Source of the DNA: Ilumatobacteraceae bacterium
Lineage (GTDB): Bacteria > Actinomycetota > Acidimicrobiia > Acidimicrobiales > Ilumatobacteraceae
Direction of reading: 5' to 3'
NCBI GenBank assembly: GCA_009691255.1
Contig: SHUT01000011.1
Coordinates: 1 to 48,718, forward strand
DNA: 48,718 bases
The translations under genes and the position numbers were made by a program. This document shows, one piece after another, positions 1 through 48,718 of the stretch. The notes below the pieces were generated by a model, which was not told where the DNA came from, did not search any database, and saw only the letters and a program-made list of their open reading frames with translations. Each line of letters opens with the position of its first letter. Positions within the stretch are counted from its first letter, which is position 1.

Positions 1-28
1 CCACCATATTTTTTATCGTCGTCGTGGT

Positions 29-853
29 TTAGCCAAATGCGCGAATTGCGCGCACAGCGTTTCCGGCAGTGCGGAACTTACTGCGGGTTCCCTTGCCAGT
101 TTCACCTTGTCCGCCATCGCTAAAGCGTTGAGCCCAGACAAAGTTGCTACACATGCGGCCGACCTTGCAGACGGCGCCCACTTCACTTGAGCTCCAATAT
201 GCAGAATCAGCTAGTCCACCAAGAGATGGAGAATGTTTTTTTAGATTTGCATAGATCAGGCCCAGTTCATCTTTGGAAGGCAGGAACCAATCAGAGAATG
301 TTCCAACGGTGAGGTTGGCGGTAAGTACTCCAGCACCTGTTGTGCACGCTGGCGTGATGGAGTCAGCAGTCCCGGTCGTCATGATAAGAGTGTTGCGTGC
401 GCCAGCCCCGAGATCAGTACTAAAGGCATTGCCATCAAGTGTTATTGAATGCGTTGTGTCAGAACACCATCCAGTATCTGAAGAGACATCATTGGGGGCA
501 ACTTCTAAATAGATTCCACCAGCACTGATTCCGGCGACTGCATTGATAGCGGTGGGGGAGACATAGAAAACAATTCCGCCGCTTGGACTGACGTCTCCGA
601 TGCTGCAAGCGCCACCAGTCGCGCATGAGACTACTGGTCGTGGTGCAGGTTTCTTGATCCACGTAAGTTTTTTACCGACTCTTGTGCACACCAGCACTAC
701 TTTTTTGCCATTCACTTTGTACGAAGTTGTGGTTTTGGCTTTTTTACAAGAGTCCCCGATTTTGGCCGCTGAGGCAACCTCGGGGAGTGTGAGTACTGAA
801 ATCAAGCAGGGCATCGCTATTGCGCCAATGACAAAACGGCGAAAGAGTCCCAT
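29..853 (-). CDS. Secreted DUF1566-like protein
   Basis: The reading frame continues upstream, but the start at 853 fits best. It gives a signal peptide of about 27 residues (MGLFRR, then a hydrophobic core ending in VASAA), and a TACTGT hexamer lies 6 nt before the ATG. The 274-residue product has a short N-terminal module with paired cysteines (GDSCKK and VLVC) ending in a tryptophan-containing segment, a proline-rich linker, then a domain with GGIVFYVS, FSDWFLPSKDELGLIY and YWSSSE. These are hallmarks of the DUF1566/Lcl-type lectin-like domain found in surface or secreted proteins. It is divergent from the alkylsulfatase-like gene, 66 bp apart. The partner or ligand is unknown. The secreted location is inferred from the signal peptide. 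Confidence 0.75.
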   Translation of the reverse strand: MGLFRRFVIGAIAMPCLISVLTLPEVASAAKIGDSCKKAKTTTSYKVNGKKVVLVCTRVGKKLTWIKKPAPRPVVSCATGGACSIGDVSPSGGIVFYVSPTAINAVAGISAGGIYLEVAPNDVSSDTGWCSDTTHSITLDGNAFSTDLGAGARNTLIMTTGTADSITPACTTGAGVLTANLTVGTFSDWFLPSKDELGLIYANLKKHSPSLGGLADSAYWSSSEVGAVCKVGRMCSNFVWAQRFSDGGQGETGKGTRSKFRTAGNAVRAIRAFG

Positions 854-865
854 GGGCAAACAGTA
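854..865 (-). promoter_or_regulatory. Leaderless-type -10 element for the DUF1566-like gene
   Basis: On the reverse strand TACTGT (860-865) is followed by 6 nt and the ATG at 853. No Shine-Dalgarno sequence is present. This spacing puts the transcription start at or next to the start codon. Confidence 0.45.
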
Positions 866-919
866 ATACAGATTGGCAAGGCTTAAGTAAGAGGGTTCTG
901 CTTGTGTCAAGATGTCTAG

Positions 920-2623
920 ATGACTAGAAGTTTTGATACTCATGACCAGAACGTGGTGACCACTCCAGGCGGGCAAAGAGTCCACAAGGACCACTTAGCC
1001 CAAAGTGACGTGATTAAGGCGCAGTTTGATGAAGTGCGAGCAGGGGTGTGGTGTCTGATTGGAAATGGTTTATCGAACCAGACTTTTATTCAGGCGCCTG
1101 AAGGCATCATTGCTATTGATACGGGTGAGTCAGAAGAAGAAATGGCTGAGGCCTTGCGCCGCCTACGTGAAATAACTGATGCGCCAATCGCTGCTGTGAT
1201 CTACAGCCATTTTCATTACGTCGAGGGCACCACGGCCGTGTTTAAAGAGGGCAACCACGTCAAGCCACTGCCGATCTATGGCCACGAGAAGATCGGATAT
1301 AACAAGTCACGTTCAGCAGGAGAAATAGCACCTGCATATGTGCGCGGAATCGTGGAGCAGTTCGCGATCGCAATGCCAGCACATGGTGCAGATGCAGCAG
1401 TAAACGTTGGCCTTGGGTTTTGGTTTCGTAATCCCGCTTTTACGACGGTGACTGCGGGCTATCTGCCTGTGACGCATCCGATCGGAGAAAGCGCATCACT
1501 TACCATCGCAGGACTGCGCGTTGAGATGAAACATTCCCCTAGCGACTGTGATGATTCGGTCAATATGTATTTCCCCGAGATAGCAACGTGCGTGCACAAC
1601 TCGGTATGGCCAACTGTTTTTAATGTCTATGCAATTCGTGGAGAGGAATACCGCGACCCACGCGTATTGATACCCGGAGTTGACAATATTATTAATTGGG
1701 CACCTGAATATATGGTCGCCACTCACGGTCCTACACTGTCCGGTGCAGAAAATATTCACAAAAAAGCCACTCGCTATCGCGACTCGTTGCAGTTTATGTG
1801 GGACCAATCCGTGCGCGCTATCAACAAGGGGTGGACTACGGACGAGATCGCATCACGCGTGACGCTTCCCGACCTATACGACGAGGACTATCTGACTGCA
1901 GAAAGATACGGAGTCATCGAGCATCACATGCGTCAGATTTTTATTGGACTTCGCGGATGGTTTGATGGGGATGAATCCAAATTATTCCCGCTTGAGCCAG
2001 TCGAGCGATTTGCAAGACTCATTGAAGGGTTTGGCGGTCGCTCAGAAGTTGCTAAGCAATCGGCAGATGCATTGGCCAACAATGATATTCGATGGGCGAC
2101 CGAACTGGCCACATGGCTCGTGCGATCAGAGGGTGCGACAACAACCGACCGAGAATTACTTGCGGCCTGTTTGCGCGTCATTGCAGAACGCACACCCGCG
2201 GCCAATATTCGTAACTGGGCAATTACGCGAGCACGACATCTTGATGGCTCTACATCAATGGAGAGATTCAATAGTCATAATTTTTGGCCCAACACGCTGG
2301 AATCTACAAAAAGCACTGATCTGATCCACACGCTAAGGGTCTTGCTTGAACCATCAAAGGCTCAAGGGATTAATCATCATCTAGCATTTCACATAGACGA
2401 TGAAACATGTGGGCTTCATGTTCGCAATTGCGTTGCTGTTCCGACGGACGGCAGTGGTGCCCAGAGTACGGCAACAATGTCGCGGAAAACTCTGCATGCA
2501 CTAATGGGCGGAGCCACTTCATGGACTTCAATGGTGGCGGACGGATCAGTTGTGCTTACTGGTGACGCCGCGACGATTGATCGAATTCGTTTAGCGATTG
2601 ACAACGCAGGTCTCTCATCTTGA
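920..2623 (+). CDS. Alkylsulfatase-like metallo-beta-lactamase-fold protein with altered metal site
   Basis: The 567-residue protein has the three-part plan of linear alkylsulfatases (SdsA1/BDS1 family): an N-terminal metallo-beta-lactamase domain (about 1-280), a helical dimerisation domain with the signature LRGWFDG followed by a proline-containing LEPVE segment (about 325-430), and a C-terminal SCP2-like domain (about 450-567). Family members hydrolyse primary alkyl sulfates. The first metal motif reads SHFHYVEG (residues 96-103) where active relatives carry THxHxDH, so the two histidines remain but the Asp-His pair does not. The later acidic ligands also look replaced. A THGP motif (residue 269) is kept. 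Catalysis of the usual kind is therefore uncertain. No signal peptide is visible. The stop codon overlaps the arylsulfatase start by 4 nt, suggesting co-translation. Confidence 0.8.
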   Translation: MTRSFDTHDQNVVTTPGGQRVHKDHLAQSDVIKAQFDEVRAGVWCLIGNGLSNQTFIQAPEGIIAIDTGESEEEMAEALRRLREITDAPIAAVIYSHFHYVEGTTAVFKEGNHVKPLPIYGHEKIGYNKSRSAGEIAPAYVRGIVEQFAIAMPAHGADAAVNVGLGFWFRNPAFTTVTAGYLPVTHPIGESASLTIAGLRVEMKHSPSDCDDSVNMYFPEIATCVHNSVWPTVFNVYAIRGEEYRDPRVLIPGVDNIINWAPEYMVATHGPTLSGAENIHKKATRYRDSLQFMWDQSVRAINKGWTTDEIASRVTLPDLYDEDYLTAERYGVIEHHMRQIFIGLRGWFDGDESKLFPLEPVERFARLIEGFGGRSEVAKQSADALANNDIRWATELATWLVRSEGATTTDRELLAACLRVIAERTPAANIRNWAITRARHLDGSTSMERFNSHNFWPNTLESTKSTDLIHTLRVLLEPSKAQGINHHLAFHIDDETCGLHVRNCVAVPTDGSGAQSTATMSRKTLHALMGGATSWTSMVADGSVVLTGDAATIDRIRLAIDNAGLSS

Positions 2624-4956
2624 GTGGCTCGTCGTTGCCACAGTCGACTCCACCATTTGCAGGTGTTATGGGTCGCACAATTGCCGATTCAACATTAAGT
2701 CCACTACCGATTACGACAGCACCTAAAGGTGCACCAAATATTGTGCTGGTACTGCTTGATGACGTTGGTTTTGGAACTTGCGGTACTTTTGGCGGACCTG
2801 TTCCTACTCCGGCACTTGATCGCGTTGCAAAAAATGGACTGCGCTACAACCAATTTCATACAACTGCTCTGTGTTCCCCAACTAGAGCATCATTGCTCAC
2901 GGGACGCAATCATCACACAGTGCACATGGGTGGCATTCCAGAAGTAGCAAATGTTTTCCCCGGATACGACAGCATCATTCCCAAAGAAGCAGCATCGGTC
3001 GCTGAAATCTTGCGCCAATCCGGATATTCAACATCGTGCTTTGGGAAATGGCATCTCACACCCCTCTGGGAGCAAACTCTGGCGGGGCCATTTGACAGGT
3101 GGCCAACTGGCATGGGATTTGAGCGCTTCTACGGAATTATCAACGCCGAGGCATCGCAGTGGGAACCACCAATTTTTGATCAGACAACTCCGATTCTGCC
3201 CTATGTAGGTCGCGATGACTATCACATGACAAAAGACATCGTCGATCAAGCAATCTCATGGATGAATGTGCAAAAAGCATCGCATCCAAATCGACCTTTC
3301 TTTACGTATGTAGCTACGGGTGCAATGCATTGTCCTCATCATGTCGGGCAAGAGTGGATCGATAAATTTAAAGGCCACTTTGATTCAGGATGGGATCAGT
3401 TACGACGCGAAGTTTATGAGCGTCAATTGGAGTCAGGCGTGATTCCAGATACGACGGTACTGACAGAGCGACCCGACGAGATTCCGGCGTGGGACGATTA
3501 CCCCGATCGCTACAAGCCAGTTGCGAGTCGTCTAATGGAAACATTTGCTGGCTTTTTGGCCCACACAGACGACCAAGTTGGGCGCTTGCTGGATGCTGTT
3601 GATGCATTGGGTGTTGGAGACAACACGCTTTTTATCTACATCACTGGCGATAACGGGGCATCCGCCGAAGGCACGATTCATGGAGCATGGAGTGCACCAT
3701 CATTTCAAAATGGTGTTCCAGAAGACCCTGAGTGGTTGCTTGATCATATGGACGACTTTGGAACCGTGCGGTGCGAGAATCACTACAACGTTGGTTGGGC
3801 GTGGGCACTTGACTCGCCGTTCCAGTGGATGAAACAAGTTGCATCGCACTTTGGCGGAACGCGTAATGCAATGGCAATGTCGTGGCCATCACAAATCACT
3901 GATACTGGTGGACTGCGAGATCAGTTTCATCATGTCGTCGACATCATGCCCACCATATTGGCTGCTGCCGGAATCGCGATGCCTACCCATGTGAACGGCA
4001 TCGAGCAGATGCCCGTTGATGGCGTGTCGATGCTGTACACCCTTGAAAGTGCCAAGGCTGTAAGCACACGCACGACGCAATATTTTGAAATGTTTGGTAA
4101 TCGTGCGTTGTATCACGATGGTTGGATTGCATCGTGTTACCACGGTCGTGTGCCATGGAACCGCTTCGGAACATTTCCTTTTGATGGACCAGAAGAGAAG
4201 TGGGAGTTGTATAACATCCGCGAGGATTTCTCTCAAGGCAATGACCTTGCTTTGCTGTTTCCGGAGAAACTTCTTGAATTACGAGCCATGTTTGATGTCC
4301 AAGCCGTTCGTCACAATATTTACCCTATGCGCGAACCAGGATCATCATTTGGTCTGGCAATGGTCCCGCCAGAAAGTTTGGGAGGCCGCAAGAAATTTAC
4401 ATACACAACTGACCATGTGCGTATGCCTGAAAGATCTGTCGTGAATCTGAAGAATTGCTCTTTTCGTATTACGGCAGTGGTTGATGTACCAAGCGCAGGC
4501 GTGCAAGGCGTGATTGCGTGTCAAGGCGGAAACATGGCCGGATGGTCGTTATATGTGGACAGTGATGGCCATGCCGTGTATCACTACAACTGGCTAGGTC
4601 ACGAGCATTATGTGGCGAGAGCAGCAAAACCACTGACCCACGGGCACCACGAAATAGTTGTTGACTATGTGTACGACGGAGGCTTTGGCGCTGGTGGTCA
4701 CGCGGTCTTGTTGGTTGATGACATTGCTGTTGCGCACACGCGAGTAGAGAAATCTGTCCCATTAGTGTTCTCGATGAGTGGTGAATCATTTGATATCGGT
4801 ATGGACACTGGTTCACCGGTTGGGCACTACCCACATGTGTTTGGCTTTACCGGACAGATTGGCGGGGTGACGCTCGAGCGACTCAACGAGCCTTCACCCC
4901 ATATCGCCGCGCTAATCGCTGATGGTGAGTTTCGTGCCAGCCTTGCAACGCAATAA
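2620..4956 (+). CDS. Arylsulfatase (formylglycine-type sulfatase)
   Basis: This is a sulfatase of 778 residues, the length usual for large actinobacterial arylsulfatases. NIVLVLLDDVG supplies the paired aspartates of the metal site (47-48). CSPTRASLLTG at 85-95 is the sulfatase signature, in which Cys85 would be oxidised to formylglycine, the catalytic nucleophile. GKWHL and ITGDNGA further along are typical family motifs. The last 200 residues form a beta-rich, ConA-like tail. No signal peptide is evident. The TTG start at 2620 overlaps the upstream stop (TTGA). An in-frame ATG at 2668 is the alternative and would still keep the catalytic domain. No formylglycine-generating enzyme is encoded in this window. 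Likely substrates are sulfate esters from organic matter or lipids (inference). Confidence 0.9.
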   Translation: MSGSSLPQSTPPFAGVMGRTIADSTLSPLPITTAPKGAPNIVLVLLDDVGFGTCGTFGGPVPTPALDRVAKNGLRYNQFHTTALCSPTRASLLTGRNHHTVHMGGIPEVANVFPGYDSIIPKEAASVAEILRQSGYSTSCFGKWHLTPLWEQTLAGPFDRWPTGMGFERFYGIINAEASQWEPPIFDQTTPILPYVGRDDYHMTKDIVDQAISWMNVQKASHPNRPFFTYVATGAMHCPHHVGQEWIDKFKGHFDSGWDQLRREVYERQLESGVIPDTTVLTERPDEIPAWDDYPDRYKPVASRLMETFAGFLAHTDDQVGRLLDAVDALGVGDNTLFIYITGDNGASAEGTIHGAWSAPSFQNGVPEDPEWLLDHMDDFGTVRCENHYNVGWAWALDSPFQWMKQVASHFGGTRNAMAMSWPSQITDTGGLRDQFHHVVDIMPTILAAAGIAMPTHVNGIEQMPVDGVSMLYTLESAKAVSTRTTQYFEMFGNRALYHDGWIASCYHGRVPWNRFGTFPFDGPEEKWELYNIREDFSQGNDLALLFPEKLLELRAMFDVQAVRHNIYPMREPGSSFGLAMVPPESLGGRKKFTYTTDHVRMPERSVVNLKNCSFRITAVVDVPSAGVQGVIACQGGNMAGWSLYVDSDGHAVYHYNWLGHEHYVARAAKPLTHGHHEIVVDYVYDGGFGAGGHAVLLVDDIAVAHTRVEKSVPLVFSMSGESFDIGMDTGSPVGHYPHVFGFTGQIGGVTLERLNEPSPHIAALIADGEFRASLATQ

Positions 4957-5013
4957 ACGCACTGTCAGATTGAGTTTTTGTACTGCTCCACCACGGTGGC
5001 AGGGCTTGGGTTC

Positions 5014-5019
5014 TACACT
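5014..5019 (+). promoter_or_regulatory. Leaderless-type -10 element for the glycosyltransferase gene
   Basis: TACACT is followed by 6 nt and the ATG at 5026. It supports an own promoter and the shorter start. A small inverted repeat (CCACC/GGTGG, 4988-4999) lies in the -35 region. Confidence 0.45.
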
Positions 5020-5025
5020 TACGAG

Positions 5026-6093
5026 ATGACCTCATCGCTGCCCTCCGCACGGGTGGCTGTCATTATGCGCACCTTTGAGAGACCAGTGCTCTTAGCCCGC
5101 GCGATTGCCAGCGTTCAGCAGCAGACATTTGCTGACTGGGTGCTCATCATTGTCAACAATGGTGGTGATCCACGAGCTGTTGACGCAATCGTCAAGGTCG
5201 CAAGTGGTTCTTTGGGCCGAGAATCTACTCAGATTATGTTGAAGCATTTTGATACATGTGTTAATGCAGGAGTAGCGTCTAATGCCGCCATGGGAATGTG
5301 CGCATCAGATTATGTGGTGATGCATGATGATACTGAAACTTGGCATCCAGATTTCCTGAAAGCAACGGTGGGTGTTCTTGACCAGAACAGAAGCATGGCC
5401 GCGGCAGCAACAAGTTGCACGCGAGTTCTTGAAACTCAACGCGCAAATCGGCTGTGGCCAATTCATGAGTCACTAGAGGTCATTGATGATGGTCAGTTGA
5501 CTTTAACTTCGCTAATTGCGGGGCATATTCTTCCCGCAGGATCAGTCCTTATCAGGCGATCGGCTGCATTGGAACTGGGGGGATTTGACGAATCACTACC
5601 TGCCCTTGATCATTGGGAATTTTTAGTACGCGTGGCAGAGCATTCATCGATAATGGCCGTTCCCGAAAATCTGACACGACATCACTCGCGTTCAATCCGC
5701 AGTGATGATGAGGCAGAAAACCCCAAGGCTGTTGTAGTGCGAACGGATACCTCAGCACAGGATTTAATAGTTGATCGTTGGCTCAAGGTGACAATGCCCA
5801 ACGGACTCAACAAGGGTGAGTTGGCGCTAACAGCGGCTAGTGCGCGCCAAGCCGCCGAGTCTGTCAGAGCAATGGACGACTGGAGTAGGCGAGTCCAAGG
5901 GCTGGAGCGCGAAGTGCGAGATCTGCAACTTGCGATTTCAGCTGACATTGCTAATCAAAATATTGCCAATGAACATATTGCCCACCAGATGGTTTACATC
6001 ATGCAACAGCGTCGTCTCTGGCGGCGCATTTCTCGTGTTATTCTCAATCCTGCCCACGGACTGCGAGCCATCAAACGTCGCGTTGTTGGGTAG
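5026..6093 (+). CDS. Family 2 (GT-A) glycosyltransferase
   Basis: The product is 355 residues from the ATG at 5026. An in-frame TTG at 4978 lacks support, while TACACT six bases before 5026 argues for this start. The N-terminus is a classic GT-A Rossmann-like fold: RVAVIMRTFERP, then SVQQQTFADWVLIIVNNGG, and a metal/nucleotide DxD-like motif HDDTE at about 100-104. GFDESLPALDHWEFLVR is the acceptor-side motif of the GT2 family. The C-terminal 80 residues are helical, probably coiled coil, and end in a very basic tail (RRISRV, RAIKRRVVG) that could sit at the membrane. The enzyme would transfer a sugar from a nucleotide donor in the cytoplasm. Donor and acceptor cannot be read from sequence. 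The HAD-like gene follows after 8 nt. Confidence 0.85.
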   Translation: MTSSLPSARVAVIMRTFERPVLLARAIASVQQQTFADWVLIIVNNGGDPRAVDAIVKVASGSLGRESTQIMLKHFDTCVNAGVASNAAMGMCASDYVVMHDDTETWHPDFLKATVGVLDQNRSMAAAATSCTRVLETQRANRLWPIHESLEVIDDGQLTLTSLIAGHILPAGSVLIRRSAALELGGFDESLPALDHWEFLVRVAEHSSIMAVPENLTRHHSRSIRSDDEAENPKAVVVRTDTSAQDLIVDRWLKVTMPNGLNKGELALTAASARQAAESVRAMDDWSRRVQGLEREVRDLQLAISADIANQNIANEHIAHQMVYIMQQRRLWRRISRVILNPAHGLRAIKRRVVG

Positions 6094-6101
6094 ATATCAA
6101 C

Positions 6102-8090
6102 ATGCTGCCAGAACTGTTGATTTCCCCGTTCGATTTGTCGAGTGGAGAAATTACTGTGTTATCGATAGATTTTTTCGACACGCTTGTAACACGCAGTGTG
6201 GCGCAACCCACGCACGTCTTTGCCACCTTAGAACAGCGTCTTGTCTCTGATGGCCAACGCTGTTACCATGGATTCGCTAGAAAACGCATTCAGGCAGAAC
6301 GTTCGGCGCGTCAGTATCAACAAGAATTAGACGACAGATGTGATGTCACAATTGAAGACATTTATCATCACCTACAAATCGCGCTGGGGCTTAACTACAA
6401 AGAACGCGTCAGACTGATGACCTTAGAGATGGATCTTGAAGTGGCGATGTGTCGATCGGTTCCTCGCGCAGTGGCGCTGGTCCAGAAGGCTCGCCAGCAC
6501 GGAGTACGCGTTGTTGTGGTGAGTGATAATTACCTCCCAAGCCATCAACTTTTGCGCATGGCTGAGGCCGCCGGCGTCGTTGGATTAGTGCTATCGGATA
6601 TTTTTGTGAGCTGTGAACACTCTGGTATGAAATCAAACGGACATCTTTGGACAACAGTTCTAGGTCATGTTGGCGTTGAGGCGAATCAGATTCTGCATGT
6701 TGGAGACAATCCTGAGGCTGATGGCGTTCAAGCCTCGCGTCACGGAATCTGCGTTGTAGTGAACTGTGATATGACGAGGTCTCATCGAGCGCCATTTAAT
6801 GCTGCGCCAAGTTTGCTGAGTCATTCTCGTCTTGAGGCTTATGTGCGAGACGAATTATGTGGTCACGATTGGAGCATCGAACGCGTGGTCGGAGCCACCA
6901 CGGTGGCGCTAATCATTGTCGACCAGATTCAGCGTGCGCGTGCGGCAATTGCTTCGACGCCTAGGGCGACGGTTCACTTTGCGGCACGAGACGGATACTT
7001 ATCGCACCAGGTCTGGAACATTTTGAAGCGCGATGATTCAAGTATGCCTGAGGCTGGTTATTTAGCGATGTCACGGTCTGTTGTGTGGCGATCGGCGATT
7101 AATGAAGCCTCTGAAAAAGTGCAACAAAAAATGATTGGTAATGACGAAGTGTTATCGGTTGAACGCCTTAATCGCCGCCTTGGGTTTTCATTACAAAAAA
7201 ATGGTGTGGACGTCGATGGCCGCGAAATGGTTGACGTCTATGGCGGGCGCGCACTTATTGCGGCCAACGAGCAAAGACTTGTCGAGTCCTCGCATCAACT
7301 GCGAGATCGCTTGCTTGGGTACCTAAAACAGCAAGGGTTATTAGACATAGGTCGTCATTTCGTGATCGATCTTGGTTGGACCGGTAGTACTTTTGCTGAT
7401 TTGGCAGATCTTGTGGCAGAGCAGAGCAATGGCGATTCAGTTGTTGAGGGAATCTTTACTGCTTTGTATTGGGATGCAACACCGCAGCGCACACGGCTTG
7501 CCATGACGTCATCAGCGGTGAGTGATTTCTCGGGAATGTGGACAAACGTGATGTTGCTCGGATTGCTCAAATTATTAGAAGCCTTAATGACAGCTCCACA
7601 TGGTTCTGTAGTGAACTATCAAGGTGCCGAACACAACTTTGACGCGGTCTTTGTTGACACCGAACCAGAACAACGGGCGTATCAGACGATTGTCGGGCCA
7701 ATAGGGGCATATGCGATAGAGACGGCATTGCAAATACTTAACAACACTCATCCGAGTGGTGTAAGTGGCGCTGACGTAAATGGTGCGGCTGTGTGGGCAT
7801 CAATTATGCAAATTGGACATGATCCGCGACCCGAAGAAATAGACCAACTCGGAATGATTTGCCATGTCTCGGCGATTGATCACGAGGGTGATGGGGAGCC
7901 GCTTGTTTTGGTTGAGCCCCCTGATGAGAACCATGGCAAAATTGTTTCAACGCTGATGCACGATAATTGGTGGCAGGGATCATTGCGTCGCTGGCAAAAC
8001 GATCCATTGCATTGTGATATGGCAAATCAGATTCTTCAGTTTTGGCCCGAAGCTAGCTGTGAGTGGGTAAGGCTGCTTAATAGTCAATGA
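6102..8090 (+). CDS. HAD-superfamily protein of the COG5610 type, long form
   Basis: The protein has 662 residues. The N-terminal 230 residues are a HAD domain. Motif I is SIDFFDTLVT with candidate nucleophile Asp23; the +2 position is Phe, not the usual phosphatase Asp. Motif II is VVVSDNYL, motif III has MKSNG, and motif IV is HVGDNPEAD. The remaining 430 residues contain FAARDGYLSHQVWNIL and VIDLGWTGS, features of the COG5610 predicted hydrolases often found in surface-polysaccharide clusters. The exact reaction is unknown. Its position directly behind a glycosyltransferase fits a role in glycan assembly (inference). The TGA stop overlaps the ATG of the next gene (ATGA at 8087-8090), indicating translational coupling with an LLM oxidoreductase. 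Confidence 0.7.
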   Translation: MLPELLISPFDLSSGEITVLSIDFFDTLVTRSVAQPTHVFATLEQRLVSDGQRCYHGFARKRIQAERSARQYQQELDDRCDVTIEDIYHHLQIALGLNYKERVRLMTLEMDLEVAMCRSVPRAVALVQKARQHGVRVVVVSDNYLPSHQLLRMAEAAGVVGLVLSDIFVSCEHSGMKSNGHLWTTVLGHVGVEANQILHVGDNPEADGVQASRHGICVVVNCDMTRSHRAPFNAAPSLLSHSRLEAYVRDELCGHDWSIERVVGATTVALIIVDQIQRARAAIASTPRATVHFAARDGYLSHQVWNILKRDDSSMPEAGYLAMSRSVVWRSAINEASEKVQQKMIGNDEVLSVERLNRRLGFSLQKNGVDVDGREMVDVYGGRALIAANEQRLVESSHQLRDRLLGYLKQQGLLDIGRHFVIDLGWTGSTFADLADLVAEQSNGDSVVEGIFTALYWDATPQRTRLAMTSSAVSDFSGMWTNVMLLGLLKLLEALMTAPHGSVVNYQGAEHNFDAVFVDTEPEQRAYQTIVGPIGAYAIETALQILNNTHPSGVSGADVNGAAVWASIMQIGHDPRPEEIDQLGMICHVSAIDHEGDGEPLVLVEPPDENHGKIVSTLMHDNWWQGSLRRWQNDPLHCDMANQILQFWPEASCEWVRLLNSQ

Positions 8091-8875
8091 TTATCGACGT
8101 CCAGTTCAATCAAGGCGCATGTCCGTGGTCGGCATTGTCTGAGGCGACGCTTGTGGCAGAGCAATCCGGGTTTGACACCGTGTGGGTGTTGGATCATTTT
8201 TCTGGCGCACTATTCGGTTCGGACTCAATGAAAGAATGTTTCACCACGTTGGGTGCACTTGCTGCGGTTACATGTTCTGTCAACATTGGCGCATTAGTGG
8301 CCAATGTTGCGAACCGCAGTGGTGGTCTTTTGGCACTAGCGGCGGCATCAGTTCAAGAGATTTCAGATGGACGTTTCTTGCTTGGCATAGGAGCTGGCTC
8401 ATCACGTGACAGTGTGTTTGCCGCCGAACAGCATGTGTTGGGCCACGCCATCGAACCAGTAATGGCCCGACGCCACGATCGCGTGACACAGACCATCGAG
8501 TTGCTGGACGAGATGTGGGCTCACCCTAGGGACGCCAAGTTTGTTGGATTTGCACAAACCCTGACGCCTATTCCTGTAGTCATTGGCGTTAACAGCAGTG
8601 CTCTGGCTCGTCTTGCCGGGAAGCACTCAGATGGCGTCAATGTGTGGGCACGACATGCCAAGCGAACTGAGATACTCGCTACAGCACGTCAGGCAGCAGG
8701 CAACCGACCAGATTTCATTATGTCAGTGTGGGCCAAGTGGGACGACGCGTTGCTTGACCCAAGTCACCCGGAACGAATGCAGTGGCACGACGACGGAGTA
8801 AATCGTCTTGTCTTGCAGCACAGCGGTGCGCCTGATGTTAAAGCCCTCGCCGCGGCAGCACAGTTTTTGAAATAG
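8087..8875 (+). CDS. LLM-class (luciferase-like, F420/FMN-dependent) oxidoreductase
   Basis: The protein has 262 residues and a TIM-barrel luciferase-like fold. VAEQSGFDTVWVLDHF near the N-terminus, SDGRFLLGIGAGS at about 95-110 and PIPVVIGVNSSALARLAGKHSDGVNVW are typical of LLM enzymes, with the glycine-rich segment lining the cofactor phosphate. It is somewhat short for the family (usually 280-350), the shortening being near the C-terminus. The presence of fbiC in the window makes F420 the likelier cofactor, but FMN cannot be excluded. The substrate is unknown. It is translationally coupled to the HAD-like gene. Its TAG stop abuts the stop codon of the convergent gene with no base between them. 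Confidence 0.85.
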   Translation: MIIDVQFNQGACPWSALSEATLVAEQSGFDTVWVLDHFSGALFGSDSMKECFTTLGALAAVTCSVNIGALVANVANRSGGLLALAAASVQEISDGRFLLGIGAGSSRDSVFAAEQHVLGHAIEPVMARRHDRVTQTIELLDEMWAHPRDAKFVGFAQTLTPIPVVIGVNSSALARLAGKHSDGVNVWARHAKRTEILATARQAAGNRPDFIMSVWAKWDDALLDPSHPERMQWHDDGVNRLVLQHSGAPDVKALAAAAQFLK

Positions 8876-9478
8876 TTACGCGTTTGCTGTAGTCGATCGA
8901 TCCGATGCGTGCCATCGTTGCGCCTTGATCAGGATGTATGCCACACACGGACCAATAATAAGACTTGGAAGAGCCACGATGGGGTCGTGAACGGTGATCC
9001 CAAAGATGAGCCACGAAATAGACGAAGTCAAGGTAATGCGATAACTCACAACCGAGATGCCGTGCAAACTATGCGTATTGATGACATGGATTGTCTGAGG
9101 CATGATGCCAGACGTGCTGACCACGATGGCCAACCAGCCAACCGCAGCAACAGAAATCGAATGGGCTCCAAGTGCAAGAAAAATTCCGAGCGCATAAGCA
9201 GTCACTATATGTAAGCGCTTCATTTTTTTGTGATGAACGAGTTGCCAACAAATCAACGTTCCGGCTACCAAGAATGAAAAGTTACTGATATAAATCGGCG
9301 GACGATGTTTAAAAACTCCATACGCAAGCCATAAAATCGAACCAATCAGACTGTAGAGGTTTCCGACTGTAGATAGGCCGTGCGTTGAGTTCTCGTTGAA
9401 TACGCGCCACACTTGTGGCCAGATAAACGAGAGACTGACTATCAGGCACCAAGCGCCAAGGATCGTGGTTAATGCCAT
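8876..9478 (-). CDS. Two-repeat PQ-loop (SWEET-like) membrane transporter
   Basis: The 200-residue protein contains about seven hydrophobic helices arranged as two three-helix bundles joined by a linker helix. Each bundle carries a Pro-Gln motif in its first helix (IWPQVWRVF at 19-27, GIMPQTIHV at 124-132), followed by matched segments (NSTHGLSTVGN and NTHSLHGISVV), so the internal repeat is clear. PQ-loop/SWEET proteins are facilitators, most of them for sugars. Bacterial SemiSWEETs usually have a single bundle of about 90 residues and dimerise. This gene encodes a full-length, eukaryote-like layout. It starts 2 nt after the mgsA stop, so it is probably in the leuS-mgsA operon. The substrate could be a sugar or another small metabolite. 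Confidence 0.75.
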   Translation of the reverse strand: MALTTILGAWCLIVSLSFIWPQVWRVFNENSTHGLSTVGNLYSLIGSILWLAYGVFKHRPPIYISNFSFLVAGTLICWQLVHHKKMKRLHIVTAYALGIFLALGAHSISVAAVGWLAIVVSTSGIMPQTIHVINTHSLHGISVVSYRITLTSSISWLIFGITVHDPIVALPSLIIGPCVAYILIKAQRWHASDRSTTANA

Positions 9479-9480
9479 GT

Positions 9481-9918
9481 TTAACGCTCGTGGCTTGGGA
9501 CTTGGCGAACATATTCATTGGTTATAAATGGCGACGACATGATGAAATCAGCAGTGGCACGATTGCATGCAACAGGAATGTTCCAGACAACAGCTATTCG
9601 CAGCAACGCCTTGATGTCGGGATCATGTGGCTGTGGTTCGAGTGGATCCCAAAAGAACAACAAAACATCAACATCACCATCAGCGATGCGCGCTCCAATT
9701 TGTTGATCGCCGCCTAGTGGTCCACTGCGTAGTCGCTCGACGACGAGACCAGTCTTGTCATTAACAAGTTTGCCAGTGGTTCCAGTGCCGATTAAAGTGT
9801 GAAGGGCAAGTTTTTCGCGATGGTGTTCAACCCACTCGAGGAGTTCGTCTTTCATGTTGTCGTGGGCAACAAGGGCAATGACTTTGTGCTTTGGGCTGAT
9901 TAGCTCGTGTTTACTCAC
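9481..9918 (-). CDS. mgsA: Methylglyoxal synthase
   Basis: The enzyme converts dihydroxyacetone phosphate to methylglyoxal and phosphate, a cytoplasmic bypass of lower glycolysis that relieves sugar-phosphate stress. The 145 residues align with the family throughout: VIALVAHDNMKDELLEWV, GTGTTGKL (phosphate-binding), SGPLGGDQQIGARI with the catalytic Asp71, FFWDPLEPQPHDPDIKALLR, and a C-terminal NIPVACNRATADFI. GTG is the start. AGGAG lies unusually close upstream, leaving the initiation mode open. It follows leuS by 53 nt and precedes the SWEET-like gene by 2 nt. Pairing with a possible sugar transporter suggests linked control of sugar entry and overflow (inference). Confidence 0.96.
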   Translation of the reverse strand: MSKHELISPKHKVIALVAHDNMKDELLEWVEHHREKLALHTLIGTGTTGKLVNDKTGLVVERLRSGPLGGDQQIGARIADGDVDVLLFFWDPLEPQPHDPDIKALLRIAVVWNIPVACNRATADFIMSSPFITNEYVRQVPSHER

Positions 9919-9971
9919 ACTCCTATTGTGCCTGATGCAGGTAAATGGAACGAGTCTTACTGATGAAAAAT

Positions 9972-12827
9972 CTAGAGAACAAAATTGACGAGTCGTCCAA
10001 CAACGGCGATTGATCTAGCGGGAACCACTCCACCTAGAGCGGCGATGACTTTGTCGTCAGACAAGGCTGCGGCGAGCAGGTCATCTTGAGAAGCCCCAAC
10101 TAAGACCACAATCCGAGAGCGCACCTTGCCATTGACTTGGACAGGGATTTCAATAGTGTCTGAAGCCAGCAAATTAGGGTCGGCAACTGGGAACGGCTCA
10201 AAAGTGATGGATGTGCTGTGTCCGAGTAGTGCCCAGATCTCTTCTGCAAGATGCGGGCACAGAGGCGACAGCATTTGGGCCATCGGCGTAATGAGACTAA
10301 GGGGAGTCCGATGACCAGAGTTGACATATTGCGTGAGGTCATTGTTGAGCTCAATCAACTTTGAAATAGCCGTGTTGAAGCGCAGTGTTTCCATATCGGC
10401 GGCCACCCCGGCGATGCATTTATGCAACTGGCGAAGCAATGTTTCTGGTATCGCATCTTCTGAGACAGCAAGCGCGCCAGTTTCTTCGTCGACCACATTG
10501 CGCCACAACCTTTGCAAGAAACGCTGCATTCCGACAACGTCAAGAGTGTTCCAGGGGCGACTCGCTTCGAGCGGGCCCATCGCCATTTCGTAGAGACGAA
10601 AAGTGTCAGCACCGTATTCGTCATACATCTCGTCTGGCGTGACGATGTTCTTGAGGCTCTTGCCCATCTTGCCGTATTCACGAGTTACTTTTTCGTTGCC
10701 GTAGGTGTAGGAGCCATTTGTTTCTGTTACTTCTTCTGCCGGAACAGTTTGTCCGCGATCATCGCGATACGCATAGGCCTGAATGTATCCCTGATTAAAC
10801 AATCGATGAAAAGGCTCTTCACTTGAGACATGTCCAAGGTCGTGTAGCACCTTGTGCCAAAAACGCGCATACAACAGGTGCAACACGGCATGTTCAACTC
10901 CTCCGACATAAAGGTCAACTCCGCCGGTGTGTTCGTCAGTCGCCGGACCCATCCAGTATTTTTCAACCTCTGGATCAACAAATCGTTGGGTGTTGGTGGG
11001 GTCTAGATAACGCAACTCATACCAACATGAGCCTGCCCACTGGGGCATGACGTTGACCTCGCGGCGATATGTACGGGGTCCGTCGCCAAGATCAAGAGTG
11101 GTTGTCACCCAGTCAGTGACTCGAGCGAGCGGCGGAACAGGGTCGGATGTGCTGTCCATCGGATCGAGTGTTTGCGGAGAGAAGTCGGTGAGTTCTGGCA
11201 ACAAAACTGGCAACATGGACTCAGGCACGTCATGGGCAAGCCCATCCTGGTCATAAACAATTGGGAAAGGCTCGCCCCAGTAGCGTTGCCGCGAAAAAAG
11301 CCAGTCCCGCAATCGATAGGTGACAGTTGCTTCTCCAAGATTGCGTTCTGTCAACCACGCATTCATCAGATTTTTGGCGTCGGCGATTGAACGTTGACCA
11401 TTAAGCGAAAGAGTGTCATTGGCACTGTGTACATAGTTGCCTTCACCCACGAATGCACTTGGCCACGTTGCGCAGTCATCGCTTGGTGGGAAGTGATGTT
11501 GATCGAACCATGCCCCAGTGGGCATTTGTGTTGCTGTGATCTGAAGATCAAACTGCCGAGCAAATTCAAAGTCTCGCTGGTCGCCACTGGGAACAGCCAT
11601 AATTGCTCCCGTCCCGTAGCCCATTAACACGTAATCAGCAATCCAAATCGGAATCGGCTGATTGGTGACTGGATTAATGGCATATGAACCAGTAAAGATT
11701 CCTGTTTTTTTGCGCGAATCGTCTTGGCGGTCTGTATCAGTCGTGGCACTTGCTTGAGCGATGTATGCCGTTATGTGTTCGCGTTGCTCTGCGGTGCAGA
11801 GGGTCTCGACGAGTGGATGCTCTGGCGATAGCACAATAAATGTGGCACCAAATAATGTGTCAGGGCGTGTTGTAAAAACATTTATTGCTCCAGCCGACGA
11901 CGAGAACGCAACACGAGCACCTTCGCTCCGACCGATCCAGTTTCGTTGCATAAGTTTGATCGGCTCTGGCCAGTCAAGTCGGTCGAGATCGCCAAGTAGA
12001 CGGTCAGAAAATACAGATATTCGCATTGTCCACTGACGCATATTGCGACGAAACACCGGATAATTGCCAATGTCGCTACGACCCTCGGCAGTGACTTCTT
12101 CGTTGGCCAAAATTGTTCCAAGACCGGGACACCAATTAACAGGAGCGTCCGACAAGTAGGCCAACCTAAATTCATCTATCTCGAGAGATTTTTGAGCGGG
12201 TGTCATTGTGTTCCACGCTTGACCAGAGCTGGTATTGCGCTTACCTGACGCGAACTGGGCAATGAGTTCATTGATGTGTCGTGCCCGACTTATGGAGGGA
12301 TCAAACCAAGCGTTATAGATTTGCAAGAAAATCCACTGTGTCCACTTGTAAAACTCTTCGTCTGTAGTGCAGATGCTGCGCCGTTCATCATGTCCAAGAC
12401 CAAGACGGCGCAGTTGGCGACGCATGTTGGAAATGTTGGCGTTGGTGTTCACACGCGGATGAACGCCCGTGCTGATGGCGTGCTGTTCAGCAGGTAGCCC
12501 AAAACTGTCGTATCCAAATGCGTGTAGAACGTTGTATCCCTGCATCCGTTTGAATCGGGCGTACACATCAGTACCGATGTATCCAAGTGGATGCCCGACA
12601 TGGAGTCCTGTACCAGAAGGATACGGAAACATGTCAAGCACAAAAAGTTTGGATCGATTAGCGACGCCCACTGGGTCGGCAAGGGGTCCTGCTGGATTGG
12701 GTGCGTCAAACGTGTGGTTTTCTTGCCAGTAGTTTTGCCAACGTTGTTCGATGCCAGCAGCGAGTGCTGCCGTATAGCGGTACGCCGGTATCGAACTTGC
12801 AGAGTCTGAGGGTCGAGAAGACGTCAT
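9972..12827 (-). CDS. leuS: Leucyl-tRNA synthetase
   Basis: This class I aminoacyl-tRNA synthetase charges tRNA-Leu with leucine. It has 951 residues, usual for actinobacteria. The HIGH-equivalent is HVGH (76-79) in [13 protein letters not shown]. The editing (CP1) domain shows [10 protein letters not shown]. The KMSKS-equivalent is KMGKS (721-725) with the family sequence around it. The anticodon-binding helical domain and a C-terminal domain with [13 protein letters not shown] complete it. It is divergent from rbfA with 70 bp between the starts. TACGAT on the reverse strand ends 9 nt before the ATG and probably serves as the -10. mgsA and the SWEET-like gene lie downstream on the same strand. 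Confidence 0.98.
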
Positions 12828-12836
12828 AGCCTCTCT

Positions 12837-12842
12837 ATCGTA
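12837..12842 (-). promoter_or_regulatory. Probable -10 element of leuS
   Basis: TACGAT on the reverse strand ends 9 nt before the leuS ATG, giving at most a very short 5' leader. No ribosome-binding site is visible. Confidence 0.35.
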
Positions 12843-12885
12843 GGTCTCACAGCGCAGAGTTCGCTCTCATTGGCGTATCTGTAGG

Positions 12886-12891
12886 TACCGT
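12886..12891 (+). promoter_or_regulatory. Leaderless-type -10 element of rbfA
   Basis: TACCGT is followed by 6 nt and the ATG of rbfA at 12898, with no Shine-Dalgarno sequence. Confidence 0.45.
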
Positions 12892-12897
12892 AGTGAT

Positions 12898-13347
12898 ATG
12901 ACAAAGCAGAACCCGCGATCTCGTCAGCGCCAGCCCAAGGGCGGAACATCGCACGGATACCCTCGAGCCGCTCGTCTGTCCCAAGTCCTGCGCGAGATCA
13001 TTGCCGACGAACTTATTCGCATTGATGATGAGCGACTCGATCTCGTCTCGGTGACCTCGATTGATGTAGACAGCGAGATGAACCGAGCAGTCGTGTTCTA
13101 TGACTCGATGTCAGGGGAAGAAGGAGACGCCGCGATTCAAGAAGCACTTGGCGAGCATCGGTCTCGTATTCAGGCATCGATCAATCGCCAAATGCATGCC
13201 CGCAAAACACCCGTGTTGTCTTTCAAGCCAGACGAAGTGATTCGCGGGGCAGAACGAATTGAAGAACTGCTCCGAATCAGACCACTTGATGCCAATAATA
13301 ATCCAGTTGCGCCTCAAGCAGACGACGAAGCGAATGGCACGGCGTAA
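12898..13347 (+). CDS. rbfA: Ribosome-binding factor A
   Basis: RbfA binds the immature 30S subunit near helix 1 of 16S rRNA during maturation. The 149 residues include a basic N-terminus, RLSQVLREIIADEL, the KH-like core with VSVTSIDVDSEMNRAVVFY, and KTPVLSFKPDEVIRGAERIEELL, all typical. The C-terminal 20 residues are polar and divergent. The gene heads an rbfA-truB-ribF operon common in bacteria. Its last 14 nt overlap truB. The infB/nusA genes that often precede it are absent here. The upstream neighbour is divergent leuS. Confidence 0.95.
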   Translation: MTKQNPRSRQRQPKGGTSHGYPRAARLSQVLREIIADELIRIDDERLDLVSVTSIDVDSEMNRAVVFYDSMSGEEGDAAIQEALGEHRSRIQASINRQMHARKTPVLSFKPDEVIRGAERIEELLRIRPLDANNNPVAPQADDEANGTA

Positions 13348-14206
13348 ACCGCCCACAGTGCATGGGCTCGTCGTTGTAGACAAGCCAGCAGGCATGACAA
13401 GTCACGACGCAGTGGCGCAATTGCGGAGATCATTATCAGAAAAACGAATCGGACACGCCGGCACACTTGACCCCGATGCAACTGGAGTTTTAGTTGTTGG
13501 AGTCGGCAACGCCACACGCTTGATGCGTTTTTTAAGCGACATGGACAAGCAATACATCGCCCAAATTGTTTTTGGGTCAGAAACGGACACGCTTGATAGT
13601 GCTGGAATGACTACTAAAACTTACGAGATGTCGGCGCCTGATGTTGTTGAGACACAGCGAGTCATAGACGCGAAATTTATCGGCGATATTTTGCAAATAC
13701 CTCCAATGGTGTCTGCTATTCGGGTTGACGGCAAACGACTTCATCAGTTAGCGCGCGAGGGAGTAGAAGTCGATCGTGCGCCACGACCCGTGCACGTGCA
13801 TCAGTTCACCGTGAGCGCCACAGCCGACCCAATGGTGCTGCAGGCAAGTGTTAGATGTGGCTCCGGAACATATATTCGTTCCTTGGGTGCAGACCTTGGA
13901 CAAGCACTTGGTGGGGGAGCACATATTCGAGCATTACGTCGCACGAGTGTTGGTCCGTTTGTGTTGGCCGATACATGCACTCTTGCTGAGCCATTCCTGC
14001 ATGACGTGTTGATGGCGGTGAGAGGCATGCAACAGGTAACGCTTGATTCTGACGGAATCGACAATGTGTTGTACGGGCGACCACTGCCATCATGGGAAGG
14101 AGATGGTCCGTGGGCCATTCTCAATGTCAACGGAGACTTAATCGCCGTATACGAGAGATGGAAGAACGATATGGCAAAGCCGACAGTTGTGTTTGGTGGC
14201 AGGTAG
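13334..14206 (+). CDS. truB: tRNA pseudouridine-55 synthase
   Basis: The enzyme isomerises U55 in the T-loop of tRNAs. Starting at ATG 13334 (MARRKPP) gives 290 residues. The longer in-frame extension runs through rbfA sequence and is not plausible. Motifs: GLVVVDKPAGMTSHDAV, GHAGTLDPDATGVLVV with the catalytic aspartate in LDPDA, and CGSGTYIRSLGADLG. A PUA-like C-terminal region follows (to GPWAILNVNGDLIAVY). It overlaps rbfA by 14 nt and precedes ribF by 10 nt. Confidence 0.96.
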   Translation: MARRKPPTVHGLVVVDKPAGMTSHDAVAQLRRSLSEKRIGHAGTLDPDATGVLVVGVGNATRLMRFLSDMDKQYIAQIVFGSETDTLDSAGMTTKTYEMSAPDVVETQRVIDAKFIGDILQIPPMVSAIRVDGKRLHQLAREGVEVDRAPRPVHVHQFTVSATADPMVLQASVRCGSGTYIRSLGADLGQALGGGAHIRALRRTSVGPFVLADTCTLAEPFLHDVLMAVRGMQQVTLDSDGIDNVLYGRPLPSWEGDGPWAILNVNGDLIAVYERWKNDMAKPTVVFGGR

Positions 14207-14216
14207 GTTCGTGGCG

Positions 14217-15176
14217 ATGCAAATAGTCACTGACCTCACCGCATGCGCATGGCCTGGCCAACGCAGTGTGCTCACCATTGGCGCATATGACGGAGTTCAT
14301 TTGGGTCATCTTGCTGTTATTGAACATGTTAAAACTCGTGCTGCACAATTGGATGCCAAAAGTGTGGTTGTGACTTTTGACAGACATCCAGCAAGTGTGG
14401 TTAGGCCAGAGTCAGCGCCGCCACTGCTCTCAAATCTAGATCAACGACTCGAACTTTTGGAAGCAACCGGCATTGAAGCTGTGGTTGTGGTGTCTTTTGA
14501 TGATTTGCAGGCTCATGAAACACCTGTTGATTTTGTTCGCCGAGTTCTTGTGGATGCACTTGCTGCCAAAGCTGTCATCGTCGGAAGTGATTTTCACTTC
14601 GGATATATGCGACAGGGAAACCTCACGCTTCTGCATGAGATGGGAGCGCGGTACGACTTCGTATCCGAGCCACTTGTTCTAGTGCCACGTCAAGACGGTG
14701 TCGACGAACCGATAAGTTCAACAGCAATACGTCGTGCATTGGCAGGCGGGGAAATCGAAACAGCACACCGTCTGCTTGGCCGTTTCTACGAAGTGCGGGG
14801 TGTTGTGGTGACGGGCGACAAACGGGGCAGAACAATAGGTTTCCCAACTGCCAATGTCGAAGTGCCGCGGTCAATGTGCATGCCAGCAGATGGTGTTTAT
14901 GCCGCAATGTATAAGCGCGCTGATGGCTCTGAGTATCGATGTGCTGTCAATATTGGTCGTCGACCAACTTTTTATACGAACGCAGATCATTCGTTGCTTG
15001 AGGCGTATTTGCTGGATTTCGATGGCGACCTTTATGGCGAAGCGGCATCAGTAAAGTTCGTTGCCTTTTTGCGTAGTGAGCGCCAGTTTGACGGCCTTGA
15101 CTCGTTGCGCGCTCAACTTGATATTGACATTGAGCATGCGCGCAAGGCGCTAGCTAATCACCAGTCGTCACACTAA
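14217..15176 (+). CDS. ribF: Bifunctional riboflavin kinase / FAD synthetase
   Basis: The protein phosphorylates riboflavin to FMN and adenylates FMN to FAD. ATG 14217 gives 319 residues. AGGTAGG about 9 nt upstream is a suitable ribosome-binding site, and a GTG at 14211 is the alternative. The N-terminal FAD synthetase domain shows GAYDGVHLGH (nucleotidyltransferase HxGH), FDRHP and SSTAIRRAL. The C-terminal kinase domain shows GRTIGFPTANV and the conserved AVNIGRRPTF and EAYLLDFDGDLYG. It is the third gene of the rbfA operon. Its 3' end overlaps the convergent fbiC 3' end by 23 bp. Confidence 0.96.
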   Translation: MQIVTDLTACAWPGQRSVLTIGAYDGVHLGHLAVIEHVKTRAAQLDAKSVVVTFDRHPASVVRPESAPPLLSNLDQRLELLEATGIEAVVVVSFDDLQAHETPVDFVRRVLVDALAAKAVIVGSDFHFGYMRQGNLTLLHEMGARYDFVSEPLVLVPRQDGVDEPISSTAIRRALAGGEIETAHRLLGRFYEVRGVVVTGDKRGRTIGFPTANVEVPRSMCMPADGVYAAMYKRADGSEYRCAVNIGRRPTFYTNADHSLLEAYLLDFDGDLYGEAASVKFVAFLRSERQFDGLDSLRAQLDIDIEHARKALANHQSSH

Positions 15177-17565
15177 ACATTTTGTATCCAGTCGTTCGCT
15201 GACGAAGTGTGCGTCGCAGTGGCGCCACGATTTCTCCAAAGCGCCCTTCTGTCATCGCTTGGCCGTGGTTTGCGCCGGCTGCGCGAGAGATGTTTTCATC
15301 CATCAATGTTCCGCCCAGATCATTACAGCCAGCTTGTAGAAGTTGAGCTGCTCCGGCTGTTCCGATTTTTACCCACGACACTTGAACATTGTCGATAAGG
15401 CCATGATATGCAAGACGCCCGATGGAATGCATTAAAACTGTCTCGCGAAAAGTCGGGCCGCGACGTGCTTTGCGTTGCAGGTAGATCGGCGATGCCATGT
15501 GTACGAACGGCAGCGGAATGAACTCCGTGAATCCGCCGGTCTCTTTTTGCAGATCACGAGTAACAATGATGTGACGAGCCCATGATTCGGGGTGTTCGAT
15601 ACTGCCAAACATGATGGTGATGTTTGATCCGAGCCCAATGAGATGTGCTTGGCGATGACACTCCAGCCATTCTTCCGTATTTACTTTGTCGGAGCACAAG
15701 ATTGCGCGTACTTCGTCATCAAGGATTTCGGCTGCTGTGCCTGGCAATGAAGCCAGCCCAGCCTCTTTGAGGCGCAGCAGATAATTACGCAAAGGCTCTT
15801 CGTTGCGTCGCGCACCTTCGGTGACTTCGAGTGCCGTAAAGCCGTGCACATGCATGTCGGGTACTGCTGCTTTTATGGCACGCGTAACGTCAATGTAATA
15901 ATCGCCGTCAAAGTCAGGGTGAATACCGCCCTGCAACGTGACCTCGGTTGCTCCCAACACAGATGCTTCTTGGGCGCGTTGGGCAATATCGTCAAGTGTC
16001 AACAAGTAAGGCGTGCCACGTAAATTAAGGCTTAGTGGCCCTTTAGAAAAACCACAGAATCGACATTTGTAAGTACACACATTTGTGTAATTGATATTGC
16101 GGTTATGTACCCATGTCACATCATCGCCAACGACATCGCGACGCAATTGGTCGGCGTATTGGGCAATTGCGCCAACTTCTGGTCCACGTGCGCCAAACAA
16201 GGCAACGATCTCTTCCTGACCAATTTCTTGGCCGCTGCGATGTCCTTGAATGATCTCGGCAATTCTGCCCGTGGCTCGTGATGTTGGAAGAGGGATGAGC
16301 GTCAATGGCTTCACATTGGAGCCTGAATACCATTGCGTTGATTTGTGCCCAACCAATACGACTTCAGCACCATCTTGCACCACATCGGCAGCCGTTACTT
16401 TTTCGGGCCACAATGCACCTGGGTCATCACGACCTAATCCTTGGGCGTCACTGCGGTCCATCACGGCAAATCGCAAGGCCTCATCTAGAAACCGTGTTGG
16501 TTGACGAACGTATTCTGGATAAATCGTGAGGCGCGGCGCCAAAACATGACCACGTTGTTCTGTCACTTCTTGCAGGCGTGCAAGCGCTGGCCATGGTCGT
16601 TCAGGATTCACATGGTCGGCTGTGACTGGCGAAACACCGCCCCAATCATCGATGCCAGCATCAAGTAGTACTCCAAAATCGTCAGACAAGTTTGGTGGCG
16701 CTTGCAGATGAATGCTCGACGGCAAAAGCACTCGTGCCGCAGCAATTGACCACAAGAACTCGTCTTGGGGACAGGCAGGCGAATTTTGCATCCCGGTGCG
16801 CGCCTTTGGCAAAAAGTTCTGCACGATGACTTCTTGCACGTGGCCGTATTGCTGATGCACAGCAGCAATCAAAGACAATGCTTCGATGCGGTCAGCCCGG
16901 TTTTCTCCGATGCCGACCAAGATCCCGGTCGTAAACGGAATCTGTAACTCGCCAGCGTTACACAGAGTGTCGATGCGTCGTTGTGATTGCTTGTCGGGGG
17001 CTCCTTTGTGACAATCCAAATCGTCGCGTAACGACTCGAGCATCATTCCTTGCGATGGCGAGACTGATCGCAACATTGTTAACTCATCTCGATACAGAGC
17101 GCCTGCATTTGCATGAGGCAGCAGGCCTGTCTCGTGTATTACGAGTTGAGCCATGTCGTGCAGGTAATGCACGGTGGAATCAAACCCATTGGCACGAAGC
17201 CAGTCCGCTGCAATCTCGTAACGCAGTTCTGGTCGTTCCCCAAGCGTGAAGAGTGCTTCATGACATCCAGTGCGAGCACCTTGACGCGCAATTGCCAAGA
17301 CATCTTCAGCAGTGAGGTACGGCTTTGCAAGGCGCGCTGGTGGCTGAGCAAAGGTGCAGTATCCGCATTTATCGCGACACAGCATTGTGAGTGGGATAAA
17401 TACTTTGGGAGAAAACGTGACCTGGGTTCCAAACTCCGCATCACGAATCTGACGTGCGCATTGGAGCAATTCATCTAGTGACGCATGGGCCACAAAATCC
17501 AGCACAGACGGTTCTATAGGAAACGACTGCATGAGTTCGGTACGCGAAAACTGGCTCGATAACAC
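15154..17565 (-). CDS. fbiC: FO synthase, CofG-CofH fusion (FbiC)
   Basis: FbiC makes 7,8-didemethyl-8-hydroxy-5-deazariboflavin (Fo), the chromophore of coenzyme F420, from 5-amino-6-ribitylaminouracil and tyrosine using two radical-SAM centres. The N-terminal CofG half has MLCRDKCGYCTF (Cx3Cx2C). The C-terminal CofH half has NVCTYKCRFCGFSKG. Length is about 803 residues, normal for the fused actinobacterial form. The frame is open to a TTG at 17577, but GGAGGG (17570-17575) sits 4 nt before a GTG at 17565, which I take as the start. It is the last gene of the reverse operon after ribE and the chorismate mutase fusion, with 141 bp upstream that may hold its own control region. The stop lies inside the 3' end of convergent ribF. 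Confidence 0.95.
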   Translation of the reverse strand: MLSSQFSRTELMQSFPIEPSVLDFVAHASLDELLQCARQIRDAEFGTQVTFSPKVFIPLTMLCRDKCGYCTFAQPPARLAKPYLTAEDVLAIARQGARTGCHEALFTLGERPELRYEIAADWLRANGFDSTVHYLHDMAQLVIHETGLLPHANAGALYRDELTMLRSVSPSQGMMLESLRDDLDCHKGAPDKQSQRRIDTLCNAGELQIPFTTGILVGIGENRADRIEALSLIAAVHQQYGHVQEVIVQNFLPKARTGMQNSPACPQDEFLWSIAAARVLLPSSIHLQAPPNLSDDFGVLLDAGIDDWGGVSPVTADHVNPERPWPALARLQEVTEQRGHVLAPRLTIYPEYVRQPTRFLDEALRFAVMDRSDAQGLGRDDPGALWPEKVTAADVVQDGAEVVLVGHKSTQWYSGSNVKPLTLIPLPTSRATGRIAEIIQGHRSGQEIGQEEIVALFGARGPEVGAIAQYADQLRRDVVGDDVTWVHNRNINYTNVCTYKCRFCGFSKGPLSLNLRGTPYLLTLDDIAQRAQEASVLGATEVTLQGGIHPDFDGDYYIDVTRAIKAAVPDMHVHGFTALEVTEGARRNEEPLRNYLLRLKEAGLASLPGTAAEILDDEVRAILCSDKVNTEEWLECHRQAHLIGLGSNITIMFGSIEHPESWARHIIVTRDLQKETGGFTEFIPLPFVHMASPIYLQRKARRGPTFRETVLMHSIGRLAYHGLIDNVQVSWVKIGTAGAAQLLQAGCNDLGGTLMDENISRAAGANHGQAMTEGRFGEIVAPLRRTLRQRTTGYKMFSVTTGD

Positions 17566-17619
17566 AACACCCTCCAAAGGGTTGAGAAACGGATCGGTTA
17601 TATGCCAGTGCCGGTCGAA

Positions 17620-17652
17620 ATCTCAGCCGTATGTAAGAGGTTCGGTTGAGAT
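17620..17652. promoter_or_regulatory. Imperfect inverted repeat upstream of fbiC
   Basis: Arms 17620-17628 (ATCTCAGCC) and 17644-17652 (GGTTGAGAT) match at 8 of 9 positions around a 15-nt loop. A further GGTTGAGA copy lies at 17580-17587 near the fbiC ribosome-binding site. It could be an operator or an RNA structure. Function is not established. Confidence 0.25.
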
Positions 17653-17706
17653 CCCCGAGAGACCGTGCACCTGTACTGTATCTCGTTGGCGGTGACTTGG
17701 GTGTTG

Positions 17707-18477
17707 TCAGGCGTCGCCCGAGAGTGCTTCGAACATGGCCCGTACATTGTGGCTGTTCATGGGCACTCGGTGGCCTGTTCGACTGATAAAGCCCAGTTGT
17801 ACGCCAGTCGCTGGATCAAGAACCGTAAAGACTTGCTCATGTCCATCGGAGTCAACGATGACATCGGTGAGTCTGGGTACGCCAGCAGCGTCAAGGGCGT
17901 CACGGGTGAATCCGGCACTGAGCACTTCAATCGCAATGTGTTGCACGCCAGAACCGTGGGCGCTCAGCTGTGCTGCAACTGCCGGGTCGTCGCCTGGACC
18001 AACTAGAACCACGGTGACACCACCAGCTTCGGCTGACACGATGTTGACATCGTCGGTTTGCTGAATACGAAAACCCATGTCGGAGAAAAATTTTTGAGCG
18101 GCAACCAAATCGACGACGGCTACTACCACATGGTCGATGCGGCAGGCTACGGTGTCAAGTTCGGAACGCACAACGGAGTCAGCGTCTTTTTTCGGTGCAG
18201 ACTCTTGGCGACTGTCGGCAACTTCGATGCGGTGTGCCTCGGCGAGCAATGTGCGAAAAAGATGTTCAGCAAAGTCGGCATCAACTCCTTGGTCAATTGC
18301 CCATTGGCGTCGACTCGATAGTACGTCACGCACTCGTGCTGGCTGAATGACCGTGGAACCTGTTTTAGCTTTGAGCCGAGCCACATCAGCGCAAATACGC
18401 AAGCGCTGAGCCAAGAGATCGACAATGGCTCGATCGATGTCGTCAATTTGGGATCGGAGGTCGTCTAGTGATGCCAT
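17707..18477 (-). CDS. Chorismate mutase (AroQ) fused to a VOC/HPPD-like domain
   Basis: The 256-residue product starts at ATG 18477; a longer frame would run into ribE. Residues 1-88 are an all-helical AroQ chorismate mutase (LDDLRSQIDDIDRAIVDLL, RLRICADVARLKAKTG, IQPARVRDVL, AEHLFRTLLAEAHRIE), which converts chorismate to prephenate. After a polar linker, residues 113-235 form a vicinal-oxygen-chelate domain: IDHVVVAVVDL with His116, GVQHIAIEV with His180, and EQVFTVLDPATGVQLGF, resembling the N-terminal half of 4-hydroxyphenylpyruvate dioxygenase. The third metal ligand (a Glu near 229-230) appears to be Gly/Phe, so the domain may bind a ligand rather than catalyse. It lies 10 nt after ribE and before fbiC. 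Confidence 0.8.
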   Translation of the reverse strand: MASLDDLRSQIDDIDRAIVDLLAQRLRICADVARLKAKTGSTVIQPARVRDVLSSRRQWAIDQGVDADFAEHLFRTLLAEAHRIEVADSRQESAPKKDADSVVRSELDTVACRIDHVVVAVVDLVAAQKFFSDMGFRIQQTDDVNIVSAEAGGVTVVLVGPGDDPAVAAQLSAHGSGVQHIAIEVLSAGFTRDALDAAGVPRLTDVIVDSDGHEQVFTVLDPATGVQLGFISRTGHRVPMNSHNVRAMFEALSGDA

Positions 18478-18487
18478 AGATGTATGT

Positions 18488-19051
18488 CTAGTCGTGGTTG
18501 ACGAGTCGCTCAACATGCTTTGCCATCACATCAATTTCGATATTGACGATGTCACCTGCGAGGCGATGCCCCAAAGTGGTGACGTCAACGGTGTGGGGGA
18601 TGACTGCGACATCAAATGTGTCGTCTCCGAGGTGAAACGCCGTGAGGCTAATGCCGTCCACTGTGACTGAACCTTTTTCAACGATGTATCGCATGAGGTC
18701 GCGCGGAATTCGAACAGTCAGTGCTGGCGCAGGCGACACAATGGTTCCAACGGCATCAACATGGCCCAAAACAATATGCCCCCCCAATCGTTCGCCCAGT
18801 GCCATGGGTCGCTCTAGATTGACCGGATCACCAAGTTGCATGGCGCCCAAATTGGTGCGGGAATAGGTTTCTTCGCTGACATCTGCTTCCCACCAGTCTG
18901 GCCCTTGGTCGACCAAAGTAAGACAACATCCATTCACCGCGATCGAGGCACCAAGCGCAGAGCCTTGGAGCACCAGGCTTGCACCGATTCGCAGTCGGGT
19001 TCGGTGCAGCGCCTGGACTGTGCCTAGTTCTTCAACAATCCCTGTGAACAT
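18488..19051 (-). CDS. ribE: Riboflavin synthase, alpha subunit
   Basis: The enzyme dismutates two 6,7-dimethyl-8-ribityllumazines to riboflavin plus 5-amino-6-ribitylaminouracil. The start is at MFTGIVEELG (19051), the invariant N-terminus of the family, giving 187 residues. TAGTAT 7 nt upstream supports it. The two lumazine-binding repeats are visible: SIAVNGCCLTLV and ERPMALGERLGGHIVLGHVDAVG in the first, SVTVDGISLTAF and IPHTVDVTTLGHRLAGDIVNIEIDVMAKHVERL in the second. It leads the reverse operon with the chorismate mutase fusion and fbiC. The by-product ribityl uracil is a substrate of FbiC. Confidence 0.96.
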   Translation of the reverse strand: MFTGIVEELGTVQALHRTRLRIGASLVLQGSALGASIAVNGCCLTLVDQGPDWWEADVSEETYSRTNLGAMQLGDPVNLERPMALGERLGGHIVLGHVDAVGTIVSPAPALTVRIPRDLMRYIVEKGSVTVDGISLTAFHLGDDTFDVAVIPHTVDVTTLGHRLAGDIVNIEIDVMAKHVERLVNHD

Positions 19052-19058
19052 ACCTGAG

Positions 19059-19064
19059 ATACTA
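19059..19064 (-). promoter_or_regulatory. Leaderless-type -10 element of ribE
   Basis: TAGTAT on the reverse strand lies 7 nt before the ribE ATG. No FMN riboswitch consensus is visible in the 137 bp shared with rpsO. Confidence 0.45.
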
Positions 19065-19142
19065 ATCCTGTTTGAGGTTGGAACCATCGGGGGAATACCA
19101 ATAGCCTTGAGATGTCCGTTGGGGTTTCGACTCTGGCGAGAT

Positions 19143-19184
19143 GCTGTTCACAATCCGTGACCAGCGCCCTCCCTTGAAATGAGG
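19143..19184 (+). promoter_or_regulatory. Structured rpsO leader, possible S15 control element
   Basis: GCTGTTCAC (19143-19151) can pair with GTGACCAGC (19157-19165), 8 of 9 pairs with a 5-nt loop. Directly after it, CCTC (19168-19171) can pair with GAGG (19181-19184), the rpsO Shine-Dalgarno sequence. S15 is known to repress its own mRNA through leader structures, so this is a reasonable candidate. No expression evidence. Confidence 0.35.
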
Positions 19185-19188
19185 CAAG

Positions 19189-19443
19189 ATGTCTAAGCAA
19201 GACACAATTGCGGCCCATCGCCAACACGCTACAGACACCGGATCGCCCGATGTCCAGATTGCGTTGCTGACAGACCGTATTAATCAATTAACCGGACACC
19301 TCCAAACGCATCCTAAAGACCACCACAGTCGTCGTGGTCTTTTGATGTTGGTGGGTCGTCGCCGTCGCATGCTTGATTATGTGCGCGATCGTGACGTTGC
19401 TCGCTACCGTGATTTGCTCCAAGAACTCGGCCTTCGCCGATAA
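19189..19443 (+). CDS. rpsO: 30S ribosomal protein S15
   Basis: S15 binds the central domain of 16S rRNA early in 30S assembly. The 84 residues have [26 protein letters not shown], then [22 protein letters not shown] and a final [12 protein letters not shown], all diagnostic. The short C-terminal helix is complete. GAGG five nt before the ATG is the ribosome-binding site. The gene precedes pnp, the classic rpsO-pnp arrangement. Confidence 0.98.
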
Positions 19444-19450
19444 CACATAC

Positions 19451-19547
19451 ACCGCCAGCATCCATTTTGATGTAGTCGGTTGTCAGTGGAGAGTTCCGCA
19501 TAAGGTTGTGCGGGGTTGTCAACTGGGAACCGGCGTGTGCTGGCGGT
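19451..19547 (+). promoter_or_regulatory. Structured rpsO-pnp intergenic RNA / pnp leader
   Basis: ACCGCCAGCA (19451-19460) is perfectly complementary to TGCTGGCGGT (19538-19547). The 3' arm ends just before the pnp ribosome-binding region. Inside are CCGCA/TGCGG (19496-19500 and 19509-19513) nested in GTTCC/GGAAC (19493-19497 and 19526-19530). In enterobacteria a long pnp leader stem is cut by RNase III and then mediates PNPase autoregulation. An equivalent role here is inference. Confidence 0.4.
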
Positions 19548-19566
19548 CAGAGGAAAGGAAATTCCA

Positions 19567-22275
19567 ATGACTGACGCGATTCGCGTGTCTGGCCCCGTGT
19601 CGGGGACTGACAAAACTATTACATTTGAGACCGGGAAATTGGCTCAACAATCACAGGGTGCAGTGGTGGCCTCAATTGGCAAAACCACTGTTCTGGCAAC
19701 TGCCAACGCTGCACGCACGGTGCGTGACGGGATTGATTTCTTCCCGCTCACGATCGACGTCGAAGAGCGTTCTTATGCAGCGGGAAAAATACCTGGCGCA
19801 TTCTTTCGTCGCGAGGGACGTCCATCAGAGCAGGCAATTTTAACCTGCCGTCTGACGGACAGACCATTACGACCCGCGTTCCCAGATGGCTTTCGCAACG
19901 AAGTCCAGGTTGTTCTCACCATTCTTGGTGCGGACATGGAAAATCCACACGACGTCATCTCGATTAACGCAGCGTCTGCTGCATTGATGATCAGCGGTAT
20001 TCCGTTTGATGGCCCGATTGGTGCTGTTCGACTTGCTTATTCGCAAGACGGAACATGGATCGCTCATCCAACATACGACGAAGGCAAAGAAGGAACATTC
20101 GAAATTGTCGTTGCCGGTCGTGAACTTGACAACGGAGACGTTGCGATCATGATGGTCGAAGCAGGCGGAACCGAAAAGAGCTTTGACTACTACGAAGCAG
20201 GCGCACCAAAAGTGTCAGAGACTGTCATCACAGAAGGTCTCGAGGCATCAAAGGTATGGATCAAAGAGTCCATCGCTCTTCAGCGTCAATTGCGCGCCAG
20301 CGTGATTGCGACACATGGTCAAATCGCAGCATTGGCATATACACCAGTGCTTGACTACACGCCAGAAATATTTGAAGCAGTCGAAAAGGTTGCAACATCT
20401 AAGTTGGCAACTGCAGTGACCATCGCGATCAAAGCAGATCGCAATGCAGCAACCGATGCAGCAGCAGACGAGACCGCTAAAGAATTGGTCGGAACATCTG
20501 CAGTGCCTGGACCATTCTTTGGCCAAGAAAAGGCCGTCAAAGAAGCTGTCCGCAGCCTCACCAAAAAAATGGTGCGTAAGCGCGTTGTAGAAGACGGCAT
20601 CCGTATCGATGGTCGGGGTCCACGAGACCTGCGTCCAGTGTCAGCCGAAGTTGGATTGCTCAGCACCGCGCATGGAACCGGATTGTTTCAGCGCGGAGAG
20701 ACTCAAGTGATGAATGTCTGCACGTTGGCAATGCCCCGCATGAATCAATTGCTCGACACCCTTGGTCCTGATAACCAAAAACGCTATATCCATCATTACA
20801 ACATGGCTCCTTGGGCCAATGGTGAGACAGGTCGCGTTGGTACGCCAAAGCGTCGTGAAATTGGACATGGTGCGCTCGCTGAGCGTGCGTTGTTGCCCGT
20901 TGTTCCGAGTCAAGCAGATTTCTCCTACGTCATCCGTTTGGTGAGTGAAGTATTGGCATCAAATGGTTCGACATCCATGGCATCCGTGTGTTCATCCAGC
21001 CTTTCGCTGATGGACGCAGGCGTTCCGATTAAAGCCCCTGTTGCTGGAATTGCAATGGGACTTATTTACGCCGAAGGAAAATACCTTACATTGACAGACA
21101 TTCTCGGAGCAGAAGATGCTTTTGGAGACATGGACTTCAAAGTTGCTGGTACATCCGATGCTGTAACTGCTTTGCAACTTGACACCAAAATTGATGGAAT
21201 CCCTGCTGACGTTCTTGGTGCAGCTTTGCAACAAGCACGTGACGCGCGTATGGCGATCTTGGATGTCATGAACAAGACATTGGCAACTGCTCGCGACACT
21301 GTTGCTGAGTCGGCACCAAAGATTGTCACAATCACAATTCCGCTCGACAAGGTGGGAGAAGTCATCGGACCAAAGGGCAAGGTCATCAATACCATCCAGC
21401 AAGAGACCGGAGCAGAAATTGCCGTCGATGACGATGGTTCTGTCGGAATTGTCACGATTGGTTCTCCAGACAACGCCAAAGTAGAAGAAGCAAGGGCCAG
21501 AATTCTCGCTATCGTCGATCCACCAACAGCAGATCTTGGTGGCATTTATAACGGTCGTGTTGTCAGCATCACAAAGTTTGGTGCTTTTATTAACATTCTT
21601 CCTGGTCGCGACGGACTGATTCATATCAGCAAGTTGGGCAATGGACAGCGCATTAATAACGTCGAAGATGTATTGACACTTGGTGACGAGATCATGGTGC
21701 GCGTCGAAGACATTGACGACAAGGGCAAGGTCAGCCTTGTGCCGGTCGGTCCTGACGGCGAGTCACTTGGGGGCAGTGGATCATCTGAGCCACGTCGCGA
21801 ACGCGAAAGACGCACAGACAGAAATGATCGCGGTGGCGAGCAAGCAGCTCCGCCCGAGGTTGGCGGTGTCTACACCGGTCGTGTTGTCAGCATCACAAAG
21901 TTCGGTGCTTTCGTCAACATCAGTCCTGGTCTCGACGGCCTCGTGCACATCAGCAAGTTGGGCAATGGTCAACGCGTGAATCGCGTTGAAGACGTACTTG
22001 ACGTTGGTGACGAAATGACTGTTCGTGTTGAGGGTGTTGATGCTCGGGGCAAGGTCAGCCTGACACCCGTAGGGGCAGATGGACAAGACCTAGCAGGGTC
22101 ACCTGATGAGCCACGCCAGGATCGCGGAAACAGTGCGCCAAGCGCCGCTGTCGCTGTGTCTTTTGAGGACGAATTTGACGCTGAACTGCGCTCTGAATTC
22201 GGAGACCTTGGACCAGGCGGACAAGCTGGTGGTAACGAACGCGAAGGTGGTGGCGGCGGTCGCCGTCATCGCTAA
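19567..22275 (+). CDS. pnp: Polynucleotide phosphorylase with two S1 domains
   Basis: PNPase is a phosphorolytic 3'-5' exoribonuclease. The start at 19567 (MTDAIRV) follows AGGAAAGGAAA and gives 902 residues. Order: first RNase PH-like domain (about 10-230), helical linker, catalytic second RNase PH-like domain (about 330-560) with [12 protein letters not shown] and a [19 protein letters not shown] segment, KH domain (about 583-650, with the loop [11 protein letters not shown]), then two S1 domains at about 659-730 and 767-838. The usual protein has one S1 domain and about 700-750 residues. The S1 copies are nearly identical ([12 protein letters not shown] in both) and joined by an arginine-rich linker. 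The tail is glycine-rich and ends RRHR. Confidence 0.97.
21541..22079 (+). repeat. In-frame tandem duplication of the PNPase S1 domain
   Basis: Two copies are offset by 324 bp (108 codons). An identical 27-base run starts at 21552 and recurs at 21876, and other long matches follow ([10 protein letters not shown] in both proteins). Low silent divergence in part of the copies suggests recent duplication or gene conversion. Confidence 0.85.
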
Positions 22276-22329
22276 TACTTTCGTTTTCTGAACTAATCAA
22301 TCTACGCCCTTTCGTGGTCGTGGCACGAC

Positions 22330-22335
22330 TACGGT
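22330..22335 (+). promoter_or_regulatory. Leaderless-type -10 element of dapB
   Basis: TACGGT is followed by 6 nt and ATG 22342. A perfect 6-bp inverted repeat (GTCGTG/CACGAC, 22317-22329, one central base) directly abuts it upstream and could be an operator. Confidence 0.45.
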
Positions 22336-22341
22336 TTGGGC

Positions 22342-23124
22342 ATGGACAATGAGCAAAGGACAGATCTGATTCGAGTCGGCGTTGTGGGCGCATGCGGTCG
22401 CATGGGGGCAACCGTCTGTGATGCAGTCGTGGCTGCTGACGGACTTGAACTTGTCGCGGTTGTTGACGTCGCTGGAGCAGGTCGTTCAGTTCACGGGCTC
22501 GCAGTTTCCAATGAACTTAAAGCCCTTGCCGATGCACAGGCGCAAGTTGTTGTTGATTTCACGGTGGCCAGTGCGGCGCGAGTCACCCTGCCATGGCTCG
22601 CCCTACACGGGATGCACGCGGTAGTTGGAACCACCGGGTTTTTGGATGACGATGTTTTGTCATTTCGCCAAGCATTCATCGGAAGCAACTGCATCATCGC
22701 TGCAAACTTTGCGATTGGCGCCGTGTTGATGATGAAATTTGCCGAACAAGCAGCACCATTTTTTGATACAGCAGAAATTATTGAGTTTCACCATAATGAC
22801 AAGTCTGATGCGCCAAGTGGTACGGCGGCGGTAACGGCGCAACGAATGGCTGCAGCGAGCGACACGTGGGCAACTGATCCAACAAAGCACGAGGTTATTG
22901 TCGGGGCACGCGGGGGGCAAGGACCCGCCGGAATTCGTGTGCATTCTGTGCGCATGGTCGGCATGACCGCGTCTCAAGAAGTGATTTTAGGAACAGCCGG
23001 TCAGACACTAGTGATTCGTCACGACAGCAACGACAGAGTGAGTTTTATGCCAGGCGTTGTGTTGGCATGTCGCGAGGTATCAGGCCGGGCAGGCCTCACC
23101 ATGGGAATTGATTCTTTGTTGTAG
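22342..23124 (+). CDS. dapB: 4-hydroxy-tetrahydrodipicolinate reductase
   Basis: DapB performs the reduction after DapA in the lysine/diaminopimelate pathway, using NAD(P)H. From ATG 22342 it has 260 residues. A TTG two codons upstream is less likely given the TACGGT element. VGVVGACGRMGATV (about 12-25) is the dinucleotide-binding motif. VVGTTGF and ANFAIGAVLMMKFA follow. EFHHNDKSDAPSGTA (148-162) holds the catalytic His-His and Lys154 with the substrate-binding SGTA. The gene is 66 nt from pnp with its own promoter signal. dapA is about 9 kb away. Confidence 0.96.
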   Translation: MDNEQRTDLIRVGVVGACGRMGATVCDAVVAADGLELVAVVDVAGAGRSVHGLAVSNELKALADAQAQVVVDFTVASAARVTLPWLALHGMHAVVGTTGFLDDDVLSFRQAFIGSNCIIAANFAIGAVLMMKFAEQAAPFFDTAEIIEFHHNDKSDAPSGTAAVTAQRMAAASDTWATDPTKHEVIVGARGGQGPAGIRVHSVRMVGMTASQEVILGTAGQTLVIRHDSNDRVSFMPGVVLACREVSGRAGLTMGIDSLL

Positions 23125-23145
23125 GGGTTTGTTTAGCGTGAAGTA

Positions 23146-23643
23146 TTATTTCAGCGCAGCAATGGCGGCATCGTAATTGGGCTCATTGGCAATATCTGAG
23201 ACGAGTTCTGTATGAAGCACTGTACCTTTTTCGTCAACGACGACGACGGCGCGCGCAAGAAGACCAGCAAATGCTCCTTCGTTAAGCCCGACACCAAATG
23301 CTTGGCCGAAATCAGTGCGGAACGATGATGCGTTATTGACGTTGCTGAGCCCTTCTGAACCACAAAAGCGACCTTGTGCAAACGGGAGGTCAGCGGAAAC
23401 GCAGTAGACGACTGTGTTGTCAAGCGAAGACGCAAGCGAATTAAATGTTCGAACACTTGTGGCGCAGGTCGGCGTGTCAACACTCGGAAAAATATTAAAT
23501 ATGGCACGCTTTCCGGCTAGTGATTCGTTGCTGAACTCTTGCAAGTTGCCCGCAGTCAGCGAGAAGGATGGAAGCGATTGCCCGACTTTGGGAAGATCGC
23601 CGACGGTGTTGACGGGTGTGCCGCCAAATGATGTTTGAGCCAT
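23146..23643 (-). CDS. tpx: Thiol peroxidase (atypical 2-Cys peroxiredoxin)
   Basis: Tpx reduces hydrogen and alkyl peroxides with electrons from thioredoxin, in the cytoplasm. The 165 residues match the family: NIFPSVDTPTCATSVRTFN holds the peroxidatic Cys60, and RFCGSEGL the resolving Cys94. GEGT-like and LLARAVVVVDEKG segments are in place. TAGACT lies 6 nt before the ATG on the reverse strand. It converges with dapB (21 bp gap). The DedA-like gene is upstream on the same strand, 17 nt away, so the two could be co-transcribed despite the promoter. Confidence 0.96.
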   Translation of the reverse strand: MAQTSFGGTPVNTVGDLPKVGQSLPSFSLTAGNLQEFSNESLAGKRAIFNIFPSVDTPTCATSVRTFNSLASSLDNTVVYCVSADLPFAQGRFCGSEGLSNVNNASSFRTDFGQAFGVGLNEGAFAGLLARAVVVVDEKGTVLHTELVSDIANEPNYDAAIAALK

Positions 23644-23649
23644 GCGACG

Positions 23650-23655
23650 AGTCTA
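23650..23655 (-). promoter_or_regulatory. Leaderless-type -10 element of tpx
   Basis: TAGACT on the reverse strand is followed by 6 nt and the ATG at 23643. It overlaps the 5' side of the 3' end of the upstream gene. Confidence 0.45.
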
Positions 23656-23660
23656 ACCGT

Positions 23661-24266
23661 CTATGGTGCTAGCTCCTCGGGGGATCCTGGCGATTTGCGG
23701 CGCGCTGATTGGGCAATCGTGATTGCAAATAGTCCGATCACGATCCACCATTGATACGACTCAATAAAGGACAACACGGATCGGATTTGATCCTCAAAGA
23801 TGTGCCCTCCAACAAAGAGCAGAACAAGTTTTAGAACCACTCCCGCGCTAGCCAATGCTGCAAAACGACGCGGTTCCATGCGGTGATGCCCCAACAGCAA
23901 GCACACAATATTTGAGCCAGGCATCAACAGAATCGCCAGCCAGCCAGCGCGCGCAGTTGCCCGCTCTGTCCAGCGATAGATCGCTGGCATTTCATTGACC
24001 TGACCCGAAACCCAGTTGAGGGCTCGGTTGCCATACCAACGACCCACAAAGAATAAGGCCATGGCAGCCAGCATCAGGCGCACAAAGCCGATAACAAAGT
24101 AGGGAAGCCCATCGATGAACGGCACAGAGCCAAAGAGATTGCGGTTGCGGGCGCTCAGTAATAACACGAAGACGGGATGCTCATCGACGAGGGCGGGCCC
24201 AATATTAGATCCGATTGTTCCGCAGATAAAGAGGATCAAGGTAAGGGTGACCACTAATTTGCGCAC
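23661..24266 (-). CDS. DedA/VTT-like integral membrane protein
   Basis: The protein has about 201 residues with four to five hydrophobic helices and a basic, proline-containing C-terminal tail. VFVLLLSARNRNL near the N-terminus, ALFFVGRWYGNRAL and LLMPGSNIVCLLLGHHRM resemble the DedA (VTT-domain) family, several of whose members are lipid flippases. The match is divergent and I cannot be certain. The start is unclear. ATG 24290 gives 209 residues, but TACGGT at 24273-24278 followed by 6 nt and a GTG at 24266 fits the leaderless pattern seen across this window, so I prefer the GTG. tpx follows after 17 nt. The gene is divergent from the acyl-CoA synthetase. Confidence 0.55.
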   Translation of the reverse strand: MRKLVVTLTLILFICGTIGSNIGPALVDEHPVFVLLLSARNRNLFGSVPFIDGLPYFVIGFVRLMLAAMALFFVGRWYGNRALNWVSGQVNEMPAIYRWTERATARAGWLAILLMPGSNIVCLLLGHHRMEPRRFAALASAGVVLKLVLLFVGGHIFEDQIRSVLSFIESYQWWIVIGLFAITIAQSARRKSPGSPEELAP

Positions 24267-24272
24267 CTTGAT

Positions 24273-24278
24273 ACCGTA
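24273..24278 (-). promoter_or_regulatory. Leaderless-type -10 element of the DedA-like gene
   Basis: TACGGT, 6 nt, GTG (24266) on the reverse strand. If used, the ATG at 24290 lies outside the transcript. A second TACGGT at 24309-24314 could drive the longer form. Confidence 0.35.
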
Positions 24279-24307
24279 GCCGTGACGCATGGGTTAGGCG
24301 CGATTGG

Positions 24308-24314
24308 TACCGTA
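24308..24314. promoter_or_regulatory. Overlapping divergent -10 hexamers
   Basis: TACCGT on the forward strand (24308-24313) and TACGGT on the reverse strand (24309-24314) overlap in the near-palindrome GGTACCGTA. They are placed to start transcripts toward the acyl-CoA synthetase (about 40-nt leader with GGGGG four bases before the ATG) and toward the DedA-like gene. Confidence 0.3.
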
Positions 24315-24359
24315 TGGGAGACGCAGGACTAAATATGTCATGTCACAATCGGGGGAACC

Positions 24360-25988
24360 ATGCAGAGTTTAATGCAGTCAACATCACTATCAATCAATCA
24401 TATTTTTGAACGTGCCGAGAAATACCACCGCACGAAAACGATCACCACTGCGACAGGTGCGGGCAAAATACGCACCGATTACGCCGTGTGGGCACATCGA
24501 ACCCGCCAACTTGGCGCGGTGCTTAACACCTTGGGAGTATCTGCACAAGGCCGAGTCGGCACCTTCGCCTGGAACACGGCGCGACATTTAGAGTTGTATT
24601 TTGCAGCACCATGCTCTGGGCGCGTGCTACACACTCTCAATATCAGACTCTTCCCAGAGCAACTTACTTACATCGTCAACCACGCCGAGGACGAAGTAAT
24701 CTTCATCGACAAGTCAATCTTTGGCTTGATTGCGCCATTACTGGAAACATTTACAACCGTAAAACACCTCATCGTGATGGATGACGGCAAAGGGGATGCG
24801 CCAAGTTCGATAAAAGGTTATGAGATTCATGATTACGAGCAACTTCTTGCTGGAGCGCAACCAGTCGAGTTTGTTGTGCCAGATGAAAATCAAGCGGCAA
24901 GTATGTGTTACACAAGCGGCACCACTGGCAACCCCAAAGGAGTGGTGTATAGCCATCGCAGTACCTTTTTACACACGATGGGAGCGATGACTGTTGACTC
25001 ACTTGGTGCGCGCGAGTCAGATGTAATCCTGCCAGTTGTCCCGATGTTTCATGCCAACGCATGGGGGTTAGCCCATGCCGCCGTCGGAGCAGGGGCCAGT
25101 CTTGTTATGCCAGGGCCCGATCTAAGTGGCGCAGCAATTGCTAATCTCATCGTCGACGAAAAAGTCACTGTTGCGGCAGGCGTGCCCACTATTTGGATGG
25201 GTGTATTGCCCGAGCTAAAAGGTCGAGACACATCGTCGTTGCGAGCGATTCCTTGTGGTGGTTCTGCTGTGCCAAAGGCACTAAGTGAGGGCTTTAGATT
25301 GCAGACTGGATTGCCGATTCTCCAGGCATGGGGAATGACGGAGACGAGTCCGATTGCCGCTGTGTGCACATTGTCAGCAGCAGACAGTCTGTTACCCCAA
25401 GAACAACAAGCCGAACTTCGCACAACGGTTGGCATCATTAGTTTTGGCGTGGACTGTCGGGTCGTTGATCCGAGCACATCGCTTGCGGTGCCTTGGGACG
25501 GAGACACGAGCGGTGAATTGCAATGTGCCGGACCATGGATTGCATCGTCGTATTACAACGATGATCGAGCAGCAGAAAGTTTTACGACAGACGGATGGTT
25601 GCGCACAGGAGACGTTGCAACGATGGACGCTAGCGGTCGAATCAGATTGGTCGATCGCACCAAAGACCTGATCAAATCAGGTGGTGAATGGATCAGTTCT
25701 GTCGAGATCGAAAATGAACTGATGGCCCACCCACTCATCAAAGAGGCAGCCGTCATCGGAGTTCCACATCCAAAATGGTCTGAGCGGCCCTTGGCCTGCG
25801 TGGTAATTGAGCCGGGCGCGACGCTTACCAAAGAAGATGTCCTGGAGTACATTACCCCCAAGTTGGCTAAGTGGCAGATTCCAGACGATGTGATTTTCAT
25901 CGACGAAGTGCCCAAGACGAGCGTGGGTAAATTCTCTAAGAAGACTTTGCGCGATCGATTTGCTGACTACGTATTACCAACGTCGTAA
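24360..25988 (+). CDS. Fatty-acyl-CoA synthetase (AMP-forming)
   Basis: The enzyme activates a carboxylic acid, probably a medium- or long-chain fatty acid, to its CoA thioester via an acyl-adenylate. The 542 residues carry the ANL-superfamily motifs: YTSGTTGNPKGV at 184-195 (P-loop), VVPMFHANAWGL, QAWGMTETSP (adenine/AMP site), DGWLRTGDVA, the hinge DRTKDLIKSGGEWISSVEIEN, and PKTSVGKFSKKTLRD with the catalytic lysine in VGKFSK. Length and motifs match medium/long-chain actinobacterial FadD-type enzymes. GGGGG lies four nt before the ATG. It converges with the amino-acid ABC ATPase gene, 3 bp apart. Confidence 0.93.
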   Translation: MQSLMQSTSLSINHIFERAEKYHRTKTITTATGAGKIRTDYAVWAHRTRQLGAVLNTLGVSAQGRVGTFAWNTARHLELYFAAPCSGRVLHTLNIRLFPEQLTYIVNHAEDEVIFIDKSIFGLIAPLLETFTTVKHLIVMDDGKGDAPSSIKGYEIHDYEQLLAGAQPVEFVVPDENQAASMCYTSGTTGNPKGVVYSHRSTFLHTMGAMTVDSLGARESDVILPVVPMFHANAWGLAHAAVGAGASLVMPGPDLSGAAIANLIVDEKVTVAAGVPTIWMGVLPELKGRDTSSLRAIPCGGSAVPKALSEGFRLQTGLPILQAWGMTETSPIAAVCTLSAADSLLPQEQQAELRTTVGIISFGVDCRVVDPSTSLAVPWDGDTSGELQCAGPWIASSYYNDDRAAESFTTDGWLRTGDVATMDASGRIRLVDRTKDLIKSGGEWISSVEIENELMAHPLIKEAAVIGVPHPKWSERPLACVVIEPGATLTKEDVLEYITPKLAKWQIPDDVIFIDEVPKTSVGKFSKKTLRDRFADYVLPTS

Positions 25989-25991
25989 GGT

Positions 25992-26741
25992 TTACAGCCG
26001 ACCAGCATTGATGACGCGTTGTAAGAATTGTTGTGTGCGCTCTTGTTGTGGTGCACCAAAAACTTGCGCCGGAGATCCACTTTCAATAATCCGTCCACCG
26101 TCTAGAACGCAGACCAAGTCGCTTGTGTCACGAGCAAATCCCATTTCATGAGTAGCAAGCACGATCGTCATGCCTGTTGAACGTAATTCCCGAACAACAT
26201 CTAGAACTTCACCAACAAGTTCGGGGTCTAGTGCGCTTGTTATTTCGTCAAGTAGCAACACTTCTGGCTCCATCGCAACTGCGCGTGCAATAGCGGCCCG
26301 TTGTTGCTGTCCACCAGACATTTGGTCGGGGAAAGCATTTTCTTTATCGTCAAGAGCAAAACGTGTGAGCAACTCTCGGGCACGATCTTGAGCAATCACG
26401 CGGCTTAGTCCAAGGACTCGTCGCAACGCCAGGGTGATGTTGTCGAGTACGGACATGTGTGGGAAAAGGTTGTAGCTCTGAAACACCATTCCGATTCGGC
26501 GCCGAACTGTATTAGGGTCGAATCCCGGAATTGAGATGTCTGTTCCGTCAAGCAAAAGCTCGCCATCGTCGATGTGTTCAAGCAAATTAATGCAACGTAA
26601 AAGCGTACTCTTGCCCGAACCACTAGGACCGATGATCGAAACCACGGAGCCAGACTCAATGTCAAGTGACACCGCATCCAACACGGTGATTGCGTCAAAA
26701 CGTTTTGTGATATCACGTAAAGAAATTTTTGGTGTCGTCAT
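25992..26741 (-). CDS. Amino-acid ABC transporter ATP-binding protein (GlnQ/HisP type)
   Basis: This is the 249-residue nucleotide-binding subunit of a polar amino-acid importer. Walker A is GPSGSGKST (about 38-46), the Q-loop is MVFQSYNLFPHM, the ABC signature is MSGGQQQR, Walker B is VLLLDEITSALD, and the switch region is LATHEMGFA. It is the last of three genes; its ATG overlaps the permease stop by 4 nt. Ligand is not predictable beyond polar amino acid. Confidence 0.95.
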   Translation of the reverse strand: MTTPKISLRDITKRFDAITVLDAVSLDIESGSVVSIIGPSGSGKSTLLRCINLLEHIDDGELLLDGTDISIPGFDPNTVRRRIGMVFQSYNLFPHMSVLDNITLALRRVLGLSRVIAQDRARELLTRFALDDKENAFPDQMSGGQQQRAAIARAVAMEPEVLLLDEITSALDPELVGEVLDVVRELRSTGMTIVLATHEMGFARDTSDLVCVLDGGRIIESGSPAQVFGAPQQERTQQFLQRVINAGRL

Positions 26742-27577
26742 CTGACCCTCGTTGCGCTTGTGCGACGGCGCTCGCGCTCAAGGAGCCAATCCGTCGTGCG
26801 AGTCAGTGGAATAGTAAGAAGCAAGAAAATCGCAGCAGCAGCCAAATATGGAGTGAAGTTGGCGAACTTGGATTTGTCGATGCCTGCTTGCCGAAGGATC
26901 TCAACAGGTCCAATCAAACTGACTAGAGCGACGTCCTTTTGCAGACTAACGAGGTCGTTCATTAATGGGGGAATAACCCTACGGATTGCTTGAGGCAGTA
27001 CAACAAAGCGCAATGACTGCATGTTAGACAAACCCAATGATCGTGCGGCAGCCCTTTGGCTTTCGTGCACGCCTTCGATGCCTGCTCGAAAGACCTCTGC
27101 AACGTAAGCCGCATAAGTCAGCACTAATGCGACCGAGCCCCACAATAGGGGACTATTCCAGGGTCGATCCATCCCTAAACCTGGCACGCCAAACCCAATC
27201 AAATAAATCCATAACAAAACCGGGACACCACGCATGATGTCGGTGTACACGATTGCGGCGACACGAAGCGGTAGTAGTGCAGGTGATCTGCTGTTGCGCG
27301 TAATTGCAACTAGCAGTGCAAGCGCAACGATAAACGGCACAGACCAGGAAAAGATTTTGATATCCAAAATAAATGCATGGAGCAGTCTTGGAAACGAGTC
27401 ACGAAAACGTTCGGCATTAAAAAACGAGGTACGGACTCTGTCCCAGCGTGGCATCTTTGGCACCAACGCGACGATGAGCGCAATGACTATCGCTGAACTT
27501 GCCGTAGCAATGACAGCTGATTTGCGGCGCTGAGCGCGTTCAAATATTTGTCGGCGCGAGAGCGACCCTGGGGTCAT
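26738..27577 (-). CDS. Amino-acid ABC transporter permease (HisM/GlnP type)
   Basis: The 279-residue inner-membrane subunit has about five hydrophobic helices after a basic N-terminus. The coupling loop that contacts the ATPase is EGVHESQRAAARSLGLSNMQSLRFVVLPQAIR, the standard EAA motif (here quoted in parts: AARSLGLSN and VVLPQAIRRVIPPL). RGVPVLLWIYLIGFG is a conserved segment of this subfamily. It lies between the binding protein (26 nt upstream) and the ATPase (4-nt overlap). One permease gene implies a homodimeric channel. Confidence 0.94.
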   Translation of the reverse strand: MTPGSLSRRQIFERAQRRKSAVIATASSAIVIALIVALVPKMPRWDRVRTSFFNAERFRDSFPRLLHAFILDIKIFSWSVPFIVALALLVAITRNSRSPALLPLRVAAIVYTDIMRGVPVLLWIYLIGFGVPGLGMDRPWNSPLLWGSVALVLTYAAYVAEVFRAGIEGVHESQRAAARSLGLSNMQSLRFVVLPQAIRRVIPPLMNDLVSLQKDVALVSLIGPVEILRQAGIDKSKFANFTPYLAAAAIFLLLTIPLTRTTDWLLERERRRTSATRVR

Positions 27578-27603
27578 TTTCGTCGCCAGATGCTACCGTA
27601 ATT

Positions 27604-28479
27604 TTAGAGACTAATAACCGGAGCGCCGGTCTTGTCGCTTAACCACGTGGATTCAATCTTGGCTAGCGTCCCATTGTCTTTAAGAGTCTGTAGTGCGGTA
27701 TTGACACAAGCAACCAACGGATTTTCAAGGTCGAAGACCAACCCAAACTGCTCAGGGGTTGTATTTGCGTCAGCGGGGAACTGACCAATGACGACAGCTC
27801 CCTCGATTTCGGCAGCTGCTATGTAAAACGCCGTGGGAAGGTCAACCACGATGGCATCGATTTGTTTAGCTTCAAGAGCTGCTTTTGCACCAGCATTGTC
27901 GTCGTAGACAAATGGTTCCGCATCTGGCTTGATGACATTGGTGATGAAGTCAAGACTCGTTGTGCCGGTCTGCGCTCCGAACTTGAGACCCTTAAGATCT
28001 GCAACGGTCTTCGCTCCAGCGGCAGATGAATCAGCAAGGCCAACAATCGCCTGATTGGTTGTGTAGTAGGCATCACTGAAACTCACCGTTTGCTTGCGTT
28101 CTTCAGTAATAGAGTATTGCTGCAAGTTGAAGTCGAAATTCTTTTTTCCGGGCTGCACGGCTTCATCAAAACTTGTGCGTACCCATGAGACATGCGCGGT
28201 ATCAAAACCAAGTTCTGTAGCAACCGCATAGGCGACGGCTGCTTCAAAGCCCTCACCTTTTTCAGGAGCATCTCCGACCACCCATGGCGGATAGGTAGGA
28301 GTGCCAGTGCCAATGGTCAATGTTGCGGCGGCAAGGGTCTTGTCTGTGGTGCAGTCATTGCCTGTCCCGCCAGCAAGTTTTGCTGTGTCTGAACCTGCTT
28401 TAGAACTTGAGTCTGAGTCGCCACAGCCAGCAAGGCCCAGGGAACTAACAATGGCAAGTGATACAAGAATACGACGCAT
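27604..28479 (-). CDS. Amino-acid ABC transporter substrate-binding lipoprotein
   Basis: The 291-residue protein begins with MRRILVSLAIVSSLGLAGC, a lipoprotein signal with lipobox LAGC and Cys19 as the lipidated residue, then a Ser/Asp-rich linker. The mature part is a family 3 solute-binding protein (SBP_bac_3): YPPWVVGDAPEKGEGFEAAVAYAVATELG, GLKFGAQTGTTS, and YDDNAGAKAALEAKQIDAIVVDLPTA, quoted here only as landmarks. It captures a polar amino acid outside the membrane for the permease and ATPase downstream. GAAAGG (28485-28490) is the ribosome-binding site. Confidence 0.94.
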   Translation of the reverse strand: MRRILVSLAIVSSLGLAGCGDSDSSSKAGSDTAKLAGGTGNDCTTDKTLAAATLTIGTGTPTYPPWVVGDAPEKGEGFEAAVAYAVATELGFDTAHVSWVRTSFDEAVQPGKKNFDFNLQQYSITEERKQTVSFSDAYYTTNQAIVGLADSSAAGAKTVADLKGLKFGAQTGTTSLDFITNVIKPDAEPFVYDDNAGAKAALEAKQIDAIVVDLPTAFYIAAAEIEGAVVIGQFPADANTTPEQFGLVFDLENPLVACVNTALQTLKDNGTLAKIESTWLSDKTGAPVISL

Positions 28480-28509
28480 GGCTGCCTTTCAAGAGATGAA
28501 CTTCTTGAG

Positions 28510-28518
28510 ACCCTAGCA
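28510..28518 (-). promoter_or_regulatory. Probable extended -10 promoter of the amino-acid importer operon
   Basis: On the reverse strand TGCTAGGGT (TGN plus TANNNT) is about 30 nt upstream of the binding-protein ATG, leaving a leader that contains the GAAAGG ribosome-binding site. Confidence 0.35.
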
Positions 28519-28561
28519 AAAGGAACAGACAACTAGTTACCCAGCAAACCAGGACCCAGTA

Positions 28562-28599
28562 TTGACACTGAGACAAAAAAGCCATTAGTGTCTCAGTGT
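28562..28599 (+). promoter_or_regulatory. TetR-gene promoter with overlapping 11-bp inverted repeat operator
   Basis: TTGACA (28562-28567), 18-nt spacer, TAGTGT (28586-28591), 6 nt, GTG start at 28598. A perfect inverted repeat, ACACTGAGACA (28565-28575) and TGTCTCAGTGT (28589-28599) with a 13-nt spacer, covers the promoter and the first two bases of the start codon. This is the arrangement expected for TetR autorepression of a leaderless gene. Confidence 0.65.
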
Positions 28600-29185
28600 G
28601 CCCCATATTGATGACAACCGCAAGGCAGCGCAACAAGCAGTACTTGACGCTGCTCGCACCTGCGTGGATGTTTCTGGATTTGAAAAAGTGACGATGGACG
28701 ACATTTGCGCGGCAGCAACGGTTTCGCGAGCCACGGTATACCGGCTGTTTCCTGGTGGCCGTGATGTTTTATTTGACGCACTACGTGAACGAAGTCTCGA
28801 AGAATTCTTTGTGGTGTTGCGGGCCCATATCGAGGGCGCAGATTCGCTCGAAGATCTATTGGTGCGCAGCATCGTAGTAGCAACATCTGAACTGCAACAT
28901 GACGAACATCTGGCTGCCTTGATGGCAACTGCGCCGGGCGAAGCACTTGGCGACCTCACAGTGAGTGGCGTACCTCGCATCATTCGCATCGCGACTGCAT
29001 TCATTGCCCCGTTGGCAGAACAATTTATCACAGCCAAAGAAGCAGACGAACTAGTTGACATTATGTGTCGCCTTGTGATCTCGTTTTTCTTGGCTCCGTC
29101 ACGCACGATTGATTTCTCGAATGAAGACAGCACTCGACGATTTGTACGGGCCTATTTACATACATCAATGAATACAATTATTTAA
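28598..29185 (+). CDS. TetR-family transcriptional regulator
   Basis: The 195-residue protein has an N-terminal helix-turn-helix of the TetR class: VLDAARTCVDVSGFEKVTMDD, then ICAAATVSRATVYRLFPGG (about 38-56), the most conserved part. The C-terminal ligand-binding domain is helical and not assignable. GTG is the start. It is preceded by a strong promoter with an inverted repeat that the protein probably binds itself. The next gene, 21 nt downstream, encodes a di-iron protein and is the likely second target. The divergent ABC importer starts 118 bp away and could also be affected. Confidence 0.9.
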   Translation: MPHIDDNRKAAQQAVLDAARTCVDVSGFEKVTMDDICAAATVSRATVYRLFPGGRDVLFDALRERSLEEFFVVLRAHIEGADSLEDLLVRSIVVATSELQHDEHLAALMATAPGEALGDLTVSGVPRIIRIATAFIAPLAEQFITAKEADELVDIMCRLVISFFLAPSRTIDFSNEDSTRRFVRAYLHTSMNTII

Positions 29186-29206
29186 TTACAATAAAGGAAC
29201 AAAAAC

Positions 29207-30334
29207 ATGACAGTTATCGATAATACAAACCAAGAACTCATTGGTCGCAGCGAAGTGAATGATATTGAGGCGATTCTTGCCATCACCAACACTGATCGAG
29301 ATGCCACAGAACATCTAGTACCACATTCGATTGACACAGTTTTCACATGGGATTATTCACTTGCTCGACCACCATTGCGCAAACTGTACGAAAAGGCCAA
29401 GACCAGTCAGTGGAACGGAACGACAGATCTTCCGTGGGAAACCGAAGTTGACATTGAAAAAATAATCGCCGATGATCAAGCGACTCTTGGCGCCGGATTT
29501 GACATTTCGTTGTTCTCTGATTCTTCTCTCAGTAAGTGGGGCGACAAAGAATGGCTCGACTTCGGAATCGAAGGTCGTCGTTGGCAGCTATCTCAATTTT
29601 TACACGGAGAACAAGGCGCACTTATTTGCACTTCCAAGATCGTCGAGACTGTTCCTTGGTATGACGCCAAACTGTACGCAAGCACTCAAGTAGTTGACGA
29701 AGCGCGACATGTCGAAGTTTTTGCTCGTTATCTTAATGAAAAACTTGGTGGCGGCTATCAGGTAAACGCACATCTTGGTCTTTTGCTCGACGACATCATC
29801 ACCGACAGTCGTTGGGACATGACATACCTTGGGATGCAGATCATGGTAGAGGGCTTAGCCCTTGCTGCTTTTGGGTTTTTGCACCAGACAACTCAAGAAC
29901 CATTGCTCAAGAAATTGTTGCGATATGTCATGAGCGATGAGGCACGCCACGTTGCATTTGGCGTATTGAGTCTGCAAGAGGTGTATGCCCAAATGACCGA
30001 TGTCGAGATCAAAGAACGCCAAGAGTTCGCTTTTGAAGCAAGCGTTCGGATGCGGGATCGATTCTTGCAACAAGAAGTCTGGGATCGTCTTGGAGTCAAC
30101 ACCAAAGAGGTCGCCCCGATCTTGTTGCAAGACCCAACTCGCACCATCTTCCAGCAGATGTTGTTCGCCAAGATTGTGCCGAACTGCAAAAAGTTGGGTC
30201 TCCTTGACCGCAATGACAAGTGGCTTCGTCATCGATTCGAAGATCTCGGCGTTATTCAGTTTGAGGACTGGGAAGACACGGGCGAAGAATATCTGGCCTT
30301 TGAAATTGGCAAGGACATCTCCATTCCATCTTGA
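29207..30334 (+). CDS. Ferritin-like di-iron carboxylate protein (putative oxygenase)
   Basis: The 375-residue protein has the duplicated four-helix di-iron signature: Glu135 (HGEQGAL) with Glu165xxHis168 (DEARHVE), and Glu215 (MVEGLAL) with Glu245xxHis248 (DEARHVA). Six ligands with this spacing define a ferritin-like di-iron site as in AurF-type N-oxygenases, ribonucleotide reductase R2 and acyl desaturases. The specific substrate is unknown. Similar proteins are widespread in actinobacteria as uncharacterised ferritin-like proteins. A clear AAAGGA ribosome-binding site precedes the ATG. It lies 21 nt after the TetR gene, suggesting TetR-controlled expression in response to a small, possibly lipophilic, effector (inference). 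Confidence 0.8.
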   Translation: MTVIDNTNQELIGRSEVNDIEAILAITNTDRDATEHLVPHSIDTVFTWDYSLARPPLRKLYEKAKTSQWNGTTDLPWETEVDIEKIIADDQATLGAGFDISLFSDSSLSKWGDKEWLDFGIEGRRWQLSQFLHGEQGALICTSKIVETVPWYDAKLYASTQVVDEARHVEVFARYLNEKLGGGYQVNAHLGLLLDDIITDSRWDMTYLGMQIMVEGLALAAFGFLHQTTQEPLLKKLLRYVMSDEARHVAFGVLSLQEVYAQMTDVEIKERQEFAFEASVRMRDRFLQQEVWDRLGVNTKEVAPILLQDPTRTIFQQMLFAKIVPNCKKLGLLDRNDKWLRHRFEDLGVIQFEDWEDTGEEYLAFEIGKDISIPS

Positions 30335-30364
30335 TCGGGTTGATTCACTACGCTTCTAGGTGAT

Positions 30365-30982
30365 ATGGCTCATCAATCCAACCCCCAATTCATTGTGCAC
30401 CACGCGCTACGCATCAAGGGATTTGCCAGCATTGACACGCTTGTTGAGATTTCGACTCTCCAAGCCAATGCTGTGCAATCCCATCTCGAACAACTCCAGA
30501 CCCAAGAGTTGGCGCTTTTTCGGGAGGCTCGCTCGTTGTGGCAACTCACGCCTGCAGGCAAGCAAGCCCACCTAGAGGCATTGCGCCAAGATGTTGGATC
30601 AGACATTGTGTCCCTCATGGCTGACGAATACCAACCGTTTTTAACGCTTAACGAATCTTTCAAGGAGCTCTGTGGTGAATGGCAATTGCGAGATGGTGTG
30701 CCCAATGATCATGCCGATGTGGCGTACGACAGCGCTGTCGTGGCGAAGCTGACGGCCCTGCATGCAAAAACAGAGCCAATTGTTGTCGTGTTTGGTGGGA
30801 TACTTAACCGCATGGCTCAGTACTCACCTCGTCTGGCCACAGCATGCACGAAAGTAGAACAAGGGGAGCACAAAATGTTTACCGGTGTGATGTGTAACAG
30901 TTTTCATGACATCTGGATGGAGCTGCATGAAGACTTAATTCTGTCTCTGGGAAACGATCGTCAAGCAGAAGGGTCTTTCTAA
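30365..30982 (+). CDS. Uncharacterised protein with winged-helix-like N-terminus
   Basis: The product has 205 residues. Residues 8-75 look like a winged helix: FIVHHALRIKGFASIDTLVEIS, a recognition-like segment LQANAVQSHLEQLQTQELAL, and a wing ending in WQLTPAGKQAH, much like MarR/PadR-type DNA-binding modules. The C-terminal 125 residues are helical and match no family I recognise. A direct regulatory role is possible but unproven. The ATG overlaps nothing upstream (30 nt after the di-iron gene), and the TAA stop shares its last base with the dapA ATG, so the two genes are translationally coupled. Confidence 0.5.
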   Translation: MAHQSNPQFIVHHALRIKGFASIDTLVEISTLQANAVQSHLEQLQTQELALFREARSLWQLTPAGKQAHLEALRQDVGSDIVSLMADEYQPFLTLNESFKELCGEWQLRDGVPNDHADVAYDSAVVAKLTALHAKTEPIVVVFGGILNRMAQYSPRLATACTKVEQGEHKMFTGVMCNSFHDIWMELHEDLILSLGNDRQAEGSF

Positions 30983-31881
30983 TGGCTATTTTCGGAGAAG
31001 TACTGACCGCGATGATTACGCCATTTAATGCTGACGGCGAGGTCAACATAGATGAGGCAATTCGTCTTGCTCGTTGGTTGCAAGACAATGGTAATGACGG
31101 ACTCGTTCTGACTGGTACAACTGGTGAGTCCTCAACCTTGACAGACGACGAAAAAATAATGCTGTGGGAAGCTATCAGTAATGCAGTAACCATTCCGGTC
31201 GTGGCTGGCACTGGTTCAAACGACACACTTCATTCAGTCAATCTCACTCGTCAAGCAAGCAAACTTGGTGTCGCTGGCATTTTGGCCGTGTGTCCTTATT
31301 ACAACAGACCTTCTCAAGCCGGAATCGCTGCGCACATTTCAGCTATGGCCACAGCCACTGCATTGCCAGTGATTGTATATGACATCCCTGTGCGCACCGG
31401 TCGCAAAGTTAATACCGCAACGCTATTAACTCTCGCTGCTGACAACCCCAACATTTGCGGAGTAAAAGATGCCGCTGGTAACCCAGCAGAAACTGCCGTC
31501 CTGATGTCAAAGGCGCCTCAAGGTTTTGAGTTATACAGCGGAGATGACGGACTGACGTTGGCATTTCTAGCGTATGGCGGAGTGGGCGTCATTGGTGTGG
31601 CAACACACTGGTCAGGCACCGACCACAAAGAGATGATCACGGCCTTCAAGGGTGGCGACATCAACAAGGCGATCTCCATCAATAATCGGCTGGTAGAAAG
31701 TTTTTCTTTTGAGACTGGTGACGAAGCACCTAACCCACTTCCGACGAAAGCAATGATGCAACTACTTGGTTTCAACGTCGGGCCTGCCCGTTTGCCGATG
31801 GGCGCTCCTCCAGAGTTTGTTCACGAAAGAGCAAAGATCGTGCTCGATAATCTCAATCGTGCTCGAGCGGCTGCTCGCTGA
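30982..31881 (+). CDS. dapA: 4-hydroxy-tetrahydrodipicolinate synthase
   Basis: DapA condenses pyruvate with aspartate semialdehyde, the first committed step to diaminopimelate and lysine. The 299 residues include TGTTGESSTL (44-53, Thr46/Thr47), CPYYNRP with Tyr107, VYDIPVRTG with Tyr133, and CGVKDAAGN with Schiff-base Lys162. The TIM-barrel fold is complete. It starts on the stop of the winged-helix gene (TAATG) and its own stop is 1 nt before rnj. The dapA-rnj pairing is common in actinobacteria. Confidence 0.97.
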   Translation: MAIFGEVLTAMITPFNADGEVNIDEAIRLARWLQDNGNDGLVLTGTTGESSTLTDDEKIMLWEAISNAVTIPVVAGTGSNDTLHSVNLTRQASKLGVAGILAVCPYYNRPSQAGIAAHISAMATATALPVIVYDIPVRTGRKVNTATLLTLAADNPNICGVKDAAGNPAETAVLMSKAPQGFELYSGDDGLTLAFLAYGGVGVIGVATHWSGTDHKEMITAFKGGDINKAISINNRLVESFSFETGDEAPNPLPTKAMMQLLGFNVGPARLPMGAPPEFVHERAKIVLDNLNRARAAAR

Positions 31882-31882
31882 G

Positions 31883-33544
31883 ATGGCTCAACCGATACGA
31901 ATTTTCTTTTTAGGTGGCCTGGGCGAAATAGGGCGAAATTGCATGGTGATTGAGCAACAAGACAAGTTGCTACTTATTGACTGCGGATTGATGTTTCCGT
32001 CGGCAGACATGCACGGAATCGACCTTGTTCTGGCTGATTTTACTTTCCTGCGTGAAAATGCCGATCGAATCCTAGGTTGTGTCGCGACGCACGGTCACGA
32101 AGACCATGTCGGAGGTCTGCAGTTCCTTTTGCGCGAACTGTCGTTTCCGATTTTTGGTTCGGCACTCACATTGGGCCTGGCGCGCAACCGCATTGAAGAA
32201 GCAGGATTATTGCGCCAAACAGAATTTGTTGTCGTGTCTGACGGAGAACGTCGAAAGATCGGGCCGTTTGATGTTGAGTTCTTGCCAGTTACGCACTCCG
32301 TGCCGCATGCGCATGCCATCGTGTTGCATACCCCCCAAGGTGTAATTATTCACTCGGGTGACTTCAAACTAGATCTCACTCCCGTAGATGGTCGCCGAAC
32401 CGATCTATCACGACTGGGTGAACTAGCTAAGACCGACGGCGTGAGATTGCTTATGTGTGACAGCACGAACGCCGAAGAACACGGTCATGCGCCGAGCGAA
32501 AGCAATGTTGGCAAGGTTTTGAAACAACTATTCATCGAGCATGCAGATCGCCGAATAATTACAGCGAGTTTTGCGAGCCACATCCATCGAATCCAGCAAA
32601 TTATTGAGGCTGCAGTTGGGCAAGGACGAGTGGTTGCGACACTCGGTCGATCAATGCAAAAAAATGTTCGTTTGGCGATCGATCTCAAACTGCTAAATGT
32701 CAAAGCAAGTTCCATCATTGACATCGATGATGCACATGATTTAGCGCCTGAAAAAGTTTGCATCATTTCCACTGGGTCTCAGGGAGAACCGATGTCGGCT
32801 TTATCGCTTTTGTCGCGCGGCGAGAATCGGTTTGTCAAAGTGGGGCAGAACGACACTGTCATTTTGTCAAGCCATGCAATTCCTGGCAACGAGTACAATG
32901 TCAATCGGGTAATCGATGGTCTGTTACGTGCTGGCGCCAAAGTAGTGCACTCTGGAATTGCAGATGTACATGCCACCGGACATGCTCAAGCAGATGAGAT
33001 CAAGATGTATTTGTCAATTGTCAAACCCGAATGGTTTGTGCCGATTCATGGTGAATACAGGCATATGTTGGCAAACGCTGAACTCGGTGCAACGATGGGT
33101 GTCTCCAAAGATAATATTTTACTAGTAAGTAACGGAGACGTTTTAGAACTAAACGACAAGAACCTGTCGTTTAGTTCACGAGTGCCAGCACAAAATTTGT
33201 ACGTTGATGGCATCGTGGGCGATGTAGGGCAAGGCGTGTTGCGAGATCGCCGCGTGTTGGCAGAAGAAGGCGTTGTGGTGGTGGTTGTCACTGTTGATAG
33301 TGAGACCAATCGCGTATTAACCGGACCAGAGATCATCACGCGCGGTTGGGTGTATGCGCCTGAGGCTGAAGATTTACTCGACGAAGCGTGCGACACGGTG
33401 GCCAAGGCCGTTGAACGTGCACTCTCCGACGGCGTGCATGACATTGACGGTTTAGAAAAAGAGGTTCGTCGGGCTGCTGGTAAGTTCGTCAACGAACGCA
33501 CAAAACGGCGCCCCATGATTGTGCCCGTGGTGATGACTACATAA
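31883..33544 (+). CDS. rnj: Ribonuclease J
   Basis: RNase J is a 5'-3' exo- and endoribonuclease for mRNA turnover and rRNA maturation. The frame is open upstream through dapA, but MAQPIRIFFLGGLGEIG (31883) is the true N-terminus, giving 553 residues. The metallo-beta-lactamase site is ATHGHEDHVGG with His70, His72, Asp74 and His75. HSGDFKLD, SHIHRIQQII and STGSQGEPMSAL of the beta-CASP domain follow, then IHGEYRHM. The C-terminal domain is present. Start is 1 nt after the dapA stop. With pnp, this gives the window two main RNA-degradation enzymes. Confidence 0.96.
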   Translation: MAQPIRIFFLGGLGEIGRNCMVIEQQDKLLLIDCGLMFPSADMHGIDLVLADFTFLRENADRILGCVATHGHEDHVGGLQFLLRELSFPIFGSALTLGLARNRIEEAGLLRQTEFVVVSDGERRKIGPFDVEFLPVTHSVPHAHAIVLHTPQGVIIHSGDFKLDLTPVDGRRTDLSRLGELAKTDGVRLLMCDSTNAEEHGHAPSESNVGKVLKQLFIEHADRRIITASFASHIHRIQQIIEAAVGQGRVVATLGRSMQKNVRLAIDLKLLNVKASSIIDIDDAHDLAPEKVCIISTGSQGEPMSALSLLSRGENRFVKVGQNDTVILSSHAIPGNEYNVNRVIDGLLRAGAKVVHSGIADVHATGHAQADEIKMYLSIVKPEWFVPIHGEYRHMLANAELGATMGVSKDNILLVSNGDVLELNDKNLSFSSRVPAQNLYVDGIVGDVGQGVLRDRRVLAEEGVVVVVVTVDSETNRVLTGPEIITRGWVYAPEAEDLLDEACDTVAKAVERALSDGVHDIDGLEKEVRRAAGKFVNERTKRRPMIVPVVMTT

Positions 33545-33621
33545 TTGGCATCGATGTCACCTGAATAACGATATTTGCCTGTATTCATATGGGTATCCCC
33601 TCACAAGTGAACACCCATTGG

Positions 33622-33627
33622 TACGGT
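33622..33627 (+). promoter_or_regulatory. Leaderless-type -10 element of ftsK
   Basis: TACGGT is followed by 7 nt and ATG 33635. A 6-bp inverted repeat (ATGGGT 33589-33594, ACCCAT 33613-33618) lies immediately upstream. Confidence 0.45.
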
Positions 33628-33634
33628 TTAGGAC

Positions 33635-36022
33635 ATGTCTGCCAACGGTTCTTCATCATCTAAGCCATCTGGCTCAGCCGTGAAAACTCCCCCCAAAGGG
33701 AGCGCTCGTCCAAAGGCCCGAGATGCCAAAAGCGAGTCTCTAACAAGGTCGGCTTTTGCTGGGCGAGAGGTTGAGTTTTGGGGAGTGGCATTTATCAGCG
33801 TCGGAATCTTGATGATCCTCTCGATGTATTTGCATCTAGCGGGGCCGGTCGGTCGCGCTCTCAATACATCACTTGGATGGTTGTTGGGTCTGGGTAGATT
33901 CGCATTGCCCGTTGTCATTATCGGCATTGGTGTGGCCATGGTGCGACGCCAAGAAGTTGAACATCGCGTCCGACTGTCAATCGGATGGGGAATTGCAGTT
34001 GTAGCGAGTTTGGGATTTTTACACCTCGCCAACGGCCCAAATAAAATTGTCGCCACAGTCGATGCCATGTCGGACGCAGGGGGCTGGCTTGGCGCAGTTC
34101 TTGCTGAGCCACTGAGATCAACAATCGGCTGGGCAGGGGCATTCGTTTTACTTAGTGCGTTGATGGTGTCGGGGGTCTTGCTCATCACCGATGTGTCGTT
34201 GCCGGAGTTAATTGCAAAACTGCGCGCTCAATCAAGCGCAATGGCTGGTCCTGCTTCGCAAAAGGCGCGTGACGGTATTCGCCAAATTGGGCGCAGCGAT
34301 CAATCACGAGCCACTCCGCACGATGATCTTGTTGATGTGCCAGGGGAGCCTGATCAGCCGTGGCCCATACCCACACAGGCAACGTTGTATGACGCTGGCC
34401 TTGATCCTGATTTTGCAGAGCAAACCAAAAAGTCACGCAAAACCCGCAACCCAGAGACTCCAGGGGCGCCGGCAACTCCAGAGTTTCATCAAAAACCTGA
34501 CGCAAAACAAGAAAATTTTCCTCTCGCACATTTAGATCTCGGTCCATCTGGCGAAACAAGCATGTGGGTGTTGCCAGACAACTCATTGCTATCGCGCACG
34601 GAGGCGCACGAAGTCGATGAAGCGCGTGTCAACGAACGCGGAAAACAATTGCAAGAGTCACTCGCATCACATGGTGTTGAAACGCGACTAGTGAGAAAGA
34701 CTGTTGGTCCAACCGTCACGCGCTTTGAGCTTGAACTTGGACTAGGTGTCAAAGTTGCTCGCGTTACGAGTCTCAACCGTGACATTGCATACTCAATGGC
34801 AGCAGTGGACGTGCGCATCTTGGCGCCGATTCCGGGTAAGTCGGCGATTGGCGTAGAAGTGCCAAACGAATCACGTCAACTTGTGTCGCTTGGTGATTTG
34901 ATTACATCTCCAGAGGCACGCGCCGCCGTACATCCGCTCGATGTCGCAATCGGCAAAGACATTGGTGGTCGTGCGGTGTTCTTGAACCTTGCAACCACGC
35001 CGCACTTATTGATTGCCGGAGCGACTGGTGCTGGCAAATCAAGTTGCCTAAACAGCATCATTACTTCCTTGCTGATGCGCACCACTCCCGATCAGGTGCG
35101 CATGATCTTGATCGACCCTAAACAAGTAGAGATGGGACAATACGCCCGTTTGCCGCATTTGTTAACTGCGCCAGTTACTAATCCAAAAAAAGCCGCAAAC
35201 GCGCTGAGTTGGGCAGTCAAAGAGATGGAACGTCGATATGACTTACTCGTCGAAGTCGGGTTCCGTGATATCACCGGATACAACGCCTCGTATGACCGCG
35301 GAGAAATGCCCAAAGAAGAAGGACAGCCTGAATACAAGCGATTGCCCTACATCGTGATTGTAGTTGATGAGTTAAACGATCTCATGATAGTGGCAGCACG
35401 TGATGTTGAAGAAAGCATCACTCGTATCGCCCAAAAGGCACGCGCTGTAGGGGTGCATCTCATTGTTGCTACGCAACGACCAAGCGTCAATGTCATCACG
35501 GGAGTGATCAAGGCAAATATTCCAGCGCGCATGGCGTTTGCTGTGTCGAGTCTCACTGACAGTCGAGTCATACTGGACCAGATTGGCGCAGAAAAACTAA
35601 TCGGACAAGGTGACATGTTGTTATTGCCTGGCAACAGCAACGTCGCTAATCGAATCCAAGGTTCTTGGGTAACCGAAGACGAAGTACGCAAGGTGGTGGC
35701 TCACTGGCGTCGTCAAGCCCCAGAGGTGGTGTATGTGACTGGAATCGAAGGCGACAAGAACGGCAATGGTTCGTCAGGTTCGTTTGGCGGCGGCGCCGGA
35801 GACGACGATGATTTATTGAATCAAGCCATACAGATCGTGGTGCGTTCTGGCGTTGGCTCAACTTCGCTACTACAACGCAAGCTCAAAGTTGGTTTTGCCC
35901 GTGCTGGCCGCTTAATGGATCTGCTCGAAGAACGCGGAATCGTCGGTCCGAGCGATGGATCAAAGGCGCGTGCTGTCATGATGTCAATAGAAGAACTGGA
36001 GTCTTCTCAACAAGACAACTGA
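33635..36022 (+). CDS. ftsK: DNA translocase FtsK/SpoIIIE
   Basis: FtsK pumps DNA at the division septum to clear chromosome dimers and helps divisome assembly. The 795 residues have a basic N-terminus, about four transmembrane helices between residues 45 and 190, a polar linker (about 200-300), and the motor: beta domain, then alpha domain with Walker A GATGAGKS (462-469), Walker B IVIVVDELNDLM, and LIVATQRPSVNVITG. The C-terminal gamma winged helix (GVGSTSLLQRKLKVGFARAGRLMDLLEERGIVG, quoted as a landmark only) recognises polarity sequences. It follows rnj at 90 bp with its own promoter signal. Confidence 0.96.
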   Translation: MSANGSSSSKPSGSAVKTPPKGSARPKARDAKSESLTRSAFAGREVEFWGVAFISVGILMILSMYLHLAGPVGRALNTSLGWLLGLGRFALPVVIIGIGVAMVRRQEVEHRVRLSIGWGIAVVASLGFLHLANGPNKIVATVDAMSDAGGWLGAVLAEPLRSTIGWAGAFVLLSALMVSGVLLITDVSLPELIAKLRAQSSAMAGPASQKARDGIRQIGRSDQSRATPHDDLVDVPGEPDQPWPIPTQATLYDAGLDPDFAEQTKKSRKTRNPETPGAPATPEFHQKPDAKQENFPLAHLDLGPSGETSMWVLPDNSLLSRTEAHEVDEARVNERGKQLQESLASHGVETRLVRKTVGPTVTRFELELGLGVKVARVTSLNRDIAYSMAAVDVRILAPIPGKSAIGVEVPNESRQLVSLGDLITSPEARAAVHPLDVAIGKDIGGRAVFLNLATTPHLLIAGATGAGKSSCLNSIITSLLMRTTPDQVRMILIDPKQVEMGQYARLPHLLTAPVTNPKKAANALSWAVKEMERRYDLLVEVGFRDITGYNASYDRGEMPKEEGQPEYKRLPYIVIVVDELNDLMIVAARDVEESITRIAQKARAVGVHLIVATQRPSVNVITGVIKANIPARMAFAVSSLTDSRVILDQIGAEKLIGQGDMLLLPGNSNVANRIQGSWVTEDEVRKVVAHWRRQAPEVVYVTGIEGDKNGNGSSGSFGGGAGDDDDLLNQAIQIVVRSGVGSTSLLQRKLKVGFARAGRLMDLLEERGIVGPSDGSKARAVMMSIEELESSQQDN

Positions 36023-36045
36023 ACATCACGCCGCATGGGGGAAAC

Positions 36046-36966
36046 ATGTCGACACCTGAACTAACACAAATAACTGATGGATTAAGATTTCCAGAAGGAC
36101 CAGTTGCGATGCCAGACGGCAGTGTCATCTTGGTTGAAATGTTTGGGCCACGCATCACCCGAGTGTTGCCCGACGGAACCAAGCAGACCATCGCCAACAT
36201 TAAGGGTGGACCAAATGGACTAGCGATGGGTCCTGACGGCTATTTGTATCTGTGCAATAACGGAAATGCTTTCACGCCGGTTGATGTCGGGCCAATGTTG
36301 TTTCCGGGTCCATTTGATCCGTCTATATACATTGGTGGACGGATCCAAAAAGTTGATATCGCAACAGGAGCAGTGACAGATTTATACACACATTGCGGAG
36401 ACATCGCGTTGCGTGCGCCAAATGATTTGGTCTTCGATGCACACGGTGGTTTTTGGTTTACAGATCACGGAATCCGCCACGACCGTGCCAGTGATCGCAC
36501 GGGTATCTACTATGCAAAAGCAGATGGCTCATCCATCACCGAAGTACTTTTTCCGGTAGAAGGACCCAACGGAATTGGACTCAGTCCTGACGGAACACGT
36601 CTGTATTGGGCCGAGACACATACAGGCCGTGTTTTTCAGCGACGAATACTTTCTCCAGGAGTAGTGGAGCACGCCGGAATGGTCGACCCGACACAATGCC
36701 TGTGCGGACTCCCGGGTCTGCAGTACCTTGATTCGCTCGCCGTCGATGGCGACGGTAACGTCTGCGTTGCAACATTGCTCAACGGCGGCATCACTGTGAT
36801 ATCGCCCTCTGGGGACATCCTGGATCATGTAGTCACAAATGACCCACTCACCACCAACATTTGCTTTGGTGGACCAGATAATCGCACGGCGTACATCACA
36901 TTGTCAGGCACAGGTTGCTTGGTGTCAATGAGGTGGCCGTACAACGGCCTCAAGCTCAACCACTAA
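36046..36966 (+). CDS. SMP-30/gluconolactonase-like beta-propeller protein
   Basis: The 306-residue protein is a six-bladed propeller of the SMP-30/gluconolaconase/LRE family. FPEGPVAMPDGSV holds the metal-binding Glu17. RAPNDLVFDAHGGFWFTDHG and GPNGIGLSPDGTRLYWAETHTGRV contain the conserved Asn/Asp metal ligands. LDSLAVDGDGNVCVATLLNGGI follows. Family members are calcium/zinc-dependent lactonases acting on sugar lactones, but the substrate here is unknown. No signal peptide. GGGGG four nt before the ATG is the ribosome-binding site. ftsK is 23 nt upstream. Confidence 0.88.
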   Translation: MSTPELTQITDGLRFPEGPVAMPDGSVILVEMFGPRITRVLPDGTKQTIANIKGGPNGLAMGPDGYLYLCNNGNAFTPVDVGPMLFPGPFDPSIYIGGRIQKVDIATGAVTDLYTHCGDIALRAPNDLVFDAHGGFWFTDHGIRHDRASDRTGIYYAKADGSSITEVLFPVEGPNGIGLSPDGTRLYWAETHTGRVFQRRILSPGVVEHAGMVDPTQCLCGLPGLQYLDSLAVDGDGNVCVATLLNGGITVISPSGDILDHVVTNDPLTTNICFGGPDNRTAYITLSGTGCLVSMRWPYNGLKLNH

Positions 36967-36981
36967 AAACCTATCCACGAG

Positions 36982-36987
36982 TAGGAT
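36982..36987 (+). promoter_or_regulatory. Leaderless-type -10 element of rimO
   Basis: TAGGAT is followed by 8 nt and ATG 36996. The hexamer lies in a 5-bp inverted repeat (TATCC/GGATA). Confidence 0.35.
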
Positions 36988-36995
36988 AAGAGGCG

Positions 36996-38291
36996 ATGCA
37001 ACGCTTCTACATCGAGACATTGGGCTGCCCAAAGAACCAAGTGGACTCAGACAAACTGATGGGAACTCTGCTGGCGCAGGGCCTGGAATCAACTGACGAT
37101 GCTTCGACTGCTGACGTTGTAGTGGTAAATACGTGCGCATTTATTGAAGACGCACGCAAAGAGAGCATCGATACATTGCTTGCCCTTGACGAACAAAGAA
37201 AAAAATCATCTCGTCTTGTAGTGACGGGTTGTATGGCAGAGCGCTACGGACAAGAACTTGCTGACGCATTGCCAGAAGCCGATCAGATTGCCGGATTTGG
37301 CGTGCCAATAAGGCTTGGTCGCAAGCCACTCGGAGTGACAACTGAACTCCCGTCGTTTGATTTACTAAACCTGCCAAGGCCACCCGCATCTGCACCATGG
37401 GCATATGTCAAAGTGGCAGAGGGCTGCGATCGCAATTGCGGGTTTTGCGCGATCCCAAGTTTTCGGGGACCACAACGCAGTCGAACAGTCGAGTCGATTC
37501 TGACCGAAGTAGACGCGCTTAATGTGCATGAAATTGTATTAGTCGCTCAAGACTTGGCTAGTTACGGCAAGGACAAACCAGGGGAGTTGGGGGCAGGATC
37601 AATCGTGCCACTTGTGCAACAAGTTAGCCAACGCGTGGCACGAACACGGTTGTTGTATTTGTATCCAAGTGACCTCAGTGATGAACTTATTGACACGATT
37701 ATCAACACGGGCGTTCCGTATTTTGATCTTTCGTTACAGCACGTCAGCAAACCCCATTTGCGGCGCATGCGCCGATGGGGAGACGGCGAGCGATTCTTAG
37801 AACGCATTAATCGAATTCGTCGTCTTGAACCCACGGCTGCATTTCGTAGCAATTTTATTGTGGGCTACCCAGGCGAAACAGAAGACGATCACGATCTATT
37901 GCTTAATTTCGTGCGCCAAGCCCAACTCGATTGGTGCGGATTCTTTGCGTTTAGTCCAGAAGATGGAACACATGCCCTTGGCCTGCCCGATTGGGTTGAT
38001 ACCGCGCTGATGAATACTCGACTAGCAGAACTGCGTGAGATTCAAGACGAAATCACAGCATCACGACGTGACGAACTCATTGGCGAGCGCCTTGAGGTTC
38101 TTGTCGACGAGCCTGGTATTGCGCGTAGTCATCGAGAGGCCCCCGAAATCGATGGAGTCATCCAAGTTGATGAGTCGTTGCGGGTCGGGGAATTTTATTC
38201 TGTTGACATCGAACAGGCTTACGGCCCCGACTTGATTGCACGCGTAGGTTCAGAACTCCTGCTAACAAGAACGGCTCCGTATGCCCTTTGA
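36996..38291 (+). CDS. rimO: Ribosomal protein S12 methylthiotransferase
   Basis: RimO adds a methylthio group to Asp89 of S12 using radical SAM chemistry. The 431 residues show the MTTase domain with its cluster cysteines (Cys11, Cys47, Cys79), the radical-SAM Cx3Cx2C (Cys144, Cys148, Cys151) in GCDRNCGFC, IVGYPGETEDDHDLLLNF, and a C-terminal TRAM domain. The motif set separates RimO from MiaB by length and by the VAEGCDRNCGFCAIP stretch. It overlaps pgsA by 11 nt. Confidence 0.95.
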   Translation: MQRFYIETLGCPKNQVDSDKLMGTLLAQGLESTDDASTADVVVVNTCAFIEDARKESIDTLLALDEQRKKSSRLVVTGCMAERYGQELADALPEADQIAGFGVPIRLGRKPLGVTTELPSFDLLNLPRPPASAPWAYVKVAEGCDRNCGFCAIPSFRGPQRSRTVESILTEVDALNVHEIVLVAQDLASYGKDKPGELGAGSIVPLVQQVSQRVARTRLLYLYPSDLSDELIDTIINTGVPYFDLSLQHVSKPHLRRMRRWGDGERFLERINRIRRLEPTAAFRSNFIVGYPGETEDDHDLLLNFVRQAQLDWCGFFAFSPEDGTHALGLPDWVDTALMNTRLAELREIQDEITASRRDELIGERLEVLVDEPGIARSHREAPEIDGVIQVDESLRVGEFYSVDIEQAYGPDLIARVGSELLLTRTAPYAL

Positions 38292-38844
38292 CGAGTCAGC
38301 CATTGCTACATGGGCAAACGCCGTGTCCGTGATGCGTTTGCTGATATCGCCGTTGCTGTTTGCACTCATCCCAGTGGACGGTCGCGGAAGCTGGATTGCT
38401 CTTGCGTTGTGGATGGCGCTGTGTCTGAGCGACGGAATCGATGGCTACTTGGCTCGCCGTCATGGCACAACTCGAAGCGGTGCTTTTCTTGATCCGTTAG
38501 CAGACAAAGTGTTGGTTTTGGGGGCGATGTTTACGCTCGTCAGCCGCGATGTGTTTTGGGTATTGCCCGTGCTCATCATTGCGTTTCGCGAAGTAATCAT
38601 CAGCGTATATCGCGTTTTTATTGGAGCGCGCGGGGGCAGCATGCCTGCTAGCAAGTTGGCCAAAGCAAAGACATTTAGTCAACAGATGGCAGTTGGATTT
38701 GCCCTTGCTCCGATAACAACTGTTGATCAAACATGGACATGGCAGATTTTCCTTTGGGTGGCAGTCGCCTTGACGGTAGTGAGCGGCGGTCAATACGCAA
38801 TGCGCGCAGTAATGTCCCGAAAATCTCCGCGCGCGACAAACTGA
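38281..38844 (+). CDS. pgsA: CDP-diacylglycerol--glycerol-3-phosphate phosphatidyltransferase
   Basis: PgsA makes phosphatidylglycerol phosphate for anionic membrane lipids. The 187-residue integral membrane protein carries the CDP-alcohol phosphotransferase motif LCLSDGIDGYLARR followed by GAFLDPLADK. The aspartates for metal binding are all there, with one residue fewer between the AR and G elements than in the commonest form. About five hydrophobic helices surround it. It overlaps rimO by 11 nt and cinA follows after 1 nt, so the three genes form one operon. The exact alcohol acceptor is inferred from family and context. Confidence 0.9.
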   Translation: MPFDESAIATWANAVSVMRLLISPLLFALIPVDGRGSWIALALWMALCLSDGIDGYLARRHGTTRSGAFLDPLADKVLVLGAMFTLVSRDVFWVLPVLIIAFREVIISVYRVFIGARGGSMPASKLAKAKTFSQQMAVGFALAPITTVDQTWTWQIFLWVAVALTVVSGGQYAMRAVMSRKSPRATN

Positions 38845-38845
38845 C

Positions 38846-40078
38846 ATGCGCTGCGATGTTGTGGTCGTCGGGACTGAATTACTGCTTGGACAGATAGTTG
38901 ACACCAACTCATCATGGATCGGCGAGCAACTTGCTGCCGTGGGTATTAATTCGCTGATGCAAGTCAAAGTAGGCGACAACAAAGAACGCGTTATCGCGGC
39001 GATTACCCAACGACTCGCAGATGCAGACGCGATAGTGGTGTGCGGGGGCTTGGGGCCAACACATGACGATCTGACACGCGAAGCAATCGCTGATGTCATG
39101 GGAGTGCCCCTTGAGTTGCATGACGACATCGCTGCTGTAATTGAAGCGATGTTTGCCGCGCGGCAACGACGAATGCCCATCAACAATCTCAAGCAAGCAG
39201 AAGTACCTGTGGGGGCGCGAGTGATTGCTCAAACGCGAGGCACCGCACCAGGGCTCATCTGTCCGGTGGGTAACAAAGTGATCTACGCAGTGCCAGGTGT
39301 CCCGCACGAAATGCGCGACATGATGGAACGAGTTATTATTCCTGACTTAATTGCGCGCTCAGGAGAAACAGCAGTAATCGCTAGTCGCGTGTTGCGTACA
39401 TGGGGTGACAGCGAATCTGGCCTCAATGAGCGACTACAGCCACTAATCAACGAACTAGATCGCAGCCCAAACACAACGCTCGCTTTCTTGGCAAGCGGAT
39501 GGGAAGGCATCAAGGTGCGACTCACGGCTAAAGCAAAGACAAAAGATGCAGTCGATGTCTTGTTAGACAATTGGGAGCAGCGTGTTCGCCAGATTGTCGG
39601 TGACATCGTGTTTGGCATCGACGACGACAACATGGAGTCAGTTGTCCTTGCAATGTTGCGCCAACGCGGGCTCACTCTTGCGTTGGCAGAGTCGGTCACA
39701 GGCGGGTTGGTGTCTGGTCGACTGACGCAGGTCGCTGGGGCATCCGATGTGTTTCGGGGAGCCATTGTGTCGTATGCCAGCGACGTCAAATTTGGTCTGT
39801 TACAAGTAACGCCCGGCCCAGTTGTGTCAGAGTCCGCTGCGACCCAAATGGCTCGTGGCGCCAAAGACCTCCTGGGCGCTGACATTGGGCTGGCACTGAC
39901 CGGAGTAGCGGGCCCAGAACAACAAGACGGAGAGGCTGTGGGCACGCTCTGTGTGGCTGTGGTGCTCGCAGATGGCGAGGCCCACGCCAAGACCTTTGCG
40001 TTGCCCGGACAACGCGAGCAGATGCGTCAAATGAGCGTTATCTCATCTCTTGATATGTTGCGCCGATTGCTCGCGTGA
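38846..40078 (+). CDS. cinA: CinA-family protein / NMN deamidase
   Basis: CinA has an N-terminal molybdopterin-binding-like COG1058 domain with ADP-ribose pyrophosphatase activity in some members ([49 protein letters not shown]), and a C-terminal domain that deamidates nicotinamide mononucleotide in NAD recycling ([34 protein letters not shown]). The 410 residues are full length. It starts 1 nt after the pgsA stop. tRNA-Arg follows within 31 bp. Confidence 0.94.
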
Positions 40079-40086
40079 CGCGCGGG

Positions 40087-40092
40087 TATAAT
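40087..40092 (+). promoter_or_regulatory. -10 element of the tRNA-Arg gene
   Basis: A consensus TATAAT lies 17 nt upstream of the tRNA 5' end, in the gap after cinA. No clear -35 is visible. Transcription would start about 10 nt before the mature 5' end. Confidence 0.5.
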
Positions 40093-40109
40093 TGCTCTTG
40101 TTATCAATT

Positions 40110-40186
40110 GCCCCTGTAGCTCAGTTGGATAGAGCAACGGTTTTCTAATCCGCAGGTCGTAGGTTCGATTCCTACCGGGGGCGCCA
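40110..40186 (+). tRNA. tRNA-Arg (anticodon UCU)
   Basis: The 77 nt fold as a cloverleaf with a 7-bp acceptor stem (GCCCCTG/CGGGGGC, one G-U), D stem GCTC/GAGC, T stem GTAGG/CCTAC with TTCGATT loop, and encoded CCA. The anticodon is TCT at 40144-40146, so it reads AGA and, by wobble, AGG. The anticodon stem is weak: only the three middle pairs are Watson-Crick. A27-C43 and U31-U39 are mismatched. Confidence 0.93.
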
Positions 40187-40229
40187 GAACTGTCGGCATT
40201 TAAACTGTGGCATTGCTGCACCTGTGCCG

Positions 40230-40235
40230 TAGAAT
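40230..40235 (+). promoter_or_regulatory. Leaderless-type -10 element of carD
   Basis: TAGAAT is followed by 8 nt and the GTG start at 40244. No ribosome-binding site is seen. Confidence 0.45.
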
Positions 40236-40243
40236 GAATAACT

Positions 40244-40819
40244 GTGACATTCAAGAAGGGCGAAACGGTGATCTATCCCCAACACGGGGCCTGTATCGTG
40301 CTCGGAACTAAAAAAATAATGGCCTTTGGAACTCGTCAAGAATACCTCTTGTTGCGCACCGTGATTAATGAGATGGACCTCAAGGTGCCTATGGATCGGG
40401 CCCATTCTGGTCAGGGCGGGGTGGGTGTTAGGCCTCCTGTATCCGCGGACGAACTCGAAGATCTTGTTGGAGTGTTGTCAAAAGCAGATCCACGTGTGCC
40501 TGCCAACTGGTCTCGTCGTTTTAAGAACCACCAAGAAAAACTCAAGAGTGGCGATGTGTATCAAGTCGCAGAAGTTGTGCGCAACTTGGCAGCACGAAAT
40601 CGCGATGCTTCGCTGTCAGCAGCAGAGCGCACAATGTACGAGCGTGCTCGGATCAACTTGATTTCAGAAATTGCTCCAGCACTCAAGGTGTCAACCGAAG
40701 AAGCAGAGGCGTTTTTAAACACGGCGCTCGAACGCGGAGTTCTTAAGCCAGCCAAAGTCGTCAAAAAAAAAGTTGATGCACCCAAAAAAGTAGTAGAAGA
40801 CGACGACGACGACTTCTAG
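40244..40819 (+). CDS. carD: CarD-family transcription regulator
   Basis: CarD binds the RNA polymerase beta subunit and stabilises the open complex at many promoters, including rRNA promoters. The 191 residues have the N-terminal RNA-polymerase-interacting domain ([19 protein letters not shown] to about residue 60), a helical DNA-binding domain ([39 protein letters not shown]), and a lysine-rich linker ending in an acidic DDDDDF tail. GTG is the start. The dehydrogenase-like gene starts 33 nt downstream, so they may share a transcript. Confidence 0.94.
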
Positions 40820-40852
40820 GTCGCCGCAGTAGTGGTCGTTGTGGTTGTTGAC

Positions 40853-41722
40853 ATGCTAAAAATCGGATTCTGTGGTGTCGGAGTCATGGGTTCGCCGATG
40901 GCAGGTCATCTCGTTGATGCCGGACACTCGGTCTTCATTTACAACCGTACTAAAAAGCGAGCAGTTGCCTGGTTGCGCAATCACGCCGGCGCCATCTGCG
41001 ATACTCCTGCTGAATTGGCATCGCAATGCGATGTCGTCATGATGTGCGTGGGCAATGACGATGACGTTCGACAAGTGGTGACAGCACCAAGCGGCGTGTT
41101 GGCCGGAATGAAGCCCGGGACATTAGTTGTTGATCACACCACAACAAGTGCAGAACTTGCCCGAGAAATGGCTCAGTGCATCGAGAGTGCCGGCGGTGTG
41201 TTTATTGACGCACCGGTGTCGGGCGGTCAAGCAGGCGCGGTCAAGGGCGTGCTAACAGTCATGTGTGGAGCACGAAACGATGAGGACTTTGCGCGATTCA
41301 ACGACATCGCAGGTGCATATTCTTCTCGTTGCATGCGAATGGGAGATATCGGCACAGGCCAACTCACCAAGATGGTGAATCAAATATGTATCGCTGGTTT
41401 AGTGCAGGCACTCGCTGAAGGCGTCTCGTTTGCCCAAAAGGCTGGCCTCGATGCACATCAAGTGATTGATGTTATTTCCAAAGGTGCGGCCGGCAGTTGG
41501 CAGATGGAGAACCGTGGGCACACGATGATTGATCAAAAATTTGACTTCGGTTTTGCTGTCGAATGGATGGTCAAAGATGTGAATTACTGCATCGCTGAAG
41601 CAGCTCGAATCGCTGCAGATATTCCAGTAACACAACTAGTTCAAACTTATTTTGAAGATCTTATGTCTCGGGGCGATACACGTCTTGATACAAGTAGTTT
41701 GGTCAAGCGCCTCGCGCCATAA
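40853..41722 (+). CDS. 3-hydroxyisobutyrate-dehydrogenase-family oxidoreductase
   Basis: From ATG 40853 (MLKIGFCGVGVMGSPMA) the protein has 289 residues. The N-terminal Rossmann domain has GxGxMG (about 6-11) and an NRT motif in YNRTKKRA, suggesting NADP preference. DAPVSGGQAGA is the substrate-binding signature, and GQLTKMVNQ holds the catalytic lysine. The C-terminal helical domain is complete. Family members oxidise 3-hydroxyisobutyrate, tartronate semialdehyde, or related beta-hydroxyacids, or reduce succinic semialdehyde; the substrate is undecided. It follows carD and converges with an aminotransferase, 11 bp apart. Confidence 0.88.
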   Translation: MLKIGFCGVGVMGSPMAGHLVDAGHSVFIYNRTKKRAVAWLRNHAGAICDTPAELASQCDVVMMCVGNDDDVRQVVTAPSGVLAGMKPGTLVVDHTTTSAELAREMAQCIESAGGVFIDAPVSGGQAGAVKGVLTVMCGARNDEDFARFNDIAGAYSSRCMRMGDIGTGQLTKMVNQICIAGLVQALAEGVSFAQKAGLDAHQVIDVISKGAAGSWQMENRGHTMIDQKFDFGFAVEWMVKDVNYCIAEAARIAADIPVTQLVQTYFEDLMSRGDTRLDTSSLVKRLAP

Positions 41723-41733
41723 ACACTTAATGA

Positions 41734-42948
41734 TTACTTGCCGCTCGCGGCTGTAGCAAAAATATCAATAAGCGAGTCAAGCTGAGCGTCGGTAATCACG
41801 AGCGGTGGACAAAATGTATTGGCATCGTTAATTGCTCTTGTGATAGCACCAAGTTCTAGCATGCGATCGCGAATTTTTATAGCGTCTTGATCTGGATTCA
41901 GGGCTGCAGCCCAGACGGCGCCTTGCCCTCTGGCATGGCTGATGATGCCATCGTCAGCAAGTGATTCAAGGCCCGACTTGAGGCGTTGACCGATATGTAC
42001 TGCACGGTCGAGCAAGCCTTCTGTTTGGAGAATATCGAGGTTGGCGATTGCTGCTGCGCATGCCGTGGCGTGTCCAGAGTAGGTGTACCCGTGGCGCATG
42101 AAGAAGTCTGAATCAGATTCAAGCGCGGCGCAGACGCGCCTACCAACAATGACGCCACCAAGTGGAATGTATCCAGATGTCACTGCTTTGGCAAATGTGA
42201 TCATGTCGGGTTGGACGCCAAAATATGTTGCACCAAACCATGTTCCGAGGCGCCCGAATGCAGTGATGACCTCATCAAAGATCAAATACGCGCCATGCTG
42301 ATCGCAGAGCCTGCGCAGTGACTCCAAGTAACCCGGTGCAGGCGGAAAAACACCACCAGCACCCTGGATCGGCTCAGCCAACACGGCAGCTAATCTTGCG
42401 CTGTGCTGTGACATCGCAAGTGACAAAGCTTCTATGTCGTCAGCATCAACCTGGATAACATCCTCAAGGAGAGTGCCGTAACCAACTTTGTTAGGCGCGA
42501 TTCCTTGCGCGCTAGTGCCGCCGTAGTTTGTTCCGTGGTATCCGCGTGTGCGCGAAATAATAATTGTGCGTTCTGGGTGTCCGGCTTGCACATGTGCCAG
42601 GCGAGCCATCTTCATCGCGCTGTCAATTGACTCAGATCCACTTGAACACAAGAACACTCGAGCGTCAGGCAGTGGCGAAAGATCAGCAATTCGTGCCGCG
42701 AGTTGATCTGCTGGTGCATTTGTAAATGGATCAAATGCTGAATACGACTCAAGGGTTGTGATTTGAGTCGAGATTGCTTGGGCCATCTGTGTACGACCAT
42801 GTCCGATTGCGCAGTACCACAAACTCGCCATGCCATCAATCAACTGGCGCCCCTCTGTATCCCAGAGCAGAGCACCATCACCACGGGCGATGGTAATGAA
42901 CGATTCACGAGCGGGTTTTGCAAATGGATGAAGGAATTTTCCGGTCAT
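41734..42948 (-). CDS. Class III PLP-dependent aminotransferase
   Basis: The 404-residue enzyme transfers an amino group from an omega-amino acid or diamine to a keto acid (often pyruvate). GSESIDSAMKMARLA (104-118) forms part of the cofactor phosphate site, DEVITAFGRLGTWFGA contains the cofactor-nitrogen Asp225, and FAKAVTSGYIPLGG the Schiff-base Lys254. FMRHGYTYSGHATACAA is typical of the beta-alanine/putrescine-pyruvate group. Exact substrate is not resolvable. AAGG precedes the ATG. TAGGGT (42972-42977, reverse) is a suitable -10. The gene is divergent from the second LLM gene and could work with the neighbouring dehydrogenase in beta-amino-acid breakdown (inference). Confidence 0.9.
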   Translation of the reverse strand: MTGKFLHPFAKPARESFITIARGDGALLWDTEGRQLIDGMASLWYCAIGHGRTQMAQAISTQITTLESYSAFDPFTNAPADQLAARIADLSPLPDARVFLCSSGSESIDSAMKMARLAHVQAGHPERTIIISRTRGYHGTNYGGTSAQGIAPNKVGYGTLLEDVIQVDADDIEALSLAMSQHSARLAAVLAEPIQGAGGVFPPAPGYLESLRRLCDQHGAYLIFDEVITAFGRLGTWFGATYFGVQPDMITFAKAVTSGYIPLGGVIVGRRVCAALESDSDFFMRHGYTYSGHATACAAAIANLDILQTEGLLDRAVHIGQRLKSGLESLADDGIISHARGQGAVWAAALNPDQDAIKIRDRMLELGAITRAINDANTFCPPLVITDAQLDSLIDIFATAASGK

Positions 42949-42971
42949 AGTTTTACCTTGGTTTCATCTCT

Positions 42972-42977
42972 ACCCTA
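42972..42977 (-). promoter_or_regulatory. Probable -10 element of the class III aminotransferase
   Basis: TAGGGT on the reverse strand, about 24 nt before the ATG, leaves a short leader with an AAGG ribosome-binding site. Confidence 0.35.
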
Positions 42978-43021
42978 TGACGTACAGGGGGCACAGACCA
43001 CTCTCGTACTGCCGTCAAGAA

Positions 43022-43027
43022 TAGAGT
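43022..43027 (+). promoter_or_regulatory. Leaderless-type -10 element of the second LLM gene
   Basis: TAGAGT is followed by 7 nt and GTG 43035. This favours 43035 over the in-frame GTG at 43026, which would lie inside the promoter. Confidence 0.4.
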
Positions 43028-43034
43028 GGGTGGC

Positions 43035-43931
43035 GTGGACGTAGGGCTAGCGATACCTCAAATGGCTCGCGGCCTTGATCGAGAATCGGTCCTGAAGTGG
43101 TGCAGAGCAGCAGATGACGGTCCGTTTTCAAGTATCTCAGCAGGGGAGAGAATCACGTTCAGAAATCTTGAGGGGCTCACCTTGTGTGCAGCCGCGGCGG
43201 TTGCCACCCAAAGAGTACGAGTGATGATGAACGTTGCAGTTTTGCCATGGCATTCACCTGCACTTATTGCTAAGCAGCTTGCCACTATCGACGTGCTGAG
43301 CAATGGTCGACTTGACGTAGCTGTTGGCGTGGGTGGTCGGTGGCAAGATTACGCGGCAGTCGGTTCATCGTTAGCGAATCGGCATCAGCGTCTTGACGAT
43401 GCGGTGCACGAAGTTAAGCGTCTCTGGGCTCAAGGTGATGCTGCTGATGGCGAATCAGTCGGACCCGAGCCGTTACAAAATGGCGGGCCCCCAATATATG
43501 GCTCTGCAATGGGACCCAAGTCAATGACTAGGGTTGCGCAGTGGGCGACAGGTGTTAGTGGATTTACCCTGCTCGGCGATGGACGCGAAGCCAAACGCCA
43601 AGTAGTAGCAACCAATGAGGCATGGCAATCAGCGGGGCGAACCGTCAAGCCCCGGCATATAACAGGAAGTTTTGTCGCACTTGGTAAAAATGCTAAAGAA
43701 AATCTTCGTGTCTTTGCCTATGAATATCTGGAAGTATTTTCGCCTGAGTTTGCAAAACAATTATCTGAGTCAATGAAACTCTGTACACCAGAAGCGTTGG
43801 CAGATGTTTTGGTGTCAATGCGCGATGCCGGAATTGACGAATTCATTGTTGTGCCAGCAACGAGTGATGCAACTATGGCAAATGACCTTGCTCAAATTGT
43901 GCGAGATGTCCTTGGGCGACCAAATTCCTAG
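43035..43931 (+). CDS. LLM-class (luciferase-like, F420/FMN-dependent) oxidoreductase
   Basis: The protein has 298 residues from GTG 43035 (VDVGLAIPQMA). The TIM-barrel landmarks are AVLPWHSPALIAKQLATIDVLSNGRLDVAVGVGGR, quoted as a landmark, and GPKSMTRVAQWATGVSGFTLLGDG, both typical of F420-dependent LLM enzymes. It differs clearly from the other LLM protein in the window. Substrate is unknown. It stands alone, divergent from the aminotransferase and convergent with the ABC importer (15 bp gap). Confidence 0.85.
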   Translation: MDVGLAIPQMARGLDRESVLKWCRAADDGPFSSISAGERITFRNLEGLTLCAAAAVATQRVRVMMNVAVLPWHSPALIAKQLATIDVLSNGRLDVAVGVGGRWQDYAAVGSSLANRHQRLDDAVHEVKRLWAQGDAADGESVGPEPLQNGGPPIYGSAMGPKSMTRVAQWATGVSGFTLLGDGREAKRQVVATNEAWQSAGRTVKPRHITGSFVALGKNAKENLRVFAYEYLEVFSPEFAKQLSESMKLCTPEALADVLVSMRDAGIDEFIVVPATSDATMANDLAQIVRDVLGRPNS

Positions 43932-43946
43932 TTAATTGCCAGTGAT

Positions 43947-44939
43947 CTATTTAATTAATGGATGGTGGCAGGCCACAAAATGTCCAAGACCAATTTCTTG
44001 CAATTGGGGCTCTTCGGCGGCACACCGATCAGAGGCAGATTCGCAGCGAGTACGAAACCGACAGCCTGATGGGGGATTAATTGGTGACGGTGGTTCGCCA
44101 GTAACTCTTATCTTGTCGACGCTGGCTTCTGGATCAGGGATCGGCACTGCAGCGATGAGCGCACGTGAGTAATGATGAGCAGGATGTGCATAGAGATCAT
44201 CTGGAGTTGCCACCTCGCAGATCTTGCCCAAATACATCACCAGCACCCGAGTGCTAACTGCTTTGACGACTGCCAAGTCATGAGAAATGAAAATCAGCGT
44301 TAGGCCAAGCTTGTCTTTCATATCTTGCAAGAGGTTTAGTATTTGTGCTTGGATACTCACGTCGAGGGCCGACACGGGCTCGTCACAGACGAGTAGCATT
44401 GGCTCGAGCGCTATGGCTCTTGCAATACTGATGCGTTGACATTGCCCACCAGAAAACTCATAAGGTCTGCGATCGCGCACAATTTCTGGATCGAGACCTA
44501 CTGCATCGAGCAAATCATCAACCTTTTCTGACCGTTGCGCCGCAGTGCCCTTCTTCCAGGCCTTGAGCGGTTCATCAATGATGTTTTTTACTTGCAGTCG
44601 AGGGTCTAGGGAAGAAATGGCATCTTGAAAGATCATTTGCATTCTTGGTCTGATGTCCCGAAGATCGTTTCCGCTTAGCGCGGTAATCTCGATGCTGTCA
44701 AGAACGACTGTTCCGCCTTGAGGGCGGGGTAATTGCAGAACGGCTCTGCCGAGTGTTGATTTTCCGCAGCCTGACTCACCAACGATTGCTAGCGTTTCTC
44801 CGCGCAACACATCGAAACTTATTCCGGCCACCGCGCTGATAACGGTTTTCCTGCTGACTTTATAATTAACAACAAGATCTTGGACAACAAGAATCGGTTC
44901 ACTGTTTGGTCGTAGATGGATTTTTCCTGAGCCAGCCAT
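43947..44939 (-). CDS. Peptide/nickel-type ABC transporter ATP-binding protein (OppF/DppF-like)
   Basis: The 330-residue ATPase starts at ATG 44939, sharing one base with the upstream stop (TAATG); a longer frame is less likely. Walker A is GESGCGKST, the signature FSGGQCQRISIARAIALEP, Walker B MLLVCDEPVSALDVSIQ, and the switch FISHDLAVV. The C-terminal region has the family extension SGCRFRTRCESASDRCAAEEP with the conserved cysteines. It is the last gene of the operon and pairs with the OppD-like subunit. Confidence 0.94.
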   Translation of the reverse strand: MAGSGKIHLRPNSEPILVVQDLVVNYKVSRKTVISAVAGISFDVLRGETLAIVGESGCGKSTLGRAVLQLPRPQGGTVVLDSIEITALSGNDLRDIRPRMQMIFQDAISSLDPRLQVKNIIDEPLKAWKKGTAAQRSEKVDDLLDAVGLDPEIVRDRRPYEFSGGQCQRISIARAIALEPMLLVCDEPVSALDVSIQAQILNLLQDMKDKLGLTLIFISHDLAVVKAVSTRVLVMYLGKICEVATPDDLYAHPAHHYSRALIAAVPIPDPEASVDKIRVTGEPPSPINPPSGCRFRTRCESASDRCAAEEPQLQEIGLGHFVACHHPLIK

Positions 44940-45913
44940 TAGTTGGCTCCTCCGAGGGGGAAGAAGCACCGATATTGGTGTCCCGTCTGTGTCGTGACAA
45001 GAGGTGGTTGCTCAGAGCGACATTTGTCGGTCGCATACAAACATCGTGGGGCAAACGCACACCCCGGTTCTGGTTTTGTTGGGTCTGGAAGTCGACCCGT
45101 GATGACCTTGAGTCGCTGACCGGCCTGTTGATCGAGTCGCGGAATTGATTTCAGGAGTGCTTCCGTATAAGGCATCTTCATATTCTTGAAAAGTTCTTTC
45201 GTGGTAGCTGCTTCGACGATTTGTCCGGCGTACATCACCACAACACGGTCTGTCTGCCCAGCTACAACACCCAAGTCGTGGGTGACGAGAAGCATTGTCA
45301 TATTGAATTCTTGGCGCAACTCAGCAAGAAGTTCGAGCACTTGTGCTTGAACCGTGACATCAAGTGCTGTTGTAGGTTCGTCTGCAAAGAGTAGTTCAGG
45401 CGTGCAGGCAATGGCGATGGCGATGACGATTCGTTGGCGCATTCCCCCAGAAAGTTCGCCTGGGTACTTTTTCATGGTGGCAAATGGATCAGAGATTCTT
45501 ACTCGGTCAAGAAGTTCTATTGCACGTCCACGGGCTTGTTCTTTGCTCATGCCAAGTCGAACTATGAGTCCTTCTGTGATTTGGGAGCCGATGCGACGCA
45601 CGGGGTTAAGCGACGTCATGGGGTCTTGGAACACCATGGCCATCCCTGTTCCCCAATAATTTCGGAGATCTTTGCGGCTCAACCTTGATAGATCAACGCC
45701 ATTGAATTCGACTGAGCCTGTGCATGTCGCCGTCGAAGGCATGAGACCCATTGTTGCCCGCGACAAGACAGTTTTGCCAGATCCCGATTCCCCAACGATT
45801 CCGACGCTTTCGCCTTTATTTATTGATAGATCAACGCCCCGTACGGCATGCAGATCTCCGCGTGGGGTGCTGAAGGAGACACTGAAGTCCGTGAGTTTAA
45901 TTAGTGCGGTCAT
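44939..45913 (-). CDS. Peptide/nickel-type ABC transporter ATP-binding protein (OppD/DppD-like)
   Basis: The 324-residue ATPase has Walker A GESGSGKTV, Q-loop MVFQDPMTSLNPV, signature LSGGMRQRIVIAIAIACTP, Walker B LLFADEPTTALDV, and the switch VTHDLGVVAG. The C-terminal oligopeptide-transporter extension includes GCAFAPRCLYATDKCRSEQPP, where cysteines of this family bind an iron-sulfur cluster in some members. It overlaps the permease gene by 4 nt and the OppF-like gene by 1 nt. Confidence 0.95.
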   Translation of the reverse strand: MTALIKLTDFSVSFSTPRGDLHAVRGVDLSINKGESVGIVGESGSGKTVLSRATMGLMPSTATCTGSVEFNGVDLSRLSRKDLRNYWGTGMAMVFQDPMTSLNPVRRIGSQITEGLIVRLGMSKEQARGRAIELLDRVRISDPFATMKKYPGELSGGMRQRIVIAIAIACTPELLFADEPTTALDVTVQAQVLELLAELRQEFNMTMLLVTHDLGVVAGQTDRVVVMYAGQIVEAATTKELFKNMKMPYTEALLKSIPRLDQQAGQRLKVITGRLPDPTKPEPGCAFAPRCLYATDKCRSEQPPLVTTQTGHQYRCFFPLGGAN

Positions 45914-47067
45914 ATCTTGGCTTCTCGTTTGTCAAGTGATTGGCGAATCAGATCGCCCAATTTATTAGTCGAGATAATCGTGAATGCAATGACAATTACT
46001 GGCACAAAAATCACATGAGGATAGTCTGTCAGGTCAGTCGAATTTCGAGCAAGTAGTGAACCCCAACTATTGCCGTTATTGAGGCCGACTCCAAGGAGCG
46101 AAAGCGACCCCTCGATAACCACGACTGATCCGAGTGCCAGAAAGACGATGGCAAAGATAGATGGCAATACATTGGGAATTATTCGCTTGAAAAGAATTGA
46201 GATGTCTGTTGCGCCAATCGACCGAGAAGCCACAACAAAATCTCGATTAATCCACTGTAGTGCTGCTGCACGCGCGATACGTCCGAGTTGCGGAATGATG
46301 ACCACGACCAATGAAGCAATCAGTACCTTGACGCGGGTGCTATCAGGCACCGTTTCAACTGCACTTGTTGGTGTGGCATAAATTGCAATGAGGGCAAAAG
46401 CCAATACCAGCGTCGGTATAGAAAGAATAATGTTGAATGCCAAAAGCACAAGTCGATCAAACCACCCACGCAGATACGCAGCTGCAATTCCGATTAGACA
46501 CCCGATTAGTCCCCCTAAAAAAACGGAAAGTAATGAAATCGAAAGAGACGTACGTGAGCCATTGACGATAGCTGACAAGATATCTGTACCTTCGCTTGTA
46601 GAACCCAAGAAGAAGCAACGTGTGCTCGTCTGCCGTGCATTTAGCAGTTTTTGACGCTCGATTTCTTGCTGCTGGGCGTCTACGGCGGTATCTGGGGGAA
46701 TATACGGTGGGAGTGTTTCTTCCGTGAAAACGTCTTCGCCTTCAATAGTCGGCGCCGTTGTCGTAGCAGCGACCGGCACTGCTTGGTCAACAGGCAGGGT
46801 GTCTGCTGGTGCCGCATCATTGACTATTGAGTTGTCTGATGTGTTCACCAATTCTGAGACGGACATGTCTGGCAATGCGCTCGTGCGTTCAATGCTCTGT
46901 GCAAGTGGCCCCATGAAGTGGCAGTTTGTAAAAGGTTTCAGATGAACGCCGTCGTTAAATGTCTGGCCGACCTTAGCAACCGGCAATAACGGACCAAAGA
47001 TTGCGAAGAATAGAACCAGTCCAAGCCAGATCGCAGCAAGTTTTCCACCAATCGAGTTTCTAAGCAT
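45910..47067 (-). CDS. Peptide-type ABC transporter permease (DppC-like) with a large extracellular insertion
   Basis: ATG 47067 (MLRNSIGGKL) gives 385 residues, against about 280-300 for the family. The first helix (about 8-30) is followed by roughly 90 extra residues (about 60-150), rich in Pro, Thr, Ala and acidic residues. The insertion is flanked by two similar cysteine motifs, NCHFMGP (Cys49) and RCFFLGS (Cys151). It lies before the conserved LGSTSEGTDILSAIVNGSRTS segment. Five further helices follow, with the coupling motif SRSIGATDISILFKRIIPN. It overlaps the DppB-like permease by 8 nt and the OppD-like ATPase by 4 nt. Confidence 0.88.
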   Translation of the reverse strand: MLRNSIGGKLAAIWLGLVLFFAIFGPLLPVAKVGQTFNDGVHLKPFTNCHFMGPLAQSIERTSALPDMSVSELVNTSDNSIVNDAAPADTLPVDQAVPVAATTTAPTIEGEDVFTEETLPPYIPPDTAVDAQQQEIERQKLLNARQTSTRCFFLGSTSEGTDILSAIVNGSRTSLSISLLSVFLGGLIGCLIGIAAAYLRGWFDRLVLLAFNIILSIPTLVLAFALIAIYATPTSAVETVPDSTRVKVLIASLVVVIIPQLGRIARAAALQWINRDFVVASRSIGATDISILFKRIIPNVLPSIFAIVFLALGSVVVIEGSLSLLGVGLNNGNSWGSLLARNSTDLTDYPHVIFVPVIVIAFTIISTNKLGDLIRQSLDKREAKI

Positions 47068-48010
47068 GACGGTTCCGCGTTCTGGGGTCAACAAATGTGA
47101 TTAAAATATCAACTATCGTATTAAATAAAAGATAGAAAGTAGCAACAATCACGACGTATGACTGAAGGGCAATGAATTCTCGGGCTCCGATTGCTTTTGC
47201 AAGCTGCGTTCCCATTCCTGGAATTACAAAAATAATCTCAATCACGAGAGCACCGCCAATCAGGCCACCCATGCTCAGCGCTGCGGAAGTCATTAACGTT
47301 ATGGATGACGGCCGCAACACATGACGAAAAAGAATTCTCACGTTAGAAAGTCCCTTTGACTTTGCCAGTGTCACAAAGTCTTCACGCATCGTAGCGATCA
47401 TCTCGGAACGCAGTAGTCGCGTGTAGCTTGAAATTGGTGCAATCGCCAGAGTCATCACAGGCAGGAGCATAAATTTAAAGTGCTGTAAAAGGCCATCGGA
47501 TATGCGGCCGTATCCTGATGGTGGAACTATTCCGAGTTTGACTCCGACTAGCACTGAAAGAATCAACCCGATACCGAAGTTTGGAATTGAGTGGAGGGAG
47601 AACAGTGTCGTGCTTATGAATCTGTCAAAGCGAGTGCCTTGCTTATAGGCACTCGTAATGCCGAGTGGAATTGCTACGGCGAGAGCCACTATCTGCGTAT
47701 AGAAAATCAGTTGCAATGTTGGAGGAACCGCTGACTTTATTACTGGCAAGACCTTGCCACCAAAAATAAAGAAGCCAAAATCACCGCGAAGGATTGGGCT
47801 CAACCACATCCAGTAGGACACGAAGTAGTTTCTATCAAGTCCCAACTCATGCCGCAAAGATGCACGCTCAGCAGCAGTGGCTGTGGGGTTAATCATGTAC
47901 GCTATATCGCCGGGCAATTGACGAACCAAGATAGAAACGAAAAATGTCGCGCCCAGGAGCACAAGGGCCACTTGGCCAAGGCGAATCAAAATCAACTTTA
48001 GGGTTTTCAT
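47060..48010 (-). CDS. Peptide-type ABC transporter permease (DppB-like)
   Basis: The 316-residue permease starts best at MKTLKLILIRLGQ (48010). ATG 48019 and a longer frame to 48073 are possible; the longest would extend into a region next to the terminator and adds non-membrane residues. About six helices. Landmarks: RQLPGDIAYMINPTATAAERASLRHELGLDRN (shown as a landmark for the DppB periplasmic segment) and KSKGLSNVRILFRHVLRPS as the coupling motif. A strong hairpin separates it from the binding-protein gene upstream. Confidence 0.9.
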   Translation of the reverse strand: MKTLKLILIRLGQVALVLLGATFFVSILVRQLPGDIAYMINPTATAAERASLRHELGLDRNYFVSYWMWLSPILRGDFGFFIFGGKVLPVIKSAVPPTLQLIFYTQIVALAVAIPLGITSAYKQGTRFDRFISTTLFSLHSIPNFGIGLILSVLVGVKLGIVPPSGYGRISDGLLQHFKFMLLPVMTLAIAPISSYTRLLRSEMIATMREDFVTLAKSKGLSNVRILFRHVLRPSSITLMTSAALSMGGLIGGALVIEIIFVIPGMGTQLAKAIGAREFIALQSYVVIVATFYLLFNTIVDILITFVDPRTRNRHA

Positions 48011-48071
48011 GCGGAGCATTAGTTTACTAAATGTGGCATCTAAATAGGTAGGTATACAAATATTCTCACTC

Positions 48072-48120
48072 AATAAAAAAGGGACACCTTCGACATGGTC
48101 GAAGGTGTCCCTTTTTTATT
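48072..48120. terminator. Perfect 23-bp hairpin, bidirectional intrinsic terminator
   Basis: Arms 48072-48094 and 48098-48120 are exact reverse complements around a 3-nt ATG loop. The core is GGGACACCTTCGAC, flanked by A-runs on one side and T-runs on the other, so a U-tract follows the hairpin whichever strand is read. It lies between the binding-protein gene and the permeases, where partial termination would raise binding-protein expression. Confidence 0.9.
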
Positions 48121-48127
48121 TTTAGTT

Positions 48128-48718
48128 CTATTTCTTGTTCTTGGATACTCCAGCGAGGGCGATTCCGTGGTTGGCGACGCAACGACCCGCACCGCCCGAA
48201 ACAAGTTTCAGACTGCAAACACCCTGAATTTTAGTAGTGTTGGCGACTGCGAACTGGACTCCCATGATGGAAGTCGAGTGAGCTTCTCCTTGCCACTGAG
48301 CAATAGCCTCCTGGTATTTCGCATTCTGTGCTGCGCCAAGCGAAAGAGCTCGAGCAGCAAACCACAATTCATCAAATACAAGATCTTTGTGTCTTGAAAC
48401 ATTCAATGTTGGTAGTGAGCCGTAGAGGTCGACTGCCATGTTGTAGTAGCCATTGCTCGTTGACGCTACGAACAGCGAATTAAATTGATTACCAGGTCCT
48501 TCGAGCACTGAGAACCAGTTAGCCTGCGCTCTTGTTCCGGTGAAGACGTTCGTAATAATGGTTGAGTTGTCAACTGCAGAAGCAGTCATCTTGATGCCAA
48601 CGGCAGCCAACTGAGACTTCAATTCGGCTCCATTTGCTTGAGCCTGAGGAGCCACATCGAATGGAACTGTGAACGCAAGTTCTGCTGCTCCAAGGTCAGT
48701 GAGACACGTCGCCAAGTA
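48128..48718 (-). CDS. Peptide-type ABC transporter substrate-binding protein, C-terminal part
   Basis: The gene runs off the right edge, so the N-terminus and lipoprotein signal are not visible. The 196 visible residues fit the C-terminal end of a family 5 solute-binding protein: AELKSQLAAVGIKMTASAV, a TRAQANWFSVLEG region in place of the usual DWY motif, and LWFAARAL with a terminal NTTKIQGV...GGAGRC stretch. Family 5 proteins bind peptides, nickel or other small ligands. The order (binding protein, hairpin, two permeases, two ATPases) matches peptide importers. Confidence 0.75.
   Translation of the reverse strand, partial: YLATCLTDLGAAELAFTVPFDVAPQAQANGAELKSQLAAVGIKMTASAVDNSTIITNVFTGTRAQANWFSVLEGPGNQFNSLFVASTSNGYYNMAVDLYGSLPTLNVSRHKDLVFDELWFAARALSLGAAQNAKYQEAIAQWQGEAHSTSIMGVQFAVANTTKIQGVCSLKLVSGGAGRCVANHGIALAGVSKNKK

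Follow-up and report, generated by a model that had tools for sequence, protein, structure and literature searches.

A chorismate mutase fused to an arylpyruvate-dioxygenase-like domain, possibly a feedback sensor, in an old flavin/F420 gene neighborhood of the Ilumatobacteraceae

Why does a gene for a chorismate mutase (CM) fused to a VOC domain lie between the genes for riboflavin synthase and Fo synthase in a member of the Ilumatobacteraceae? In the window, by which we mean the whole 48,718-nt stretch of DNA analyzed here, the three genes follow one another 5′ to 3′ on the minus strand in the order ribE, CM/VOC, fbiC. The first-pass annotation had named these genes and proposed that they form an operon balancing the substrates of Fo. 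Open reading frames, Pfam, and NCBIfam confirmed the identities and the one-strand order. The underlying chemistry is also borne out, as the accessible text of PMC12855090 describes riboflavin synthase releasing 5-A-RU and FbiC joining it to tyrosine.

The ribE gene (18488–19051, in a frame that opens at 19087) encodes the riboflavin synthase alpha chain, with two lumazine-binding (Lum_binding) stretches and an equivalog match above cut-off (PRK09289, 209.9 bits against 155). The CM/VOC gene (17707–18516) would encode 269 aa from its first ATG. Going by homologues, the true start is probably the ATG at 18477 (256 aa), 10 nt past the ribE stop. Its AroQ-type CM domain (CM_2, 18223–18459) was recognized by Pfam match and conserved residues, and it is followed by a single VOC domain with a C-terminal helix that resembles HPPD and hydroxymandelate synthase (17710–18141). 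Fo synthase is encoded by fbiC, also called CofGH (15154–17577), which probably starts at GTG 17565, judging by a Shine-Dalgarno-like GGAGG read by eye. Its translation matches CofG (444.8 bits, cut-off 213.35) and CofH (507.4 bits, cut-off 374.1), scores slightly below the cut-off of the whole-length CofGH model (1002.7 against 1018), and carries two CX3CX2C clusters (CRDKCGYC and CTYKCRFC). The slot holding the trio is bounded on the plus strand by pnp (19567–22275, after rpsO) at its near edge and by ribF (14217–15176, after rbfA-truB), which we take to encode FMN/FAD synthase, at its far edge. The convergent ribF overlaps the 3′ end of fbiC by 23 nt.

CM opens the pathway to phenylalanine and tyrosine, which raises the question of whether the fusion serves general metabolism. 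Its CM_2 domain scores 76.4 bits (Pfam cut-off 27), and its AF2 model matches the fold of 1ecm (Z 12.6). Residues R21, R38, K49, Q58, R61, and E98 are invariant in all 79 aligned fusions, and all of these except Q58 presumably correspond to catalytic positions of the E. coli enzyme. The 79 sequences (alignment A2) are the window fusion and those of 78 of 80 loci, with L105 and L169 dropped; alignment A1 held the window fusion and 24 of the 32 others then in hand. Exactly one CM_2 was found in 59 of the 61 family genomes, fused in 39 and matched in the CM part only in 20, and none had two. AroH-type CM_1 was found in 0 of the 61, while a separate prephenate dehydratase (PDT) was present in 52 and prephenate dehydrogenase (PDH) scored above cut-off in 56. 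Because it is the sole CM found, the fusion must feed all phenylalanine and tyrosine synthesis. The best reading of these sequences is that the middle gene encodes the housekeeping CM of the lineage, predicted to be catalytically active.

The domain might instead be an isochorismate-pyruvate lyase or a 4-amino-4-deoxychorismate mutase. The CM-like model TIGR01803, whose members we take to be PchB and PapB, is its best NCBIfam match (72.1 bits, slightly below the cut-off of 73.35). PchB is also among the best solved-structure relatives, and a Sinorhizobium homologue described below adjoins an aminodeoxychorismate synthase gene. We consider such a function highly improbable, given that the domain is the sole CM_2 in all 39 fusion genomes, with no CM_1 anywhere in the family, and that relatives retain PDT and PDH. 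Moreover, no aminodeoxychorismate or salicylate synthesis gene lies between ribF and pnp in the window, going by gene names that we partly presumed.

What the attached VOC domain descends from is less straightforward. Pfam assigns it to Glyoxalase_4 (35.5 bits, cut-off 27) and Glyoxalase (29.2 bits, cut-off 20.6), and the best PDB profile match over the domain is hydroxymandelate synthase 2r5v (residues 170–264; E 1.8e-11 for the whole profile). With hhalign, alignment to the HPPD catalytic domain covers 143 columns, reaching the C-terminal helix, against 90 for methylmalonyl-CoA epimerase (MCE) and 93 for the HPPD N-domain, but the E-value favors MCE (3.8e-9 vs. 7.8e-8). MCE-like structures also ranked first in Foldseek. 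By contrast, comparisons with the AF2 model of the fusion, which has moderate confidence (mean pLDDT 70.9), placed HPPD and hydroxymandelate synthase on top (Z 15.5 to 14) and MCEs at ~12.5. In these comparisons, the alignments of 3zgj and 1cjx follow the catalytic domain as far as model residue 269, and the VOC fold with its C-terminal helix (model 121–269) matches 3zgj at Z 14.8. However, among the nine best VIA rows (Z ≥14), seven align to the N-terminal, non-catalytic domain of HPPD, and the fusion matches the HPPD model TIGR01263 only weakly, at model positions 2–134 (27.1 bits, cut-off 277). The fold ranking is therefore not specific to the catalytic domain.

A VOC tree with long branches was built from 12 of the 79 aligned fusions, the Sinorhizobium homologue, 16 HPPD C-domains, four standalone VOCs, 12 MCE-like rows chosen by HPPD-model match and length rather than by an MCE model, and seven of 16 HPPD N-domains, picked by a text pattern that missed the other nine. 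Our best reading is that the domain either descended from arylpyruvate dioxygenases like HPPD and hydroxymandelate synthase or is sister to them. Epimerase function was rejected, as the domain scores 36.2 bits against a cut-off of 114.95 for TIGR03081. We note an MCE-like character in the first half. In addition, G091, a genome of the same genus, contains another match to the HPPD model at a site separate from the fusion, an MCE-looking candidate.

The metal ligands set the fusions apart from those dioxygenases. Position 242, where the third ligand should be Glu, is Gly in 64 and Ser in 15 of the 79 aligned fusions and Glu in none; the window fusion has Gly242. With the Glu of the 2-His-1-Glu iron site lost throughout, the VOC domain is probably no longer a dioxygenase. 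The two His ligands have fared differently, with H129 kept in all 79 and H193 in 75, the other four having Gln; in a further set of 33 fusions, one has Arg at H193. A purely structural domain would need neither His. Residues H226, E227, Q228, and Q240 are invariant in the same 79 sequences, and E227 could be another metal ligand. These residues leave some room for a domain that is still an enzyme, with two His and water, E227, or Q240 at its metal and with an arylpyruvate or a compound derived from chorismate as its substrate. We judge this improbable, as the Glu is missing in every aligned fusion, H193 is itself replaced in some, and no aminotransferase or oxidoreductase gene lies between the three genes in the window.

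What an intact version looks like can be seen in Sinorhizobium meliloti T073, where a plasmid encodes a full-length homologue (WP_088196659.1, 35% identity) with the same domain order over nearly its whole length. This protein keeps the His, His, Glu triad, a point in favor of an enzymatic VOC domain, and matches the HPPD model at positions 150–264 with 93.5 bits. Peptide synthetase genes adjoin its cluster, which runs pabB, CM/VOC, prephenate dehydrogenase, aminotransferase. For standalone VOC relatives that have the Glu, all four regions opened contain peptide synthetases nearby, and three an aminotransferase. The Sinorhizobium protein combines a Glu ligand with a peptide-synthetase cluster, whereas window-type fusions have Gly or Ser. 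It may be a relative still armed, within an arylpyruvate secondary-metabolite cluster. Arylpyruvates, more than Fo, are what the VOC domain suggests.

We also looked for the fusion outside the family. It occurred in 15 of 23 family genomes vs. 0 of 273 others of the class, and in 6 of 11 family genomes vs. 0 of 385 others of the phylum (E 1e-11). Among 72,556 plasmids, 25 records matched and one covered at least 80% of the fusion. Titles and abstract openings in the literature, with few subscription papers among them, yielded no CM/VOC fusion.

We next consider the neighborhood. As the proposal in the first-pass annotation would require, the trio is conserved together in close freshwater relatives. 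It is contiguous in 15 of the 39 fusion-bearing family genomes and in 56 of 80 named loci, which are the best 80 of 146 and so lean toward close relatives. Among the other 24 of these best 80, fbiC lies 300–2600 nt off in 13, seven end within ~0.8 kb of the fusion, and four (L174, L177, L178, and L179) are non-contiguous in other ways. In the 15 contiguous genomes, the match-to-match gap from CM/VOC to fbiC is 128–211 nt. This spacing, with the more distant fbiC genes, indicates that tight co-transcription is not required. In the window, the gap (17578–17706, minus strand) has no Rfam match, and the stretch 17540–17712 shows no more stable folding than its shuffled versions (z −0.54); promoter and terminator scans gave roughly as many matches as in shuffled sequence. 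The gap takes inserts in relatives. We read these by eye in seven of the 13 loci with distant fbiC, and one insert motif is presumably MazF-like. In one locus (L045), DUF222/HNH (Pfam) lies between ribE and CM/VOC.

Conserved order could also be neutral, the genes staying together merely because order is conserved in streamlined genomes. Housekeeping neighbors are equally conserved, with dapB present in all 35 loci that have room beyond pnp (among the best 80 of 146), so in this clade a shared order by itself says little about joint function. In addition, 11 of the 39 fusion genomes show no link, three having no detectable fbiC and eight having it on another contig. Yet ribE did not simply stay where it was. 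In the RibE tree (38 of 39 rows, with the short G161 piece left out), the lineage in the slot forms one group with support of 100/99, and the rib operons lack ribE in all six rib loci opened in these genomes. The gene left the rib operon for the pnp-ribF slot, and this is stronger evidence than conserved order. The same order is also kept around other genes in two genomes (G316 and G305). A purely neutral neighborhood is thus possible, but we lean against it, and the co-location of the fusion with flavin and F420 genes is genuine and of long standing. A quick FbiC tree was also made from 36 rows longer than 560 aa. Proximity of ribE and fbiC on a fusion-free contig of G161 was dropped as independent evidence; this contig ends in an ATPase gene and the fusion contig begins in a permease gene, which means that they may be adjacent in the genome.

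Does this neighborhood then serve to supply Fo synthesis? In the fullest version of that proposal, FbiC receives 5-A-RU and tyrosine jointly from the operon, and the three fluxes are kept in balance by a VOC domain that responds to Fo, flavins, or 4-hydroxyphenylpyruvate. The contiguous order and the move of ribE both favor it. However, fbiC is undetected in 3 and a ribE match absent from 11 of the 39 fusion genomes, showing that the fusion does not need its neighbors, and fbiC is distant in the 13 loci noted above. One genome without the fusion (G298) still has ribE alone in the slot. Fo is probably a very small consumer of tyrosine. No FMN or other riboswitch was found at gathering threshold in the window and 18 relatives' loci, some of which end near the cluster, and a search of window positions 14000–20000 with E up to 1 gave a single sub-threshold match, inside ribF. 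We therefore consider this full version unlikely. The co-location in the original proposal stands, but balanced supply of Fo substrates is a possible but weak explanation for a gene that is kept without fbiC or ribE and feeds all phenylalanine and tyrosine synthesis. We also observed ribBA and ribD on another contig; these are net sources of 5-A-RU, which ribE returns without being a net source.

Instead, a built-in sensor seems a better description of the fused domain than an F420-supply device. Under our preferred explanation, the AroQ domain would make prephenate for phenylalanine and tyrosine, and the VOC domain, its Glu iron ligand lost, would act as a binding and oligomerization module. 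Through it, 4-hydroxyphenylpyruvate, phenylpyruvate, or a related product may tune the mutase, much as ACT domains do elsewhere. The arylpyruvate sensed would be one step beyond the mutase's product. An old flavin, deazaflavin, and importer neighborhood running from pnp to ribF would have shrunk to ribE, CM/VOC, and fbiC in small freshwater genomes, with the trio probably still expressed together, at least partly. We give about an even chance to this combination of a housekeeping CM and an arylpyruvate-dioxygenase domain that has been disarmed and probably acts in feedback sensing, in an old flavin/F420 neighborhood. A bolder version is tentative. It would make the fusion a new class of CM control, in which a disarmed hydroxymandelate-synthase-type domain senses 4-hydroxyphenylpyruvate or phenylpyruvate and throttles the sole CM while ribE and fbiC are co-expressed from the locus.

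CM stands at a metabolic branch point, and its control usually lies in ACT-type or intrinsic sites. A dead dioxygenase domain acting as its regulator would, if true, add a new case of an enzyme that became a sensor, and the triad-bearing relative in hand allows direct comparison with the disarmed domain. The fusion would further serve to test for a link between tyrosine, flavin, and F420 synthesis in uncultured freshwater actinobacteria.

Several known systems offer partial parallels. In relatives, the full block reads pnp / ribE-ABC-permease-CM/VOC-binding protein-fbiC / ribF, and the window trio looks like its remnant. The permease, COG0715/NMT1-type binding protein, and ATPase next to ribE recall the RibXY(Z) riboflavin importer, although these genes are absent from the window and occur in relatives only. 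The binding protein weakly matches SsuA-like and formylaminopyrimidine-binding proteins, no FMN riboswitch was found at gathering threshold in two sets of 7 and 12 sources (some of these loci end near the cluster), and riboflavin as the substrate is a guess by analogy. AroQ CMs fused to PDH, PDT, or DAHP synthase share with the fusion the CM_2 domain, the Arg/Lys/Glu positions, and the 1ecm fold, but here the partner is a VOC domain. HPPD and hydroxymandelate synthase (2r5v, 3zgj, 1cjx, and 1t47) share the VOC fold, C-terminal helix, two His, and LLQ-strand Gln, but have two VOC domains rather than one, and Glu rather than Gly or Ser as the ligand. Finally, the two-domain dehydroshikimate dehydratases QuiC1 and QsuB (5hmq) likewise join a shikimate-related enzyme to an HPPD-like appendage, but their catalytic domain differs and they belong to another pathway, that of quinate/shikimate use. 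QsuB offers a precedent for the sensor reading, in that, according to the accessible text of PMC7442255, removing the HPPD-like domain changed both product inhibition and oligomer state.

All three genes of the neighbourhood could be identified in the window, confirming the observation in the first-pass annotation that ribE, the CM/VOC fusion gene, and fbiC lie together on the minus strand. ribE spans 19051-18488, the fusion gene 18516-17707, and the fbiC ORF 17577-15154. Depending on the choice of start codon, ribE and the fusion gene either overlap or almost touch, and 129 nt separate the fusion gene from the fbiC ORF. One edge of the trio is formed by rbfA-truB-ribF, with the 3' end of ribF overlapping fbiC tail to tail, and the other by rpsO-pnp-dapB. 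We note that the C-terminal part of pnp carries two highly alike tandem domains (21538-21750 and 21862-22074), which we take to be S1-type, a single copy presumably being the usual number.

The fusion was present in 39 of 61 family genomes (38 in one piece, one split across contigs), FbiC in 49 (E 1e-40), and RibE in 41 (E 1e-10). The three genes were contiguous in 15 of the 39 fusion genomes, and four more kept the order with longer gaps. Three had ribE adjacent and fbiC farther off (at 2.1 kb in two, on another contig in one), four had fbiC downstream and no ribE match anywhere in the genome, one had fbiC 3.4 kb downstream with ribE on a separate contig, and one had fbiC upstream. Linkage was not seen in 11, of which three lacked fbiC and eight had it on a different contig; contig breaks may account for some of these. 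Among the best 80 of 146 named loci, ribE lay no more than 300 nt upstream of the fusion in 75 and fbiC no more than 300 nt downstream of it in 59; 56 loci had both, and fbiC was 300-2600 nt away in 13. The control neighbour dapB, beyond pnp, was found at 35 of 35 loci with room. Several MAG records bearing the locus (L108, L110, L119, L120, and others) have titles of Bifidobacterium breve, Ferrithrix, or Acidimicrobium type strains and appear to be mislabelled. We use the family name Ilumatobacteraceae as given in the named records' titles, some of which read acIV as well. By eye, several relatives (L119, L130, L154, L157) carry genes inserted in the same gap between CM/VOC and fbiC, which by motif we presume to be MazF-like.

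The strongest support for a neighbourhood that is more than drift comes from the relocation of ribE. In 12 family genomes, ribE adjoins ribBA or ribH in the usual rib operon style. By contrast, ribE was absent from all six rib loci opened in genomes whose ribE sits between pnp and ribF (G000, G153, G217, G071, G305, G316); all six retain ribBA-ribH, and five retain ribD. RibE proteins of this relocated type form one supported group (100/99), including two copies labelled "solo" that likewise lie beside pnp; in one of these genomes (G298), which lacks the fusion, ribE stands alone between pnp and ribF. Distant RibE copies in G027 and G254 are neither at this site nor by rib genes. The proposal that the operon supplies both Fo substrates, 5-A-RU and tyrosine, to FbiC is partly supported, but riboflavin synthase gives back no more than one 5-A-RU per riboflavin. 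Synthesis of 5-A-RU runs through RibA2 and RibG, as the ribBA and ribD products are called in mycobacteria (PMC12855090).

Some relatives hold a larger block. From pnp to ribF on one strand, G316 (L245) carries ribE, an ABC ATPase, a permease, CM/VOC, an NMT1-type binding protein, and fbiC. G305 (L244) has the same set and order with wider spacing until its contig ends in fbiC, and in G328 the block is divided over two contigs (L243, L225). In four genomes (G019, G051, G302, G325), ATPase-permease-CM/VOC-binding protein is retained, but ribE and fbiC are missing from the site. The position of CM/VOC between permease and binding protein is seen at L245 (3041-12033), L244, L043, and L042. The trio is best read as a G316-type block that lost its importer genes, and the direction of change would be from full block to trio. 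In composition the importer is similar to RibXY, likewise made up of a permease and a binding protein of COG0715; the Chloroflexus member rescued an E. coli riboflavin auxotroph (PMC4418817). Despite this likeness, no FMN riboswitch was found with the relatives' importer loci, and riboflavin would be no more than a possible substrate.

Exactly one CM_2 was found in 59 of the 61 family genomes, fused in 39; in the other 20, as counted from domain matches, the match covers the CM part alone. AroH-type CM_1 was found in none of the 61. Prephenate dehydratase occurred in 52 and prephenate dehydrogenase exceeded the cut-off in 56; neither did so in the window's own assembly (84.6% complete), but its three genus mates have both. 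As far as we found, the fusion would be the chorismate mutase of these cells. Outside the family, neither 273 genomes of the class nor 385 of the phylum showed a full-length fusion. At position 94 (18235-18237), which by eye falls at an active-site Ser of E. coli CM, the window protein alone has Ala, and the other 78 of 79 aligned fusions have Thr.

The VOC domain is better read as HPPD-like, a disputed assignment. In an AlphaFold2 model from the 79 sequences (mean pLDDT 70.9), residues 17-99 form a helical domain and residues 126-265 a VOC fold with a C-terminal helix. VIA structure comparison placed HPPD and hydroxymandelate synthases on top (Z 15.5 to 14) and methylmalonyl-CoA epimerases at ~12.5, although, of the nine rows reaching Z 14, seven align on the non-catalytic N-terminal HPPD domain; 3zgj and 1cjx match through the catalytic domain, reaching residue 269. 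A PDB profile search over the domain returned the catalytic part of hydroxymandelate synthase 2r5v as best. By contrast, Foldseek E-values rank epimerase-like structures first, and hhalign gave epimerases a better E-value, yet over the first half only, whereas the HPPD catalytic domain aligned over the whole length (143 columns). HPPD binds iron through His, His, and Glu. In the fusions, His129 is kept in 79 of 79 and His193 in 75, and the position matching Glu is taken by Gly (64 fusions) or Ser (15 fusions).

One relative has an intact triad. A tblastn search of 72,556 plasmid records gave one match covering at least 80%, on Sinorhizobium meliloti T073 plasmid accessoryA (35% identity). Its VOC domain retains the Glu (IQIEIISR), and the top NCBIfam hit, at 93.5 bits against a cut-off of 277, is to positions 150-264 of the HPPD model, which lie in its catalytic half. 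Peptide synthetases and pabB flank it on one side and prephenate dehydrogenase and an aminotransferase on the other, a neighbourhood that to us resembles p-aminophenylalanine clusters. On the four plasmids opened of 49 matched records, from Bradyrhizobium, Vibrio, Paraburkholderia, and Rhizobium (L276, L277, L278, L279), single-domain HPPD/hydroxymandelate-synthase-like VOC proteins have the Glu and nearby peptide synthetases, with an aminotransferase in three, and possibly supply arylglycine. Five VOC groups were compared in a midpoint-rooted tree, whose branches are long. It joins the fused domains, including that of Sinorhizobium, in one group (97/84), the actinobacterial ones reached by a long branch. 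Most simply, the actinobacterial domain would be a disarmed arylpyruvate-dioxygenase domain.

Phenylpyruvate and 4-hydroxyphenylpyruvate, the products of prephenate, are substrates of the HPPD-type dioxygenase class. With most of its pocket kept and the iron carboxylate gone, the VOC domain would be well suited to bind these arylpyruvates and may signal back to the fused chorismate mutase. What is striking here is not an Fo supply line but a seemingly disarmed domain fused to the sole chorismate mutase found. In the dehydratase QsuB, deletion of an HPPD-like appendage can alter product inhibition and oligomer state (PMC7442255). This sets a precedent for an HPPD-like appendage influencing its partner enzyme.
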